From positions 1 to 64,000 of the forward strand of contig JACPPG010000017.1 of NCBI GenBank assembly GCA_016191115.1: a DNA stretch of 64,000 bases. Reading direction: 5' to 3'. Of this stretch, positions 1-64,000 are shown piece after piece; positions within the stretch are counted from its first letter, which is position 1; every line of letters begins with the position of its first letter. The notes below the pieces were generated by a model. That model was given only the letters and a program-made list of their open reading frames with translations. It was not told the DNA's origin and did no database searches. A program made the position numbers and the translations under genes. The DNA comes from Planctomycetia bacterium. Lineage in GTDB: Bacteria > Planctomycetota > Planctomycetia > Pirellulales > JACPPG01.

Positions 1-208
1 GCCTTGCGATAAGGCGGGATCATACCCGAAGGCGTCGAGGGGGCCGCCTGATTCCGCAAGCCCGCCTGTTCGGCCAATTGCTTGGCCAACGCCAGCAGGG
101 CAAACACGACGGCTTCCTTGCCCTGCGCAAAGATGGCCTCCGCCTGTTCGGCGGTCAGCCGCGGTCCCAAATCCGGCAACGTAGCGACAGACATGCGTTC
201 GGCATCCA
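1..208 (-). CDS. IS66-like transposase N-terminal fragment (truncated by window edge)
   Basis: Minus-strand reading MDAERMSVATLPDLGPRLTAEQAEAIFAQGKEAVVFALLALAKQLAEQ...STPSGMIPPYRKA resembles the N-terminus of IS66-type transposases; continues off the left edge. Confidence 0.6.
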
Positions 209-397
209 TGCCACTGATCAATGCCCATCGTCATAAAACACCAGCCCAATTTCACCAAGATCAACTTCACACAGCTAAAGAGTTACGGAGATATGAAATC
301 TGAAATCCTCGATTTGAGATGATGCTGATTTGAGATGATTCTGGGATCGCTTCGCCGCAAATTCCCTAACCCCCAACACCCGATCCACAAACCGCTC

Positions 398-1165
398 ATG
401 CGCATCATTCCCGTCGTCGACTTGATGGGTGGCGTTGTCGTGCGGGGGATCGCGGGGCGGCGCAGCGAGTATCGACCGATCCTGAGTCGGCTGTGCCCCT
501 CGGCGGTCCCGGCGGAGGTCGCCCGGGCGCTTGCTGAAACTTTTGATCTGCCGGAGCTGTATGTCGCAGATCTCGATGCGATCGCCGGCGGTCAGCCGGC
601 GTGGCGCGTCTATGAAGAGCTGGCCGCGTGCGGCGCGCAATTGCTCGTCGATGCCGGCTGCGCGAACGTCGGCCGTGCGCGGGCGATGAGCGACTTCCAG
701 CCCTGTGGGCAGCCGCTTTCGGGCGTGATCGCCGGGCTGGAGAGTATCCCTTCGCCCGAAGCGCTGGCCGTGATGGTCGCCGCGGTTGGTCGCGAGCGAC
801 TCGTTTTCAGCCTCGACCTGAAGGATGGACGACCGCTCGCGGCCGCCGGCGCGTGGCGCGATTGCCGAGCGGACGAGATTGCCCAGGGAGCCTACGATAC
901 AGGTATCCGTCGGATGATCGTCCTGGACCTGGCGGACGTGGGCACGGGTGGCGGCGTCGGCCCGTTGGAACTCTGTCGGCGGCTGCGTGACAGGCTACCG
1001 GACTGCGAGCTGGTGGCCGGGGGTGGCATTCGCGGCCGTGCCGATCTCGAAGCGCTCGCCGCCGCCGGCTGCGACGCGGCGCTCGTTGCCTCGGCCCTGC
1101 ACGATGGGCGATTGACGCCGCAAGACATTGCCGCGCTTACAAGCGTTGCAGGACCTCCGGGATAA
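398..1165 (+). CDS. HisA/HisF-like TIM-barrel family protein
   Basis: MRIIPVVDLMGGVVVRG...LYVADLDAI...LVAGGGIRGRADLEALAAAGCDAALVASALHDG, HisA/F-type phosphate-binding motifs; stop codon lies in the loop of a hairpin. Confidence 0.75.
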   Translation: MRIIPVVDLMGGVVVRGIAGRRSEYRPILSRLCPSAVPAEVARALAETFDLPELYVADLDAIAGGQPAWRVYEELAACGAQLLVDAGCANVGRARAMSDFQPCGQPLSGVIAGLESIPSPEALAVMVAAVGRERLVFSLDLKDGRPLAAAGAWRDCRADEIAQGAYDTGIRRMIVLDLADVGTGGGVGPLELCRRLRDRLPDCELVAGGGIRGRADLEALAAAGCDAALVASALHDGRLTPQDIAALTSVAGPPG

Positions 1166-1174
1166 ACCCGGAGG
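1154..1174. terminator. Hairpin CCTCCGGG-ATAAA-CCCGGAGG at convergent gene junction
   Basis: 8-bp perfect stem, 5-nt loop; TAA stop of the upstream + gene (1163-1165) is inside the loop; convergent with the - gene at 1213. Confidence 0.6.
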
Positions 1175-1212
1175 CTCGCTGCCGCGATTGAAGCGGACTT
1201 GCCGACCTCTAT

Positions 1213-1998
1213 CTACGGCCATTTCGGCGGACGTTTTTCCAGAAACGCCGCCAGGCCCTCGGCCGCGGCCTCGGTCGTGCGCGACGTGGCGCTGACGGCC
1301 GCCCCGGCGACGAGCATCGTCGAAAGCTGCTCGCCGATCGTCTCGTTCAGCATGCGCTTCGTGAGCGAGAGTGCCTCGGGCGCGCAGTGGGCGCACTCGG
1401 CGGCCGTGTCGGTGGCCTGCGGCCAGAGATGGTCGGCGTCGACCAGTCGGTGGAACACGCCGATGCGAAAGGCCTCCTGGGCGTCGATCAGGCCGCCGGT
1501 CAAGAGCAACCGCGCCGCGTGCCCCGCCCCGATGCGAAAGACCAATAGCGGCGCGACCAGCCCGGCCACGATGCCGCGACGGGCCTCGGGGAAGCCGAAC
1601 TGCGCGTTATTCGCTGCGAGAACAATGTCGCACGCAAGCGCGAGCCCCGCTCCGCCCGCCACGGCCGGCCCGTTCACCGCGGCGATCAATGGCTTCGGAA
1701 AGCGCAGCATGGACTCCAAGAGATCGAGATACTGCACGGAATCCTCGTGCCACTGCGCACGGGGATCATCCATCTTGGTCGTGGCGTGCATCTCGTCCAG
1801 GTCCATGCCGGCGCAAAACGCGGATCCCGCGCCCGTCAACACCACGGCACGCACGCGCCGCTCCAGGTGCAAATCGCCGATGGCTTCGACCAGCGACCGC
1901 ATCAGCTCGCGCGACAGCGCATTGCGCCGCTCGGGCCGATTGAGAATGATCGTGCCCGTGTGCTCGTGAACGTTGATTCGCACGAGTGGCTGGGTCAT
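1213..1998 (-). CDS. Enoyl-CoA hydratase/isomerase family protein
   Basis: Crotonase motifs: GTIILNRPERRNALSRELM, GAGSAFCAGMDL, AAVNGPAVAGGAGLALACDIVLA. Confidence 0.9.
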   Translation of the reverse strand: MTQPLVRINVHEHTGTIILNRPERRNALSRELMRSLVEAIGDLHLERRVRAVVLTGAGSAFCAGMDLDEMHATTKMDDPRAQWHEDSVQYLDLLESMLRFPKPLIAAVNGPAVAGGAGLALACDIVLAANNAQFGFPEARRGIVAGLVAPLLVFRIGAGHAARLLLTGGLIDAQEAFRIGVFHRLVDADHLWPQATDTAAECAHCAPEALSLTKRMLNETIGEQLSTMLVAGAAVSATSRTTEAAAEGLAAFLEKRPPKWP

Positions 1999-2035
1999 GT
2001 TCGCACGCAAATGCGCCGAAGGGACTCACCACGGA

Positions 2036-2189
2036 GGAGAAGAATGTCGAATATCTAAATTCAAATGTCTAAAGAAATCCGAAGTCCGAAGGTCGAATGA
2101 CGAAACCGAGACTCTGCTTCGGCCATTTCGTCATTCGGTCATTCGTGCTTCTTTAGACATTTGAATTTAGATATTCGACATTCTTCTCC
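2036..2189. repeat. Large inverted repeat (41-bp perfect arms) between two genes of the same operon
   Basis: GGAGAAGAATGTCGAATATCTAAATTCAAATGTCTAAAGAA at 2036-2076 and its exact reverse complement at 2149-2189; spacer has further partial complementarity. Confidence 0.9.
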
Positions 2190-2221
2190 GTGCTTCCGTG
2201 TCTCCGTGGTGAGTCTGCTGT

Positions 2222-3856
2222 TTACACCTGATAGACGCCCACGCGGAACGGTTCGTCGCTGGCATGGCGGGTGGCGATTTCCAGCGCCGTCACGAGCTCG
2301 TCGCGGGTCTGTGCCGGGTCGATGATCCGATCGACCCAGCCGCGGGCCGCGCCGTAGCGGGCGTCCATCTGCCGATCGTAGTCTCCCTTCACCTTGTCGC
2401 GCAGCAGGGCCAGCTCCTCGGCGTCGACGGCGTGCCCCTGCCGTTCGTAGCTTTTTACCATCACGTCCAGAAGCGTGGCGGTGGCCTGCTCGCCCCCCAT
2501 CACGGCGCAGCGCGATGAAGGCCAGGCGAAGATCAGCCGCGGGTCGAACGCCTTGCCGCACATGGCGTAGTTGCCGGCTCCGTACGAGCCGCCGACCAAC
2601 ACCGTGAGCTTCGGCACGCGGCTATTGGCGATGGCGTTCACCAGCTTGGCGCCGGCCTTGATGATCCCCTCGCGTTCGCTGTCGCGGCCGACCATGAATC
2701 CGTTGACGTCCTGAAAAAACAGGATGGGCAGCCAATCCTGGTTGCAATTCATTACGAACCGCGCGGCCTTGTCCGCGCTGTCGACATAGAGCACGCCGCC
2801 GAATTGGATCGGTCCGTCGGCCGGCCGCACCTGGTGATGCTGGTTGGCGACGATGCCCACGGGAAATCCACCCAGCCGCGCGGTCCCGCAGACGAGCGTC
2901 TGGCCGTACTCGGCCTTGTACTCGTCGAACGTATCGGCATCGACGATGCACGACAGCACATCACGGACCTCATAGTCGCGGCGGGAGTTCGGGCTTACCA
3001 AATCGTAGATGTCCTCCGGCCGCCGCGCAGGGGGAAGCGCTTCGTACCGCGTGAACGGCGCGGGCGGAACGGCGGCGTCCGGCCCCACCGCGGACACCAA
3101 CCGCCGCAACCGCGCCAGGCACGTCGGGTCGTCGGGGTCGCGATAGTCGATCGTGCCGCTGACTTGCGCGTGCATCTTGGCGCCCCCCAGCTCCTCGCTA
3201 TCCACCGCCTGGCCGATCGCGCTTTTCACCAGCGCCGGCCCGGCCAGATACAAGCCCGATCCTTCAGTCATTAGGAGCTTGTCGCACAAGACGGGCAGAT
3301 ATCCGCCGCCGGCCACGCAATTCCCCATGATGGCTGATATCTGGGCCAACCCGGCCGCGGACATGACGGCGTTATTGCGGAAGATACGGCCGAAATCATC
3401 CTCGTCCGGAAAGACGTCTTCCTGCAGCGGCAAGAACACGCCGGCCGAGTCGACCAGGTACACAAGCGGCAGCCGGTTCTGAAAAGCGATCCGCTGGCAG
3501 CGGAGCACTTTCTTGGTGGTCGCGGGAAAGAACGCGCCGGCTTTGACCGTGGCGTCGTTGGCAATGATCATGTGCCGCCGGCCTTCGATCGTGCCGACAC
3601 CGCACACCACGCCAGCCGCCGGGGCGCCACCCCACTCGGCGTACATCTCCCACGCCGTCCACAGGCCAATCTCGAAGAAGTGGCTGCCCGCGTCGATCAA
3701 CTGCGCGATCCGCTCGCGGGCGGTCAGCCGCCCCTTGGCGTGCTGTCGCTCGATGGCCTTGCGGCCTCCGCCCACCGCGATTTGGGCCTCTTGGGCGCGA
3801 TTCTCCGCCGCAAGCTCAGCGAGGGATTGCGTCGGGACGGTGGTCGTGGGGGGCAT
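2222..3856 (-). CDS. Acyl-CoA carboxylase carboxyltransferase (beta) subunit, methylcrotonyl/propionyl-CoA type
   Basis: GRLTARERIAQLIDAGSHFFEIG, VYLVDSAGVFLPLQEDVFPDEDDFGRIF, GGSYGAGNYAMCGKAFDPRLIFAWPSSRCAVMGGEQA. Confidence 0.9.
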   Translation of the reverse strand: MPPTTTVPTQSLAELAAENRAQEAQIAVGGGRKAIERQHAKGRLTARERIAQLIDAGSHFFEIGLWTAWEMYAEWGGAPAAGVVCGVGTIEGRRHMIIANDATVKAGAFFPATTKKVLRCQRIAFQNRLPLVYLVDSAGVFLPLQEDVFPDEDDFGRIFRNNAVMSAAGLAQISAIMGNCVAGGGYLPVLCDKLLMTEGSGLYLAGPALVKSAIGQAVDSEELGGAKMHAQVSGTIDYRDPDDPTCLARLRRLVSAVGPDAAVPPAPFTRYEALPPARRPEDIYDLVSPNSRRDYEVRDVLSCIVDADTFDEYKAEYGQTLVCGTARLGGFPVGIVANQHHQVRPADGPIQFGGVLYVDSADKAARFVMNCNQDWLPILFFQDVNGFMVGRDSEREGIIKAGAKLVNAIANSRVPKLTVLVGGSYGAGNYAMCGKAFDPRLIFAWPSSRCAVMGGEQATATLLDVMVKSYERQGHAVDAEELALLRDKVKGDYDRQMDARYGAARGWVDRIIDPAQTRDELVTALEIATRHASDEPFRVGVYQV

Positions 3857-4010
3857 TGGCAGGCGCGAGCGCGGGCTGTCGTGAAACGGTTCGAGTGCAT
3901 CATAGCAGCCACGCTCTTTGGCTGGCGACGGGGCCGGCATATCTACGATGCCGCACTAACCGGGCCACGACGCGCTTGCGAACAATCGCTTCAACCCGAA
4001 GCCGGGCAAA

Positions 4011-5900
<1,890 letters not shown>

Positions 5901-5901
5901 T

Positions 5902-6060
5902 GGGGGGGCAGGCATCCTGCCCGCCTTCGGATACTAATGATGAATGAGGAATGCGGAATGATGCATGGGCAATCAGCCCCAGCACCCGCGCTCTTCCCAT
6001 TCATCATTCATCATTTCGCATTCATCATTCGCGAAGGCGGGCAGGATGCCCGCCCCCCCC
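5902..6060. terminator. Intergenic giant palindrome between convergent genes; candidate bidirectional terminator
   Basis: Arms 5902-5929 and 6032-6060 (GGCATCCTGCCCGCCTTCG perfect plus G/C tract) with inner arms rich in ATGATGAATG/CATTCATCAT. Confidence 0.6.
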
Positions 6061-6064
6061 CGCG

Positions 6065-7480
6065 TTACTTCGGCTGCGTGGTCAGTGGGAAGCTGTCGGT
6101 GCGGAATGGCGAGGCGGGCAGGCCGGCGCCGTTCCAGAGGTTCACCACCGGGTAATTCGCCCAGCCGAAGCGGACCGCGACCGGCTTCTCGACCTCGGGG
6201 CTGTCGACCACGATCTTGTCCCCCTGGATCTCGGCCTTGGCGTTGACGAACTTTTGGTCCTCGCCGGCAATCGTGAAGCCCTTGAGCGGTCCATCCTTGG
6301 CCACCAGGCCGCCGCTGGTGTGCTTGAAGCTGAGCACGATCCGCTTGCCGTCGATTTGCTGCTGGTAAAACTCAGGGCCGGAATGCTCGACTTTTTCCCC
6401 GTGCGCGATGGCGCGGGCGGCCAGGGCCAGCCGGGCGCCCACCGGCGCCTTCTTCTTCGGATGGATGTCGGCCTCCTCGCCCACGTCGGTGATCACGGCC
6501 ATGCCGACGTGTGGCAACGTTTGCGTCGCGAGCAATTGCGCTTCGCGCAGCTCGGCCCAGTTGCTGTCCATCGGCTCTTCCTGGATCTTCAAGTAGGGGG
6601 CAAGCTGCACGAGCAGGAACGGAAAGTCGCCTTGGCGCCAGTGGGCCCGCCAGTCCTTGATCATTGCCGGAAAGAGCGTGCGATACTCGTAAGCCTTGCC
6701 CGCGTTTGATTCGCCCTGATACCAAATCGCGCCGCGGATGGCATACGGCAGGAGCGGATGGATCATGGCGTTGTAAAGGCCGCCTGGGCTGTTCGGCTTG
6801 TCGGTGGCGGGAGTGGCGGCGATCGCGGCCAACGACGGCTCGGCGGCCAGGCCCTCGTGGCTGGTCCAGGCCTCGGCCGGCGTGCCGCCGTAGTTGGTGC
6901 TGATCATGCCCACGGGCACCTTGAGCTGCTGCTGGAGGTCGCGGCCGAAGAAGTAGGCCACGGCCGAAAAATCGCCGACGGTCGCCGGCCCGCATTCTTG
7001 CCACGAGGCCTCGACGGTCGCTTGCGGTTCGGGCGTGGCGCGGCGCGGAATGGTGATCAGGTGAATCTGCGGATTGGCCGATTCGGCGATGGTCTTTTCG
7101 GGATCGGCGCTCGCCTTGACCGACCATTGCATGTTCGACTGTCCGCTGGCGATCCACACTTCGCCGACGAGAATGCCAGTCAATTTGACGGTGTTGCCTC
7201 CGGCGATCGTCATGTCGAAAGGCCCGCCGGGCTTGAGCGGCGCAAGGTCGACGCGCCAGCGGCCGTCCTTGGCCGTGGTCGAGAGCTCTTGATTCTGGAA
7301 TTGCACGGTAACCTTCTCTCCGTCGGCCGCCATGCCCCACACCGGCACTTTCATCCCTTGTTGCAGGACGGCGCCGTTGGAGAACAATGCGTGGGGCTGC
7401 ACGCCCGTTGCCGGGCGAATCGCCACCAGAGCGCAGACACTGAAAATCGCAAACCGGCAAAGCGAGCGACGCGTGTTCAT
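6065..7480 (-). CDS. Sialate O-acetylesterase-like secreted SGNH hydrolase
   Basis: Signal peptide, HALFSNGAVLQQGMKVPVWGMA, GEVWIASGQSNMQWSV, RGAIWYQGESNAG. Confidence 0.85.
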   Translation of the reverse strand: MNTRRSLCRFAIFSVCALVAIRPATGVQPHALFSNGAVLQQGMKVPVWGMAADGEKVTVQFQNQELSTTAKDGRWRVDLAPLKPGGPFDMTIAGGNTVKLTGILVGEVWIASGQSNMQWSVKASADPEKTIAESANPQIHLITIPRRATPEPQATVEASWQECGPATVGDFSAVAYFFGRDLQQQLKVPVGMISTNYGGTPAEAWTSHEGLAAEPSLAAIAATPATDKPNSPGGLYNAMIHPLLPYAIRGAIWYQGESNAGKAYEYRTLFPAMIKDWRAHWRQGDFPFLLVQLAPYLKIQEEPMDSNWAELREAQLLATQTLPHVGMAVITDVGEEADIHPKKKAPVGARLALAARAIAHGEKVEHSGPEFYQQQIDGKRIVLSFKHTSGGLVAKDGPLKGFTIAGEDQKFVNAKAEIQGDKIVVDSPEVEKPVAVRFGWANYPVVNLWNGAGLPASPFRTDSFPLTTQPK

Positions 7481-7622
7481 GGAGAGCTCCGGGAAGATTG
7501 AAACGGTGGGAAGCACAGTTTAGCCGCCGCGGCCACGCGGCGCGGGCGGCGAGTCGGTCCGGGGGGATGCGACGTAGTATAGACACCCGCGCCGCGAAAC
7601 TCACGCATTTCAAGAAGCGAAA

Positions 7623-7763
7623 CAGGGCCATTCTGTTTTTCAAAATGGCGAGGCGGGAAAATGGGACTGGCTCCGAGCATAAACAGCGCAAGTCCTTTCA
7701 GACCAACGTTGCGTCTCGGTGCCTGTCCACTTTCCCGCCGGTGCGCCGCCGGCAAGCTTGAAT
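7623..7763. mobile_element. MITE-like family 1, copy 1 (right end truncated)
   Basis: CAGGGCCATTCTGTTTTTCAAAATGGCGAGGCGGGAAAATGGGACTGGCTCCGAG...CGCCGGCAAGCTTGAAT; missing terminal TCTGTGAACGGCCCTG. Confidence 0.85.
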
Positions 7764-7797
7764 GCCGGGCCGCGCACCCTTCTCGATGCGGAACCAA

Positions 7798-8094
7798 ATG
7801 GCCGACGACCCCCAGGAACTACGAGGCACGCTGGCCAGGCTGCACGAGCAGCTTCGCGCCGCGCCGGATATCAGTGGCGAAACCCGGGAGATGCTCGCGG
7901 GCGTGGTGAACGATATCCACGCGCTACTGGCCAAAGCGGGGCCGGCAGGCGGAATTGCCGGACCAGGGCAGCCGCCGGGAGAATCGATCGTCGCGCGGCT
8001 CTCGACCGCCGAGCGACAATTCGAGGCGACGCACCCCACGCTGGCCGGCATCGTCGGCAGTATCATCGACGCGCTAGGCCGGATGGGGATCTGA
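7798..8094 (+). CDS. DUF4404-like small protein
   Basis: MADDPQELRGTLARLHEQLRAAPDISGETREMLAGVVNDIHALLA...LSTAERQFEATHPTLAGIVGSIIDALGRMGI. Confidence 0.65.
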   Translation: MADDPQELRGTLARLHEQLRAAPDISGETREMLAGVVNDIHALLAKAGPAGGIAGPGQPPGESIVARLSTAERQFEATHPTLAGIVGSIIDALGRMGI

Positions 8095-8107
8095 GCCGCG
8101 CCAAAGA

Positions 8108-8128
8108 CCTACGGGGTAAACCCGTAGG
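8108..8128. terminator. Hairpin CCTACGGG-GTAAA-CCCGTAGG at convergent gene junction
   Basis: 8-bp perfect stem, 5-nt loop, same layout as hairpins at 1154 and 15136. Confidence 0.6.
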
Positions 8129-8142
8129 CTCGCGTTACCGCG

Positions 8143-8910
8143 CTACTTCGTGGCGCGTTGGGCCGCGGCCCTTTGCGGTGTGGCCCGTTTGGCCGGCTTC
8201 TTCTTCGCGCTTACGGGGGCGGTCAACGGCTTGGCCAGCGTGATCGCGATCTCTTGACCCAGCACCTGGCCTGGCTGCTGCCCAAAAGGCGGCCGGGCCA
8301 TCTGGCCCTTCACGGTCACCTCGTCGCCGGTCCGCGCCAGCGAGTAATCGTCGACCTCGATCTTGATTTCCGCGCCCTCGGGCAACAGAACTTTCATCGG
8401 CTTGCTGCGCTCCACAACGACTTGCAGCTCATTGTCCTTAACCTGCTTGATCGTCCCGACCACGGTGTACAAGCCGGGCTCATCCTTGGCCTTGCGTTTC
8501 GCGGGCTGTTCCTCCCCTTCGACGCCCGGTTCGGTGTCCGCGTGGATGCCCGGCTCAGCCGTCGGCGAAGGCGTCACGATGCACAACTCGGAAATCTCCG
8601 GCTGAGCGAGCGCGCCCTTGCGATCGAGCTGCGCGCTGAAACGGACCAAAACGCCGGGCTGCAGGCAGCTCTGCTCGGCCTTGCCGGTACACTGCACGGC
8701 CGTGTGTCGGGGGTCGATCTTGACGACGAATGGCTGCCTATCACACGTCAGCGCAATGATGCCCTGGCCGACGTTAGCAACGGTGCCTTTCAAGTCCACG
8801 GGCGTCAAGACAACGGTTTCGTCCTGCCCTCCACCGTATTGGGCTGAAACGTGATTAGGTAAGAGGGCTGCGGCGAGAGCCGCGGCCGCGGCGAGCGTGG
8901 TTCGCTTCAT
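8143..8910 (-). CDS. Secreted hypothetical protein
   Basis: Signal peptide MKRTTLAAAAALAAALLPNHVSAQ; no family recognised. Confidence 0.6.
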   Translation of the reverse strand: MKRTTLAAAAALAAALLPNHVSAQYGGGQDETVVLTPVDLKGTVANVGQGIIALTCDRQPFVVKIDPRHTAVQCTGKAEQSCLQPGVLVRFSAQLDRKGALAQPEISELCIVTPSPTAEPGIHADTEPGVEGEEQPAKRKAKDEPGLYTVVGTIKQVKDNELQVVVERSKPMKVLLPEGAEIKIEVDDYSLARTGDEVTVKGQMARPPFGQQPGQVLGQEIAITLAKPLTAPVSAKKKPAKRATPQRAAAQRATK

Positions 8911-9181
8911 GGTTCCGTGCCTCACTTGCCCCCAAAGAAGTCTCGTGTCCCGTGGCGACGCGCGTGCTGTCCCGTCCACGCTCTACCATATCTGTTTGGC
9001 AGTCATCCGCCAACTGTTTCTTGGCTAAGCAATGGGGCGCGGCGTCGCGGCAGGCTGGAAGCTCGGCCGCGGACCAGCTCATCCGCCAGACGGGCGCGGT
9101 TGTCAGCGCAGCGCTCGCCAGTAACAATGCCTTGCGAGCGCTGAATTCCCCTGTGTCCCCGGTCCCCAACCAGGCTTTTTG

Positions 9182-9982
9182 ATGAGCATCGAGGAAGGCC
9201 CGATCACGGTGCCCAGGTTCGTCGCCCGGAAGGCGGCTGGTCAAAAGATCAGCATGCTCACGGCCTACGACCACACCATGGCCGCGATTCTGGATAACGC
9301 GGGGGTCGACGGCATCCTGGTCGGCGACAGCCTGTCGATGGTCGTGCAAGGGCACGCCAACACGCTGCCCGTGACACTCGACCAGATGATCTACCATGCT
9401 GAGATGGTGGGGCGGGCCGTGAGGCGCGCCTTGGTCGTGGTCGACATGCCGTTTCCCACCTGCCACCTGGGGACGTGCAAGGCCGTGGAATCCGCCGGCC
9501 GCATCCTCAAGGAGACGCGCTGCCAGGCCGTCAAGCTGGAGGGAGGCGCCGAGCAGGCCGACACCATCTCTGCCCTGGTCGCCGCGGGCATCCCCGTGAT
9601 GGCGCACTGCGGGTTGCGCCCGCAAAGCGTACACGTGCTGGGCGGCTACAAAGTGCAGCGCGAGGAAGCGCGCCTTCTGGCCGACGCCAAGGCGGCCGAA
9701 CAAGCCGGCGCGTTCGCCATCGTGCTGGAGTGCATACCCGCCGGCATCGCCGCGCGCATTACCGCGGTGCTGTCGATTCCAACGATCGGCATCGGCGCCG
9801 GGCCGGGCTGCGATGGCCAGGTGCTGGTGACCAACGACTTGCTGGGGATCACGAGCGGCTACGTGCCGCGGTTCGTGAAGGCGTACGCCAACCTAAGCGC
9901 AACCATCCGCGAAGCGGTCGCCGCATATCGCCAGGACGTTCAGAGCGGGACCTTCCCCGGCGACGAGCATGTGTTCAAGTGA
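9182..9982 (+). CDS. panB: 3-methyl-2-oxobutanoate hydroxymethyltransferase
   Basis: KISMLTAYDHTMAAILDNAGVDGILVGDSLSMVVQGHANTLPVTLDQMIYH, VMAHCGLRPQSVHVLGGYKVQ, IPTIGIGAGPGCDGQVLVTNDLLGI. Confidence 0.97.
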   Translation: MSIEEGPITVPRFVARKAAGQKISMLTAYDHTMAAILDNAGVDGILVGDSLSMVVQGHANTLPVTLDQMIYHAEMVGRAVRRALVVVDMPFPTCHLGTCKAVESAGRILKETRCQAVKLEGGAEQADTISALVAAGIPVMAHCGLRPQSVHVLGGYKVQREEARLLADAKAAEQAGAFAIVLECIPAGIAARITAVLSIPTIGIGAGPGCDGQVLVTNDLLGITSGYVPRFVKAYANLSATIREAVAAYRQDVQSGTFPGDEHVFK

Positions 9983-10049
9983 CTTGGGCTAGGGTTCCTA
10001 AGATTGCGGCAGCGGCAGACACTGACCTCCTCTCAAACGGCGTATCCCG

Positions 10050-12101
10050 ATGCCGAATCGACTCGCCGGCGAAACGAGCCCCTATCTGTTGCAACACGCC
10101 GGGAACCCGGTGGACTGGCACCCGTGGGGGGCGGAGGCGATGGAGCGCGCACGGCGCGAGGATCGACCGATCTTTCTGTCGATCGGCTACTCGGCGTGCC
10201 ATTGGTGTCACGTGATGGAGCACGAGAGCTTCGAGGACCAGGGCATCGCCCGGCAGTTGAACGAGAGCTTCGTGTCGATCAAGGTCGACCGCGAGGAACG
10301 GCCTGACCTCGATCAGGTCTATATGAACGCGGTACAGATGATGACCGGCCGTGGCGGCTGGCCGATGTCCGTGTTCCTCACCACCGACTTGAAGCCATTC
10401 TACGGCGGGACGTACTGGCCGCCGCAGGCGCGGATGGGCATGCCTGGCTTCGATCAAGTGCTCTCGGCGGTCGCCGACGCGTGGAAGAACCGTCGCGCGG
10501 AAGTGCTCGAGCAGGCCGAGCACTTGACCGGCCGGCTCGTTGAACTTGGCCAGCTTGCCAACAGCGACAAGCCGCTCGACGGGCAGCCCTTGGCGGCGGC
10601 GCAGACAGTGCTCGAGCGGATCTTCGACTATCAGCATGGCGGCTTCGGCGGCGCTCCGAAGTTCCCTCACCCGCTCGACCTGCGCGTCCTTTTGCGGCTT
10701 TGGCGGCGAAGCGGCCGGGCCGAGACGCTCGACATGGTCCGCCTGACGCTCGACAAAATGGCGGCCGGCGGGATTTACGACCACCTCGGCGGCGGCTTTC
10801 ACCGCTACTCGGTCGACGAGCGGTGGCTGGCGCCGCATTTTGAAAAGATGCTCTACGACAACGCGCTTTTGGCCACCTGCTATCTAGAGGCGTTTCAAGC
10901 GACCGGCGAACCGCGGTACGCACAAACGGTGCGTGAAACGCTGGACTACCTTTTGCGCGAGATGACCGATTCGGAAGGGGGCATCCACGGCACCCAGGAT
11001 GCCGATAGCGAAGGGGAAGAGGGAAAGTTCTACGTCTGGACCCCGTCGGAAGTCGAGGCGCTGTTGGGCGCCGATCGCGCCCGCACCTTCTGCTATGTCT
11101 ACGATGTGAGTGACGTGGGCAACTTCGAAGGCAAAAACATCCTCAATCAGCCCAAGACGCTCGACCAGTGCGCCCAGATCTTACGTCGCGAGCCTGGCGA
11201 GCTAGCGGCCGAGTTGGCCGAGGACCGCCGGAAGCTGCTGGCGGCGCGGACCTCGCGCGTTGCGCCGGGGTTAGACGACAAGGTGCTGGTGAGCTGGAAC
11301 GGACTGGCGATCGCCGCGTTGGCGCAGGCGGGCGGCGTGCTCCGCGAGCCAAGGTACGTCGCGCAGGCCGCCAAGGCCGCCAGGTTCATCCTCGTCCGAA
11401 TGCGGACGCCCGATGGCCGCTTGCTGCACTCGTATCGGGCCGGGCAGGCGCGGTTCGACGCCTATCTGGACGATTACGCCTGCCTGGCCGACGCCTTGGT
11501 GACGCTGTACGAGGCGGAGTTCGACGAATCGTGGATCGATGAAGCCATAGCGCTCGCCGACGCGATTCTCGCACGGTTCGCCGACGCGCACGCGGGCGGG
11601 TTCTTCTACACCGCCCACGACCACGAAGCGCTTATCGCGCGGCCCAAGGACCTGCAAGACAGCTCCCTTCCCAGCGGCACGGCGATGGCCGTGACCGTAC
11701 TCCTGCGGTTGGGGAAGTTGTGCGGAAGGACGGACTACCTGGAGGCGGCCGAGCGAACGCTCCGCGCTCTTGTCGACTTGATGCAGGAGCATCCGACCTC
11801 GGCGGGCCAGATGCTGTTAGCGCTTGATTTCTACCAGGGCCCTACACCGGAGCTGGTGCTTGTCGGCGGCGACGACCGCCAGGCCGAGCAGTCGGTTGTG
11901 GATGCTTTGCGCGCGAAGTTTTGGCCTAACAAGGTCGTCGCCCTGCGGCCTGCGCGAGGGGCCTCGCGGGCACTAGCGGGCACCTTCGCCGGTAAGCACG
12001 TAGCTGGGCCAGGCCCAACCCTTTTCGAGTGCGCGAATTTCGCGTGCCGCGAGCCGGTCAACGGGCCGGCCGAAATCGCCGCGCGGTGGGACGGCGCGTA
12101 G
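10050..12101 (+). CDS. Thioredoxin domain-containing protein, YyaL/SSP411 (DUF255) family
   Basis: [63 protein letters not shown]. Confidence 0.95.
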
Positions 12102-12281
12102 CTTGCGCCGTGCCCACGGAAATGCCCCCTCTAGCGAAGGGGGGCCGCTGCGTCAGTGCGAGCTTGCTCATCTCCGGGTTTTATTGCAATCCGCCATCGC
12201 GCGAGGCTCGTACTCGCTGCGGGCTCGTCGGCGCGCTCTTTTCCGGGCGGGCGAGTGTCGCGGAAAATCCGAAAAAAAGTG

Positions 12282-12310
12282 TCGCCAAGCCGACAGCCAT
12301 CTGGTACTAT
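12282..12310 (+). promoter_or_regulatory. Candidate promoter TCGCCA-N17-TACTAT
   Basis: Conserved at the same spacing upstream of both tandem PEP-CTERM paralogues (12282 and 13756), preceded by an A-rich tract. Confidence 0.45.
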
Positions 12311-12387
12311 CTGGGTTTGTGGACGGGGGTCATGTCGGGCGCCGCGTCGCGCCGAGGTGCTGTTTCACTCTGCGGAAGGACATCACA

Positions 12388-13614
12388 ATGCGAATTTTTG
12401 GTGGAATGCTGCGCATGGCGGCTGTTGCCGCGCTGTTCGGGGGGCTATATGTCAGCACGGTGGAGGCGGCGCCTCCATCGACGATCGACTGGTTGATCCA
12501 GCCGAGCCAGTCATCGCTTACCTACGGCGGCATAATTGGAACCACGACATACGACGCCAACGGCAATCTCATCGTAGACGGAAACGGCAACCCGGTCACG
12601 ACGGAACTGTATCAGGTGGTTGCCCAAAATGATGCCGGCACGTCTTTCCCCGTCAATTCCTTGGTGACCACTTTTAATGGGCGATTTGCATCGACGGGCA
12701 ATACGTTCCTATCCTCGCTCAACCTCGGTGCCCGTCCCGCCTCAAACACTCCCCACGCCAGCCTGCCGACGCATGTCGTCAACAGCGGCAATTGGCTTCC
12801 CAACGCGCTCGATGGCGGTGGCACTGCTGGTACGTACGGGACTCCCTCGCCGGCAGCAGCGGGCTTCAAGTTCGTCCCGGCCGCCAGCGGCGCCGGCAAC
12901 GCCAAGGCCGATGGCGGTCGCGGGGCGTTTTACGGGCAAGATGCGCAGATCAGCTCTAACAACAACTCGACGCCGGTTACGGTCAGCGCCGACTTCAGCA
13001 GCGCCACCTTCAGCCCATTGTTCATCAATGAAACGGGCGTTTTTGGCCTGTCGTTGAACTACAATGGGACTGATTTCCAGATTGATCCCCCGATTGCGCT
13101 GGACCCGGACACCTTCCAGAGCCTTTTTGGGCTGGCGACTCTGTCGGCCTCCAGCGACTTCGCGTCGTCCGGCTTCTATACCCGCAGTGGACCTGACTAC
13201 ATCATGCACGTGCAGTTTGGAGCGCATCTACTGGCAATCGACTTCATTGGCCCGAATACCCCGCCAACGGTTGGATGGGGGTCGGACTTCCTGCTTACCG
13301 TCAATTCGGTAGCGAAGGCCAACCTACGGGCAGGCGACAATAACTTTGACGGCATCGTGGACGTTAGCGACATCCAGGTCATCGCCGCGAATTATCTGGG
13401 GACAGGCGCGTTCCGGCCTGGTAACGCCAACGGCGACGGGATCGTCGATGTCAGCGATATTCAGACGATCGCCGCCAACTATCTGCAAACGACGCCGCCA
13501 CTCCCGGGCAACGGCGCGGGCGCCGGGGCGAGCGTCCCCGAACCGGGGAGCCTCCTGATTCTGTCACTGGGCGCTCTGGGCCTGGTTGCCGCACGGCGGC
13601 GGTGGCTAAGCTGA
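12388..13614 (+). CDS. PEP-CTERM protein with dockerin type I repeats (paralogue 1)
   Basis: Signal peptide; DNNFDGIVDVSDIQVIAANYL...NANGDGIVDVSDIQTIAANYL dockerin pair; VPEPGSLLILSLGALGLVAARRRW sorting tail. Confidence 0.9.
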   Translation: MRIFGGMLRMAAVAALFGGLYVSTVEAAPPSTIDWLIQPSQSSLTYGGIIGTTTYDANGNLIVDGNGNPVTTELYQVVAQNDAGTSFPVNSLVTTFNGRFASTGNTFLSSLNLGARPASNTPHASLPTHVVNSGNWLPNALDGGGTAGTYGTPSPAAAGFKFVPAASGAGNAKADGGRGAFYGQDAQISSNNNSTPVTVSADFSSATFSPLFINETGVFGLSLNYNGTDFQIDPPIALDPDTFQSLFGLATLSASSDFASSGFYTRSGPDYIMHVQFGAHLLAIDFIGPNTPPTVGWGSDFLLTVNSVAKANLRAGDNNFDGIVDVSDIQVIAANYLGTGAFRPGNANGDGIVDVSDIQTIAANYLQTTPPLPGNGAGAGASVPEPGSLLILSLGALGLVAARRRWLS

Positions 13615-13642
13615 CGGACGTAAGCCATCGATAGCAAGCGAA

Positions 13643-13682
13643 GGGCCATGTCGCGCGGAAGCGCGGCATGGCCCTTTTTTTT
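13643..13682 (+). terminator. Rho-independent terminator
   Basis: GGGCCATGTCGCGCGGAAGCGCGGCATGGCCCTTTTTTTT. Confidence 0.9.
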
Positions 13683-13755
13683 GCTTGCGGCAGTGGCCGA
13701 GCGCGTCAGGCAAGCCATCGCGCCAACAGAATTGCAAAAAATCCGTGAGAAAATG

Positions 13756-13784
13756 TCGCCAAAACGCAAGTCGGCGGGTACTAT
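13756..13784 (+). promoter_or_regulatory. Candidate promoter TCGCCA-N17-TACTAT (duplicated)
   Basis: Same hexamers and spacing as 12282-12310. Confidence 0.45.
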
Positions 13785-13868
13785 CTGCGGCTAGGGGGTG
13801 GACGGCTGGCACGGGGCCGGCAGTCCGCCACTGGTGATGGTCTAAATTCAATTTAGTGGAAGGACATC

Positions 13869-15092
13869 ATGAAGGCAAAGTTGGGTAAAAGCCTGCGAAG
13901 CGCATCCCTGCTGGCCTCGCTGCTGGCGGTTTTGGCTGCTCCGTCACTGGCGGCGCCACCCAGTTCGATTGATTGGACGGTCCAGCAGAGCGGCACCACA
14001 ATCACGTTCTCGGGCCAGTTCGGCACCGTCGTGTACGACAACAACGGCAACCTCATGCTCGACGGCAATGGCAATCCGGTGACGACCGAGTCCTACCAGG
14101 CCGTGCCTCAAACAGACGCCGGCACGTCGTTTCCGGTCAACTCAATGGTCACCACCGCCAGTGGCGCATTCTCGTCGACGGGCAATACATTTCTTTCCTC
14201 GCTCAATCTCGGCCCCCAGCCACCCGGAAACACGCCGGTCGGCGATCTTAAGCTGACTGTCGCCAATAGCGGCAACTGGCTACCCCGTCAGGACGACGCC
14301 GGCGGCACGCCGGGCGTCTATGGCACCGCCCAGCCCGCCAACGCGGCTTTCAAGCTGCAAGGCATCTCGGGCAACGGAATCGGCGGGGCGAACAATGGCG
14401 ACGGCGGCCGGGTGTCTCTCTACGGTCTCAAAGGGGACATCAGTTCAAAAAACACGGCGATGCCCGTCACGATAGCGCCCAATTTCAACTCCGCGACGTT
14501 TAGCGCCACGCCTATCGCAATCACGGGACTGCTGGGTATTGCCGCCAACTACAACGGCAACGACTTGCAGCTCGATCCCCCGCTGGCCATTACCCCCGAG
14601 CTGTTCCTGTCGCTCAACGGTGGGCTTGGCACGGTCGGCGGCGCAACGGTAGCCGATGGCTCCTACACGCGCAGCGGCCCCGACTACATCATGCATACGC
14701 ATTTTTTGCAAACCATTTCCTTTGCTTCGGCCGCCAATGAGAACCTGCAGGGCGTTGGCGTCAGCTTGAGCTTGACGCTCGATTTCGCCGCCAAGGCCAA
14801 CCTCCGCGAAGGGGACAACAACTTCGACGGCATCGTCGACGTCAGCGACATCCAGGTGGTCGCCGCCAACTACCTGCAGACTGGCGCCTTCCGGCCGGGT
14901 AACGCCAACGGCGACGGTATCGTGGACATCAGCGATATCCAGTTGATCGCGGCTCACTACTTGCAAACGACTCCTCCGCTTCCCGGAAATGGCGCGGGCG
15001 CTGGCGCTAGTGTGCCTGAACCCGGTAGTCTGCTGCTGTTAGTCGCAGGAGCGATGGGCTTTGTGGTGGCGCGCAGGAGACTGCGGGCGTAG
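13869..15092 (+). CDS. PEP-CTERM protein with dockerin type I repeats (paralogue 2)
   Basis: Collinear with 12388-13614: IDWTVQQSGTTITFSGQFGTVVYDNNGNLMLDGNGNPVTTESYQ...; dockerin pair; VPEPGSLLLLVAGAMGFVVARRRLRA. Confidence 0.9.
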   Translation: MKAKLGKSLRSASLLASLLAVLAAPSLAAPPSSIDWTVQQSGTTITFSGQFGTVVYDNNGNLMLDGNGNPVTTESYQAVPQTDAGTSFPVNSMVTTASGAFSSTGNTFLSSLNLGPQPPGNTPVGDLKLTVANSGNWLPRQDDAGGTPGVYGTAQPANAAFKLQGISGNGIGGANNGDGGRVSLYGLKGDISSKNTAMPVTIAPNFNSATFSATPIAITGLLGIAANYNGNDLQLDPPLAITPELFLSLNGGLGTVGGATVADGSYTRSGPDYIMHTHFLQTISFASAANENLQGVGVSLSLTLDFAAKANLREGDNNFDGIVDVSDIQVVAANYLQTGAFRPGNANGDGIVDISDIQLIAAHYLQTTPPLPGNGAGAGASVPEPGSLLLLVAGAMGFVVARRRLRA

Positions 15093-15135
15093 CGGACTGA
15101 CAGGACATCTTGGGATGGTGCACGAGCACAGCGCG

Positions 15136-15156
15136 CCTCCGGGTTTATCCCGGAGG
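15136..15156. terminator. Hairpin CCTCCGGG-TTTAT-CCCGGAGG at convergent gene junction
   Basis: Reverse complement of the 1154-1174 hairpin. Confidence 0.6.
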
Positions 15157-15296
15157 TCCGTTGGGCTCGTGCGTGCCCGCGCGGACGACCTGTCAGGCGT
15201 GACGTCGCATAGATAGCCGCGCAAGCACCGGAAGACCGGGGTGGCCCCGGCGCCTCGCCACAAGAGTCATCTGCTCGGGCGGGTTCGCAGGGTCGC

Positions 15297-16715
15297 CTAC
15301 GTCTCGTAGACAATCTGTCCGCGGTGCTGCGCGCGTGAGATGCGGTCCGTCGCGTACAGGCCTGCCAGCATGAACTCGACGCACGAGGCGCGCACCGCCG
15401 CATCGGCCGAGGCGTTCACCTCGAACGCCTTCTCCCACGCCGGCGGCACCCGCTGCAGCCGCTGGGCGTAGGCGGCGCTGGGGAGCATATCCCCCACCTC
15501 GATCTTTACGCCCTCGCTGAAGATCTTCGCGATCTGCTCCAGCCCGTGCCGGTCGACGTATTGCTCGAACACGTTGCGGATGGCCTCGGCCGTGATCGCG
15601 TCGAGCACCTGCCGCTCCGACATCTGGTGGCTGCCCATCATGTCCAGTTCCAGCTTGCCGAGCGATGAACTGTAGATGTGCCCCAGGTCGCTGATCCGGG
15701 GCACGGCCGGCCGCTCGCCCAGCTTGGCGGCCCGCTGCCTGGCGCTAGCGACCATGGTGCGGTAGTTGGCGATGCTGAACCGCGCGCTGACGCCCGACTG
15801 CTGATCGATGTACTTCGAGCGGCGGGCGACAACGCTCACTTCCTCGATGATTTCCCGCATGAAATAGGGCACGACCACCGGGTACTTGCCGTCCAGCTCG
15901 ACCCCCGCCTCCTGCTCCATGATCTGAATGCCCAGATCGCGCTCGAGGGGATAGTGCGTGTGAATGACCGACCCGATGCGATCCTTGAGCTGCGGGATCA
16001 CCTTGCCGGACCGGTTGTACGTCGCTGGGTTGGCTGAAAAGAGGATCAGCACGTCGATGTCGAACTGCACCGGGTACCCGCGGATCTGCACGTCGCGCTC
16101 TTCCAGGATATTGAACAGGCCGACCTGCACCAACTCGTCCAGCTCCGGCAGCTCGTTCATGGCGAAGATGCCGCGGTGCATCCGCGGAATCAGCCCGAAA
16201 TGCAGCGCCTCCTCGGCCGACATGCTGGTGCCGCCGGCCAGCTTGGCCGGGTCGATCTCGCCGATGATGTCGGCGAACTTTGTGCCCGGCGCGAGGCGTT
16301 CGGCATAGCGGTCGCCGCGCGGCCACCAGGCGATTCTTACGCGCTCCTCGGGCGTTTCGGCAAGGAAGCGGCGGCACACCCCGCTGATCGGCCGATAGGG
16401 ATCGTCGTGCAGCGGCGCCTCGGCGAGATCGATGTAGGGAATCTCCTCGTCGAGGAAGCGGACCAGCGACCGCATCAACCGGCTTTTGGCTTGCCCCTTC
16501 TCGCCCAGAAAGAGCAAGTCGTGCTGGGCAATCAGCGCCAGGTTGATCTCGGGGATGACCGTGCTTTCGTAGCCGATGATGCCCGGGAATAGCTCCTCAT
16601 CGCCGGCCAGGCGGGCCATGAAGTTGTCGTATATCTCACGTTTGACGGTTTTGGAGACCCAGCCGCTGTCGCGCAGCTCGCGCAACGTGGCTGGGCGGGT
16701 GGTGGATGTCGCCAT
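15297..16715 (-). CDS. AAA ATPase, magnesium chelatase ChlI / MoxR-like
   Basis: [63 protein letters not shown]. Confidence 0.8.
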
Positions 16716-16865
16716 GCTTTCTCTTGTTGCTTCTCGAATTCCGGCGCTTCGCGCATGGAAGGAACGTTCGACGTTGTCGCCTGTTGATTATAGCGGTCAG
16801 CGCTCCGCCGAACCGAGCGTGCACGGACCCTTGGCCTCGGCTTTCCCGACCGGCCTCCACCGCGT

Positions 16866-17357
16866 CTACGCTCGGCTTGCCTTGAAGAGATTGTACGTGA
16901 CGTGGGCCTGCCCCTGATGGTGCGCTTCGTGCCAGCCGATCACCGACAGCACGACGCGCAGGGGCCACCCGCGCTCGGCCAAGGCGGGCGGGATATCGCC
17001 CAGTTGCGCGTCGGTGAACTCGTCCAGCGTCGCGAGCAGGTGTTCGCGCGATTCGGCCAGGATGCGGCGAATCTCGGCCGCCGGCGGCACGTCATCGTCG
17101 GGCTTGCTGCCGCCGCGAAACCGCGGCCACAACTCCTTCCACGCCCCCGGCTTGTGCGGCGCCAACCGCTCGGCGGCGAAGATTTCCTCGGTAACGCCGA
17201 TGTGCATGAGCTGCCAGCCGATGTGCGCCCGGCCTGGCCCCAGCCGCCAGGCCAGTGCTGCCCGCGGATCAGGTTCCTTTTCGACCGCCTCGAGCGTGGC
17301 CAGCGTCCGGTCCCGGTTGAACTTGTACGTGTCGACCATTACCGCGATTGTGCTCAT
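16866..17357 (-). CDS. DinB-like family protein
   Basis: LATLEAVEK...GRAHIGWQLMHIGVTEEIFAAERL...VIGWHEAHHQGQAHVTYNLFKA with His-rich DinB positions. Confidence 0.75.
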   Translation of the reverse strand: MSTIAVMVDTYKFNRDRTLATLEAVEKEPDPRAALAWRLGPGRAHIGWQLMHIGVTEEIFAAERLAPHKPGAWKELWPRFRGGSKPDDDVPPAAEIRRILAESREHLLATLDEFTDAQLGDIPPALAERGWPLRVVLSVIGWHEAHHQGQAHVTYNLFKASRA

Positions 17358-17587
17358 GGCGTTTCGTTCCTGTGTGGCACTGGGGGCGCGCCGATGCACA
17401 CTTTGCCGCGCCGGCGGAGTCATCATAGCGTGGTCAATGCGACGGGGGGAGGATCGATGTGCGGCGGCGGCCGAGGGCCCGACGGCACGGTGCTCGCCCA
17501 GCACGATTGGCGTCGACTCTGTCAGAAGGTATGCTGGCGGCGCGTAGGGGGCATCACTATCGAACGCTTGTGAATGAAGGAACTCGC

Positions 17588-18250
17588 ATGCGATCCACCA
17601 AACGATTCGCCCGAGCGCATTCGCTTGGGTGCGGGCTGGTTGCGACCTGCCTTGCAGCGATTCTCGTGCCCCTCATCGTGAGTACGGCCGTCGCCGGCGA
17701 GCCTAGGACGCTCTTCGACGGCAAAACGCTTGCTGGCTGGGAAGGGAACACGGACGTGTTTCGGGTACAAGACGGCGCCATCGTCGGCGGCAGTCTCGAC
17801 AAACGCGTTGCCCGCAACGAGTTCCTCTGCACGACCAAGGAATACGGCGATTTCGAGCTTCGGGCGAAGTTCAAGCTCATGGGGAAAGGGGCCAACGGCG
17901 GCGTCCAGTTCCGCAGCAAGAGAATACCCAACCATCACGAGGTATCGGGCTACCAGGCCGATCTCGGCGACGGCTGGTGGGGCTGCCTGTATGACGAATC
18001 GCGCCGCAACAAGATCCTGGTGCGGGCCGACGCGCAGGAACTCGACAAGGTCCTCAAACGCGACGACTGGAACGAGTACCGCATCCGCGCCCAAGGCAAG
18101 CGGATTCAGCTCTGGATCAACGGCCAACAAACGGTCGACTACACGGAGCCCGACGACGCGATTGCGCCGCGCGGCCTGATCGGTCTGCAGATTCACGGCG
18201 GTCCACCCAGCGAAGCGTGGTACAAGGACCTTGTCATCGAGGAGCTGTGA
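17588..18250 (+). CDS. DUF1080 / 3-keto-disaccharide hydrolase domain secreted protein
   Basis: TLFDGKTLAGWEGNTDVFRVQDGAIVGG...NGGVQFRSKRIPNHHEVSGYQADLG...GLIGLQIHGGPPSEAWYKDL. Confidence 0.92.
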   Translation: MRSTKRFARAHSLGCGLVATCLAAILVPLIVSTAVAGEPRTLFDGKTLAGWEGNTDVFRVQDGAIVGGSLDKRVARNEFLCTTKEYGDFELRAKFKLMGKGANGGVQFRSKRIPNHHEVSGYQADLGDGWWGCLYDESRRNKILVRADAQELDKVLKRDDWNEYRIRAQGKRIQLWINGQQTVDYTEPDDAIAPRGLIGLQIHGGPPSEAWYKDLVIEEL

Positions 18251-18271
18251 CGCGAGGGCAGCCCAGGCCGA

Positions 18272-20017
18272 TCATTGGCCCGCCCGCGTGCCTTGAATCT
18301 TGGCCAGCGCATCCGTGGCCGCTCGGCGGACCTCGGCCTGCGGATCGTCGCTGAGCTTCTTGAGGGCCGGAATCGCATCGCGTGCGGCAGGCCCCAGATC
18401 TCCCAAGGCGGCCGCTGCCTGAGCGCGCATGATTTCCTGCTTGGAAGCGAGCGCGCCGGTGAGCACCGGCACGGCCGCCGGGGCCACCGTCTTATTGCCC
18501 GGGTCAAGACGGCGCACCGCCCACACGCTGGCCACGGTCAACAGCGGCTCCTTGGCATTGATCTGTTTCAATAGCTGCGGCACCGCGCTCTTGGCGGCAG
18601 GGCCGATCTTGCCCAAGGCGATCGCCGCGGCGTAGCCGACACTTGAGTCGGATTTGCCCAAGAGAGCCGTGATCGACGGCACGGCCTTCGACGCGCTTGG
18701 TCCGATCGCGCCAAGGGCCGCGGCCGCGTCACGGACAACGACCAGGTCGGCGCTTGACACGAGCGCCGCCAGCGCCGGCACGGCGGCTTGCGCCGCGGGG
18801 CCGATCCGCCCGAGCGCTCGGATTGCCGGGTCCCGCTGCTTGGGGTCCTTCAGTCCGGCGACAAGGACGGGCACCGCCTTCTCGCCCACCGCAGCGAGCG
18901 CATCCATGACGTGCTCGAGCACGGTCGGATCCATCTCGTCGAGCGCCGCGCGAATGGCGGGTTCGATCGTTTCGGCCGGGACATCGAGCTCCGCCAGGGC
19001 GCGAGCGGCCGTGCGGCTCAGTTGTGGATCGTCGCTGCGGATGCTGTCCGTGATGGCGTCGATGGCCCGCGCGACCGCCATGGGATTCTTGGGGTTAATC
19101 CTGGCGATCGCCCAGGAGGCCACCAGTTGCAGGGTGGGATCTTTCGAGTCGACCAGTGCTTCTAGTGCAGGCGCCGCGTCTTGTGCCTTGAGTTTCCCGA
19201 GCGCGAAGGCCGCCCCATAGCGCACGGCCGGCTCGGGGGCCTCGAGCGCCTTGGTCATGGCAGGGACCGCGGACGCGGCCGCCGGACCGATCTGGCCCAG
19301 CGTGATCAGCGCTTGCATGCGGACCTCCGGCTCAGCATCGTCCGTCAGCTTTTGTAGTGCCGGGACTGCCGCCTTAGCCTTCGGTCCTAACTCCGCGAGG
19401 ACCAGCGCTGCCCAGTAGCGGGCCTTGCGGTCCTTCATCGACGCCACCAGCGGCACCACCGCCTGCTCCCCCATGTCCGCAAGCGCCGCCATGGCGGGCA
19501 TGGCGACCTCCGGCTGGGAATCCTCCACCACCGAGAGCAGCAGAGGGATCAGCACTTTCGGGTCAGGCTTCGCGCGCACGAGGGCCTGGATCGCGCTGCG
19601 GCGGACGCGCGGCTCTGGATCGGCGACCACCTTTGTTAGCGCGGTGACGGCGGCTGCATCCTTCACACCGATTTTCCCTAACGCGGCCGCCGACTGGGCG
19701 CGGACCGCCGCCTCCGGATCGGCCAGGTGTTCCACGAGCGAGGGCACCGCCGCCGCGGCCGCGCCCCCCATCGCGCCTAGGGCGCGGGCGGAACGCCAGC
19801 GGACTTCGACATCCTCGTCGGCCAGCGCCTTGGTGAGCGCGGGCACGGCCGTTTTGGCGCGCGGGCCAAGCCGGGCCAAGGTATCGACGGCATCGGTGCG
19901 CGATTCGCCATCCAAAGCCGCGATCAGGTTCGCCACGTCGGCTTCTTGCGCCCGGCTCGGTGAACCGCCCCAAAGCGCAATGCCAAACGAGAGAACGATC
20001 GGGCCCAACGTGCGCAT
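18272..20017 (-). CDS. Secreted HEAT-repeat protein
   Basis: Repeated units such as LADEDVEVRWRSARALGAMGGAAAAAVPSL / LADPEAAVRAQSAAALGKIG across the length. Confidence 0.9.
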   Translation of the reverse strand: MRTLGPIVLSFGIALWGGSPSRAQEADVANLIAALDGESRTDAVDTLARLGPRAKTAVPALTKALADEDVEVRWRSARALGAMGGAAAAAVPSLVEHLADPEAAVRAQSAAALGKIGVKDAAAVTALTKVVADPEPRVRRSAIQALVRAKPDPKVLIPLLLSVVEDSQPEVAMPAMAALADMGEQAVVPLVASMKDRKARYWAALVLAELGPKAKAAVPALQKLTDDAEPEVRMQALITLGQIGPAAASAVPAMTKALEAPEPAVRYGAAFALGKLKAQDAAPALEALVDSKDPTLQLVASWAIARINPKNPMAVARAIDAITDSIRSDDPQLSRTAARALAELDVPAETIEPAIRAALDEMDPTVLEHVMDALAAVGEKAVPVLVAGLKDPKQRDPAIRALGRIGPAAQAAVPALAALVSSADLVVVRDAAAALGAIGPSASKAVPSITALLGKSDSSVGYAAAIALGKIGPAAKSAVPQLLKQINAKEPLLTVASVWAVRRLDPGNKTVAPAAVPVLTGALASKQEIMRAQAAAALGDLGPAARDAIPALKKLSDDPQAEVRRAATDALAKIQGTRAGQ

Positions 20018-20167
20018 AAATCGACTCCGAAACGTAAGGGGGAAATGATCGTCCCGTCGCGGGCAGCTCCAGTATCGCGCGACGAAAACCTTGCGGCCCT
20101 CTCTGGCCGAGTATAAACTTGGGTGTTTGGGAAGTCTAGGACGCACCCGTTCTGTCGAGGTTCAACT

Positions 20168-20911
20168 ATGCGCGGTGGCAATTCCGAGCGTGGTCATGCG
20201 CTGGTTCGCATGTCTCTCATTGCGATTCTGCTGGTTGTGACGATCGTAAGCGGCCGCAACGTCACCGCCCAGAATCAACCCGCCCAAAATGCCGCGAGCA
20301 ACAGCGGAACCCAGTTTCAATCGCAATCGGGGCCTTCTCCCTTTGGCTACCCCTATCCATACACAGGCTTCGGCATGGCGGGCACGCCCGAGTCGTCGGC
20401 CGAATTTGGCATGGCGAGCATGATCAGCTCGGCCGGCTATGCGAACTTGATGAATTCCGAGGCGGCCAACAACTACGAGCAGGCCCGGAGCAAGGACATC
20501 CATAACAAGCTCTTGTGGTCGAACGCGTACTTCGAGATGCGGCGGCTGCACAAGGCGTTTATCGAGGATCATCATCGGATGACCATGGACGAGATCAACA
20601 AAGTCGCCAAGGAAGAGGCGCCCAAACGCCTCGACCCCACGCGGTTCGACCGCGCCACGGGTCAGATCGACTGGCCGATCATTCTCCGCGATCCGAAGTA
20701 CGCCAAGTTGACCGGTGAGTTGGAGGAGCTGTTCAGGACGCGCGTCTCGACCGGCTACGTCACCTCGGAAAACTACTTGAAGATCCGCCAGGACTGCGAC
20801 AAGCTGGTCGAGCAATTGCGGGCCAACGTTGCGCTCTACAGCGCCGATGACTTCGAGGAAGCCAGGCACTTTCTCGACGACCTGCGCTACGAAGCGCACT
20901 TTTCCGCCTGA
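20168..20911 (+). CDS. Secreted hypothetical protein
   Basis: Signal peptide; YPYPYTGFG...; stop codon in loop of a 7-bp hairpin. Confidence 0.6.
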   Translation: MRGGNSERGHALVRMSLIAILLVVTIVSGRNVTAQNQPAQNAASNSGTQFQSQSGPSPFGYPYPYTGFGMAGTPESSAEFGMASMISSAGYANLMNSEAANNYEQARSKDIHNKLLWSNAYFEMRRLHKAFIEDHHRMTMDEINKVAKEEAPKRLDPTRFDRATGQIDWPIILRDPKYAKLTGELEELFRTRVSTGYVTSENYLKIRQDCDKLVEQLRANVALYSADDFEEARHFLDDLRYEAHFSA

Positions 20912-20918
20912 GGCGGAA
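20902..20918. terminator. Hairpin TTCCGCC-TGA-GGCGGAA with the stop codon as its loop
   Basis: TGA (20909-20911) is the stop of the + gene; convergent with - gene at 20970. Confidence 0.5.
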
Positions 20919-20969
20919 GCTCCCGCAAGCCGACGCAGAAGCTTCTGAGCGAGCTGCCCCAAAGGGGCG

Positions 20970-21851
20970 CTACGTCTCCGCGCTCTTGTCCCGTGGCACG
21001 ATCTGGCGCACAAGCTGGGCGAGAAACTTTGCCAGCGCGTCCGAGGCTACGAGCGCCTCTTCCTTCAGCCGCCACATGTCCTTGATGCTCGACGGCCGGC
21101 GGATGAGCGTGCCGGCGGCCGCGCCTAACCGACCGGCGGTCGAGGTCTGCATCACCAGGCGATCCAGCTCCTTGGGCAACTCGTCGTCCACGGCATCGCT
21201 GATGACGCGAATGGCCAGAAATCGCACCTTGTCCTGGCGGCAGACCTCGCCCACGGCCCACGATTCCATGTCGACGGCCAGCGCTTGATGCTGCTCTCCG
21301 AGCGCCTTCTTCTCGGCGGGCGCGCGGACGATCTTGTCGACTGTCAGGAGCCGGCCCACGTGGACCCGCGCAGCCGGAGCGTATTCGCCGCGGAGATCGA
21401 TCGACAGCGCACGTCCTGATACGTCGACAATCTCGCTGCCGATCACGATGCCGCCGCGCTCGACCGCTGAGTTCAATCCGCCGGCGAAGCCTGCCGAGAT
21501 GACCCACTCGGGCTTGTGTGCGCCGATGAGGGCCTGCGTGGCGCGGGCGGCCGCCAGGCGGCCCGCGCCTGATTCGACCACAACGACGCGGCGGCCGGAG
21601 AGCGTACCTTGGTGGGCGAGAAAGCCCTTGCCTTTCGTTGTGAGCGTGTCGGCCAGCAAGTCCTCTGTGCCGCCTGCCTCGGCCCCGAGCGCGAACACAA
21701 TCCCGACGTCGCAGCGCTCGGGAGTCGCGTCGCCGCTGTTTTCAGCTTGGGTCGACCCAGCCTGCTGCCGCGCCGCCTGCGCCACGGTTTCGCGCACGTG
21801 GGCCTGAGCCTGCTGCGAGAGCCACCGACGGACGAGCCAGGCAAGGTTCAT
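20970..21851 (-). CDS. MTA/SAH nucleosidase-like (nucleoside phosphorylase superfamily) protein
   Basis: VGIVFALGAEAGG, VVVVESGAGRLAAARATQALI, ISAGFAGGLN, ALAVDMESWAVGEVCRQ, RVISDAVDDELP. Confidence 0.8.
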   Translation of the reverse strand: MNLAWLVRRWLSQQAQAHVRETVAQAARQQAGSTQAENSGDATPERCDVGIVFALGAEAGGTEDLLADTLTTKGKGFLAHQGTLSGRRVVVVESGAGRLAAARATQALIGAHKPEWVISAGFAGGLNSAVERGGIVIGSEIVDVSGRALSIDLRGEYAPAARVHVGRLLTVDKIVRAPAEKKALGEQHQALAVDMESWAVGEVCRQDKVRFLAIRVISDAVDDELPKELDRLVMQTSTAGRLGAAAGTLIRRPSSIKDMWRLKEEALVASDALAKFLAQLVRQIVPRDKSAET

Positions 21852-21975
21852 GGGGGAGCGATTAGCGACTAGCCGGAGTTGGCGCCCACGAAGGGGCGCC
21901 TCTCTGGCATACGAGGTCCTCGCGGCAATTCTACCATGAGGCAGCGTGCGACGGCGAGAGATCGCGGTCTCCGGC

Positions 21976-22132
21976 CAGGGTCATTCTGTTTTTCAAAATG
22001 GCGAGGCGGGAAAATGGGACTGGCTCCGAGCATAAGCAGCGCAAGCCCTTTCAGACCAACGTTGCGTCTCGGTGCCTGTCCCACTTTCCCGCCGGTACGC
22101 CGCCGGCAAGCTTGAATCTGTGAACGGCCCTG
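21976..22132. mobile_element. MITE-like family 1, copy 2 (intact, 157 bp) with 10-bp target duplication
   Basis: Imperfect TIRs CAGGGTCATTC / GAACGGCCCTG; flanked exactly by GGTCTCCGGC at 21966-21975 and 22133-22142. Confidence 0.92.
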
Positions 22133-22202
22133 GGTCTCCGGCGAGCTGCCAGGCCGTCGAAGTGGGGCCGTAGTGTCGCGTCTGGCTTGAGAAGGTGGGT
22201 GT

Positions 22203-22276
22203 CATGGCCACGGAGGCACTCCGACGTGGCCATGCCCGGCACACGGATCGGCATGCCCACGACGGGCGTGGGCATG
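22203..22276. repeat. Two adjacent hairpins, CATGGCCACG...CGTGGCCATG and CATGCCCACG-ACGGG-CGTGGGCATG
   Basis: 10-bp perfect arms 22203-22212/22225-22234 and 22252-22261/22267-22276. Confidence 0.8.
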
Positions 22277-22313
22277 GCGCCTCATGGCACCTCCGCCCCC
22301 AGCAGCCGCGCGT

Positions 22314-23561
22314 TCAATGCGGCGGGAAGCGGTCGACGATCACGCCTTCGCGCGCTTCGCGGCCGGCAGCCAGGGTTTTGCTTTCCTGCCCCGACAGGGT
22401 CTGGTCGAAAAAGGCGCGCAGGTACTCGCGCGCCAAGGCCGTGATGTGGTTCTTCTTCTCTTCATCCGTCGGCAGGAAATACACGTCGTCGGCGAAACTT
22501 GCGTGCACGGCGCCCGCGATCTGCACGCGGTAAGCCCCGCCCGCGACCTTGGCCAGCGTGCCATCGAGGCGGTCGGTCGCTTCGGCCATCATTTTGCGCG
22601 CCTGCTCGTCGCTGATCTTCAACCGCGCGCGGGCCTCGGCGGGAATGCCTCGCAGCGGCTTGCCGAGATACATGCACGGTTGGCGGATCGCCGAACCATC
22701 GGCCGCGAGATACATGGGCATGCTGCGGGCCAGCCCATCGATGTTCACGGCTGCTTTGAACCGGCTGTCGAGCGCGCAGGCCTGGGTGGCCGCGACGCCG
22801 CCGACCGAGTGGCCGAACACGCCGACCTTGGCCAGGTCCAGCCGGCCGGTGAAGCGGCGGTCCTCGGCGTTGACCTGCGCGAGCTGGTCGAGCGCCGACA
22901 CGGCGTCGGCCGCGCGGATGTCGACCCGGTCGCGGTAGAACTGCATCATCGCCTGCTCGGCGTCCGGTGCATTCGGGTCGGGCCGTCGCCGCTCCCCCAC
23001 GGGCTCGATCACACGGCCGTCGGGAAACGCCTGCCCTCGGCCCTCGTAGCTGTGCTCGACCGCCGCCACGACGTAGCCGTGGCTGGCCAACTCCTCGGCC
23101 AGCGCCGTGTAGTCGTAGCTGGGCGTGCCGCCGCCAGGCAGGAGTACCAGCACCGGGTAGGGCGCGTCGCGCGGGGCAAGGGGCGCATCGTCGAAACTGT
23201 GCGTGGCCATGTTCGTCGCCGCCACGCGGTCGATCCCCTTGAGCATCGTCGACCAGTTGGCATAGGGGCAGTACGGACCCGTTTTGGCCGAGTCGTCGAC
23301 GCGGGCCGGATACCAGAGCGTGGCCAAAAACTCGCGCCGATCGGCCGGGTCCTCGGTCCAGGTCTCCGCCCGCTTCGGGTCGACCCAGACGAACGTCGTC
23401 CGCCCGCAGGCCGCCGGCCCATTCGGCGCTGGCAGCTTGTTGGTCTTGAACTGGGCAGAGGCGATTCCGGGCAGTGCCGTCGCGACGAAGGCGGCGAGGA
23501 CCGTGGTCCATCTTCGCACGTAGCAGCCTCTCTGCGCGGAAAACGATTTGGATTTCTGCAT
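22314..23561 (-). CDS. Secreted alpha/beta hydrolase, platelet-activating factor acetylhydrolase-like
   Basis: YPVLVLLPGGGTPSYDYTALAEELASHGYVVAAVEHSYEG, LAKVGVFGHSVGGVAATQACALD. Confidence 0.75.
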   Translation of the reverse strand: MQKSKSFSAQRGCYVRRWTTVLAAFVATALPGIASAQFKTNKLPAPNGPAACGRTTFVWVDPKRAETWTEDPADRREFLATLWYPARVDDSAKTGPYCPYANWSTMLKGIDRVAATNMATHSFDDAPLAPRDAPYPVLVLLPGGGTPSYDYTALAEELASHGYVVAAVEHSYEGRGQAFPDGRVIEPVGERRRPDPNAPDAEQAMMQFYRDRVDIRAADAVSALDQLAQVNAEDRRFTGRLDLAKVGVFGHSVGGVAATQACALDSRFKAAVNIDGLARSMPMYLAADGSAIRQPCMYLGKPLRGIPAEARARLKISDEQARKMMAEATDRLDGTLAKVAGGAYRVQIAGAVHASFADDVYFLPTDEEKKNHITALAREYLRAFFDQTLSGQESKTLAAGREAREGVIVDRFPPH

Positions 23562-23661
23562 GATTCTCGCTCGCTGGAGTACGTTGTGCGCGCGGCACCC
23601 CCGGGCTTTCGACCAGGTATTCGTTTCCAAGCGAGCTTTATTAGGTAGCTGCTTGAGGTAG

Positions 23662-25095
23662 TCACTTCCCGCCGTGCAGCACCGTTTGAAGCTGCTTCAC
23701 CGTGTCAGCCGCCGCTGGCTCGCTCGCCAGGTTGTGGATTTCTTGCGGGTCTTTCTGGTGGTCGTACAGCTCGATGCCGCGGCGGCCTTCGTCCCATTCG
23801 GTATATCGCCAGCGATCGGTCCGCACCGAACGGCCCAGGAAGTAGCCCTCTTTCTCGCCCTGCTTTTCCACACGCCGCACCTGCGTGAAGGCGGCCCCCT
23901 TCCCCGGCTGCGACGGATCGTCCACGAGCGGCTTCAGGCTGCGGCCCGCCAGGTTCGCCGGCGCCGTCAGGCCGCACAGGTCGGCCACGGTCGGGTAGAC
24001 GTCGACCAATTCCGCCAACCTCTCGCACACTTGCCCCTTGGCCTTCATCCCCGGCGCGGCGATCACGAGCGGCACCCGCGCCGATTGCTCGAACAGGCTT
24101 TGCTTCTGCCACAGGCCATGCTCGCCCAGGTGATAGCCGTGATCGCTCAGGAACACGATCACCGTCTTGTCGGCCAGGCCCAGCCGGTCGACGGCGTCCA
24201 AAAGCTTGCCGACCTGCGCGTCCATGAACGTGATCGACGCGAAATACGCCTCGGTCGCTTGCCGTTGCAGCTCCTCGCTGATCCCATAGTGCGGCGGCTT
24301 CACCGTCAGTGCCGGCGCCGGGATGTCGTCGCGGTCGTCCGACGGCTCGCGCGGCAGCATGATCTTGTCCAAGGGGTACAGGCCGAAGTATCGCTTCGGC
24401 GACACGTACGGCGTGTGCGGGCGATAGAAGCCGACGGCCAGGAAAAACGGCTCGTCGCGATGCTGCTCGAGCAGTCGCACGGCGGCGTCGGCCCCGCGGC
24501 CGTCGGTCTGTTCGTCGTCGGTCCCTTCGGCCGCCAGCCACGAGAGCGTGGCGCCAAACCCGCTGCCGGGCCGGATCGTGAAAATCTTGTCCTCGTCGTC
24601 GCGGTCGCGGCCGCGCGGGTTGACGATCTCCTGCCACGACTGCGGGTCGTCCAGGCCGCTGGTGCCGATGCCCGCCGGCACGCCGTAGTGGAACAGCTTA
24701 CCGACGCGGGCCACGAAATAACCGTTCTTGCGGAACAGCTCGGGCAGCGTGACGGCGTCTGGCACGTTCTTGCGAAAATGCGTCGCGTTCTCCAGCACGC
24801 CGGTCGTGTCGGGCCGCAAGCCGGTCAGGAACGAAGCCCGGCTGGGATTGCACAACGGGAACTGGCAATAGGCCCGATCGAATCGCATGCCGCGTTTGGC
24901 CAGCCGGTCGATATTGGGCGACTGCACGAGCGGATCGCCGTAACAGGCGAGGCGGTTGTTCAAATCGTCGGAGGCGATGAAGAGGACGTTGAGCTTGGCG
25001 GAGGCGGGTTCGGCAGCGGCCGTCGAGCTGGCAAGGAATAGGGACGAGGCGAGAAGAGCGACGCGGGAGAGAGCTCGCGCAACTATGCGATGCAT
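23662..25095 (-). CDS. Sulfatase (iduronate-2-sulfatase-like)
   Basis: [64 protein letters not shown]-x-P-S-R formylglycine motif. Confidence 0.95.
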
Positions 25096-25154
25096 GGGGA
25101 TATTCCTGATCCAGATTGCAAGGAGTCTTAAGTCCTCAAATCTCTGGCGGTCGC

Positions 25155-25424
25155 TCACCGTTGTGTTGTTGGGACCGTCGCTGGCGGGGAAGAGGTCGGT
25201 TCGCTGAGCAGTTGCATGATCCACTTGCTTTGCGTGTGCCGCTGTAGCTCGCACATCGATCGCAAATACTTGACCTCAACCTCTTGCCCATGATTGGCGA
25301 CCTGAAGCCGCATCCGTTCTTGATGCTCGTGGAAGGCAAAGGCTGATACAGCCGTGAGAGCCACCAGCCAGAACAGTGTCCCCAGCCCAAACTGGAACCG
25401 GCGGCGGGGTGGCGTCTTGGCCAT
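25155..25424 (-). CDS. Small single-TM hypothetical protein
   Basis: [39 protein letters not shown]... Confidence 0.5.
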
Positions 25425-25682
25425 GAGGACATTTTTGATCCGGGGCGATCTGAGATCTCAAATCGGAATTCTCGAATCACGCGTTCGTTTGGCGGAGATT
25501 TCCCAGCCCTGGGCGTTTATAAGCTGGCGACGCGGCTAAAGCTAGCGCCGCGGGTGGCATCCGCGCGGCCGGCGATTGGCTCATCTTGTCGCGGGCCGCG
25601 CGATCGCTGAAGATAGCGGGACGCGGCCGGCAGCCGCCGGCCGCGCGGATCAAGCAACGACCATCTCGACGGGAGGGACTTT

Positions 25683-26159
25683 GTGCCGTTCGACCCCAAG
25701 CTGCAGCGGGCGATCATGGGGCGGTTTGCCACCGGCGTGACCGTCGTCACGACCGGGCGCGCCCCGAACTTTAGCGGGCTGACGGCCAACGCCATCGCGT
25801 CCCTGTCGCTTTCGCCTCCCTTGGTGCTGGTGGCCGTCGAAAAGAGCAGCCACTCGCACGCCTACCTGCTTGAATACCGCTCGTACGCGGTCAACGTGCT
25901 CGCGCTCGACCAGGAGCCGCTGTCGCGCCGCTTCGCCACACCGGGGCCGAAGGAGTTCGGCGACCTGGAGTTCACCACCGCCACGACCGGCGCGCCGATC
26001 CTCGCCGGCACGCTCGGCTACGTCGACTGCCAGGTAGTCGAGGTGCTCGCTGGCGGCGACCACGACATCTTCGTTGGCGAAATCGTGGCCGGCGAAGCCC
26101 GCGACGGCCAGCCGCTGCTCTACTACCGCGGCAAGTACGCGCGCCTGGCGGAAGAGTGA
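25683..26159 (+). CDS. Flavin reductase-like FMN-binding protein
   Basis: GTG start; LQRAIMGRFATGVTVVTTGRAPNFSGLTANAIASLSLSPPLVLVAVEKSSHSH...HDIFVGEIVAGE. Confidence 0.9.
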   Translation: MPFDPKLQRAIMGRFATGVTVVTTGRAPNFSGLTANAIASLSLSPPLVLVAVEKSSHSHAYLLEYRSYAVNVLALDQEPLSRRFATPGPKEFGDLEFTTATTGAPILAGTLGYVDCQVVEVLAGGDHDIFVGEIVAGEARDGQPLLYYRGKYARLAEE

Positions 26160-26753
26160 ACGCGCCTCACGTGCTTCGGGCTTGCGAGAATTTGCACCGA
26201 GGTCGCGGAGAAGGGAATACCGAAGGTCGAAATCTGAATGAGGTCCGAAATCTCAAATCCGAATCACGAAACGGCGGAGCAACGGCCCGCGTCGCGCTCT
26301 CTCCCGTCTCGGTGGCCGGCTCTGGTGGGGATGGCCACAGAGAGCTCCGAGGGCACAGAGATTTGGCGATCTGAAATTCGAGATTTGAGAAATTTGAGAT
26401 CTCCGACGCTCGCTGTGGCGGGTCGCGTACCGCGTGCTTATGGTCTTCTCCGCCTACTCCCTCTCGGTGTCCTCTGAGTGCTCGGTGGCTAGTTCCGCAA
26501 TTCCTGGCGGTCGTCCGGCTACGTGCGCTCGATGGGGTGGCCAAGCCACCAAATCCCGCGCCGCAGCGGGCGCAACGCTAGAGACCCTAACTTGCGTGTG
26601 CTAGGGTTCTTAGGATGGTCCGTTTGCCTGTCACAAGCCCCCGCCCGGCTGGTATAGATGGTGAAACGCCGTCGCGCACGCTTTTTCGCAAGCGCTAGCG
26701 CTGATCGGCCTTGCCTCGACAACACGCCAAAACGATCCACGGGGATTCCACCG

Positions 26754-28335
26754 ATGTTGCGAACGACTCACCGCTTTGCCCTGACGATTGGCCTCTTGGC
26801 GGCCCTGGCCGCGCTGTCGGTCACCTGCCCGACGGCCGCGCGGGCCGCCGAGGATGCCAAGCTTCCCTTCCTGCCCGAAATGGTCGAGACCGACGCGCCG
26901 GGCTTTCTCGTGCGCGCGGCCGTGAACCACGAGACGCGCGACTATCGCGAGGGGGACGTGCTTTCGGTAACGGTCCTCTCCGAGGTCGAGGCGATACGTC
27001 TACGTCCTCTACCAGCAGGCCGACGGGCAGGTTTTCCAGATCTTCCCCAACAGCATCCAGCCCAACAATCGCGTGCCGGCCAAGAAGCCCGTCCAGATCG
27101 GCGCCGGCGACGACCTGTTCCGGTGGGTGATCGGGCCGCCGTTCGGCACCGAGTACGTGAAGGTCATCGCGTCGAAGAAGCCCATCGAGAAGCTGGCCAC
27201 CAAGGAGTTGCGCGCCAAGCGGTTCAATCCTGTCACCAAGTCGATCCTGAAAGACGCCGCCGCCGAAGTGGCCGAGACGGACGCGAAGGATTGGACCGAG
27301 AGCGACGTCGAAATCAACACATATGCGGCCACGCAGAGCGAGCCCACAGTCGACGCCCGCCGCTACGGCGTTTTCTTCGGCGTCTCGCAGCACGAGTTCA
27401 ACGCCGTGGTCGAGGAGTCGTCGGAGGGAAAGCGCCGTCTCAACTTGCCCACGCCCGATCGCGACGCCAAGCACCTGGAGCGTCTGATGCGCGAGGTCGG
27501 CCAGCTCAAGGACTCGCGCGTTTACACCAGCGAGCAATCGACGCGCAAGCAGCTCGAAGAGACGATCACCCGTTGGCTGCCATCGGTCACGAAGCCCGGT
27601 GACACGGTGTTCATATATTTTTCGGGGCACGGCACGCAGGTGCCCGACGACAACGGCGACGAGGCCGACGGGCTGGACGAAGTGCTGGTAACGCACGACT
27701 TCATTAGTGCCGGGATCCTCGATACCCTGTTGGGCAAGGCGAAGCAGGGGCAGTTGAACCCCGCCGTGCGCGAGCGCGTGGCCGCCCTGGCAGGGGTGTT
27801 TCGCCGGGCCGCGATTGCCGAACAGGGAAGCGCCGCGGTGGCCCGGGCCACGGGCGTGTCGGACGATTTGTTTGCCCGCTGGTTGCAGCGGCTCGATGGC
27901 CGGAGGGTGGTCGTGGTTTTGGACATCTGCCATGCGGGCGGATTCGCCACGCAAGAAAAGGGGCTCGAGGCGGCCAAGGCCGGCGGCGTGTTTGACTTCT
28001 GCGACGGCGAAGCATCGCGGCTGAAGGACATCGGCCAGCCGGATAGCGCGCTGTTCACCGCGTGCGGCGCCCAGGAATCAGCCATGACCCGCGGCGACGA
28101 ATTCCCGGCCAGGTTGGGCCCCTTGAGCGTGCTGACCTCGTACGTCATCGATCTACTATTGAAGACCAAGGGGCCGCTCGAATTGAACCAGACCAACGAG
28201 TACTGCGTGCGGGCCATGGACGAGTACTTCACGGAGCGCAACCGGGAATTACAGGCGGCCAGGCATGACCCGCTCACGCCGCACCATCCGCATTTGATGA
28301 ACTATTGTCGCAAGCCGGTGTACCTGAAGCCGTGA
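26754..28335 (+). pseudogene. Secreted DUF4384-like + caspase (metacaspase-like) protein, split by a one-base frameshift near 26994
   Basis: Signal peptide frame (ORF 26658) ends its homology at VLSEVEA; deleting one A in GCGATACGTC restores EAYVYVLYQQADGQVFQIFPNSIQPNNRVPAKKPVQIG, continuing into ORF 27073 with FSGHGTQVPDDNGDEADGLDE and VLDICHAGGFA. Confidence 0.8.
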
Positions 28336-28508
28336 GGCGGTGGCGGGGTCGGGCTGGTGGCCGCGAAAATGGTCCGCGGCGCGTCACACCCGCCAATCCC
28401 GCCCGTAGAGGAAGACAGAGAAGCCGCGGCAACCGAAGAAGACGCCGCCCGCGGAAAGACAAGACACCAACGGTCCGGGCCAAAACGAGCCCGAGGGAGC
28501 AACGAGCC

Positions 28509-30650
28509 ATGAAGACGATCCTCAAAGTTGAACCCACGCAACTGTGCAAGCGCGCTGAGCGCGTCTTCAGCACGGCTCGGCGGGAGCCCCGCCCTCCCAC
28601 GAAGTCCACGCGGCCGAGCCGGCTTCCCGCGGTCCTGGCCGCGCTTGCGCTAGCGGCCGGCTGGGCGGCCGCGGCCTTGGCCCAGAACCCGGCGAGCATG
28701 GAGGAGAAGGGTCCCAAGCAGTGGGCGATTTTGATCGGCGTCGAGAAATATCATCGCGCCCCGCGCCTGCGGTACACGATCAACGACGTCCGCGTGCTGG
28801 CGCGCACGTTGCACGAGCGCGACGGCGTGGCCGAGGATCGCATCCTGGAAATGACCGACGATGAGAAGAACCCGCGGATGCAGCCCCTCAAGACGTCGAT
28901 CGAGGCCGAACTGCCCGCGTGGCTTGCCAAGCCGTCAAAGGACGACCAGTTGCTCGTGTATTTCAGCGGCCACGGGTTCCGCGATGCCAGCGGCAAAATG
29001 TACCTCGCGCCGGCCGATTGCGACCCGCAGCGCGCCGCCGCGACGGGCATCGCCGTCGAGTGGTTCCGCGAGCAGATCGCCAAGTGCAAGGCCGATTTCA
29101 AGCTGCTGGTGATCGACGCCTGCCACGCCGGAAGCGAAAAGGGTGAAGACGAAGACAGCGGCGTCGCCGCCAAGGACTTGGGCGAGCCCTTCCGCGACCT
29201 GACCGGCGTTGTCACGCTGGCCGGCTCGAAGGGTGAGGAGAAAAGCCAGATCTGGGAAGAGAAGGAGCAGTCGCTCTATTCCTACTGGCTCAACCAGGCA
29301 CTCAAGGGGCACGCCGACGAGAACGGCGACGGCGACGTCGACGTCGACGAGCTCAACGACTACGTCTACCGCAACGTGACCCGCACCGCCAAGGCCCTCT
29401 TCCCGCGGCCGCAAACGCCGGTGCGAATCATCCGCTCGGGCGTGGAAGGAAAACCGGTCGTCGTCCATTTGCAGCCGCAGAGCTTGAAGCAAGTGCTGCA
29501 CGAAATGGCGGAACAACTGTTGTGGTCGATGGAGGAGCGGAAGCTCGATCGGGCCGCCGTGCTGGAATTCACCAACGACACGAAGCTGGGCGAGCTGTTG
29601 GGCGCGGATTTCGGCGCCCTGGGCCGGTGGTGCGCCGAGGAGTTCGAGCGTCAGATGACGCAGGCCTCGGCCCATAAGTTCACGCTGGTGGACCGCCGCC
29701 GGCTGCAGCAGGCCCTCAGCCAGCAACAATTCACGATCAGCGACCTGGCGTCCTCGAGCGCCATGAAGTCGCTGTCGGATCGCGTGGGCGGGCTGCCGGT
29801 CGTCGTGCTCGGCACGCTCCGCAGCCGGGACGGCAGCCTCGTCACGTTGCAGTGCAAGCTGATGAACGGCCAGACCGGCGACGTCGTCGGATCGGCCGGC
29901 GGCACGGCTCATCTGAGCCCTTCGGAGTGGGCTATGATCGGCCGTAGCGTGGCGGTGAAGGATGAAGATCGAATCCCGCCCTTGCCCGGCGGCGAAGGGG
30001 GCGCCAGCCGCACGCCGGACGAAGAGCTGATCGACCGGCTCGACGAGCGCTCGCAAGGGCCGCACCCACGGGCCGACCCCAAATTCCCGTTCCGCGTGAA
30101 GGTGATCGTGAACGGCCAGGAGCGCAAGGGAGTGATGCGCGGCAACGACATGTTCGTCACGCTCCGCAAGGGAGAGGTCTATTCGATCCGCGTCGAGAAC
30201 AACTCCGATCAACTGGCGCTGATGCGGCTGTTGGTCGATGGGCTGGACACGCTGCCGGAAAAGAGCACCAAGGGAGTCATTACCTACGAGGTGGCGCCGC
30301 GGGTAAATCTCGAAGACGCGCGGCACTGGGTGCTCGACCCGGCGCAGCGGAAGTCCTGGAACATCCCCGGCTTCGTGACCGAGACGGGCGTCGACGGCAA
30401 GTATCGCGAATTCACGGTGGTGGATGCCAGCGAATCGCTGGCGGCCCGCCAGAGGTTCACGGATCAGATCGGCATGATCTCGGCGGCCTTCTATGCTCCC
30501 AGCGGCCAGTCGCGCGGCGTGGGGACCGGCGCGGGGCGCGAGGGGCGCCGGGACCTGACAACCCGCGGCGGCTTCCAGTGTGGCCAGTTGCTGGGTGTGG
30601 TACACCTCCGCTACACCGATGCCCCGCCCAGTGGGCAGGCCGCGCGGTAG
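28509..30650 (+). CDS. Caspase family (C14) protein with EF-hand-like loop and CsgG/FlgO-like C-terminal region
   Basis: WAILIGVEKYHRAPRLRYTINDVRVLARTL, YFSGHGFRD, IDACHAGSEKG, DENGDGDVDVDEL, RAAVLEFTND...FERQMTQASAHKFTLVDRRRL. Confidence 0.85.
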   Translation: MKTILKVEPTQLCKRAERVFSTARREPRPPTKSTRPSRLPAVLAALALAAGWAAAALAQNPASMEEKGPKQWAILIGVEKYHRAPRLRYTINDVRVLARTLHERDGVAEDRILEMTDDEKNPRMQPLKTSIEAELPAWLAKPSKDDQLLVYFSGHGFRDASGKMYLAPADCDPQRAAATGIAVEWFREQIAKCKADFKLLVIDACHAGSEKGEDEDSGVAAKDLGEPFRDLTGVVTLAGSKGEEKSQIWEEKEQSLYSYWLNQALKGHADENGDGDVDVDELNDYVYRNVTRTAKALFPRPQTPVRIIRSGVEGKPVVVHLQPQSLKQVLHEMAEQLLWSMEERKLDRAAVLEFTNDTKLGELLGADFGALGRWCAEEFERQMTQASAHKFTLVDRRRLQQALSQQQFTISDLASSSAMKSLSDRVGGLPVVVLGTLRSRDGSLVTLQCKLMNGQTGDVVGSAGGTAHLSPSEWAMIGRSVAVKDEDRIPPLPGGEGGASRTPDEELIDRLDERSQGPHPRADPKFPFRVKVIVNGQERKGVMRGNDMFVTLRKGEVYSIRVENNSDQLALMRLLVDGLDTLPEKSTKGVITYEVAPRVNLEDARHWVLDPAQRKSWNIPGFVTETGVDGKYREFTVVDASESLAARQRFTDQIGMISAAFYAPSGQSRGVGTGAGREGRRDLTTRGGFQCGQLLGVVHLRYTDAPPSGQAAR

Positions 30651-30684
30651 CTGCAACACAACGTGATGCGGGGAAGACCGACCG

Positions 30685-33600
30685 ATGAGCCAGTCGCTGC
30701 GATGTCCCGCCGGGCATGAGTGGACGCCGCTGGCCGGCGCGTCGTCTTCGGACTCCGGCCAGGGACCGACGTGTCCGGTGTGTGGGGCGTTGGCCGACAC
30801 GTTGATGCTGCCGGCCCATGCAGCCGTGGCCGTCGCCGGCGGCGTTCAGGGAGCCGCTAGCGCTCCCCTCGGTGGACGCGATCGAGCGATTGGGGCGGCC
30901 GGCGAACCGTTGCCGGATTCCCGCCCCGGCCCCACCGAAGAAATGGGCGCCGACGTCACTCGTCCCACCAACGCTGCCGCGAAGACGCCGCGCACCCACG
31001 CCGACGAGCCGCTGCCCGCCGTGCCGGGTTACGAAATCCTGGAGGTGCTCGGCCGGGGCGGCATGGGCGTGGTGTACAAGGCCCGGCAGGTGAGCCTTTC
31101 GCGTATCGTGGCGATCAAGATGCTCTCGGGCGGATCGCGGGCGCGATTCCGCGTCGAGGCCGAGGCCATCGCCCGCCTGCAGCACCCCAACATCGTGCAG
31201 ATTCACGAAGTGGGCGAGGCGCAAGGCCAGCCGTACTTTTCCCAGGAGCACATTGCCGGCGGCAGCCTGGCCGATCGTCTGGACGGCGCGCCGTGGAGCG
31301 CCAAGGCGGCTGCCCGCCTTGTCCGCACGCTGGCCGAGGCGATGCACTTCACCCACAGCCGCGGCATCGTTCATCGCGACCTGAAGCCAGCCAACGTCCT
31401 TATGGCCGACGGTGGCACGCCCAAGATTTCCGACTTCGGGCTGGCCAAGCAACTGGAAAGCAATTCCGGCCAGACGGCCACGGGCGACATCATGGGCTCG
31501 CCCTCTTACATGTCGCCGGAGCAGGCCAGCGGCGTGACGCGCGAGATCACCGCGGCGGCGGACGTCTATTCGCTGGGGGCGATCCTGTACGAGCTTGTGA
31601 CCGGCCGCCCGCCGTTTCGCGCCGAGACGGCCGTCGATACGGTGCTTCTGGTGCTGTCGGACGAACCGGTCGCGCCGCGGCGGCTGCAACCGAAGCTGCC
31701 GCGCGACTTGGAGACGATCTGCCTCAAGTGCTTGGAGAAGTCGCCGCGCAACCGCTACGCAAGCGCGCAAGAGCTGGCCGACGACTTGGGCCGGTTTCTC
31801 GCCGGCGAACCGATCCGCGCGCGGCCGGTGCCTTTGTGGGTCCGCGCGGCCAAGTGGGCGCGGCGGCGTCCCGCCGCGGCGGCGGCGATCGGCATCGCGC
31901 TCTTGGCGGCCACGATCCTCCTCGTCGGCGGAACGATCTACAACGTGCGGCTCAATGCCGCGCTGGCCCGCGTCCAGCGCGAGCAAGAGCGCCGGGCGGC
32001 AACGCTCGCCCAAGCCCAAGAGGTGGTCGAGCGGTTGTTGGGCGACTTCAATCAGCGGCAGTTGGCCGGGCTCCCGCACGCCGAGCCGGTGCGCCGCGAG
32101 CTATTGACCGCCGCTTTGCAATTCTGCGAGGAGATGCAGCGGCAGAACCCCGAGGAGCCCGAGGTTCGCTGGCAACTTGGCCGTGCCCAGCGGCAGGCGG
32201 CCGACTTGCAGGCCCTGTTGGGCGAGCCGGCCGAGGCGGAAAAATCGTACGACCGGGCGATCGGCGTCTTGCAGGCGCTTGCGGCCGCGTATCCGTCGGC
32301 CAAGTACCGCCGCGAGCTGGCCGGCGCGTGGGAGAATAAGGCGACGCTCCTGGCCCAAGCCGGTCGCGCCGCGGAAGCCGAGGCGGCATACCGTCGCGCG
32401 GCCGACGACTTCGAGCAACTCGCCGCCGCCGATCCTGCGGACGCGGCGGCGCGGGCCCAGGTAGCCCGCGTCTGGGACAACTTGGGCGTGACGCTATTGG
32501 AGGCGGGGCGCACGGAGGACGCCCAGGCGGCACTCGACAAGGCGCTGGCGATGCGGCGGGCGCTAGTTGCCGAGGCGCCCGCGGACGTAGAGCGCGAGCG
32601 CGCGCTAGCAACGAGCCTCAACAATGTGGGCACACTGTGGCAGGCAACGGGCCGCGCGGCCGAGGCGGTTGCTTCGTTCCGCGAGGCGCGGGAGCTGTTT
32701 CGCGCGCTAAATGAAGGCACGACGGACAATCCAGCGAATCGGCAGGGCCTGAATTCGGCGACGGCCAATGTGGCCGCGGCGCTCGCGGCTTCCGGGAACC
32801 TTGCCGCTGCGAAGACGACGTTCGCAGAGGCGATTGACGGGTGGCAATCGCTCACGAACGATTTCCCGGCGATTGCCGAGTACCGCTCCGCGCAGGCCCA
32901 GGCGCTGAGCAATCTCGGGGCGCTGCTCGAACAGCTCGACGATCGTGACGCGGCGCTCGCCCAGCACGCGCGTGCCCGAGAGCTGTGTCAGAGGCTCGTC
33001 GATGACAACGCGGCTGTCCCCGCTTATCGGGAGTTACTCGCTACCAGCCTGCACCGGTTGGGCGACCTGGCCACGCGACGAGAACAGTTTGCCGAAGCCG
33101 ACGAGCTCTTGAGCCAGGCGATTCGTCTACGGACTGAATTGGCCGACGAGCGGCCTCACCGCGCCGACGGCCAGCATCAATGGGCGCTCGTCAGCAGTAG
33201 CGCCGGTCGTCTGCTCATGGCGCAGCACGACGCGACGAAGGCAAAGTTCTACTTCCACGAGGCGACCGAGCACGAAGGTCGCGCGTTGAAACTCGATCCG
33301 GACCGCGGCGAGTACCAGGTGTCGCTCGCGCGCGAGCGGGCATCGCTGGCCGAGGCGCTTCTGGAATTGGGCGAGATCGACGAGGCCGCGGCCGTGGCCA
33401 ACGAGATCGCCGCCGGCGCGGCGTCCGACGGCGCCGAGGCGCGCGACGCCGCCCGGCTGCTCGTCCAGTGCATCCCCTTGGTCGAGCGATACAAGGCGGC
33501 CGTCCGGCCGACATTGGCCGAGGAGTGCGGTGCGCGGGCGGTCGAGCTATTGCGCGCGGCCGTCGAGCGCGGGGACGACCAGGCGCGCGAGCTGGTGACC

Positions 33601-33699
33601 TCGCCGGCGTGCGAGCCCCTGCGCGGCCGTGCGGATTTTCAGGCGCTCGTCGCGGAGCTTGGCAAAGACCGTTCGGCCAACAGCGGAACCAAGCCATAA
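30685..33699 (+). CDS. Serine/threonine protein kinase with N-terminal zinc-ribbon-like motif, TM helix and TPR-rich C-terminus
   Basis: CPAGHEW...CPVCG; GRGGMGVVYKARQ...VAIKM; IVHRDLKPANVLM; ISDFGLAKQL; TM AAAAAIGIALLAATILLVGGTIY; TPR-like repeats. Confidence 0.95.
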   Translation: MSQSLRCPAGHEWTPLAGASSSDSGQGPTCPVCGALADTLMLPAHAAVAVAGGVQGAASAPLGGRDRAIGAAGEPLPDSRPGPTEEMGADVTRPTNAAAKTPRTHADEPLPAVPGYEILEVLGRGGMGVVYKARQVSLSRIVAIKMLSGGSRARFRVEAEAIARLQHPNIVQIHEVGEAQGQPYFSQEHIAGGSLADRLDGAPWSAKAAARLVRTLAEAMHFTHSRGIVHRDLKPANVLMADGGTPKISDFGLAKQLESNSGQTATGDIMGSPSYMSPEQASGVTREITAAADVYSLGAILYELVTGRPPFRAETAVDTVLLVLSDEPVAPRRLQPKLPRDLETICLKCLEKSPRNRYASAQELADDLGRFLAGEPIRARPVPLWVRAAKWARRRPAAAAAIGIALLAATILLVGGTIYNVRLNAALARVQREQERRAATLAQAQEVVERLLGDFNQRQLAGLPHAEPVRRELLTAALQFCEEMQRQNPEEPEVRWQLGRAQRQAADLQALLGEPAEAEKSYDRAIGVLQALAAAYPSAKYRRELAGAWENKATLLAQAGRAAEAEAAYRRAADDFEQLAAADPADAAARAQVARVWDNLGVTLLEAGRTEDAQAALDKALAMRRALVAEAPADVERERALATSLNNVGTLWQATGRAAEAVASFREARELFRALNEGTTDNPANRQGLNSATANVAAALAASGNLAAAKTTFAEAIDGWQSLTNDFPAIAEYRSAQAQALSNLGALLEQLDDRDAALAQHARARELCQRLVDDNAAVPAYRELLATSLHRLGDLATRREQFAEADELLSQAIRLRTELADERPHRADGQHQWALVSSSAGRLLMAQHDATKAKFYFHEATEHEGRALKLDPDRGEYQVSLARERASLAEALLELGEIDEAAAVANEIAAGAASDGAEARDAARLLVQCIPLVERYKAAVRPTLAEECGARAVELLRAAVERGDDQARELVTSPACEPLRGRADFQALVAELGKDRSANSGTKP

Positions 33700-33706
33700 G
33701 GTGGCC

Positions 33707-33886
33707 ATGAGCAACGGCTCATTTTTGATCGCAACCATCCGACGAGCCGCCATCCCGCTCGCCCTCTCGGCGGCGATCCTCGCTCTGTTCCCGGCGCGGA
33801 CGCTTGCGGCGCCGGTCGACGACTTGCAGACGCTCATCGCCCGCTACGAGAAGGAGGCGAAGGCCCCACGATCGCACCGGGCATGA
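33707..33886 (+). CDS. 59-aa putative exported peptide or truncated gene remnant
   Basis: MSNGSFLIATIRRAAIPLALSAAILALFPARTLAAPVDDLQTLIARYEKEAKAPRSHRA*; signal peptide then abrupt stop, close behind the kinase. Confidence 0.4.
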   Translation: MSNGSFLIATIRRAAIPLALSAAILALFPARTLAAPVDDLQTLIARYEKEAKAPRSHRA

Positions 33887-34006
33887 TTCTCGTTGACAAG
33901 GTCGGGAAGGAGCGCGGATATTCGAAGGGAAAACGCCAACCGCATCGGGGAGTACACAGCTATTCCGCATTCATCATTCATCATCCAGCGCGTGGGAGAC
34001 TTCAAC

Positions 34007-35272
34007 GTGCGGCAGTTGTTTGCGACGCTTCTCATCGCCTTGGCACCGGACGCGGCATTTGCTGGCGAATCCTGGCCGCAGTTCCGCGGGCCGGATGGGC
34101 AGGGACATGCCGACGCTCGAGGGCTGCCACTCACCTGGAGCGAGACCGAGAACGTCGTGTGGAAAGTGCCCGTCCCCGGGCGCGGTTGGTCGTCGCCCGT
34201 GATCGACCGCGATCAGATCTGGCTCACGACCGCGTTCGACGACGGCCATTCGCTCCGCGCCCTGTGCTGCGATCGCGCCACCGGAAAGACGCTCTTCGAC
34301 ATCGAGGTCTTCCGCGTCGCCGAACCCCAGAAGATCAACGCCAAGAACAGCTATGCCTCGCCCACGCCGGTAATCGAGGGCAACCGGCTGTGGGTCCACT
34401 TCGGCACCTACGGCACCGCCTGCATCGACGGAACGACCGGCAAAATCCTGTGGACCAACCAGGAGCTGCGCCTGGATCACAAGGAAGGGCCGGGCAGCTC
34501 GCCCGTTCTTTGCGGCGATTTGTTGGTACTCACGTGCGACGGGCAGGACGTGCAATTCCTGGCCGCGCTCGACAAGCGCACCGGCCGGAAGGTGTGGAAG
34601 ACCGCGCGATCGGGCGCCAAGAACCCCGACCCCGACTTGTGCAAGGCCTACTCGACGCCCCTTGTCATCTCCGTTGCCGGGCGGCGGCAGATCGTGGGCA
34701 CGGGCGCCGACCGCGGTTACGGCTACGACGCGGCGACCGGCGAGGAGCTATGGCACGTCGACTACCAGGGTTTCTCCAACGTGCCCTGCCCGGTGTTCGC
34801 CGACGGCCTTGTGTTCATCGACACGGGTTACATGAAGCCGCAGTTGTGGGCGATCCGGCCCGACGGCCGCGGCGACGTCACCGACTCGCACGTCCAGTGG
34901 CGCGCCACGGCGCAGGTGCCGGCCAACCCATCGCCGATCGTCATCGGAGAAGAGCTTTACATGGTGAGCGACCAGGGCGTGCTGACGTGCCTGGACGCGC
35001 GCACCGGGCGCGAGCACTATAAGTCGCGGCTGGGCGGCAACTACTCGGCCTCTCCGATCGCGGCCGAGGGGCGGATCTACTTCACGAGCGAAGCGGGCGA
35101 GACGGTCGTCGTCGCGGCGGGCAAGAAATTCCGCGAGCTAGCGCGGAATCAGCTCGACGGCCGCACGCTAGCGTCCGCAGCCGTCGCGGGCCGCGCGATC
35201 TTTCTCCGCACGGAAGCGCATCTCTATCGGATTGAGTCGGCAGCACGGCGTGCCGATGACGCGGCGCAGTGA
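34007..35272 (+). CDS. PQQ-like beta-propeller repeat protein
   Basis: WPQFRGPDGQGHADARGLPLTWSETENVVWKVPVPGRGWSSPVI and repeated ATGKTL/TTGKILW/ATGEELWHV blades. Confidence 0.9.
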   Translation: MRQLFATLLIALAPDAAFAGESWPQFRGPDGQGHADARGLPLTWSETENVVWKVPVPGRGWSSPVIDRDQIWLTTAFDDGHSLRALCCDRATGKTLFDIEVFRVAEPQKINAKNSYASPTPVIEGNRLWVHFGTYGTACIDGTTGKILWTNQELRLDHKEGPGSSPVLCGDLLVLTCDGQDVQFLAALDKRTGRKVWKTARSGAKNPDPDLCKAYSTPLVISVAGRRQIVGTGADRGYGYDAATGEELWHVDYQGFSNVPCPVFADGLVFIDTGYMKPQLWAIRPDGRGDVTDSHVQWRATAQVPANPSPIVIGEELYMVSDQGVLTCLDARTGREHYKSRLGGNYSASPIAAEGRIYFTSEAGETVVVAAGKKFRELARNQLDGRTLASAAVAGRAIFLRTEAHLYRIESAARRADDAAQ

Positions 35273-35362
35273 CCGGCACAGGGGCGACGTGGCAGGTTGC
35301 CGCCATCTGATATTTGCGATTTGAGATTTGAGAGACTTGAAATTTCAGATGCTCCTCGTCCC

Positions 35363-36712
35363 TCACCGCTTCACGTCATAGCACAAAAGTGCATCCTGCT
35401 CGCGCAGGTACAGCTTGCCGCCGGCTACGACGGGGTGCGGCCAGCTTGGTTTCTCAACGCCGGGAATCTCGAACGTGCCCTTGAGCTTGTATCCGTCGGG
35501 CGACGCGTCGATGAGTGCCATGGTGCCGTTTTCGTAGCGGAAGTAGAGCTCACCGTCGGCAAAGACGACGGCGGCCGATCCGCTCCCGGGCCCGCGCCCG
35601 CCGTTCCACCCGATGCGTCCGGTGAGGAACTCGACGCACACGGGAGAGCCGGCCCTGTGGCCGTTGCCGCCATACAAGTAGTCGCCCACGAGCACCAGCC
35701 CACCGTGATGGTTTTGCAGCGTGCGCGCGTCGAGGAAGTAGACCTCCTCGGCGTCGACGCCGTCGGCGGTGCGTTTCAGTTTCAAGAGCGCCGCGCCGGT
35801 CTGGTAGCCGGTCGAGCCGAAGACGTAGTCACCGCGGACGATGGGCGTGGGAATGTTGGCGGTGCGATTGGCCACGCGGTTGTAGCCCCACAAGTAACGC
35901 CCGTCGTCCGCGCGGATGCCGACCAGCCCCTTGCCCATAAGTTGCACGTATTGTCTCACGCCGGCTCCTTCGGAGACGACGATCGACGAGTAGGCCGCGC
36001 CGTCCTTCCCGCTGCCGCCCAGATCGGGCACGCTAGCCGTCCAGATCGTGCGGCCTGTCGTTTTGTCGAGCGCCACCAATGCGGCGTTCGGCCCGCCAGG
36101 CGTGCACACCAGGCGGTCGCCGTCCACGAGCGGCGACTCGCTGTAGCCCCAGTGCGACATCATTTTTCCACCGAAATCGCGGGCGAAGTTTTTCCGCCAG
36201 TGGACGTTGCCGGTCGCGGCGTCTAGGCACACCAGCTCGCCGCCGGTGCCGATAGCATAGAGGCGGCGGCCGTCGATCGTCGGAGTACACCGCGGACCGG
36301 CATACCCACCGCCCTGCCAGGATTTGCCGATCGGCGTAGCCCACAACGCGGCGCCATCCTTCAGGCCCAGCGCGATGACGAATTGCTCGCTGCCGCGGTC
36401 CCCCATGGTGTAGATGCGACCATCGGCGATCGAGATGCTCGAGTACCCTTCCCCCAGCCCACTGGCCTTCCAAGCCAATCGCGGCGGACGGGCGGACCAG
36501 TCGTTGGCGAGACCGGTTTCGGTCGCAACGCCGTCGCGGCTGGGTCCGCGCCATTGCGGCCAGTCGCCCACGCGGATGGCGGGACGGGCCGGGGCCGATC
36601 CGGCGGTCGGAGCGAAGACCTGGAGGCAAAGAAGGCAGACCGCCGACAGTGCGGCCTGAACGTTCCAGGTCCTCACCGTCGCGAATTCCCTACGCCGTTT
36701 ACACTTGCTCAT
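35363..36712 (-). CDS. PQQ-like beta-propeller repeat protein
   Basis: DWPQWRGPSRDGVATETGLANDWSARPPRLAWKASGLGEGYSSISIADGRIYTMG...DAATGNVHWRKNF. Confidence 0.9.
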   Translation of the reverse strand: MSKCKRRREFATVRTWNVQAALSAVCLLCLQVFAPTAGSAPARPAIRVGDWPQWRGPSRDGVATETGLANDWSARPPRLAWKASGLGEGYSSISIADGRIYTMGDRGSEQFVIALGLKDGAALWATPIGKSWQGGGYAGPRCTPTIDGRRLYAIGTGGELVCLDAATGNVHWRKNFARDFGGKMMSHWGYSESPLVDGDRLVCTPGGPNAALVALDKTTGRTIWTASVPDLGGSGKDGAAYSSIVVSEGAGVRQYVQLMGKGLVGIRADDGRYLWGYNRVANRTANIPTPIVRGDYVFGSTGYQTGAALLKLKRTADGVDAEEVYFLDARTLQNHHGGLVLVGDYLYGGNGHRAGSPVCVEFLTGRIGWNGGRGPGSGSAAVVFADGELYFRYENGTMALIDASPDGYKLKGTFEIPGVEKPSWPHPVVAGGKLYLREQDALLCYDVKR

Positions 36713-36893
36713 CGTGGTCGGATCTCCTTCGGAGGACTCGATTGGCGGCTGCCCCGGCAAGTGTCGCCTGACGCCTTGCCGACGGTCAATCCACCTAAAG
36801 CGCGCCGGTTCCGCGCCGCGCGTGCGCTCGGATAGCCCGGGAGTCCTTTTTCAAACCCCGCGCGGGCCGTACAAGTGTCGGCCAATCCGGCTA

Positions 36894-37017
36894 CGGGAGA
36901 GCTGCAAAGTCCGGGGTCTGGCTCATTTTTCGGCGCACGCGGTTCTCAATTCTTCCGAAGGACCTTCGGCCGAAAAATGTGCCTGACCCCCTCTCCCAGG
37001 ACTTTGCAGTTCTCCTG
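36894..37017. mobile_element. MITE-like family 2, copy 1 (124 bp) with 11-bp target duplication
   Basis: Foldback CGGGAGAGCTGCAAAGTCCGGGGTCTGGCTCATTTTTCGGC...GCCGAAAAATGTGCCTGACCCC...GACTTTGCAGTTCTCCTG; flanked by CAATCCGGCTA at 36883-36893 and 37018-37028. Confidence 0.88.
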
Positions 37018-37028
37018 CAATCCGGCTA

Positions 37029-37185
37029 CAGGGCCATCCTGTTTTTCAAAATGGCGAGGCGGGAAAATGGGACTGGCTCCGAGCATAAACAGCGCAAGCC
37101 CTTTCAGACCAACGTTTCGTCTCGGTGCCTGTCCCACCTTCCCGCCGGTGCGCCGCCGGCAAGCTTGAATCTGTGAACGGCCCTG
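37029..37185. mobile_element. MITE-like family 1, copy 3 (intact, 157 bp) with 10-bp target duplication
   Basis: CAGGGCCATCCTG...GAACGGCCCTG; flanked by AATCCGGCTA at 37019-37028 and 37186-37195. Confidence 0.92.
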
Positions 37186-37297
37186 AATCCGGCTATCCGC
37201 GCGTTGCAACTGTTCACCCCCTGGTGGTATACTCAGCCTGCTATTTTTAGGCCATTCTCTACGGCTTGGCGGCCCTTCCTGAATCAAGGAGAGAGAG

Positions 37298-39157
37298 ATG
37301 TTGCGCCTGGCGATTTGCGGAGTCGTGGCATGGGGTCTGGTCGTCGCTAGTTCGGCCGCCTTCGCGGCGGACGCAGTCAAGGATGCATCGGCCGCCCAGG
37401 TCGCGCCGGTGGCGATCGGCGGCCAGGTCGCGGACGTCACGTTCAAGGACATCCGCTACGCGGCGCACAATCTCAAGGACTTCGGCGAGAAGAAGGCGTA
37501 CGTCGTGGTCTTCACCACGCTCGACTGCCCGGTCGTGAAGCGCTACCTGCCGCGCGTCGTCGAGCTGGAAAAAGCCTATCGCAACCGCGACGTGCAATTC
37601 GTGTCGATGAACGTCGGCCCGAATGACCCGATGGTCGAAGTCGCCTACCAGGCGCTGCAGGTCGACGCGGAGTTCCCCTTCTGCAAGGATTTCGACGGCG
37701 ACGTGGCCCGCGCCATGGGCGCCGACCGCACGCCGCAGGTCGTCGTGCTCGACGGCGATCGCAAGCTGCGCTACCGCGGGCGGATCGATAGCCAGTTCCG
37801 CGTCGGCGGTGTGAAGCCCGACACGGGCCGCGAGGACCTTAAGGAAGCGATCGAGGACGTTCTGGCCGGCCGCGAGGTGAAGGTCGCCGAGACGCCGGTC
37901 GACGGCTGCCCGATCACATTCGCGAAGGTGACGCCGCCGGCCAAGCCGGTGACGTTTGCCGAGGACGTGGCGGCGGTGCTGCAGAAGAATTGCCAGGAAT
38001 GCCACCGCCCGAACGCCGAAGGCCCGTTCGCGCTGTTGAGCTACGAGGACGCGGTCGACCATGCCGAGACGATCGCGGAAGTGGTTAAGGAGCAGCGGAT
38101 GCCGCCGCTTTACGCCAGCCGGCAGCACGGCGATTTCGTTAACCTGCGCGGCCTGTCGCCCGAGGAGCGGACGTTGATCCTGAACTGGGTAGCCGGCGGC
38201 CGACAGCAGGGCGATCTCGCCAAGATGCCCCCCACGCCCAAATGGCCCGACAATCGCTGGCTGATCGGCGAGCCGGACCTGGTCGTTCAGATGCCCAACC
38301 GCGTCGAGCTGCCGGCCACGGGCTACGTGAAGTACAAGTACGTGGTGCTCCCGCACCGCTTTGAGGAAGACACGTGGATCACCGCCTGCCAAATCCTGCC
38401 GGAGAACAAGAGCGCCTTGCACCACTGCAACATGGCGTACATCGACCCGATCAAGGGCAAGTACTCCGATGCCCAGTTCATCACCGGCCAGGTGCCCGGC
38501 GGCATTCCCATGATTCTCGACAAGGGCGTCGGCTTCATGATTCCCAAGGGGAACGTGCTGGTGCTGCAAATCCACTACGTGACGACGGGCGAGCCAACCA
38601 CGGACCAGTCGAGCGTGGGCTTTGTGTTTGCCAAGGAGCCGATCAAGAAGCAGCTCAAGCACTTCCGCTGCCACAACGGCACGTTCGCCATCCCGCCGGG
38701 CGACGGGGCGCACCTGGTCGAGGCCAAGCGGACGTTCGCCAAGGATTCGACGCTGGTCGGCATGTTCAGCCACATGCACCTGCGCGGCAAGGACATGATC
38801 TTCAACGCCATCTATCCGGGCGGCGAAAAAGAGACGCTGCTGGCCGTGCCCAATTACAGCTTCGACTGGCAGATGTCGTACGTGTGGCGGCCAGGCGCCA
38901 AGAAGTTCCCGAAGGACACGGTGGTCGACGTCACGGCCCACTTCGACAACTCGTCGTTCAACCCCTACAACCCCGATCCCACCGTGACGGTGAAGGAAGG
39001 GGACCAGACGTTCGAGGAAATGATGTACGGTTTCGTCTTCTACACCGAGGACGACGAGAACCTGAACATCGCCGTCGACCCGAAAACGGGTCACGAAATT
39101 CATGCCGGCAAGGAAGCGTCGAACAAACCGGCAGCCGCCGCACAGGCGGGTGGGTAG
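37298..39157 (+). CDS. Secreted redoxin + cytochrome-c-like (CxxCH) + copper type II ascorbate-dependent monooxygenase-like fusion
   Basis: VVFTTLDCPVVKRYLPRVVELEKAY; CQECHRPNAEGPFALLSY; SALHHCNMAY; MFSHMHLRGKDM; YSFDWQMSY. Confidence 0.85.
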   Translation: MLRLAICGVVAWGLVVASSAAFAADAVKDASAAQVAPVAIGGQVADVTFKDIRYAAHNLKDFGEKKAYVVVFTTLDCPVVKRYLPRVVELEKAYRNRDVQFVSMNVGPNDPMVEVAYQALQVDAEFPFCKDFDGDVARAMGADRTPQVVVLDGDRKLRYRGRIDSQFRVGGVKPDTGREDLKEAIEDVLAGREVKVAETPVDGCPITFAKVTPPAKPVTFAEDVAAVLQKNCQECHRPNAEGPFALLSYEDAVDHAETIAEVVKEQRMPPLYASRQHGDFVNLRGLSPEERTLILNWVAGGRQQGDLAKMPPTPKWPDNRWLIGEPDLVVQMPNRVELPATGYVKYKYVVLPHRFEEDTWITACQILPENKSALHHCNMAYIDPIKGKYSDAQFITGQVPGGIPMILDKGVGFMIPKGNVLVLQIHYVTTGEPTTDQSSVGFVFAKEPIKKQLKHFRCHNGTFAIPPGDGAHLVEAKRTFAKDSTLVGMFSHMHLRGKDMIFNAIYPGGEKETLLAVPNYSFDWQMSYVWRPGAKKFPKDTVVDVTAHFDNSSFNPYNPDPTVTVKEGDQTFEEMMYGFVFYTEDDENLNIAVDPKTGHEIHAGKEASNKPAAAAQAGG

Positions 39158-39336
39158 AAATCCTTTTGGGCGAGGGGCGCTGCCGCAATTCAGTCCGCCT
39201 CTTCGGCAAGGCACTGGGGTCGCGTCGTTCCCAAGGCGCCTCCGCGCATCGTGTGCTGACGGGCCGCCCCTAAGCTGGCAATAAGACCGCGGATTCTTGG
39301 ATTCTTCAAAACCCACCATGTTGGGGAGGACGACTA

Positions 39337-40146
39337 ATGAGATCGAGCACCTTTGCCGCGTTGACTCTTCTCGTCGCGCTGGCCGGCAACTCCCAGGCTT
39401 CCGAGCTGGTCGTCATGGGCGTCAATCTCAATGGCCCTGCCCCCGACGGGCAGAAGGTCTACACGATCGGTGTCGACACGCAAGGCCTCGCCGGCCTCTT
39501 GGAAATCAGAGGGCTGAAGTTTGTCGGCACTGGCGCCGGCGGCAGCCCCAAGCAGAGCAATTTCGAGGCCCCCTCCGTCGCCGCCTACAACCCACAGAAT
39601 CGTCAGGACGTAGAGGTGTTCGCCGAAGTCTGGGGCGAGGTGGATTTTAAGCAGTTCGACAGTTGGTGGTATGCCTCGGGAAGCGGGCTACTCCAAACTA
39701 GGAAAGGTCAACTGATCACGACCGACCCGATCGTGGGCCCGACTGGACAGCTTTGGCTGCCACAGGCCTTTGGCATCATCGGCGGTGACGGCCCTGCGCC
39801 CGGTTTCGGCAGTGGTCTCGACATGGGTATGTACGCCGTTTTCGGCTCATTCTCCGCCTCCTCGCCGGCGGGAATCTATCCCTTGCTACAGGTTCGCACT
39901 AGCGGCGACCTACTGGTGGGCTTTGCGGCGGACACCAAGCTGTCGGTGCAGGCCGATCAAGGCGAAGTGGCCACCAACGTGCTCGGCGGGCCGCAAGACG
40001 TCAATCCGTACGCCGTCCTTCGCTTCAACGAAGACCGCATCGTCCCCGAGCCATCGACCTACGCCCTGGCGGCGATAGCCTTGACCGGGCTATTGGCGTT
40101 CGGGCGCCGTTTTCGTCACAGGCGGATACCGCGCGCCGTTCGATAG
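39337..40146 (+). CDS. PEP-CTERM sorting domain protein
   Basis: Signal peptide; VPEPSTYALAAIALTGLLAFGRRFRHRR tail. Confidence 0.85.
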   Translation: MRSSTFAALTLLVALAGNSQASELVVMGVNLNGPAPDGQKVYTIGVDTQGLAGLLEIRGLKFVGTGAGGSPKQSNFEAPSVAAYNPQNRQDVEVFAEVWGEVDFKQFDSWWYASGSGLLQTRKGQLITTDPIVGPTGQLWLPQAFGIIGGDGPAPGFGSGLDMGMYAVFGSFSASSPAGIYPLLQVRTSGDLLVGFAADTKLSVQADQGEVATNVLGGPQDVNPYAVLRFNEDRIVPEPSTYALAAIALTGLLAFGRRFRHRRIPRAVR

Positions 40147-40149
40147 CAC

Positions 40150-43100
40150 CTACTTCGCCCGCGGCGTGAGCGTTTTCAAGTACGCCTGCAGGTCCACGAG
40201 CTCGCCGTCCGTGGCCGCGTTCAAGAGGCCGGTCGGCATCAGCGACTGTTGCGACGGTTGCGTGCCGGCCACCTCATCGCCGGTGACGCGGACCGTCGTG
40301 TCGGCGTCGGTCTGTAGCAAGAGGCCGTCGGTGGACTCGTACACCACCAGGCCGTGATAGATGCGGCCGCCGCGGGTCGTGACCATCGTCGTGCGGTAAA
40401 GCGGCGAGACGTCGCGGCTGGGATCGATAATGGCCGCGAACAAATCCTCGCGCGAGAAACGGTCGGCGGCGCCGGCCAGGTCCGGCCCCAGCCGCCCCGC
40501 CGCGGCGTGGCAGCGGCTGCACGTGAATTTCTCGAACGCGCGGCGGCCGCGGGCCGCGTCCCCGGCGGCCCAATCGAGCTTTGCCAGCCGGTCGCGCCAC
40601 GCCGCGCCGTCGCCGGCGGCAGCGCCAAAACCGCTCTGCCGCGCCGCCTCGGCCGGATACTGCTCGGCAAACCAATTGAACCATGGCCGATACGCCGCCG
40701 CGAGATCGGTGTCGCTGCCCTCCGCCACGTCGATCCGCCGGCCGCTCCAGTGCGTCAGAAGAGCCGCTAGCGCCGCGCGGACGTCCCGCTCCTTGGGCGC
40801 CGTGCAGTACCGCCGCAGCGCCGCCACCGCCGCCGCGACATCCGCCGGCGACGATTCCGAGGGCAGCTTCACGAGCGCCCCGGCCGCGTCGAGCACGGTC
40901 CGCGAGGCCGGCCAGGCAAGCGATTCGACGAACCGCCCGCGATCCACGGCTTGCGACCGCCGCGCAAGGCGGGCCACGATCGCTTCGCGCAACGCATAGT
41001 CCTCCCACCGCTCGCGCAGCCGCGGCAGGATCTCATCATCCGGCAGCGCCGCCAGCACGCCCACCAGCTCGGCGGTCCACGCGGCGCCGCCGTCCGCATC
41101 GACAGCAGCGCTGGCGAGCAATTTTCTCGCGGCCTTCTCGCGCACCGCCTTCGGCATGGCCGCCGCAAATAGCGCATGAGCCGGCGTCCCGAACTTCGGA
41201 TCATTCACAAGCGCCTCGGCCAGGCCTGGGTCGGCGGCGCAAAGCTGCTCGAAAAGCTCGCTGACGCGGAGCGGCCAGTTCCGGTCCGTCGTCACGTGTG
41301 CCGCCTCGAACCGGTCGTGCAGCCGCGCGAGCGTCCCGGCGACCTGCGTTGTCAACTCGGCACGGCGGGGCGCAGGCAGCCTGGAAAGGACGATCAAAAA
41401 ATGCACGTCGTCGAAGGGCGACTGTGAGTCCGCCCGCCGCGCCGCGATCGCCTCGACCGCCTCCGGCAGGTCCGTGCCGAGCATCGCCAAAAGCCGTGCC
41501 GCTTCGCGGGCAAGCTCGGGCTGGGCGGCCGGCAGTCGCGCGGTCACCCGCTCGGCGATCACTCGCCGCAGGGCGGCATCGACCGCCTCGACGTTGTTGC
41601 CGGCGTAGCCGCTGTAAACTTCGGCCTGGCCAGGCTGGACGCGCAAGTCCCCCAGCGCGATCTGCAGCAGTCGGATCGCCTCGAGCCGAGCGCTCGCGTC
41701 GTCGTTACGGTCCAGCGCGTCGAGACAGGCGTGCACATGCCGACTCGTCGTTGTGGCGTCCGAGTCGCCGATCGGGCCATCGATCCACAGCCGCGCGAGC
41801 ACGATGCGCGGCGAGGCAGCAACGTCGAGCGTGCCGATCGCGCCGACGAAATCGTCATGGCCGGGCCCTCGCGCCGCGGCGATCGTGGCGGCACGAACCC
41901 GGCGGCAGTCGCTCGCCAGTGCCCGTGGCCAGTCCGGCCCGGCCGCCGCGTCAGCGAATTCCCACTTCGGTAGTGCGGCAAGCGCCTCCCATGCCGCGCG
42001 CTCGACCCGCGCGTCGCCGGCGCGGGTCAAGTCGGCCAAAATTTGCTGCCCCCGCGCTTGCGCCGGATGCCGTGAGATCGACCACGCGACGCGGGCCGAA
42101 AGCCGCGGCCGCCCGAGCGCGATCGCCCACTCGGCCACGTCCGGCGGCACGCCGTCGAATAGCTCGGTCAACACCTCGACCGCGCGGATTTGCCGCGCGC
42201 ATGCCTGGCGTTCGTCGGTTGTCGCGGCGGCCAGCGCTTCGCGCCCCAGCCGGCGCGCAAGCGGCACCCACCGCGCCCGCGACCAGCTCGAAAGCGGCTG
42301 GTCGGCATCGAGCACGGCATCGATCGCGGCCGCCTGTTCGACTTTCGGTGCCGGCTTCTCGTACCGGATTCGGAATACGCTCCCCCGCGTGCCGCGCCCA
42401 CCCACGGCCACGAACAAATCGCCTTCCGGTCCAACCGCCAGGTCGACCGGGGCGAATCCGACGTCGCCGGTGGTTTGCAAGAAAGTCTCCACGCTGCCCG
42501 ACAGAGTTGCCCCATCCTCAACGAGCGGCAGAAAGTACACGCGGCCGAACGTCCAGCACGCCGTGAACAATCCCTGGCGATAACGCGCGGGGAACTGGCG
42601 ATGCCGATACACGATTCCACCGGTGGGCGAGCCGCGGCCGATCTCCACGGCCCGCTCGACATTGTCGAAGAACGAGGCCGGCCGGTTCCAGCTTCGCTGC
42701 CACCCTTGCAGGAGCCAGCCGTGCTCCATGCCCGCCGCCACGTCGAACAGCCGATTCGGCGCATACCACGGCAGCCCGTGGTCGCGCTCGCCATCGGCGT
42801 CGACCAGCAGCAAACGCCCGTCGGCGGTGAAATCGGCGTCGTACGGATTGCGGAAGCCGTGGGCCAGCACGTCGGTCTCGCGCAGGTCGGGCGAGATCCG
42901 CACGACGGCGCCGCACCTTGGCTCCTTCACCGGCGAGCCGGGGCGGGCGGCGTGCGCCGCCGACACGCCGGCGTCGTTCCCGCAAATTACGTAGTACCAG
43001 CCGTCCGGCCCGCGCAGCACGCCGTTGGCGCCGTGCTCGGGATGCCGCAAATGGGCGATAATCTCGCCGGTGTCGTCGGCCACGTCGTCGCCGTCGGAAT

Positions 43101-43485
43101 CCGACAGGCGGCGCACGGCGTCGTCGCCCGTGCAGATGAGGTTCGGGCCATCGAAATACATTCCGTGGGCGCCGCTTTTAGGCGTGGACGAAAAGAGCGT
43201 GGCCCGATCGGCACGTCCGTCCGAATCGTCGTCGTGCAGAATCTTGACGTAGCCCGGCCCGGCCACGACGACGCGGCCGCGGGCATCGATCGTCATCGAG
43301 AAGATGTCGTGCGCCAGGTCATCGCCGGCAAAGAGCGAAACCGAAAAGCCGCCGGGCACGGAGAAGCCCAGCTCGGCCGCGGCGCGTTCCGAGGGCGCGG
43401 CCCAGGCAAACACGATCGCAAGAAGCGACGCAACTGCGCGTGCGACAGGACGGGCGGAGCTCGCGGTGAGAAGCGTCACGAGCAC
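40150..43485 (-). CDS. PVC-type putative membrane-bound dehydrogenase with HEAT-like region and C-terminal heme-binding domain
   Basis: GFSVSLFAGDDLAHDIFSMTIDARGRVVVAGPGYVKILHDDDSDGRAD; HGFRNPYDADFTADGRLLLVDADGERD; FTCSRCHAAAGRLGPDLAG...DLQAYLKTL. Confidence 0.88.
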   Translation of the reverse strand: MLVTLLTASSARPVARAVASLLAIVFAWAAPSERAAAELGFSVPGGFSVSLFAGDDLAHDIFSMTIDARGRVVVAGPGYVKILHDDDSDGRADRATLFSSTPKSGAHGMYFDGPNLICTGDDAVRRLSDSDGDDVADDTGEIIAHLRHPEHGANGVLRGPDGWYYVICGNDAGVSAAHAARPGSPVKEPRCGAVVRISPDLRETDVLAHGFRNPYDADFTADGRLLLVDADGERDHGLPWYAPNRLFDVAAGMEHGWLLQGWQRSWNRPASFFDNVERAVEIGRGSPTGGIVYRHRQFPARYRQGLFTACWTFGRVYFLPLVEDGATLSGSVETFLQTTGDVGFAPVDLAVGPEGDLFVAVGGRGTRGSVFRIRYEKPAPKVEQAAAIDAVLDADQPLSSWSRARWVPLARRLGREALAAATTDERQACARQIRAVEVLTELFDGVPPDVAEWAIALGRPRLSARVAWSISRHPAQARGQQILADLTRAGDARVERAAWEALAALPKWEFADAAAGPDWPRALASDCRRVRAATIAAARGPGHDDFVGAIGTLDVAASPRIVLARLWIDGPIGDSDATTTSRHVHACLDALDRNDDASARLEAIRLLQIALGDLRVQPGQAEVYSGYAGNNVEAVDAALRRVIAERVTARLPAAQPELAREAARLLAMLGTDLPEAVEAIAARRADSQSPFDDVHFLIVLSRLPAPRRAELTTQVAGTLARLHDRFEAAHVTTDRNWPLRVSELFEQLCAADPGLAEALVNDPKFGTPAHALFAAAMPKAVREKAARKLLASAAVDADGGAAWTAELVGVLAALPDDEILPRLRERWEDYALREAIVARLARRSQAVDRGRFVESLAWPASRTVLDAAGALVKLPSESSPADVAAAVAALRRYCTAPKERDVRAALAALLTHWSGRRIDVAEGSDTDLAAAYRPWFNWFAEQYPAEAARQSGFGAAAGDGAAWRDRLAKLDWAAGDAARGRRAFEKFTCSRCHAAAGRLGPDLAGAADRFSREDLFAAIIDPSRDVSPLYRTTMVTTRGGRIYHGLVVYESTDGLLLQTDADTTVRVTGDEVAGTQPSQQSLMPTGLLNAATDGELVDLQAYLKTLTPRAK

Positions 43486-43564
43486 AATCGTAGTTGCCGC
43501 CGGCGCGGGCGACAATCGGCCCGACGTACGACTGGCAATCGCGTGCGAGCGGCCCTGTGGCGGC

Positions 43565-44071
43565 TCACCAGAACGGCCCGCCGAACGAGACGCCCCAGCC
43601 GATGCGGTGGCGCGGGCGGTAGCCGCCGTGGCCGAACGAGAACGAGTAGTACGGTGGCGGCGGGCCCCAGTAAGGCGGCGGGTAGTAGTACGGGTAAGGA
43701 TAAGCGTAAGGGTAAGGATACGGGTAAGGAGCCGCGACCGGCGGCGGGGCAGACACGACAGCGCCTGGAACAGCACCGGGCGGGCCGGCCACTGGCGGCG
43801 CCGCTTGCTGGGCGGCAATCTGCGCGCGGTTGCGAGCTTCGATATCGTCCAGGCCGCTCCCCACCGCGGCGCCCGTCAGGGTGCCCACGCCGGCGCCGAT
43901 CAGTGCGCCAGCGCCAGTGCTTCCGAGGGCGTTCCCAACGATCGCGCCGGTGCCGGCGCCGGCTAGCCCGCCCACTAGCGCCCCTCTGTCGGTGTAATAC
44001 GGAGACGCGCAGCCGACGATCGACAGACCGGCCAGCACCGTGGCGAGCGCGCAGCGGCAAGTGGGAGTCAT
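43565..44071 (-). CDS. Glycine-zipper lipoprotein with PY-rich tail
   Basis: Lipobox LSIVGC; GALVGGLAGAGTGAIVGNALGSTGAGALIGAGVGTLTGAAVG; PYPYPYPYAYPYPYYYPPPYWG. Confidence 0.8.
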   Translation of the reverse strand: MTPTCRCALATVLAGLSIVGCASPYYTDRGALVGGLAGAGTGAIVGNALGSTGAGALIGAGVGTLTGAAVGSGLDDIEARNRAQIAAQQAAPPVAGPPGAVPGAVVSAPPPVAAPYPYPYPYAYPYPYYYPPPYWGPPPPYYSFSFGHGGYRPRHRIGWGVSFGGPFW

Positions 44072-44189
44072 ACGCGTGGGTCCTCTAGAAAGTGCCAAAA
44101 GTGGCTGAGCATGACCATCCTTGGTCGAGTGCGGGAGGCGGATTATCCGCACGAGCCGCCCACCGGGTCAAGACCGCACAAGGGGCGAT

Positions 44190-44330
44190 CAGGGCCATTC
44201 TGTTTTTCAAAATGGCGAGGCGGGAAAATGGGACTGGCTCCGAGCATAAACAGCGCAAGTCCTTTCAGGCCAACGTTGCGTCTCGGTGCCTGTCCCACTT
44301 TCCCGCCGGTGCGCCGCCGGCAAGCTTGAA
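44190..44330. mobile_element. MITE-like family 1, copy 4 (right end truncated)
   Basis: CAGGGCCATTCTGTTTTTCAAAATGG...GGCAAGCTTGAA then divergence. Confidence 0.85.
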
Positions 44331-44368
44331 GGATTTCCATTCATCATTCCGCATTCATCATTGGCCCC

Positions 44369-45553
44369 TCAGCTCTTCTTCGCCGCCTGCCGCGTCCGCC
44401 ATTGCTGCCATTTGGCCAAGGCCGCGTCGCGCTCGGCCGTGCTGGCGAATCCCAGCGTGGCCGTGTTGAACAAGATGGTGGCGTTGGGCTGCGCCCGTTT
44501 GAAGCCGAAGTCGGCCAGCTTCTGGCCCGACAGGTGGACCATCACGGCCAGGGCCACGTCGCGAACTTGCGTCTCGACGACCTGGTTTGCCGCCAGTTGC
44601 TGGTGACCGCAAACCGACTGATCGGACAACAAAGGCTCGAGCCGCGCCACGTCGTCCGCGCCGCCGAACTTTCCCACGACCAGCACCGCGTACTGCCGCA
44701 TGTGCGGCGGGCTGCCCGGTTCCTTGAGCATCGCCAGCGCCGGCTCGATCCCCTCGCGCAGATTGAACTGCAGCGCCAGCATCATCGTCTGCTGCATGCT
44801 CGACGGGTCGTTGGTGAAGCTCCGCCGCACCCACGCGCCGAGCAGCTTTTTCAGGATCGGATTCTTGTCGCCTCCGGCGATCGCCTGCCGGAAGGGCTGC
44901 TGGTAGCAAAAGTTAGTCACGGCCATCGCCGACTGCGGCGAGATCGGAACGTCGCTGTCGCCACCGACGAACAGCAGCGCCGCCACCGTTCCCAGTTGCA
45001 CGGCTCGCTCGGTGGTGCGTCCCGGCACGCGCATCGACTCCTGAATCTGCTGACAGCGGCCGTCGAACGCCGCCGCCAACCGCTCCGGACCGAGTTCCGA
45101 AGCCTCGAGCAAGCCCGGCTCGTTGCGCTGCATGTCGGCGAAAAGTCGGCGGGCGGACACATTTTCGCCCATCATCTTTCGATACCGCTGCCAGCCCGGC
45201 AGATCGTGCTGCTTCTGCCCTTGGGTGTCGTCGACAAAGGCTTCGAGGCGGCGGCGCCAATCGAGTTCGAGGACTTCCGACAGCACCATCCGCGCCCTGT
45301 AGCGCACTTCGGCATCGGGGTCGGCGAGCGCCTTGACGAGCGCAGCCTTGGCAGGGACGCCAATCCGCGCAAGCTCGCGCGTAGCGCGCTCCCGCACGGC
45401 ATACGACACGTCCCCCATTTGGCGGACCAGTTGCGCGATGTGCCGCTGGTCGACAGGCGGTTGCGCATCGTTCGACGGCCTGGCGGCCAGCGCCGTCGCG
45501 GCAAGAGAGAGAACGACGCCCAGGAGAAGAATCGATGCCCGTCGCTCGACCAC
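44369..45553 (-). CDS. Secreted HEAT-repeat-containing hypothetical protein
   Basis: HIAQLVRQMGDVSYAVRERATRELARIGVPAKAALVKALADPDAEVRYRARMVL; GTG start before signal peptide. Confidence 0.7.
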   Translation of the reverse strand: MVERRASILLLGVVLSLAATALAARPSNDAQPPVDQRHIAQLVRQMGDVSYAVRERATRELARIGVPAKAALVKALADPDAEVRYRARMVLSEVLELDWRRRLEAFVDDTQGQKQHDLPGWQRYRKMMGENVSARRLFADMQRNEPGLLEASELGPERLAAAFDGRCQQIQESMRVPGRTTERAVQLGTVAALLFVGGDSDVPISPQSAMAVTNFCYQQPFRQAIAGGDKNPILKKLLGAWVRRSFTNDPSSMQQTMMLALQFNLREGIEPALAMLKEPGSPPHMRQYAVLVVGKFGGADDVARLEPLLSDQSVCGHQQLAANQVVETQVRDVALAVMVHLSGQKLADFGFKRAQPNATILFNTATLGFASTAERDAALAKWQQWRTRQAAKKS

Positions 45554-45637
45554 GCAAACCTCGCTTCGGAGGGCCTTGGAGTAGCCTCCTATTCTAACAA
45601 GACGCCGGCTAAAACGCGCCTGCCGGGACCCGAAAGG

Positions 45638-45786
45638 CACGGCGTTCTGTTTTTCAAAATGGCGAGGCGGGAAAATGGGACTGGCTCCGAGCATAAACAG
45701 CGCAAGTCCTTTCAGACCAACGTTGCGTCTCGGTGCCTGTCCCACTTTCCCGCCGGTGCGCCGCCATCCAGCTCGAATCTGTGAAT
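45638..45786. mobile_element. MITE-like family 1, copy 5 (degenerate ends)
   Basis: TTCTGTTTTTCAAAATGGCGAGGCGGGAAAATGGGACTGGCTCCGAG core conserved; terminal CAGGGCC/GGCCCTG decayed. Confidence 0.85.
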
Positions 45787-45822
45787 TTGCGGCCGCTTGC
45801 AGCCAGTAACTGCTAAAGTGCC

Positions 45823-45916
45823 ATCGCCGAAGAACGTTTGAGAAGCGCCTGAGGCGATACAGCTTGATCAGTGAAAGCCGCGACCGCCCGACATGGGCGG
45901 GGACCGCGGCTTTTTT
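45823..45916 (+). promoter_or_regulatory. Structured leader ending in an intrinsic terminator upstream of a Met/Cys PLP enzyme gene (attenuator/riboswitch candidate)
   Basis: ATCGCC...GGCGAT stem (45823-45828/45853-45858) then AAAGCCGCGACCGCCC-GACAT-GGGCGGGGACCGCGGCTTTTTT (45874-45916); gene ATG 73 nt further on. Confidence 0.5.
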
Positions 45917-45988
45917 CTTGGTCGAGAGAATCCCACGGTTAGGGCGCCCGCGCGCCCGCTTGGACACGTCTACGGTGGGAGATCTTGT

Positions 45989-47197
45989 ATGGCCGAGAAA
46001 CCATCCGCTGCCCCCCCTGCTGCGCGACCCGGGCTTTCGACAATTGCCGTTCACGCCGGCGAGGATCGCCAGAAGCTCGGCGATGCGATGACCGACCCGA
46101 TCTTCTGTACGTCCACGTACACGTTCGCCGATACGCGGGCGGCAATCGACTTCATCGAACAAAAGCAGCCCCGCGAGGAGTACGGCCGCTACGGCAACCC
46201 TAGCGAAAAGGTCGTCGAGCGGAAGCTGGCCGCGCTCGACGGCGGAGAGGCCGCGCTACTGTTCGCCACCGGGATGTCGGCCTTCGTCGGCCTCTTGATG
46301 GCCCGCCTGAGTGCCGGCGACGAAGTCGTTTTCTTCGACGAGTGCTACCATCGCAGCCGCGAGTTCTGCACGAAGCACTTGTCGCGGTTCGGCGTCCGCA
46401 CGCGACAGGTGCCAGCGTGCGACTATGACGCGATGGAAGCCGCGATCACGCCTTCGACGAAGCTCTTGATCAGCGAGTCCCCGACCAACCCCCACCTGAG
46501 CGTCGTCGACCTGGAGCGGTTCGTGGCGATCGGCCGCCGGCACAAGATCGAGACGCTGATCGACGCCACGCTGGGGACGCCGTACAACGTCCGCCCGCTG
46601 GAGGCCGGCGTCGACTACGTGCTTCATTCCGCGACAAAGTATTTGGGCGGGCATAATGATCTCTTGGCCGGCGCGATTATCGCGACGACCGAGAAGCTGG
46701 AGCCGATCCGCAAGCTCCGCGGCATCATGGGCGCGATCAGCTCGCCCCACAATATTTACTTGCTCGAGCGCGGACTAAAAACGTTTCCGTTGCGGATGGA
46801 GCAGCACAATCGAAACGGGCAGGCCGTGGCTGAGTTCCTGGCCAGTCACCCCAGGATCGAGCGAGTGTACTACCCCGGCCTGGCCGACCACCCGTACCAC
46901 CAAATCGCCCGCGCGCAGATGCGGGGCTTTGGCGGCCTGGTGACTTTCGCGGTGAAGGGCGCAGACTGGCGGGCGACGGCGCGGGTGGTCGATGCGGTGC
47001 GTCTGCCGCGGATCGGGCCGAGCCTGGGGGGCGTCGAATCGCTGATCGAGCAGCCGCTGGTGATGAGCTACTACGAGTGCACGCCCGAGGAGCGCCGGCG
47101 CTTCGGCATCGCGGACAATATGATCCGCCTATCGTGCGGCGTGGAGAACACTGAGGACTTGATCGCCGACTTGGCGCAGGCGCTCGACGCCGTGTAA
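45989..47197 (+). CDS. Cystathionine gamma-synthase / O-acetylhomoserine sulfhydrylase family PLP enzyme
   Basis: GLSTIAVHAGEDRQ, YGRYGNPSEKVVERKLAALDGGEAALLFATGMSAF, SATKYLGGHNDLLAGAII, RLSCGVENTEDLIADL. Confidence 0.93.
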   Translation: MAEKPSAAPPAARPGLSTIAVHAGEDRQKLGDAMTDPIFCTSTYTFADTRAAIDFIEQKQPREEYGRYGNPSEKVVERKLAALDGGEAALLFATGMSAFVGLLMARLSAGDEVVFFDECYHRSREFCTKHLSRFGVRTRQVPACDYDAMEAAITPSTKLLISESPTNPHLSVVDLERFVAIGRRHKIETLIDATLGTPYNVRPLEAGVDYVLHSATKYLGGHNDLLAGAIIATTEKLEPIRKLRGIMGAISSPHNIYLLERGLKTFPLRMEQHNRNGQAVAEFLASHPRIERVYYPGLADHPYHQIARAQMRGFGGLVTFAVKGADWRATARVVDAVRLPRIGPSLGGVESLIEQPLVMSYYECTPEERRRFGIADNMIRLSCGVENTEDLIADLAQALDAV

Positions 47198-47509
47198 CGA
47201 AATAGCGGCCGAATGACCGGCAACACACCTGTGTGCCACGGCTTGACCGACCAGGGCAAGCCGTGCTGCGCCGGCACAACGCTCGCCATTGCGATCCACG
47301 TCGGTCACCGCTTCGCGCTGCTTCTGCGAAGCAGTGGCACCCGCGCGCTCGACGCCGTGTAACGAAATAGCGGCCGAATGACCGGCAACACACCTGTGTG
47401 CCACGGCTTGACCGACCAGGGCAAGCCGTGCTGCGCCGGCACAACGCTCGCCATTGCGATCCACGGTCACCGCTTCGCACTGTTTCTCTCGAAGCAGTGG
47501 CACCCGCGC
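47180..47509. repeat. 165-bp tandem duplication including the last codons and stop of the upstream gene
   Basis: GCGCTCGACGCCGTGTAACGAAATAGCGGCCGAATGACCGGCAACACACCTGTGTGCCACGGCTTG... at 47180 and again at 47345; contains CACGGCTTG-N11-CAAGCCGTG hairpin. Confidence 0.92.
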
Positions 47510-47536
47510 GAAGCTTTGGGCGGCATCCTGCGCGGC

Positions 47537-48859
47537 CTACCGCAAGACGGCGTGGCTGGTCGGTTCCTGTAGCCGGCTGAGCTGCGCCACCAGCGGATGC
47601 GCGGCGAGCCAGGCTCGGGCGGCGACCCTCGCTTGCTGCCATTGGGCCAAGGTCGGGACCGGATCGGCGTCCAGCAGCCGCTGGTCGAGGATGGCCGACA
47701 GCCGTACCACGGCCAGATCGCCATAGCGAACCGGCAATTCCCCGCTGTCCGGCACGAGGCGCTCGTCGTCCAACAGGGCCACCAGGAACGCAATGCGGTT
47801 GCCGGTGTAGCGGTTGGCGATGCCAGCCGCCATGGCGCGATAACGCGGCGTGACGTCAGGCTGCGCTGTTTCGGTATGGAGCAGCTCGATCAACCGCCGC
47901 TGCTGTTCGGGCGTGCCAAAGTCGGCCACAAGCGCGGCCGCTGAAAGTCGATCCGCGAAGCGGGCCTCGGTTCGCTCAAGGCAAGCGGCTGCCGCATCGG
48001 CGGCGTCCGTGCAGGCGGGGTCATCCGGTCCATCGATCAACCGCGCGGCCAACGGCAGCGCGAACACAGCTTCCGCGCGCAACTGCTCGCCCAGCTTTTG
48101 GCGAACACCTTCCCGGTCGGGGCTCGCGCGCAGATGCCGCACCAGCACGGCATAGTCCGGCGGCGGGCCGTCCTGGCAAAGCGGTGCCCAGGCCGCGCGA
48201 AGCTGCCGCCACTCGCCCTCCGACGGCAGCGGCCTTGGCACGTACGTCCGCAGGTTCATCTCCTGGAGCGGCACGGCCGGACCGAAATCGAACGAGTACA
48301 TCTCCGCCAGCACGCGCTCGATGGGCCAACGGTCGTACTCCAGGCGGAACAAGGCGGAAATCGTGCCCGTGCGATGTCGGCCGCTCACGCAATGCACGGC
48401 AACGGGGTAGTTCGCCGGCTCGTCGAACAATCGATAGAACTCTTCAAACTGCCACGGCGACACCCACGGCCAGCAGGCCTCGTGCCCCATCGCCCATTGC
48501 ACGTGCTGGATGCCCAGCTCCTCCACGAACTCCGACTCGACCGGCCCGCGCGGCCTCCCGAGCGCCAGCACGCCCCGGCGGAGCTGATCGTCCTCCATCC
48601 GCAAATTGAGAACGGTCTTCACGCCGTGATGCGCGACCAGGTAGCGGATGCCCAGCTCGCTGGGCTGCGCCACGCGATAGAGTACGCCAGGCCGCACGAC
48701 AGCGAAGCGTTTGACGTGCTGCCGCCACAGCAGGTGATAAGCGGGCCAGACGGCGGCCAGAAGCGCCACGGCACCCACAACGCGCGCCACGCGGCGAGCC
48801 GTGTTGGCGCGCGGCGCGGCGGGAATGTAGTCGCCCGAGCGATCGATTCGGTCGCGCAT
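47537..48859 (-). CDS. Membrane-anchored protein tyrosine / dual-specificity phosphatase-like
   Basis: TM AVALLAAVWPAYHLLW; VAVHCVSGRHRTGTISALFR (HCx5R) signature. Confidence 0.85.
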   Translation of the reverse strand: MRDRIDRSGDYIPAAPRANTARRVARVVGAVALLAAVWPAYHLLWRQHVKRFAVVRPGVLYRVAQPSELGIRYLVAHHGVKTVLNLRMEDDQLRRGVLALGRPRGPVESEFVEELGIQHVQWAMGHEACWPWVSPWQFEEFYRLFDEPANYPVAVHCVSGRHRTGTISALFRLEYDRWPIERVLAEMYSFDFGPAVPLQEMNLRTYVPRPLPSEGEWRQLRAAWAPLCQDGPPPDYAVLVRHLRASPDREGVRQKLGEQLRAEAVFALPLAARLIDGPDDPACTDAADAAAACLERTEARFADRLSAAALVADFGTPEQQRRLIELLHTETAQPDVTPRYRAMAAGIANRYTGNRIAFLVALLDDERLVPDSGELPVRYGDLAVVRLSAILDQRLLDADPVPTLAQWQQARVAARAWLAAHPLVAQLSRLQEPTSHAVLR

Positions 48860-49170
48860 CAACGATCCCCTGGCGTTGCGCCCGTGGCCCCTGCCGGCGA
48901 ATCGGGCGGACCCTATCAAAGGGGCCTGCGAGCGTCAACGCCGCCAGGCAGGCGCAAACGACTTTGCCCGAGGCTTTGGAGTCCGGAGCGATTGCGGCGC
49001 GCCGCGGCAGCTAGCGGTCCGGCGGCGGCCATTCTCCTGTCTTGCTTCGTGCTCGCGGGCGCTGGTACACTCCGCGACCCCTTGGTCTTGGCTACGCTTT
49101 TCGGGCACCGGGCGCCACTTCTTGCCGCTCGGGCGGGACATGCGGTCTGTCGCGACACGGAGGTCGCATT

Positions 49171-50721
49171 TTGCTGTCGAAGTGGCCCATCCGCGACAAG
49201 CTGCTCGTCGGCTTGTCGCTTCTGCTGGTGATCGTCGGCACGCTCTCCTGGGGCGAGCTGCAGGGGCTGTACAAGTTCCGCGGTCTGGTGGGCCGCTTGC
49301 ACGGCCGCGTCAATTCCGAGTTGCCGCTGGCCAACGAATTCAGCCAGCGCGTGGGGGACCTGCGCGGCGTGCCCAGCTCGCTGCACTGGGACGGGTCGGA
49401 CGACGAATCCTCGATCGACGCGGCGCGAGCCGACTTCAGAGAAAAGCTCGCGGCGCTGAGCGACACATTTCTCCGCTACCGCGGGCAGCTTAACGACAAC
49501 GCGCCCCACGCCCAGACGATGCGCGACATCGAGCAGGAGCTGGCAGCAATCGATCGCGCCCAGAAGACAGGCGACTGGACCACCGAGAAAGCACCCCGCG
49601 ACGACCTCAACGCCAAGCTGGAGGACCTGCAAGGTCTGGCTGGCAAGCTGCCCTTGCACCTGCAGGAGGTCATCCTCCAACTGACCGAGGAGGCCCGCAG
49701 TGAGTACCGGGCCCTGATCGTTCTGACGTGGATCACCAGCATCACCACGGCGATCATGTTGGCGTTGTTCGTGAAGCTCATGTACCAGTGGATCTTCCTG
49801 CCGCTCAAGGTGTTGATCCAGGGATCGCGGAAGGTGGCGGCGGGCGAGTTTAGCTACCGCATCCGGCTGGCGTCGAACGACGAAATCTCCGAATTGGCCG
49901 CGGCCATGAACGACATGACCGCCCGCTTCCAGGCCATTCGCGACGACCTGGACCGGCAGGTGCAGTTGCGCACCAAGCAGGTCGTGCGGAGCGAGCAATT
50001 GGCCAGCGTCGGCTTTCTCGCCGCCGGCGTGGCCCACGAAATCAATAACCCGCTGGCCTCGATCGCCCTGTGCGCCGAATCGCTCGAAGGACGGATGAAC
50101 GACATCGTGCCGGCCGACGACGACCAGGCCGCCGTCGTCAAGCACTACCTGCGGATGATCCAGGACGAGGCCTTCCGCTGCAAGGAGATCACCGAGCGGC
50201 TGCTCGACTTCTCCCGCATCGGCGACGTCAAGCGGCAGACCACCGATCTCCGCGAGCTCGTGCAGGGCGTCATCGAGATGCTCGGCCACCTCGGCAAGTA
50301 CCAGGAAAAGCACGTCGAACTCGTGGCCGGAGAGCCACTACTGGTCCCCGTCAATCCGCAAGAGATCAAGCAGGTCGTGCTCAACCTCCTGACCAACGGG
50401 TTGGACAGCCTGGACCCCGGCGGCACCGTGCGGATCGAGCTCGACCGCCGCGCCGGCCAGGCGGAAATGGTCGTCAGCGACAACGGCTGCGGCATGACGC
50501 CCGACGTGCTGGAACAGATATTCGAGCCGTTCTTCACGCGCCGCCGCGGCGGGCAGGGGACCGGCCTGGGGCTGTCGATCGTCTATCGCATCGTCGCCGA
50601 CCACGAGGGATCCATTGAAGTGCACAGCGACGGGCCGGCACGCGGCTCGACATTCCGCGTCCGCTTGCCCCTGGCACTAGGCGCTCGGAAGGAGAACGAA
50701 AATCGCTACCAAGCCGCATAA
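49171..50721 (+). CDS. HAMP-domain sensor histidine kinase
   Basis: VGFLAAGVAHEINNPLASIALCAESL H-box; NLLTNGLDSLDPGG N-box; DNGCGMTPDVLEQIFEPFFTRRRGGQGTGLGLSIVYRIV. Confidence 0.95.
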   Translation: MLSKWPIRDKLLVGLSLLLVIVGTLSWGELQGLYKFRGLVGRLHGRVNSELPLANEFSQRVGDLRGVPSSLHWDGSDDESSIDAARADFREKLAALSDTFLRYRGQLNDNAPHAQTMRDIEQELAAIDRAQKTGDWTTEKAPRDDLNAKLEDLQGLAGKLPLHLQEVILQLTEEARSEYRALIVLTWITSITTAIMLALFVKLMYQWIFLPLKVLIQGSRKVAAGEFSYRIRLASNDEISELAAAMNDMTARFQAIRDDLDRQVQLRTKQVVRSEQLASVGFLAAGVAHEINNPLASIALCAESLEGRMNDIVPADDDQAAVVKHYLRMIQDEAFRCKEITERLLDFSRIGDVKRQTTDLRELVQGVIEMLGHLGKYQEKHVELVAGEPLLVPVNPQEIKQVVLNLLTNGLDSLDPGGTVRIELDRRAGQAEMVVSDNGCGMTPDVLEQIFEPFFTRRRGGQGTGLGLSIVYRIVADHEGSIEVHSDGPARGSTFRVRLPLALGARKENENRYQAA

Positions 50722-52081
50722 GCGTCTGAAGCTCCTGTTTGCCGACGACGAAAAATCGCTGCAGGGGCTCATGAGCCTCGAATTGCCCCGCATGGGGCAC
50801 GAAGTGACCGTCTGCCCCGACGGGCGCACGGCCGTCGCCGCCCTCGAGCGCAACACCTACGACTGCATCCTGGTCGATCTGGACATGCCGGGCATGTCGG
50901 GGATCGACGTGATCGCGCACGCCAAGAAGCTCTCGCCCGAGACCGAGGCGGTGGTGCTCACCGGGAAGTCGTCGCTGGAGACGGCCATCGCCGCCATGCG
51001 GCACGGCGCCTTCGACTATTTGACCAAACCCTGCAAGCTGGTAGAGCTGGAAGGGCTCTTGGCCCGCGTGGCCGAGAAACGCGAGCTGACGAACAAGTAT
51101 CGCGCGCTCAAGCGGCAGCTCGAACGGCTGGAGGGCGCCTCAGACCTGGTGGGCCACACGCCGCAGATGAGCAATATCCGTGGGTTGATCGCCAAGGTCG
51201 CCCCAACCAATTCCACGGTGCTCGTGCTGGGCGAGACGGGGACCGGCAAGGAACTAGTGGCCCGCGCCGTTCACGACCAGAGCCTGCGGCGCGAGATGCC
51301 CTTTGTCGTGGTCAACTGCGGCGCGCTGCCGGAAAGCCTGATCGAGAGCGAACTATTCGGCCACCGCAAGGGAGCGTTCACCGGCGCGGACGAGCATCGC
51401 GTGGGCCTGTTCGAAGTGGCCAACGGCGGGACGATCTTTCTGGACGAGATCGGCGAGCTGCCCAAGGCCATGCAGGCGCGCCTGTTGCGCGTGCTGGAAA
51501 GCGGCGAGATTCGCCGCGTGGGGGACAACGAGTCGTTCATTGTCGAGGTGCGCGTGGTCTGCGCCACGCACCGCAATCTCGAAGAGATGGTCACCGACGG
51601 GCAGTTCCGCGAAGACTTGATGTACCGGATCAACACGTTCGAGATCCAGCTCCCGCCGCTGCGGCAACGGATCGACGACATCCCGGCCCTGGCCCGGCAC
51701 CTGTTGGGCCGCTTCCGACCGCACCTGCGGCCAGGGGACGAGGCGTTCACGCCGGACGCCGTCAAGGCCTTGGAGTCGCACTGTTGGCCGGGGAATGTCC
51801 GCGAGCTGGCCAACGTCGTCGAGCACGCGGCCATCCTCTGCGACGAAGGGCCGGTTGCGGCGGCGCACCTGCCGATGAATTTCGGCCATCGCCGGCTGCA
51901 AGGACCCCATTTCAAGACCGTGGCCCCGCAAACCTTGCACGAAATCGAGCTGGCCGTCATCCAGCAGACCCTCGAGCGGCACCAGGGGCACAAGCCCGCC
52001 GCCGCCAAGGAACTGGGCATCAGCCTCAAGACGCTGTACAACAAGCTCCACCAGGCAACCCAATTGGAGGAGTCGGCCTGA
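50702..52081 (+). CDS. NtrC-family sigma-54 response regulator (apparent AUC start)
   Basis: LLFADDEKSLQ, ILVDLDMPGMSG receiver; VLGETGTGKELVARAVH, GALPESLIESELFGHRKGAFTGA; C-terminal FIS-like helix. No ATG/GTG/TTG between in-frame TAG at 50678 and ATG 50771. Confidence 0.9.
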   Translation: MATKPHKRLKLLFADDEKSLQGLMSLELPRMGHEVTVCPDGRTAVAALERNTYDCILVDLDMPGMSGIDVIAHAKKLSPETEAVVLTGKSSLETAIAAMRHGAFDYLTKPCKLVELEGLLARVAEKRELTNKYRALKRQLERLEGASDLVGHTPQMSNIRGLIAKVAPTNSTVLVLGETGTGKELVARAVHDQSLRREMPFVVVNCGALPESLIESELFGHRKGAFTGADEHRVGLFEVANGGTIFLDEIGELPKAMQARLLRVLESGEIRRVGDNESFIVEVRVVCATHRNLEEMVTDGQFREDLMYRINTFEIQLPPLRQRIDDIPALARHLLGRFRPHLRPGDEAFTPDAVKALESHCWPGNVRELANVVEHAAILCDEGPVAAAHLPMNFGHRRLQGPHFKTVAPQTLHEIELAVIQQTLERHQGHKPAAAKELGISLKTLYNKLHQATQLEESA

Positions 52082-52152
52082 CGCGGTTGTTCGGGCCCTG
52101 GGCCGCCCACGGGGTCTCCTCCGACTAATATGACGGTGAGGGACCCTACTTG

Positions 52153-53502
52153 ATGTCAACAACGAGTAACCGCCGGACGTTTCTCCGCCAAGTGTCGCGC
52201 ATCGGGGCCGCGGCCGCCGCCACGACCGCTCTGCCGCGATTGTGCCGCGGCCAGCAAGACGGCAAGCTCCCGAAAGTCGCCGCGGTCATCACCGAGTTCA
52301 CCTACCGCAGCCACGCCCACGTGATCCTGGAGAATTTCCTCCAGCCGTACCTCTTCAATGGACAGTGGACCGACCCCGGCTTCCAGGTCGCCAGTCTCTA
52401 CGTCGACCAGTTCCCGCCCGGCGAGATGGCCCGCGACGTCGCCCGCGAATACAAGATTCCGATCTATCCGACGATTCCCGAAGCACTCACGCTGGGGGGC
52501 GGAAAACTGGCGGTCGATGCGGTGCTGTCGATCGGCGAGCACGGCAAGTATCCCGTCAACGCCAAGGGGCAGATGGAATATCCGCGAAAGCGGTTCTTCG
52601 ACCAGATCGCCGCGGTGATTCGCGCAGGCGGCCGCCCTGTGCCGGTGTTCAACGACAAACACCTGTCGTACCGGTGGGATTGGGCCAAGGAAATGTACGA
52701 CACGGCGCAGGCGCTGCGCATCCCGCTGATGGCCGGCAGCTCGGTGCCGCTCGCGCAGCGCCGGCCGCCTTTGGAATTGCCTCCCGAGGCGGAAATCGAA
52801 GACGCCGTCTCGATCCACGGTGGCGGCGTCGAGTCCTACGACTTCCACGCGCTGGAGGTGTTGCAGTCAATGGTCGAGGCCCGCAAGGGGGGCGAGGCCG
52901 GCGCCGCCAAGGTGCAATTCCTGGAAGGCGACGCGCTGTGGAAGGCCGCGGCCGATGGTCTGTGGTCCGTGCCCCTGGCGACCGCGGCCATGACGGCGGA
53001 GTTGGGGCCCGATCACCAGCTCACCAGGTGCCTCGCTGCCGGCGGCAAGACTTCGACGGGCACGGCGGTGCCGATGCACGGCATCCGCGTCTGGTATCGC
53101 GACGGCTTCGGGGCGACAGTGCTGACAGTGGACAGCAGCAGCACTCGCTGGAACTTCGCCTGCCGGCTGAAGGGTGAGGATAAGCCGCTCTCGACGAGCT
53201 ACTACGTCGGCCCGTGGCAGAACCGCAACCTGTTCAAGGCCCTGTCGCACGCCATCCAGACGCACTTTCGCCAGGGACGGGCCCCGTACCCCGTCGAGCG
53301 GACGCTGTTGGTGTCCGGCATCCTGGACGTGGCGATGGACTCGCGCGCCTCGGGCAGCAAGGTGGTGGAAACGCCGCAATTGGCCGTGGCCTACAAACCG
53401 CGCGACTTCCGCTCCCTGCGCGAGTTTGGCGACACGTGGAAGATCATCACCGAAGACATGCCCGAGCCGAAGGGCATCGAAAGAGTCGGCTCCAAGTCGT
53501 GA
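52153..53502 (+). CDS. Tat-signal hypothetical protein (oxidoreductase-like?)
   Basis: NRRTFLRQVSRIGAAAAATTALP twin-arginine signal; VAAVITEFTYRSHAHVILENFL. Confidence 0.65.
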   Translation: MSTTSNRRTFLRQVSRIGAAAAATTALPRLCRGQQDGKLPKVAAVITEFTYRSHAHVILENFLQPYLFNGQWTDPGFQVASLYVDQFPPGEMARDVAREYKIPIYPTIPEALTLGGGKLAVDAVLSIGEHGKYPVNAKGQMEYPRKRFFDQIAAVIRAGGRPVPVFNDKHLSYRWDWAKEMYDTAQALRIPLMAGSSVPLAQRRPPLELPPEAEIEDAVSIHGGGVESYDFHALEVLQSMVEARKGGEAGAAKVQFLEGDALWKAAADGLWSVPLATAAMTAELGPDHQLTRCLAAGGKTSTGTAVPMHGIRVWYRDGFGATVLTVDSSSTRWNFACRLKGEDKPLSTSYYVGPWQNRNLFKALSHAIQTHFRQGRAPYPVERTLLVSGILDVAMDSRASGSKVVETPQLAVAYKPRDFRSLREFGDTWKIITEDMPEPKGIERVGSKS

Positions 53503-53651
53503 TCCGCCGCGCGAAGAGGGGACGCACCACGGAGGCGCGGAGAGGAAGGATGATGAGGGCGGAATGATGAATTGGAAGAGGTTATCGCCCTCCGTTACGT
53601 GCCCGTGGGCAAGAACTGCCTAGTGCCTACTTCTTCTTCACCGCCTAGACT

Positions 53652-53791
53652 CAGGGCCGTTCACAGATTCAAGCTTGCCGGCGGCGCACCGGCGGGAAAG
53701 TGGGACAGGCACCGAGACGCAACGTTGGTCTGAAAGGACTTGCGCTGTTTATGCTCGGAGCCAGTCCCATTTTCCCGCCTCGCCATTTTGA
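53652..53791. mobile_element. MITE-like family 1, copy 6 (inverted; left end truncated)
   Basis: CAGGGCCGTTCACAGATTCAAGCTTGCCGG...CCCGCCTCGCCATTTTGA; reverse complement of other copies. Confidence 0.85.
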
Positions 53792-53822
53792 CCTTCGGAA
53801 CACACACCTGGAGAATTGGTTC

Positions 53823-54524
53823 ATGCCGCTTGCCCGCCTTGCGCCTGCCACCCTGGCGCTGATTGCCTTGACCGCGTCGGCCGCTGGCGCACAGACGACG
53901 TATTTCGGCCTCGATGACCCGCGCGGAGCGTTCCCCAATTCTCTGCTTGCCCGCAGCAACTTCCTGGCGACGTTGGTTGCCTCCGGGACCGACACTCTGG
54001 AGAGCTTTGCCAACGGCACGCCGGCCCCGACCCTTGTCTTCGGCGCGACGGGCGTGACGGCCGCGACCAATCTGGCGTTCGTCGCCACGTTTCCACCGCT
54101 GGCCGAAAGCGGCGTCAATGCGGTTCTGGACCAAGGACCCGCCACGGCCACCGACCCCGGCATTCCCGACGTGTTCAACCTGAGCACGCCGGTCACGGCC
54201 TTCGGCAGCTTCTTTGCCGACGCCGGCGATGGTGGAGCGAATACGATCACGTTTGTGCTGGAGAACACGATCCTGGCAACCAGCAAGAGCGTCGTCGTCG
54301 GCCCGCTCGGCCCAGGCGCTTCGTTCGACAACGTCTTCTTCTTTGGCGTGACGGACACCACGCCGTTCAATCGCGTGACGATGATCGAGTCCTTGGATTT
54401 CGACGGCATCCTGCTGGACGACGTCACCATCGGCTTCGTGCCCGAGCCAAGCTCGTTGGTGCTGCTCGCAGGCGTGTCCTCGGTGGCGCTTTTGCGTCTG
54501 CGGCGCCGCGGCAAGAAGTCGTAA
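53823..54524 (+). CDS. PEP-CTERM sorting domain protein
   Basis: MPLARLAPATLALIALTASAAGAQ signal; VPEPSSLVLLAGVSSVALLRLRRRGKKS tail; GGAG 8 nt before ATG. Confidence 0.85.
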   Translation: MPLARLAPATLALIALTASAAGAQTTYFGLDDPRGAFPNSLLARSNFLATLVASGTDTLESFANGTPAPTLVFGATGVTAATNLAFVATFPPLAESGVNAVLDQGPATATDPGIPDVFNLSTPVTAFGSFFADAGDGGANTITFVLENTILATSKSVVVGPLGPGASFDNVFFFGVTDTTPFNRVTMIESLDFDGILLDDVTIGFVPEPSSLVLLAGVSSVALLRLRRRGKKS

Positions 54525-54609
54525 GGGCCGCTTCAGCGAACCTTCCGCGCGGCGGGATCATTTTCCGCAGACGGTGGACCCTGCCGATCGAATTGCGCGG
54601 CGTGCTGAA

Positions 54610-54628
54610 GGCGGGCAGGATGCCCGCC
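54610..54628. terminator. Hairpin GGCGGGCA-GGA-TGCCCGCC at convergent gene junction
   Basis: Perfect 8-bp stem; same sequence as in the 5902-6060 palindrome. Confidence 0.55.
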
Positions 54629-54645
54629 CCCCCTCGCGCCCGGCG

Positions 54646-55584
54646 CTATTTCTTCGCCGGCAGGACTACCTGCCCTTTAACGCCCACGTCGAGTCGGAAC
54701 AGCCCGCCGCCGCCGCTTTCTGGGCCCAGCCCGCCCGTGACGAAGAGCTGGTCCATCTTCGGGCCGCCGAAGGCCACATTGCTGGTCGTCAGGTTACCAC
54801 CCGGCAACCGCCACAGGAGTTTCCCTTCCGGGCTGAGCACCTGCACCTGCCGCATGCCGTAGTGCGCGACGTACAGATTGCCTTTGGCGTCGAGACACAT
54901 GCCGTCCGGCTGGTTGTCGATCTGGCCTAAGGTTTCATCCTTGACCGGCAGGTCGGCCAACACGCGGCGATTGCCGAGCTTTCCCGGCTCCGCGACATCG
55001 TAGACCAGCACGCGGTTCTTCTTGCTTTCGGCGAGGTACAGTCGCTTGCCGTCGGGCACGAGGACGATGCCGTTGGGAAACGCCAGCCCGCTGTCGCACA
55101 GGTGCGTCTTGCCCTGGGCGTCGACGTAGTGCACCGTGCCGATGGGGTTTTTGTCGTCCGAGCCGCCGGGGTCGGAAAAGTAGAATCCGCCGTGGGCCGT
55201 GTCGAGCGAGAGGTCGTTGGGCCCGCGCAGCGGCGTGCCGTCGCACTCTTTCGAGGCCGCCGGCAGCAGTTTGCCATCGGGCGACAAATGCAGCACGGCG
55301 TGCTGGCTGGCGTCGCACACCAGGTGGGTGCCGTCGGCCAACACCTTGTGGCCGTTGGGCGCGCCGGTGACCGCCCAGTCGCGGTGCGCGCCGTCGGGCG
55401 AGAACTGCACGATCGAGTCGCCCTCGGAAACGTAGCCCTGTCCGGCATGATCGAAGACCACGCCTTCGCAGTAATGGGGCACGACGAACAGCTTGACGGG
55501 CTCGACTTTTTTGGTGACGTCGGCAGCGGATGAAATCGTCGAGAGCAACATCGTCAGGATGCCGAGCAGAGCCGAGCGCTGCAT
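54646..55584 (-). CDS. SMP-30/gluconolactonase-like beta-propeller, secreted
   Basis: CEGVVFDHAGQGYVSEGDSIVQFSPDG, GPNDLSLDTAHGGFYFSDPGG, FPNGIVLVPDGKRLYLAES, DGMCLDAKGNLYVAHYG. Confidence 0.9.
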   Translation of the reverse strand: MQRSALLGILTMLLSTISSAADVTKKVEPVKLFVVPHYCEGVVFDHAGQGYVSEGDSIVQFSPDGAHRDWAVTGAPNGHKVLADGTHLVCDASQHAVLHLSPDGKLLPAASKECDGTPLRGPNDLSLDTAHGGFYFSDPGGSDDKNPIGTVHYVDAQGKTHLCDSGLAFPNGIVLVPDGKRLYLAESKKNRVLVYDVAEPGKLGNRRVLADLPVKDETLGQIDNQPDGMCLDAKGNLYVAHYGMRQVQVLSPEGKLLWRLPGGNLTTSNVAFGGPKMDQLFVTGGLGPESGGGGLFRLDVGVKGQVVLPAKK

Positions 55585-55899
55585 GGGCGGATTCCTCCGG
55601 TCGAGTCGGGTTTCAATCGTGGGCGAGGTTCACATATAGACGACCGCGTGGCCGGAAGCAACGATTCTGGCCGCGGCAGCGGCGGATTTCGAGTCGATCG
55701 AAATCGCCGGCCCGAAATGAACCGCCAAGTCGCCAAGAAGAGAAACGCCGCAATAACGAAATTGTGTGGTTGCCTCGACGTCGGTTGGCAGTTTCGACCG
55801 ACCCCTCAATTTTCGCATTTCGTGCTTCTCTTGACATTCGGATTTGGACCTTCGACATTTTCCTCCTTGGCGTGTCTTGGCGGTTCCATGCCTTCGCCC

Positions 55900-56023
55900 C
55901 AGGAGAACTGCAACATCCTGGGAGAGGGGGTCAGGCACATTTTTCGGCCGAACGTCCTTCGGAAGAATTGAAAACGGCTTGTGCCGAAAAATGAGCCAGA
56001 CCCCGGACTTTGCAGCTTTCCTG
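55900..56023. mobile_element. MITE-like family 2, copy 2 (inverted, 124 bp) with about 9-bp target duplication
   Basis: CAGGAGAACTGCAA...GGGGTCAGGCACATTTTTCGGC...GCCGAAAAATGAGCCAGACCCC...GCAGCTTTCCTG; GCCTTCGCC at 55890-55898 (then C) and 56024-56032 (then T). Confidence 0.85.
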
Positions 56024-56129
56024 GCCTTCGCCTGCCGCCGCTTGCCCGCGCGCCCGGCCGTGCTTAGATTGGACAATTCGTAGCAGAGTCGCGCGCCCCC
56101 CTTTCTTCCCACATCGCCAGGAGACACCC

Positions 56130-57173
56130 GTGACCGCGCCGCGCCCGCCCTCCGATTCGCGCCGCCAGTTCTTGCACACCGCCGCCGGCGCTGGCGTGGG
56201 GCTGACCGCGCTTTTGGCTGGTTGCGCGCGGCAGTCCGGCGCGACGGGGGGCGACCGCAAGCCGCTTCGCGCCGCGTTTTCCAACGCCGGGCTGCAAAGC
56301 ACCTGGTGCAAACTGGGCAAGGACACCGCCGAGTTGTGGGGCAAATTGCTCGGCGTCGAGGTTGTTTGGTTCGACGGCGAGTTCGACCCCCAAAAGCAAC
56401 GCAACAAGATCGACCTGATCGTCGACGACGACTGGGACTTCTGCTGCTTCCAGGCGGTGCAGACCGACTCGCTGGAAGAGCCGGTTCGGCAGTTGAAGAA
56501 GCGCAACATCCCGGTCATGTCGTTGGATACGCTGCTAGTGGCGCCGGAACGGATGCGCGAGGTGGGCGTGTGGTGCGAGATCATGCCCGACCAGGTCTTC
56601 ATGGGCGCCACGAGCACGCGCGAGCTGATGCGTCGGATCAACGGCCGTGGGAAGGTGATCCACATCGGGGGCCTGAGCGCTCACAGCGGGGCCCAGGGGC
56701 GGCGTAAGGGGTTCGAGACCGTCGTGGCCGAGTTTCCCGACGTGGAAGTCGTCGGCGGTGGCGTCCGCTGGTGCGATTGGAAGAAGCAGACGGCACGCGA
56801 CACGTTCGACACCCTTTTGGACCAGACCCGCGAGCCCATTGCCGGGGCCTTCTTCCACAGCGACGATATGGCGATCGCCTGCCTGCCGGCTCTCGCGGGC
56901 ACGCCGCACGAAAGAATGTTCATCACCGCCGTCGACGGACAGAAGGAAGGGCTCACCGCGGTCCGCGAGGGGAAGCTCGCCGCCACCACCGTCAATCCCG
57001 TGTGCCTGATCCACATGACGGCCCTGGTGCTCGGGCAGTTCATCGTCCGAAACCAGGAACCGGTCGACATCGTGCCGCTTCAGATCGTTACGCCCGGGCC
57101 GCTCGTCTCATTGGAAACCGGCAACCTGGACGCCATGTCCTACCTGGCCGATCCGCGGCACTGCCTGGTTTGA
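56130..57173 (+). CDS. Tat/lipoprotein ABC-type substrate-binding protein (periplasmic binding protein, sugar-type fold)
   Basis: GTG start; SRRQFLHTAAGAGVGLTALLAGC; AFSNAGLQSTWCKLGKD...GAFFHSDDMAIACLPAL. Confidence 0.8.
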   Translation: MTAPRPPSDSRRQFLHTAAGAGVGLTALLAGCARQSGATGGDRKPLRAAFSNAGLQSTWCKLGKDTAELWGKLLGVEVVWFDGEFDPQKQRNKIDLIVDDDWDFCCFQAVQTDSLEEPVRQLKKRNIPVMSLDTLLVAPERMREVGVWCEIMPDQVFMGATSTRELMRRINGRGKVIHIGGLSAHSGAQGRRKGFETVVAEFPDVEVVGGGVRWCDWKKQTARDTFDTLLDQTREPIAGAFFHSDDMAIACLPALAGTPHERMFITAVDGQKEGLTAVREGKLAATTVNPVCLIHMTALVLGQFIVRNQEPVDIVPLQIVTPGPLVSLETGNLDAMSYLADPRHCLV

Positions 57174-57204
57174 TCGTTTCTGCCAACGCAGGCGGTGGCC
57201 TTCG

Positions 57205-58710
57205 ATGACGACGCTGTCGCAATCACCGCTGTTGGAGTGCCGCGAGATCGGCAAACGCTTCGGCGGCGAAGTAGCGCTCGAAGGCGTCGACTTCACGCTC
57301 TTGCCCGGCGAGGTCCATGGCCTGGTGGGCAGCAACGGCGCCGGCAAAAGCACTTTGATGAAGATCCTGGCCGGCGCCCTGCCCGAACACGCCGGCACGG
57401 TATGTCTCGACGGGCGTCCGATCGATCTATCGAGTCCACAGTCCGCGCTGCGCCACGGCATCGCCATGGTGTACCAGGAGTTGTCGGGGATCGGGCAGTT
57501 GTCGGTCGCGGAGAACCTGTTTTTGGGGCGGCAGCCGACCACGCGTTTCGGCCGTATCGATTGGTGGGCCATGCGCAAGCGTGCGTCGGAGCAATTGGCC
57601 GAGCTTGAGATCGAGGTGGACGTCGAGCGGCGATTGGCGAGTTATCCACTGGTGATCCGTCAGATGGTCGAGATCGCCCGCGGCCTGCACAGCGGCGCGC
57701 GGGTGTTGATCCTCGACGAACCCACAAGCGCGCTTAGCCCTCCCGAGACGCGGCGCCTGTTCGAGTTGATCCGCCGTATGCGCGAACGGGGCGTGGCGGT
57801 AATCTTCATCAGCCACTTCATCGAGGACGTGCTGGCGATCTGCGATCGCGTGACCATCCTCCGCGGCGGCCGGTGCGTCGACACCCGCGACACGAAGGAG
57901 GTCGACAAGCACTTTGTCATTCACGCGATGCTGGGGCACGCCCTCGACACGCGCGAGGTGGGATACGAAACAGGCGCCAGCTTGCCGGTCCGCAGCGCAG
58001 CGCCGCCCCTTCTTTCGGCCGCCGGCCTGTCGCTTCCGCGGGCCTTCGAGGCCATTGACCTCGCGGTTGCGGCCGGCGAGTGCGTGGGCATCTACGGTTT
58101 CGTGGGATCGGGGCACCAAGAGTTGGTCCACTGCCTGGCCGGCGCGCTACGGCCGGCGACCGGCCAAATCACCGTCGAAGGCCAGAGCCTTGTGCTTGGC
58201 AGCACGCACGTCGCCGTGCAACGGGGTGTGGCGCTCGTGGCCTCGGACCGCGGCCAGACTCTCGTGCACGACGCTGAGATCTATAAGAATGTAACCCTTG
58301 CGCATTTGAAGCAGTCGGTGGGCAACTGGCTCGCGCGCGGCCGCGAAACCGCGATCGCCACGCAGCTTTTGGAGCGCGTCGGCTGTCGCCCCGTCGCGCC
58401 GCTCTTGCGCGTCCGCAACCTGTCGGGCGGAAATCAACAGAAAGTGGTGCTGGCGAAGTGGCTACTGGCGCCGGTCCGCGTGCTGCTGTTGGACGAGCCC
58501 ACGCGCGGCATGGACGTCGGGGCGAAGGAAGAGATCATGAAGCTGGTGGCCGAGCAGAAGCGGGCGGGCGCGGCCGTGGTGCTCGCCTCGAGCGAGCCTG
58601 AGGTGGTTCTCGCGCACGCCGACCGGATTTTGGTGATGAGCCGCGGGCGGGTGACGCGGGAATTCGCCGGCGTAACGGTTGACAAGACCATGTTGATGCG
58701 GTTCGCGTGA
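57205..58710 (+). CDS. ABC transporter ATP-binding protein with two ATPase domains (RbsA/MglA type)
   Basis: GLVGSNGAGKSTLMKILAG, DEPTSALSPPETRRLFELI, NLSGGNQQKVVLAKWLLAPVRVLLLDEPTRGMDVGAKEEI. Confidence 0.95.
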   Translation: MTTLSQSPLLECREIGKRFGGEVALEGVDFTLLPGEVHGLVGSNGAGKSTLMKILAGALPEHAGTVCLDGRPIDLSSPQSALRHGIAMVYQELSGIGQLSVAENLFLGRQPTTRFGRIDWWAMRKRASEQLAELEIEVDVERRLASYPLVIRQMVEIARGLHSGARVLILDEPTSALSPPETRRLFELIRRMRERGVAVIFISHFIEDVLAICDRVTILRGGRCVDTRDTKEVDKHFVIHAMLGHALDTREVGYETGASLPVRSAAPPLLSAAGLSLPRAFEAIDLAVAAGECVGIYGFVGSGHQELVHCLAGALRPATGQITVEGQSLVLGSTHVAVQRGVALVASDRGQTLVHDAEIYKNVTLAHLKQSVGNWLARGRETAIATQLLERVGCRPVAPLLRVRNLSGGNQQKVVLAKWLLAPVRVLLLDEPTRGMDVGAKEEIMKLVAEQKRAGAAVVLASSEPEVVLAHADRILVMSRGRVTREFAGVTVDKTMLMRFA

Positions 58711-58726
58711 AAGCGAAATTAACTCG

Positions 58727-59755
58727 ATGGCCGTGCCACCATCACAAAACAGGTCGCTCGCTCGCCGGCTGTTTGGCCGGTGGGAGGCATCGGACGTCGC
58801 GCCTCTGGTGAGCCTGGCCGTGCTCGTCGTGTTCTTTGCGCTCGTCGCGCCGGGATTCCTCAAGCCGGCCACGGTCGTGCAGGTGCTCAAGCAAGGCTCG
58901 GTGCTGGCCATCGTTTCGGTCGGGCTGACGTTCGTGCTTTTGTGCGCGGAGATTGACCTGGCCGTGGGGATGTTGGCGCTGTGGACCGCGTGTCTGTGCG
59001 GGTTCCTGTTCCAGCGGCCGTTCGCCGCGGGTCCGTCGGGCGCCGGCGCAGCGCCGGCCTGGGCCGTGGTGGTCGCGATCGCCGTGCCGCTAGCCACGAG
59101 CCTCCTTTTGGGCCTGACGTCCGGCCTGCTCACCGTCTGGTCGCGCCTGCCCAGCTTTATCATTTCCCTGGCGATGATGAACATCGCCGACGGCATGTCG
59201 CGGTGGCTGACCAAAAGCGAGAACCTCAACGTGCCCTCGATCCTCAAGACGATCGGCAACCGCGGCATCGAGATCACCAACCGGTTTGAATTGTCGTACA
59301 GCGCGCTACTGGCGGCGGCGGTGTTTATCGTCGGCCACGTCGTGCTGCAGCACACGCGCTTTGGCCGCTACGTCTACATGACCGGCGGAAATCGCGAGGC
59401 CGCGCGCCTGGCCGGCGTTCGCACCGGACGGATCGTGGTCGCCTGCCTGGCGATCTCGGCCGTGACCGCCGGTTTGGGCGGCCTGGTCAACGCCGGGCGG
59501 CTCAATAGCGTCAGCCTCGACCAGAACGCCGATCTGCTGCTGAGCGCCGTGGCCTGCGTCGTGCTGGGGGGCACCAGCCTCTTCGGTGGCTCCGGCGGCA
59601 TGGGTCGCACCGCCGTCGGCGTGATTACCTTTAGCGTGCTCAAGGTCGGACTGAACCAGATCGCCTGGATCGACGACCTGGCCCGGCCACTGTTGATGGG
59701 ACTCGTGCTGATGGTGGCCCTGGTAGTGAACGGGCTATTGTCCAAAAACAAGTGA
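58727..59755 (+). CDS. ABC transporter permease (RbsC type)
   Basis: VLAIVSVGLTFVLLCAEIDLAVGML...VYMTGGNREAARLAGVRTGRIVVACLAISA...GRLNSVSLDQNADLLLSAVACVVLGGTSLFGGSGGMGRTAVG. Confidence 0.92.
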   Translation: MAVPPSQNRSLARRLFGRWEASDVAPLVSLAVLVVFFALVAPGFLKPATVVQVLKQGSVLAIVSVGLTFVLLCAEIDLAVGMLALWTACLCGFLFQRPFAAGPSGAGAAPAWAVVVAIAVPLATSLLLGLTSGLLTVWSRLPSFIISLAMMNIADGMSRWLTKSENLNVPSILKTIGNRGIEITNRFELSYSALLAAAVFIVGHVVLQHTRFGRYVYMTGGNREAARLAGVRTGRIVVACLAISAVTAGLGGLVNAGRLNSVSLDQNADLLLSAVACVVLGGTSLFGGSGGMGRTAVGVITFSVLKVGLNQIAWIDDLARPLLMGLVLMVALVVNGLLSKNK

Positions 59756-59766
59756 GGGGTTCGCAG

Positions 59767-60825
59767 ATGGCCGAAGTTACGTTTGGCGCTCGAGCGGCGG
59801 CGCGGGTGGCGTTGATCGCGGTGTTGTGGGCGACACACGCTTGCGGCTTAGCCGGCAGCGCTCGTGTCGCGGCGCCCGTTCCGCTCATTTTCGACACCGA
59901 CATCGGCAACGACATCGACGATACACTCGCGCTAGGCGTCATTCATGCGCTTGCCATTCGCGGCGAATGCCGGCTGCTGGCGGTAACCACGAGCAAGGAC
60001 AACCCGCTGTGCGCCCCGTTCGTCGACCTGGTGAACACGTTCTATGGGCGCGGCGACACGCCGATCGGCGTCGTGCGCGGCGGCAAGACGCCCGAGGAGG
60101 GGCGCTATCTGCGCAAGCTGGTCGAAGCGCGTGATGGCGAGCGCCTGCGCTATCCGCGCAACCTGGTCGATGCCGCGGCTATGCCCGACGCGGTCGCCAT
60201 CCTGCGGCGGGCGCTGGCGGGGGAAGCGGACGGCTCGGTGGTCCTGGTGGTGGTCGGGTTTTCGACCAACATCGCGCGGCTGTTGGATTCGCCGGCCGAC
60301 GAGCATTCGCCGCTGACGGGCCGTGAGCTGGTGGCCAAGAAATGCCGTCTCCTGTCGATCATGGCCGGCAACTACGGCCCGAAGCCCACCAAGGAGTACA
60401 ACGTCTTCATCGCCCCGGAGGCGGCGCGGCAGGTGTACGCGGCGTGGCCGACCGAGATCGTGGCGAGCGGCTACGAGATCGGCCAGGCGATCAAGTACCC
60501 GGCCGCCAGCATCGAGCGGGATTTCGGTTACGTCGCGCATCATCCGCTCCGCGAGGCGTACGAGCTGTTCGACAAGATGCCCTACGACCGGGAGACATGG
60601 GACCTGACGAGCGCGCTCTATGCGGTGCGGCCGGACCGCGGCTATTTCACCCTCTCCGAGCCGGGCACCATCACGGTCGACGACAAACAGCTCACGCACT
60701 TTGCGCCCTCGGCCGCCGGCCGGCACCGGCATCTCAAGGTCGACGCCGAGCAGATTGCCCGGGTCCGCGAGGCGCTGGTGATGCTCGCCAGCCAGCCGCC
60801 CGGACACGCTGCCGCCGCAAGATAA
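59767..60825 (+). CDS. Secreted nucleoside hydrolase-like protein
   Basis: VPLIFDTDIGNDIDDTLALGVIHAL (DxDxGxDxDD), KPTKEYNVFIAPEAARQVYAAWP. Confidence 0.92.
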   Translation: MAEVTFGARAAARVALIAVLWATHACGLAGSARVAAPVPLIFDTDIGNDIDDTLALGVIHALAIRGECRLLAVTTSKDNPLCAPFVDLVNTFYGRGDTPIGVVRGGKTPEEGRYLRKLVEARDGERLRYPRNLVDAAAMPDAVAILRRALAGEADGSVVLVVVGFSTNIARLLDSPADEHSPLTGRELVAKKCRLLSIMAGNYGPKPTKEYNVFIAPEAARQVYAAWPTEIVASGYEIGQAIKYPAASIERDFGYVAHHPLREAYELFDKMPYDRETWDLTSALYAVRPDRGYFTLSEPGTITVDDKQLTHFAPSAAGRHRHLKVDAEQIARVREALVMLASQPPGHAAAAR

Positions 60826-60897
60826 GTGCCTGCGTGCCACCTGGCTCTTTGAGATCGGGTAGAATCGACCCGGACACCCTAAAACGGGGGACAAAGT

Positions 60898-62136
60898 ATG
60901 CGCTATCCAGCAAGCGTCCTGGCAATTCTGATTCTCGTGGGGGCAGCCCGAGCGAATGATTCTGACCAGTCTTGGCAAATCCACGGTCAGGTCGTCGATG
61001 AACAAGGAACACCGGTCGAGGACTTCGATGCCGCCACGTTCTGGTCGTCTAATGGCAAACAGTGGGACGAGACAGGCGAGCGGATCAAAGTGACTGGCCA
61101 AGCTGACGCCGGAAAATTCTGGAAGGAAGAAGGACTGCTTGCCGCGCACCCGAAACGGATGGCAGCGCGGCTATCGGAGGGAGAATTCAGCCTCACGATC
61201 GATAAACGACCGCGGGTTTCAGTCTTCGCGGTGGACAAGCGTCACGAGCGTGGTGGCGTTGTCTCGGTCGAAAAGAGCGCGGCGGACAAGCCCGTCACGA
61301 TCACGTTGGCCCCGCTGGTGCGCGTGACCGCCAAGGTCTATTGTTCCGAAGCCGGCAGGACGCCGGATTGGTCGATCGCGGTGATTCACCCTCCGGGGGA
61401 CAAAAGCAACTACCTGCACTTCACGCAATGCGGCTCTGTCCGCGGAGAGATTTCCCTCCTGCTGCCGCCCGGCAAATACGACTTTGATGTCTATAGCCAG
61501 TCGCCGGACGCCAGCATGCGGATGCCGAAGGAACAGAAAGACAAGGATAGCGCGGCGGATCTTCCGGTGCGTGGCATTCGCGTCGAAATTCCTCGTGGTC
61601 AAGCTGCGCTCGACTTGGGTGTGCTCAACGTCGCGCTACCCCGGGACAAGGACGGCATCGCCCGCGACTATTCGCAATTCTACGGAAAAGAACCGCCGGA
61701 GCTGGCGATCACCGACGCTCGCGGCGTGCCCAAGGGAGTCAAGCTGGCCGATTTTCGCGGCAAATGGGTGCTGCTCGATTTTTGGGCCGTGTGGTGTGGG
61801 CCGTGTATTCATCGCAGCTTGCCTGAGCTGACGAAGTTCTACGAAGATCACGCCGCCGATCACGACCGCTTCGAGATTCTGGCCATCTGCAACACCGAAG
61901 AAGAGAAAGCCCTCACGATCGAGGCCTACGACGCGCTCGCCGCAACTATCGTCGAGAAAGTCTGGGCCGGCAAGCAGCTTCCATTTCCGGTCCTGATCGA
62001 CGGCGAGGGCAGAACGTCCGGCATCTACGGCATCCAGAGCTGGCCTTCCGTGCTCTTGATCGACCCCGAGGGTCACCTCGTCAAGAACGGAGACCAAACG
62101 ACCTTGGCCGAAAAGCTCAAAGAGAAGAAGCCCTAG
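60898..62136 (+). CDS. TlpA-like thioredoxin domain secreted protein
   Basis: DFRGKWVLLDFWAVWCGPCIHRSLPELTKFYEDHA. Confidence 0.9.
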   Translation: MRYPASVLAILILVGAARANDSDQSWQIHGQVVDEQGTPVEDFDAATFWSSNGKQWDETGERIKVTGQADAGKFWKEEGLLAAHPKRMAARLSEGEFSLTIDKRPRVSVFAVDKRHERGGVVSVEKSAADKPVTITLAPLVRVTAKVYCSEAGRTPDWSIAVIHPPGDKSNYLHFTQCGSVRGEISLLLPPGKYDFDVYSQSPDASMRMPKEQKDKDSAADLPVRGIRVEIPRGQAALDLGVLNVALPRDKDGIARDYSQFYGKEPPELAITDARGVPKGVKLADFRGKWVLLDFWAVWCGPCIHRSLPELTKFYEDHAADHDRFEILAICNTEEEKALTIEAYDALAATIVEKVWAGKQLPFPVLIDGEGRTSGIYGIQSWPSVLLIDPEGHLVKNGDQTTLAEKLKEKKP

Positions 62137-62187
62137 CGCGCGGTTGTTCCGGAATCGCTCAGCGCGCGCAAAGGTCCTGAGCGCTAA

Positions 62188-63081
62188 CTAATCGCCAACC
62201 AGAAACTTCAAAAGCGGTGCCGACTCGTACAGTTCCGGCCCGTCATGACCCCGCTTCGCGGCCGGCAGGCCCGGAATCAAGACGATCTCCGCGGCGCCTC
62301 CGAGCTCACGGTAGCGGCGGGCCAACTCCGTAGCGTTGGCGCTCGTCGGCACCAACGTATCTTGATCGCCATGAATGTGCAGAATCTTTACCCCAGCCTT
62401 GGCGAGAGGGGCCAGGTTGTCGATCGGGTTGAACTCGCGAGAGCGTCGGTCGAGCTCCTCGAGCGACAGGCCATAGTCCAGTCCCTTCGTCGGCCCAGTG
62501 ACGACGTTGGGCAGCGTCGGATAAGTACGGAAGTCGATCGCCGGACACATTCCCGCGATACGGTCGACGCACTCCGGATGGCGGAACGCCCAGCCATACG
62601 CGATCAGGCCGCCGTGGCTGTGACACAGGACCCGAGCCCGTTTGTGCAAACCATGCTTGGCGACGAGTTGTTCGTAGAATTCCTGGCAAACTTCCGCCGC
62701 GGCGGGGCTCGCGCAGGAAGCTCCGACGTCGACGCCGGCCACGTGGAATCCCGCGGCCAGCGCCTTCTCGAGGTAGTATCGGTGTGCCACATTGCCAAAC
62801 CCATCGTTGATCCCAAGCCAAAACGGAAACTCCCACAACCACCGCTTTTGAGGGTCGACGGCGCCAGTGGGCTTGACGAGGTAGGCGATGCGGTCCCGAA
62901 CCCGCAGTTCGACCAATTCGCCGCCGCTGTAAGTGCCAGCGATCTTCGTCGGAATCTTCGAAACGGAGCGGTTCGCGTCGGACTTCGGAACAGGCGACCG
63001 AGGCTCGTCGCCCGCCGCATCGACGGCAATCGTCAGCAATCCGCAAAGCAGGGCGACGAAGCGCAGTCGCGCGGCGCTCAT
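62188..63081 (-). CDS. Secreted alpha/beta hydrolase
   Basis: RARVLCHSHGGLIAYGWAFRHPE, HIHGDQDTLVP. Confidence 0.8.
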   Translation of the reverse strand: MSAARLRFVALLCGLLTIAVDAAGDEPRSPVPKSDANRSVSKIPTKIAGTYSGGELVELRVRDRIAYLVKPTGAVDPQKRWLWEFPFWLGINDGFGNVAHRYYLEKALAAGFHVAGVDVGASCASPAAAEVCQEFYEQLVAKHGLHKRARVLCHSHGGLIAYGWAFRHPECVDRIAGMCPAIDFRTYPTLPNVVTGPTKGLDYGLSLEELDRRSREFNPIDNLAPLAKAGVKILHIHGDQDTLVPTSANATELARRYRELGGAAEIVLIPGLPAAKRGHDGPELYESAPLLKFLVGD

Positions 63082-63228
63082 CAGTACGTCCCCCGTCCGA
63101 TGAGATCGGGAAGAAAAGCCCCACCCAATGATTCGTTCTCGTAGTGAAACAGAAACCGGGGCTGGGCGTCGGTTGGTCGCTATTATATCAAGCTGATGAC
63201 GGCTGCGATTGGGACGCACGCGCGGACG

Positions 63229-64000
63229 CTACTGCTTCTTGCGGAACTCGCGCATGAAGTCGGCCAGGGCTTGCACGCCTGCCGTTGGCATCGCGTTGTA
63301 GATGCTGGCGCGGATGCCGCCTACCGAGCGGTGCCCCTTCAGGTAGTGCAGACCGCGCGCCTTGGCCTCGCTGACAAACTTCTCTTCCACGGCATCATCC
63401 GGCAGGCGGAACGTGACGTTCATCGCCGAACGACAGTCGGGCTTCGCATGGCCGCGATAGAAGCCATTTGACGCGTCGATCACCTCGTAAAGAAGCCGTG
63501 CTTTGCCGTCGTTCGCGGCCTGCATGTTGGTCAGGCCGCCGATCTCCTCCAGGAGCCACCGCGTCACCAGCATCACCACGTACACCGCGAACACCGGCGG
63601 CGTGTTCAATAGCGAGTTGTGCTCGGCGTGCTGGCGGTAGCTGAGCATCGTGGGCACGCGCTCATTGGCGCGGGCAAGCACGTCATCCCGGACGATTGTG
63701 ATGGTGACGCCCGCCGGCCCCGCGTTCTTCTGCGCGCAGGCGTAAAGCAGGCCGTAGCGGCGCATGGCGAGGGGCCGGGAGAGGAAATCGCTCGAAGCGT
63801 CGCACACGAGCGGGGCGTCGCCGACGGCGGGCTCGGCCGCGAACTGCACGCCCTGGATCGTCTCGTTCGAGGTGTAATGGACGTACGCCGCGGCCGGATT
63901 CAGCTTGATTTCGCCGGCCGCCGGCAAGCGATCGAAATTGGTGGATTTGCCGCTGTAGGCAACTCGGACTTCGCCCTGCGCCTGCGCTTCATCAAGGGCC
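63229..64000 (-). CDS. serC: Phosphoserine aminotransferase (truncated at window edge)
   Basis: AAAYVHYTSNETIQGVQF, CDASSDFLSRP, YGLLYACAQKNAGPAGVTITIVRDD, HYLKGHRSVGGIRASIYNAMPTAGVQALADFM. Confidence 0.95.
   Translation of the reverse strand, partial: ALDEAQAQGEVRVAYSGKSTNFDRLPAAGEIKLNPAAAYVHYTSNETIQGVQFAAEPAVGDAPLVCDASSDFLSRPLAMRRYGLLYACAQKNAGPAGVTITIVRDDVLARANERVPTMLSYRQHAEHNSLLNTPPVFAVYVVMLVTRWLLEEIGGLTNMQAANDGKARLLYEVIDASNGFYRGHAKPDCRSAMNVTFRLPDDAVEEKFVSEAKARGLHYLKGHRSVGGIRASIYNAMPTAGVQALADFMREFRKKQ

Follow-up and report, generated by a model that had tools for sequence, protein, structure and literature searches.

A CAGGG-ended 157-bp MITE and its pairing with a second MITE in a planctomycete genome

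The 64,000-nucleotide stretch of planctomycete DNA analysed here (the window) contains at 21976-22132 a short, non-coding element with CAGGG/CCCTG tips that is bracketed by two copies of the same 10-bp word, which raises the questions of what kind of element this is, how widely it has spread and which enzyme is likely to have moved it. An earlier note, made from the letters alone, had described a 157-bp foldback MITE with an exact 10-bp target duplication, one of six copies in the window, and had called its ends typical of ISAs1-family DDE transposons and proposed that it was a non-autonomous element mobilised in trans. Here we refer to the element as M1.

Structure, copy number and target duplications of M1

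The length, CAGGG ends and foldback described for the element were borne out by direct reading and by its fold: it opens with CAGGGTCATTC, its end reads CAGGGCCGTTC when reverse-complemented, and its RNA fold is unusually stable (z = -4.96, with 0 of 200 shuffles equally stable). The terminal inverted repeats of the family read CAGGGCC[A]TTC and CAGGGCC[G]TTC, giving M1 the short, non-coding, inverted-end form of a bacterial MITE, and the 21976 copy shows four departures from the consensus of the family, such as CAGGGTC where the latter has CAGGGCC. The exact duplication is likewise present, GGTCTCCGGC directly adjoining the element on each side (Table 1). The copy lies between a phosphorylase-superfamily gene on the minus strand (20970-21851) and an ORF on the plus strand (22284-23648), apparently in a divergent intergenic region. 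No Rfam model matched anywhere in the window at gathering score, and no record of the phage and plasmid collections matched M1.

Table 1. Positions of M1, M2 and associated repeats in the window
Feature	Position	Strand	Details
Partial M1 (element positions 1-142)	7623-7763	+	Without duplication; BLASTN
Left target duplication GGTCTCCGGC	21966-21975		Direct sequence reading
M1, intact 157-bp copy	21976-22132	+	Matches the family consensus over its full length, 4 differences; BLASTN
M1 inner foldback	22005-22093	+	Arms 22005-22030 and 22068-22093; two T.T mismatches common to stand-alone planctomycete hairpins
Right target duplication GGTCTCCGGC	22133-22142		Direct sequence reading
First of three AATCCGGCTA repeats	36884-36893		Others at 37019-37028 and 37186-37195
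M2, 124 bp, directly upstream of the 37029 M1 copy	36894-37017	+	Array AATCCGGCTA-M2-(C)AATCCGGCTA-M1-AATCCGGCTA, spanning 36884-37195
M1, second intact copy	37029-37185	+	BLASTN
Partial M1 (1-141)	44190-44330	+	Without duplication; BLASTN
Partial M1 (9-149, 141 bp)	45645-45785	+	Flanks syntenic in four same-genus genomes; BLASTN
Partial M1 (18-157)	53652-53791	-	Without duplication; BLASTN
M2, second window copy, 124 bp	55900-56023	-	Duplication GCCTTCGCCC/GCCTTCGCCT, 9/10

BLASTN also recovers the six window copies counted previously, two of them full length (7623, 21976, 37029, 44190, 45638 and 53652), with the one correction that the matching part of the 45638 copy actually begins at 45645. 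Conserved blocks from both sides of the 37029 copy lie together on one contig of the same-genus genome G001, which does not carry M1, and the two sides of the 21976 copy are on different contigs in relatives. Between 2200 and 54600 the gene order of the window is heavily rearranged relative to same-genus genomes, and the breaks fall both at several MITE copies and in other places. Synteny was dropped as a test of the partial copies because these genomes are so rearranged that breaks arise with or without MITEs.

The window belongs to a 6.03-Mb draft genome (G000; 93 contigs, 94% complete), and a 2.43-Mb sample of it holds 207 copies of M1, which extrapolates to about 510 per genome. Pattern counts over the whole genome return 403 foldbacks with exact arms and 354 M1 left ends with up to three mismatches allowed, and we place the total at about 400-510 copies, or more than 1% of the genome. 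These dispersed copies are nearly identical, as is typical of a MITE, most lying 1-6 substitutions from the consensus, and M1 had no match in four same-genus genomes; both observations indicate that the burst was recent.

Exact 10-bp duplications flank 40 of the 86 full-length copies in the sample, exact duplications of 11-12 bp a further 5, and duplications with one mismatch a further 20. When at least 9 of 10 positions are required to agree, 60 of the 86 carry a duplication, against a mean of 0.8 and a maximum of 5 after flanks were shuffled between copies. Based on these counts, M1 is a DDE-type MITE with a target duplication of constant length, inserted with a 10-bp stagger. Its target sites have a weak G...C bias. 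The same genome carries an 87-bp CTTCTCCTCAATACCCTCG... repeat element, itself an M1 target, and IS66-like sequences with TGTAACTCTTTAGCCGTGTGG ends.

M2, mixed arrays and hybrid elements

A second MITE, M2, came to light when CAGG...CCTG pairs with 9-11-bp duplications were searched for blindly; it is 124 bp long with 19-bp tips (CAGGAGAACTGCAAAGTCC) and is present in 65 copies in the 2.43-Mb sample. M2 has all the subterminal positions of ISAs1 ends (A8, G11, C12 and A13), and its tip agrees at 15 of 19 positions with CAGGACGATTGCAAAGTCC, which is the repeat of an ISAs1-family element of 1305 bp from the same-genus genome G002. Its foldback, like that of M1, bears the TGGCT/TGCCT mismatch motif.

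The two MITEs are frequently found side by side, with M1 within 40 bp of 27 of the 65 sampled M2 copies. Seventeen of the 18 close pairs (sought at 7-13 bp, with actual spacings of 9-12 bp) join M1 with M2, and in 16 of the 18 the spacer of about 10 bp repeats an outer flank (T), giving the arrangement T-M2-T-M1-T that is also seen at the 37029 window copy. Adjacent pairs number 29 versus about 5 under random placement, an expectation that confinement to intergenic DNA could raise, and for this reason we give weight to the exact spacing and the common 10-mer rather than to the pair count. That M1-M1 pairs are scarce may stem from the assembly.

Hybrids carrying one end of each MITE occur as well. 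The element at C76 12836-13002 has the left end of M1 opposite an end of M2 and is enclosed by a single duplication, GGGGCGCTACT, on both sides; at C15 3944-4214 the right end of M1 is combined with an end of M2, and the single duplication is GGCACGAGTC; and further hybrids with near-perfect duplications are present in C22 and C2. In addition, a composite at C65 16952-17240, M1-CGGTGCACAG-M2 with a 10-bp spacer, is bounded by GTTCTTCTCA, as if the pair had moved as a unit. The simplest reading of the hybrids is a single enzyme that accepts the tips of both M1 and M2, and their existence together with the ISAs1-like tip of M2 points to the ISAs1 family; one transposase of this type probably moves both. 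The stronger link between M1 and ISAs1 is an indirect one that passes through M2 and its hybrids with M1.

The likely transposase and competing explanations

The CAGGG termini and 8-10-bp duplications given in the earlier note as typical of ISAs1 elements fit what was measured: all 15 non-redundant ISAs1 elements measured in related and other genomes have CAGGG ends, with duplications of 10 bp in 13 and 9 bp in 2. Their tips read CAGGGC-R-A-W-Y-G-C, with G11 in 30 of 30 ends and C12 in 29 of 30. M1 has the CAGGG tips and a duplication within the 8-10-bp range of ISAs1 derivatives, and the expectation that ISAs1-type elements would share its outer ends held for CAGGGC and a few of the bases that follow and failed at G11-C12, M1 agreeing only at positions 1-6, A8 (left end) and T9-T10. 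Its left end has A8 followed by C11-T12, and its right end has G8 and C11-A12. The claim that M1 is non-autonomous and moved in trans is supported, with a transposase partner having matching ends traced only to the level of the family. G000 yielded no intact ISAs1 gene and no autonomous relative with M1-matching ends; all that we found of ISAs1 there is a decayed fragment and, at the edge of a contig, an N-terminal portion with tip CAGGGCGATTGCGCC, and the exact ISAs1 partner of M1 was not found. Most of the named genomes in which a related transposase turned up are Planctomycetota. Left ends resembling that of M1 (CAGGGCCAATCAGTTTTTCAAATTGG) are multicopy in G015 and G595, from other families of the order; some lie at contig edges, and they possibly represent an autonomous element or a sister MITE.

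We consider it probable, at roughly three chances in four, that M1 is a MITE with ISAs1-type tips on a pre-existing planctomycete hairpin and that it was mobilised along with M2 by an ISAs1-family DDE transposase. Such a transposase, whose gene would lie elsewhere or have since dropped out of the assembly, would cut at the CAGGG/CCCTG tips and join M1 to a target that is opened with a stagger of 10 bases, leaving the 10-bp direct repeat. The same enzyme would move M2 and accept hybrids having one end of each, and one element would often land precisely on the 10-bp duplication that adjoins the other, duplicating those 10 bp once more. The hairpin repeat would have been captured between the ISAs1-type tips. 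An element at L045 without an intact duplication counts against an ISAs1 explanation. More tentatively, and at somewhat less than an even chance, the transposase may target the junction of element end and duplication, which would yield the heterotypic T-M2-T-M1-T arrays, and the hairpin in both MITEs may be a planctomycete element with a function of its own that was captured and amplified.

If a DDE transposase of another family had moved M1, its CAGGG tips and 10-bp stagger would be coincidental, M2 alone would belong to ISAs1, and the hybrids would reflect loose end recognition or recombination. The absence from M1 of G11-C12, near-invariant in ISAs1 ends, fits such an enzyme, as does the finding that the ISAs1 genes found in G015 and G595 are not beside the listed M1-like left ends; we nonetheless regard it as unlikely, since the single-duplication hybrids and the composite most simply need one enzyme and 2.43 Mb of G000 yielded no convincing longer element that combines CAGGG ends with a 10-bp duplication. 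M1 could also be imagined as a REP/BIME-like hairpin with incidental CAGGG tips, spread by a single-strand (RAYT/IS200) transposase, given that other genera carry the foldback core by itself, with conserved mismatches as in REP hairpins, and that Y1 transposases are present in these genomes. Single-strand transposition leaves no target duplications, whereas 10-bp duplications adjoin CAGGG/CCCTG in most full copies, and among the listed Y1 genes of G020 and G024 none is on a contig with listed hairpins. On these two grounds we rejected a RAYT/REP origin of M1, which we hold to be extremely improbable; the same reading could apply to the stand-alone core.

A further alternative is that the repeats and their duplications are in part an artefact of assembly. 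Internal partial copies of M1 peak at 138-142 bp regardless of where they start, just as contig-edge fragments do, and this peak probably reflects a 157-bp repeat met by an assembler k-mer near 141; for some full copies without a duplication, moreover, the absent partner flank is located at a contig edge, which indicates mis-joins. Mis-joining, though, cannot yield full copies with exact duplications, and in four relatives the two flanks of the 45645 partial copy lie next to each other, leaving an artefact of this kind quite improbable. Partner flanks of the internal partial copies, sought elsewhere and as fixed-offset duplications, were not found, so we rejected mis-joining as the origin of these copies and explain the 138-142-bp peak only as probably assembly-related. 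The partial copies, the four in the window included, are therefore best described as probably assembly-related, and those four may be products of assembly rather than biological truncations. As a general caution, a repeat slightly longer than the assembler k-mer probably yields false "truncated" copies.

M1 among known elements and the stand-alone hairpin

M1 resembles the ISAs1 family, including its H-repeat relatives, in its CAGGG tips and its 9-10-bp (mostly 10-bp) duplications, and differs from it in having neither a transposase gene nor the conserved G11-C12. With Correia/NEMIS, ERIC, RUP, Nezha and Chunjie MITEs (PMC10969869) it has in common that it is short, non-coding, intergenic and of high copy number, with inverted ends, a foldback and duplications; by contrast with these, it combines a 10-bp duplication and ISAs1-type tips with precise 10-bp-spaced pairing with M2 and inter-family hybrids. 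Because the upper range of bacterial MITEs includes the 711 ERIC copies of Photorhabdus luminescens (PMC10969869), the number of M1 copies is high without being unique, and it places M1 among the larger bacterial MITE bursts. M1 is a real element of an ordinary kind, a MITE, whose scale and pairing habit are unusual, and we found no described MITE family in the Planctomycetota. It can be likened to a "parasite of a parasite". The 10-bp spacing and the hybrids open two questions to testing: whether the ends of resident elements serve as targets for ISAs1 transposases, and by what route a MITE whose tips are non-canonical comes to be the dominant copy.

In being a dispersed hairpin whose mismatches are conserved, the foldback core of M1 resembles the REP/BIME palindromes that accompany RAYT transposases (PMC3733652); M1 itself is set apart from them by its target duplications. 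Without CAGGG tips, the core is present in other genera of the order, as stand-alone hairpins of the form GGGAC-T-GGC-T-CC ... GG-T-GCC-T-GTCCC (L281, L286, L292, L294, L295, L297, L299, L300, L303, L305, L306 and others). Two stem positions are mismatched in all 14 of 14 stand-alone hairpins, mostly as T.T, or A.A if read from the opposite strand, and the remaining positions of the 12-bp arms are paired with a single exception; the outer stem shows covariation, and the loop measures 40-43 nt. A scan of loci fetched for other reasons found no mismatch hairpin, which indicates that the hairpin is not universal. M1 thus seems to consist of ISAs1-type tips around an older hairpin, and the conserved mismatches suggest that the hairpin is recognised by a protein. 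As a structure common to planctomycete genera, the conserved-mismatch hairpin is a lead in its own right, and hairpins with the same arms are found in three genomes outside the class (G225, G241 and G312).

Follow-up and report, generated by a model that had tools for sequence, protein, structure and literature searches.

Two different families of MITEs, E1 and E2, are systematically paired at common insertion targets in the genome of a Planctomycetia bacterium, and it is probable that both are moved by ISAs1-family transposases, which would follow a shared CAA/TTG target rule, insert the elements serially at the same target and be tethered there by the ends of the resident element. The pair that led to this finding lies in a stretch of 64,000 nucleotides from contig JACPPG010000017.1 (the window), where E2 (124 bp) and E1 (157 bp) adjoin at 36883-37195 and are bracketed by three copies of (C)AATCCGGCTA (Table 1). 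The order and coordinates of the two elements and of the three target copies, as given in the initial annotation, were confirmed from the letters. One of the readings offered there, that the second element had landed exactly at a target-duplication border, proved correct, and this is a genome-wide habit rather than a coincidence.

Read from 36872, the locus is made up of CAA, 8 bp, CAATCCGGCTA, E2, CAATCCGGCTA, E1, AATCCGGCTA, another 8 bp and TTG, which ends at 37206. The repeat flanking E2 is 11 bp (CAATCCGGCTA) and the repeat flanking E1 is 10 bp (AATCCGGCTA). A search of Rfam gave a single match near the locus, which was sub-threshold.

Table 1. Features of the E2/E1 pair and its neighbours, in window positions
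Feature	Position	Strand	Remark
PQQ beta-propeller gene	35363-36760	minus	left neighbour of the pair
Left target half-site CAA	36872-36874	+	separated by exactly 8 bp from the 11-bp target copy; motif from other loci
Target copy 1, CAATCCGGCTA	36883-36893	+	
E2, 124-bp MITE	36894-37017	+	19-bp terminal inverted repeats and inner hairpin
E2 inner hairpin, GGGGTCTGGCTCATTTTTCGGC / GCCGAAAAATGTGCCTGACCCC	36913-36990	+	
Target copy 2, CAATCCGGCTA	37018-37028	+	between E2 and E1
E1, 157-bp MITE	37029-37185	+	tips CAGGGCC...GGCCCTG
Target copy 3, AATCCGGCTA	37186-37195	+	
Right target half-site TTG	37204-37206	+	separated by exactly 8 bp from target copy 3; motif from other loci
Redoxin-domain gene	37298-39157	plus	right neighbour of the pair

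Two MITE families and their pairing

The genome is a draft of 6.03 Mb in 93 contigs. With up to 3 mismatches allowed, it contains 355 left ends of E1 and 249 terminal repeats of E2, the latter equal to about 125 copies, and 118 copies of E1 and 98 of E2, some complete and some partial, were gathered together with their flanks. Both families have the features of MITEs, being short, high in copy number, bounded by terminal inverted repeats and devoid of a transposase gene, for which their lengths of 157 and 124 bp leave no room. The terminal inverted repeat of E2 is 19 bp with the family consensus CAGGAGAACTGCAAAGTCC, and its left tip is decayed at the window locus (CGGGAGAGC versus CAGGAGAAC in the family). 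Folding involves nearly the whole length of E2 (z -8.6) and is weaker in E1 (z -3.1). Target-site duplications are locus-specific in most full single copies of either family, nearly always 10 bp and sometimes 9 or 11 bp in length, and the flanks of single copies mostly match at 9-10 of 10 positions. In another genome, G020, the E2 inner hairpin (GGGGTCAGGCACATTTTTCGGC...) is present but lacks ISAs1-type terminal repeats (L076, L083, L087, L090 and L094), as though E2 had captured an independent palindromic repeat.

Among the matches listed, 83 E2 copies retain the 19-bp terminal repeat intact, and 40 of them (48%) have an E1 no more than 25 bp away, against 0.28 pairs expected under uniform placement; the 83 copies were chosen by terminal repeat and almost all come from the first 100 matches listed. 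The nearest E1 lies at 26-400 bp in only 3 of 98 E2 copies, a set that includes loci fetched for being pairs. E2 stands to the left of E1 in 12 and to the right in 15 of the 27 complete pairs, occurs in either orientation, and is most commonly separated from E1 by 10 bp. Pairing of E1 with E2 is systematic in this genome.

Both elements have the same target within 2 bp in 16 of the 27 complete pairs, as read from the flanks, and the target sequence differs from locus to locus, as exemplified by TCAGCTTCTG at L002, CCGACCTGGC at L073 and CAACGCGCGC at L013, each of which is present three times. In five of the remaining complete pairs the duplications are offset and can be told apart, or one overlaps the tip of the partner; one pair (L025) shows the outer repeat only, and in 5 of the 27 there is decay or a contig end cuts the pair.

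A chain of three elements, E2-CGCAGGCTGT-E1-CCCAGGCTGT-E1, is located at G000 C86:54800-55150 (L254), and the only pair of neighbouring E1 copies found is the one in this chain. Fused elements, with one end of E1 and the other of E2, were also observed (L124, L128, L142, L169 and L176), several of them with matching outer flanks. Their assignment to a third family with an E1 left end and an E2 right end was rejected, the junctions read at L124, L142 and L169 all being different; such elements would fit later internal deletions inside pairs.

A palindromic target rule common to E1 and E2

Empty sites were rebuilt from 36 single E1 and 28 single E2 copies. The duplicated bases carry almost no information, and CAA at -11 is mirrored by TTG at +18, this motif occupying 37 of 128 half-sites, in both families, versus a mean of 1.7 at other positions. 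The two families share one palindromic target rule, CAA-N8-(10-bp duplication)-N8-TTG, and the window locus fits it on both sides. The rule recurs in relatives, where 9 of 34 half-sites agree compared with 0-2 at control positions (sites of E2-like elements from relatives together with E1-like ones from G015).

Bases 9-11 of the terminal repeats, counted from the tip inward, read TTC at both ends of E1 and CTG in E2, TTG in the ISAs1 IS of the same-genus genome G002 and in an E2-like end of G015, and TCG in the ISAs1 IS of G024. Scored as half-sites, these triplets rank at roughly the 89th to 99th percentile genome-wide. With training on one family, the motif scores the filled junctions of the other family as high as its empty sites, so insertion leaves the target intact.

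According to the mechanism that we favour, E1 and E2 would be non-autonomous and mobilised by ISAs1-family (DDE) transposases with one loose palindromic target rule, and they would insert separately, one after the other, at one target and each with its own duplication. The TTG, TTC or CTG at terminal-repeat bases 9-11 would sit in the place of a target half-site, and each duplicated copy would stay a target in the same register because the terminal repeat restores the half-site on both sides.

The motif alone predicts that about 0.2% of insertions would fall at the junctions of 400 residents, as opposed to the 48% seen, leaving a roughly 200-fold excess of pairing. It is unlikely that the elements inserted independently and met merely by shared target preference and by survival in a few harmless intergenic sites, with no attraction exerted by the resident. 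The CAA/TTG motif is indeed common to both families and the motif score does stay high at occupied targets, but even an accessible genome ten-fold smaller would keep the predicted value far below 48%, and hardly any E1 neighbours occur at 26-400 bp. Since the motif is far too weak by itself, tethering would be needed, and a transposase bound to the terminal repeat of the resident may be what holds the incoming complex. Counting against tethering, residents recognised by their own transposase should make E1-E1 pairs common, and just one was found; same-family tandems may mostly have been lost by recombination or collapsed in assembly, leaving the mixed pairs.

An extension of the tethering mechanism is possible, if somewhat doubtful, in which ISAs1 transposases would read one motif (TTG at bases 9-11) both in their own ends and in the target. 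Every insertion would then make two in-register targets, and with transposase held at resident ends, cross-family MITE stacks could grow into a self-propagating landing pad (compare the E2-T-E1-T-E1 chain of C86, T being the target).

Sequential insertion in either order

At L019, E2 was inserted second, because its duplication, CCTGCCCCCG, contains the last four bases of E1. The reverse order is seen at L046 and L137, where E1 came second, because its duplication includes 3 and 8 bases of the E2 tip, respectively. Mutations among the three target copies likewise point both ways (L181 and L179 versus L070, L154 and L178). The offset pairs and the tip-containing duplications therefore demonstrate sequential insertions, each element having its own duplication and either family being the newcomer.

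Movement of the pair as a composite unit through the outer ends of E2 and E1, in which only the outer repeats would be a true duplication, had been raised in the initial annotation and is very improbable. It is suggested at L025, where TGAGAAGAAC is the only repeat on both sides and the spacer CTGTGCACCG is unrelated, and the matching outer flanks around a 1-bp spacer at L012 also speak for it. In the 16 complete pairs with a common target, however, the spacer repeats the local target sequence and varies by locus, and E2 is seen to the left and to the right of E1 and in both orientations. As a general rule composite movement was rejected, with L025 as the sole exception, and it cannot explain the window locus because the spacer there is itself a target copy.

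Integration of both elements in one reaction, by a shared synaptic complex with the target copied between them, is hardly credible: it would agree with the frequency of exact triple targets, but one staggered cut yields two copies rather than three, and both the offset pairs and the duplications that hold a partner tip require two events. The chance that AATCCGGCTA is a wider tandem repeat, named as a refutation in the initial annotation, or a fixed target sequence is practically nil in spite of its three exact copies at the locus, as no repeat extends beyond the duplicated bases and the same elements are flanked by a different 10-mer at the other insertions examined. All exact copies of AATCCGGCTA in the window (three) are at the pair locus and the whole genome has only 7, so it is simply the target of the window locus itself; the target specificity that had been considered does not hold for AATCCGGCTA but does hold for the CAA/TTG pair 8 bp outside the duplication in both families.

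Transposase source, relatives and known systems

The ISAs1 family features CAGGG tips and 8-10-bp duplications. Genome G015, which belongs to the same order but to another family, has an ISAs1-family transposase gene with an interrupted frame (91.5 bits against a cut-off of 70, NF033564). The corresponding IS measures 1243 bp and is bounded by 18-bp terminal repeats, CAGGAGAACTGCAAAGTC, which match those of E2 at 18/18 positions. Judged by these terminal repeats common to an ISAs1-family IS, E2 would be an ISAs1-derived MITE. The ISAs1 IS of G024 is tipped by CAGGGC and flanked by a perfect 10-bp duplication; E1 resembles it in the CAGGGC tip and the duplication length, and resembles the ISAs1 type in the target rule. 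An IS carrying the complete E1 terminal repeat, which could be an autonomous partner of E1, was not found, and the genome's own assembly contains no complete ISAs1 IS but two fragments, one of them at a contig end. The same or sister ISAs1-family transposases may move both E1 and E2.

About 20 E1-like loci were read in G015, 4 of which have an E2-like end 10-11 bp away, and in 2 of these 4 the spacer is the duplication of the E1-like element itself (GACACTCTAG and GTCTGGCGGC). At the GTCTGGCGGC locus the CAA at -11 comes from the E2-like end and the TTG at +18 from the genome, and these half-sites are what the model predicts. At the sensitivity used, four species of the same genus yielded neither E1 nor E2. 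In a set of 400 genomes of the order, the pair pattern gave matches in G015 and one in G189 (by pattern match alone), and a scan of the whole collection gave one match in an unrelated candidate phylum, which is probably due to chance.

The nearest known systems are ISAs1-family IS and the MITEs derived from them, with which the elements described here have in common the CAGG tips, the duplications of about 10 bp and, for E2, the 18-bp terminal repeat of the G015 IS. The searchable ISAs1 literature held no account of serial pairing of two families at the same target or of the CAA-N8-TSD-N8-TTG rule. IS30 (and IS911) also target inverted repeats, IS30 with 2-bp duplications, forming IRL-IRR junctions beside a resident element of their own kind. 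In the present pairs, by contrast, the elements belong to different families and are parted by a duplicated target of ~10 bp, either one can lie on either side or come first, and the spacer between E1 and E2 is mostly a 9-12-bp target copy instead of a direct inverted-repeat junction.

The P element of Drosophila makes double insertions at one 8-bp target, a reuse also seen with E1 and E2. Another shared feature is its loose palindromic target motif (PMC7776569). The P element differs in being eukaryotic, with an 8-bp duplication and an unrelated transposase. Transposons often target each other and form nested IS conglomerates (PMC5756416), in which the resident is interrupted, whereas the second element described here lands beside the resident end in a fixed register.

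Target choice has been described only as loosely specific for many bacterial DDE transposases. The natural insertions analysed here provide a target rule, both clean and symmetric, for an IS family that has received little study, and this rule offers a reason why an occupied target remains a target. The ~200-fold excess would point to recognition of resident ends; the origin of stacks of different MITEs would thereby be explained, and the model of end-guided insertion becomes directly testable.

Several contig ends and many shortened E1 copies stop 135-142 bp into E1; some E1 junctions may be assembly seams, with same-family tandems collapsed. The pairing is independent of such seams, because assembly error cannot yield locus-specific triple targets at many loci. 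Four of the six E1 copies in the window (7623-7763, 44190-44330, 45647-45785 and 53652-53791) break off at 139-142 bp and have no second duplication, and contigs C2, C11, C15 and C36 end inside E1 at that same length. These four copies look like assembly seams (k-mer about 141), and the window may be misjoined there. The window also contains a 48-bp inverted repeat at 2036-2189 (94% complementary, 58-bp loop), perhaps another small element, and a 121-bp exact direct repeat at 47180-47465, the two starts of which are 165 bp apart.

Follow-up and report, generated by a model that had tools for sequence, protein, structure and literature searches.

Two hairpins lie at positions 36894-37185 of the window (the whole 64,000-nucleotide stretch of DNA analysed here), each inside a short repeat unit of its own. 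In each stem two T.T mismatches are separated by three G/C pairs (GGC), alike in the two families to which the units belong; the mismatched pairs are 36919.36984 and 36923.36980 in family 2 and 37074.37130 and 37078.37126 in family 1. The initial annotation had singled out this span, which does contain both hairpins but cuts the repeat units, 36894-37017 and 37029-37185. The features are:

36894..37017, + strand: family 2 MITE-like element, 124 bp, with ends CAGGAGAACTGCAAAGTCC (here CGGGAGAGCTGC...) and ...GGACTTTGCAGTTCTCCTG, from flank comparison and the target-site duplication (TSD) test
36913..36934, + strand: left arm of the family 2 hairpin, GGGGTCTGGCTCATTTTTCGGC; T 36919 and T 36923 are mismatched
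36969..36990, + strand: right arm of the family 2 hairpin, GCCGAAAAATGTGCCTGACCCC; T 36980 and T 36984 are mismatched
37029..37185, + strand: family 1 MITE-like element, 157 bp, with ends CAGGGCC(A)T.. and ..GAACGGCCCTG, from flank comparison, TSD test and BLAST
37069..37083, + strand: left arm of the family 1 hairpin, GGGACTGGCTCCGAG; T 37074 and T 37078 are mismatched
37121..37135, + strand: right arm of the family 1 hairpin, CTCGGTGCCTGTCCC; T 37126 and T 37130 are mismatched
36884..36893, unstranded: target AATCCGGCTA, copy 1, a direct repeat left of family 2
37019..37028, unstranded: target AATCCGGCTA, copy 2, left target duplication of family 1
37186..37195, unstranded: target AATCCGGCTA, copy 3, right target duplication of family 1

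The arms read as first described, with CTGGCTC opposite GTGCCTG in both foldback families, and this mismatch signature is real and well beyond chance. GGNNC[AT]GGC[AT]C occurs 17 times in the window against 3.7 expected, and in the genome, a 6.03-Mb draft of which about 80% is known from pattern counts alone, CTGGCTC-N30..60-GTGCCTG[AT]CCC has 251 + 260 strict copies, with 0 for the reversed control.

MITE units and their spread in this genome

When copies were compared together with 130-bp flanks, both units had sharp edges, at 157 bp for family 1 and 124 bp for family 2. Family 1 is made up, in order, of CAGGGCCATTCTGTTTTTCAAAATGGCGAGGCGGGAAAAT, the 67-nt hairpin and ACTTTCCCGCC...GAACGGCCCTG. 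The ends are CAGGGCC.. and CAGGAGAACTGC..; in both families they start with CAGG. The family 1 copy at 37029..37185 is 97.5% identical to the consensus used (BLAST), and family 1 copies in this genome are young, with a median identity of 96.8%. Six family 1 and two family 2 copies are found in the window in total, the following in addition to those above:

7623..7763, + strand: family 1 copy, right arm GTGCCTGTCCA
21976..22132, + strand: family 1 copy, complete
44190..44330, + strand: family 1 copy
45645..45785, + strand: family 1 copy
53652..53791, - strand: family 1 copy
55900..56023, - strand: family 2 copy

The sequence AATCCGGCTA appears three times in the window (36884, 37019 and 37186), as the two elements share one target sequence. 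Both families have such duplications: in family 1 the 10-bp flanks of 37 copies have an identity of 0.80, where shuffled pairs reach 0.287 ± 0.026, and among lengths of 6-13 only 10 stands out. For family 2 it is 0.66 against 0.34 ± 0.04 when shuffled, over 19 hits in which the near-palindromic element may be matched on both strands, and k = 11 is raised too (0.455 vs 0.294), consistent with a one-base ambiguity of the element end. The units are thus short and non-coding, have terminal inverted repeats and many copies (about 500), and duplicate 10 bp of target, as expected of MITEs. HuH Y1 enzymes are not known to make such target duplications, and so it was a DDE-type transposase, not an HuH enzyme, that multiplied these copies and spread both families to several hundred places in this genome. 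The MITE nature of the units had been missed by the initial annotation, and a Y1 enzyme, one of the two kinds that it had suggested looking for, is not behind the spread here.

No match to PF01609 (DDE_Tnp_1) was found in the draft genome. Several contigs terminate in family 1 copies, and a parent present in many copies may thus be missing from the assembly. Neither an autonomous parent nor an unattached MITE end was found in 1.18 Mb, where every end copy sits in a MITE, the exceptions being one chance match and one copy at the edge of the sequence examined. We take the CAGG ends and 10-bp duplications to recall the ISAs1 or IS4 types; a literature search on 10-bp duplications of the ISAs1 type returned nothing usable. 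The genome has Y1 genes, but none of them carries the repeat at its flanks, as a cognate gene would; neither a cognate RAYT nor a DDE partner of the elements turned up in it.

Retention of the mismatches

For the comparison within this genome, BLAST with the entire element, which does not presuppose the core, gave 89 family 1 copies. The hairpin arms are the best conserved part of the element, with 7 changes in 1936 (0.36%) over 22 positions, whereas the loop has 133 in 3073 (4.3%) and the outer part 2.3%. The four mismatch positions have 3 changes in 352, all from T to C and hence still Y.Y, and never became paired, while the paired arm positions have 4 changes in 1584, a non-significant difference (p = 0.12). 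The initial annotation had proposed to test whether the mismatched sites are better conserved than the remaining stem, and within this genome they are not. Among rare variants only, the arms change at 0.36% and the rest at 0.88% (p = 0.018), and the mismatch sites taken alone, at 0.85%, are at the background rate (0.88%). Within the genome, then, the mismatches are kept but no more than the stem is, and the youth of the copies accounts for much of this.

Across Planctomycetota we ran a mismatch-neutral pattern, GGGACNGGCNC...GNGCCNGTCCC, with both sites open, first against ten genomes and also against a phylum set of 392; the cross-genome sample is accordingly drawn by patterns, from among the matches listed. 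Among these, 41 CTGGCTC-family elements from 12 other genomes have 81 of 82 site pairs as Y.Y and one paired. Site 6 is T.T in 33 of these matches, T.C in 6, C.T in 1 and C.C in 1, and site 10 is T.T in 36, T.C in 4 and T-A in 1. In a wider set of 53 elements from 17 genomes (the 41 together with strict-pattern elements and those of this genome) the sites are Y.Y in 53/53 and 52/53. Stem position 12 of this set, adjoining the second site, shows compensated changes (C-G, G-C, A-T), while at positions 13-14 the pairing is Watson-Crick in some elements and tandem G.A/A.G in others; the remaining arm positions are fixed by the search pattern and so uninformative on conservation. In G020 the inner arms, which lie outside the pattern, are 90-91% identical between copies and the loops 33-37%, with the length staying within 69-74. 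The original idea that the mismatches are kept rather than decaying is borne out here, as 81/82 site pairs in 12 genomes are Y.Y while the adjacent stem position compensates, and the cross-genome case for kept mismatches is stronger than the within-genome one. A single transition from T.T always stays mismatched and pairing needs a transversion, so part of the retention needs no selection.

The youth of the family 1 copies and the background rate of change at the mismatch sites in this genome could both be accounted for by shared ancestry only, the two mismatches of a founder palindrome having been inherited without any function. This would, however, hardly explain why, across families and orders, the sites stay Y.Y between unrelated loops and next to inner stems that are swapped with compensation, nor why arms beyond the search pattern are conserved where loops are saturated, and we regard ancestry alone as improbable.

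Perfectly paired relatives exist in G456, G173 and G287, and in the GGGGTCNGGTCT family pairing varies by genome: 6/6 are paired in G015, 9/9 are T.T in G561, and G019 has three mismatched and three paired. Since there are such paired sister families (G456, G173, G015 and half of G019), the mismatches are not required in the whole class. About 20 elements (in G020, G024, G036 and G072) have tandem G.A/A.G, as CGAG opposite CGAG, just inside the second T.T site.

Could the hairpin act in RNA instead, as a terminator, small RNA or mRNA stabiliser, with the U.U pairs being part of an RNA structure? Both strands of the two hairpins give stable folds (z -3.9 to -8.8), and the tandem G.A/A.G beside the mismatches is a pairing common in structured RNA. 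Yet the copies have no preferred orientation relative to genes (24 same, 15 opposite), Rfam returned no family at gathering score and only sub-threshold matches in a permissive search, and hairpins of this type also occur inside RAYT open reading frames and in inverted pairs (see below). An RNA function, which the initial annotation had offered as an option, is therefore left without support; we set it aside and consider it very unlikely. By rough gene calls, 15/112 copies are inside predicted genes, though 83% of the sequence is coding. The T strand has the better predicted stability in 36/53 elements, but the two strands differ so little in folding energy that nothing was argued from it.

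Related hairpins at Y1 transposase genes

Y1 genes of the RAYT/TIRYT kind in the same order have terminal repeats such as GGGGACAGGCGC, GGGGACAGGTCC and GGGGTCAGGTCTC, of the class for which De Nocera et al. give the motif GGGGWSAS (PMC3733652). At one locus (L259, in G019) the RAYT gene is flanked on both sides by complete hairpins, GAAAAAGGGGTC[T/A]GGTCTCTTTTTCG, with arms of 27-29 bp; the T/A difference falls exactly at the CTGG/CAGG position, with the T arm outermost on both sides. A RAYT in G024 (L127) has the same flanking plan with GGGGAC[T/A]G hairpins. In a flank comparison of more than 100 Y1 loci only L127 (= L302) and L259 (= L349) have T/A hairpins as the flanking pair, and no RAYT with the exact module as its flanking pair was found among them. 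In G456 a RAYT is flanked on both sides by GGGACAGGCACC hairpins, and G050 and G451 have inverted hairpin pairs with short spacers, in the same order as at L259 and L127 but without a gene.

A distant family also has hairpins of the CTGGCTC/GTGCCTG type within the reading frame of RAYT genes, one each in G188 and G261 and two in G203, always in the linker after the Y1 domain; the exact module occurs within and near the RAYT genes of these genomes, not as their end pair. The proteins tested belong to PF01797 and have invariant HuH and Tyr motifs throughout the alignment. In all four genes these REP-like T.T hairpins occupy the same place, between the Y1 and C-terminal domains, at L202:1334-1419, L357:1918-2018, L359:1097-1162 and L362:1729-1787.

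In the genome of the window a single intact RAYT of this type was found (L113:1441-2208, on G000:C68), with near-perfect inverted ends, AAACGGGACAGGTCTAATT. These differ in detail from the high-copy hairpins and recur in G025 as tight palindromes next to another RAYT (L255). Short tandem arrays of terminal-repeat units, for example TTTTAACGACTTGACCCC and CTCTAAAAGGGGTCAGGT, occur near RAYT genes or hairpins, at L116:1008-1082, in the left flank of the L276 hairpin and in the right flank of L279. At L031 (G000:C42:150641) and L033 (G000:C42:95600) we noted a 150-aa IS200-like TnpA by AGCCCCGATAGGGGCGCAGGCGTGTAGCCGTGG-type repeats and a broken RAYT by GGCGGGCATCCTGCCCGCC-type repeats.

In other genomes the hairpin is present without the MITE ends described above. 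Flank inspection of the young related hairpins of G561 and G015 gave no target duplications, as expected of HuH movement, and for the module elsewhere duplications were undetected (0.11 vs 0.05 by chance, in 18 elements that include a few of this genome). These observations bear on the possibility that the hairpin belongs to the MITEs' own transposition system as an internal cis element, read by their transposase together with the CAGG ends, RAYTs being incidental. The two families, with different ends, do have CAGG termini, the 10-bp TSD and the core in common, the 1.18 Mb surveyed hold no unattached MITE end, and the arms are better conserved than either loop or outer part. That elsewhere the hairpin goes without these ends and without detected duplication, and that RAYT genes are flanked by the same asymmetry, nevertheless makes a role confined to the MITEs unlikely in our opinion.

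Proposed role and comparison with known systems

The core is probably a REP/TIR-type module of Planctomycetota, GGG[A/T]C-Y-GGC-Y-C ... G-Y-GCC-Y-G[T/A]CCC, with fixed Y.Y mismatches, recognised by RAYT/TIRYT enzymes and carried here in MITEs. The module would fold once its strand is single-stranded, and the folded strand would be recognised by a Y1 HuH transposase of the RAYT/TIRYT kind; we infer this recognition, as well as the strand used and the cleavage. The mismatches would represent the unpaired positions that such enzymes need, and since they are Y.Y on one strand and R.R on the other, the near-palindrome would gain a polarity that may serve in strand choice. Here two copies of the module are found inside two MITE families, which may simply have captured it or may be served by it, the arms being their best conserved part.

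In E. coli only the REP strand is processed by TnpA-REP, and two conserved stem mismatches are needed: restoring the pairing of the stem severely affects or abolishes activity, while other unpaired bases are tolerated, and the unpaired state outweighs base identity, with C or T moderately favoured at the contacted position (PMC8266576). The nearly always unpaired Y.Y series fits this behaviour, and we propose on this analogy that the two sites are read by RAYTs. Strand-specific recognition as a folded single strand therefore seems the likeliest role of the module: of the options first put forward, a protein reading one folded DNA strand is the best supported, with TnpA-REP as precedent and with RAYT genes flanked by or carrying such hairpins. 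One could go further and imagine a phylum-wide hairpin code, in which the Y.Y pair marks strand identity for RAYTs and DDE transposons have adopted the hairpin as an internal recognition site. We think this doubtful; if true, the result would be a composite mobile element depending on both double-strand and single-strand DNA handling.

These hairpins bear on how REPs spread and on how RAYTs discriminate strands within a palindrome. They provide a natural series, near identifiable Y1 genes and in one phylum, of stems with two Y.Y sites, one, or full pairing, in which the role of unpaired stem positions is testable. Their presence within MITEs means that unrelated transposases can multiply REP-like sequences, which confounds copy-number arguments on RAYT activity.

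Like the E. coli REPs of TnpA-REP group 2, the module is an imperfect, high-copy intergenic palindrome with two conserved unpaired stem positions (81/82 Y.Y in the mismatch-neutral set; PMC8266576). In contrast to these REPs it lacks the 5' GTAG by the stem, starting instead with GGGG/GGGA after A-rich or element-specific sequence; it has two separated single Y.Y sites instead of the adjacent AA-GC bulge of E. coli, and its loop is much longer (PMC8266576). Related hairpins in G019 and G024 flank a cognate tyrosine transposase gene of their own genome, which the repeat does not do here. REPs are known as two types, mismatched and perfect (PMC8266576), which the mix of mismatched and paired families resembles. 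Double T-T oligonucleotide structures (PMC7709200), considered as a precedent, were set aside, as their T-T pairs are at the centre of 18-mer duplexes, with no hairpin stem.

The terminal repeats of TIRtrons and TIRYT genes (De Nocera et al. 2013, PMC3733652; TnpA-REP subclass 2.1, PMC6006769) follow the motif GGGGWSAS, which the right arm of family 2, GGGGTCAG, fits; the left arm of family 2 is GGGGTCTG, and family 1 has three G only. The corresponding Y1 genes of this order have the ends GGGGACAGG.. and GGGGTCAGG... Repeats of the TIRtron type have been reported as single, dimeric or grouped, with REP insertions within some Y1 genes (PMC3733652; PMC6006769). The elements described here differ in the two fixed Y.Y mismatches between the arms and in being carried by DDE-type MITEs with 10-bp duplications and no cognate gene found in this genome. 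As in REPINs (PMC3116915), they are non-autonomous inverted repeat units in many dispersed copies, and G050 and G451 have inverted pairs; in contrast to REPINs, each unit here is a single long hairpin and its multiplication left target duplications. With the bacterial MITEs of DDE insertion sequences they share short length, lack of coding capacity, terminal inverted repeats, 10-bp target duplications and mostly intergenic location, but contain in addition a REP-like hairpin in their interior, whose conservation exceeds that of the ends.
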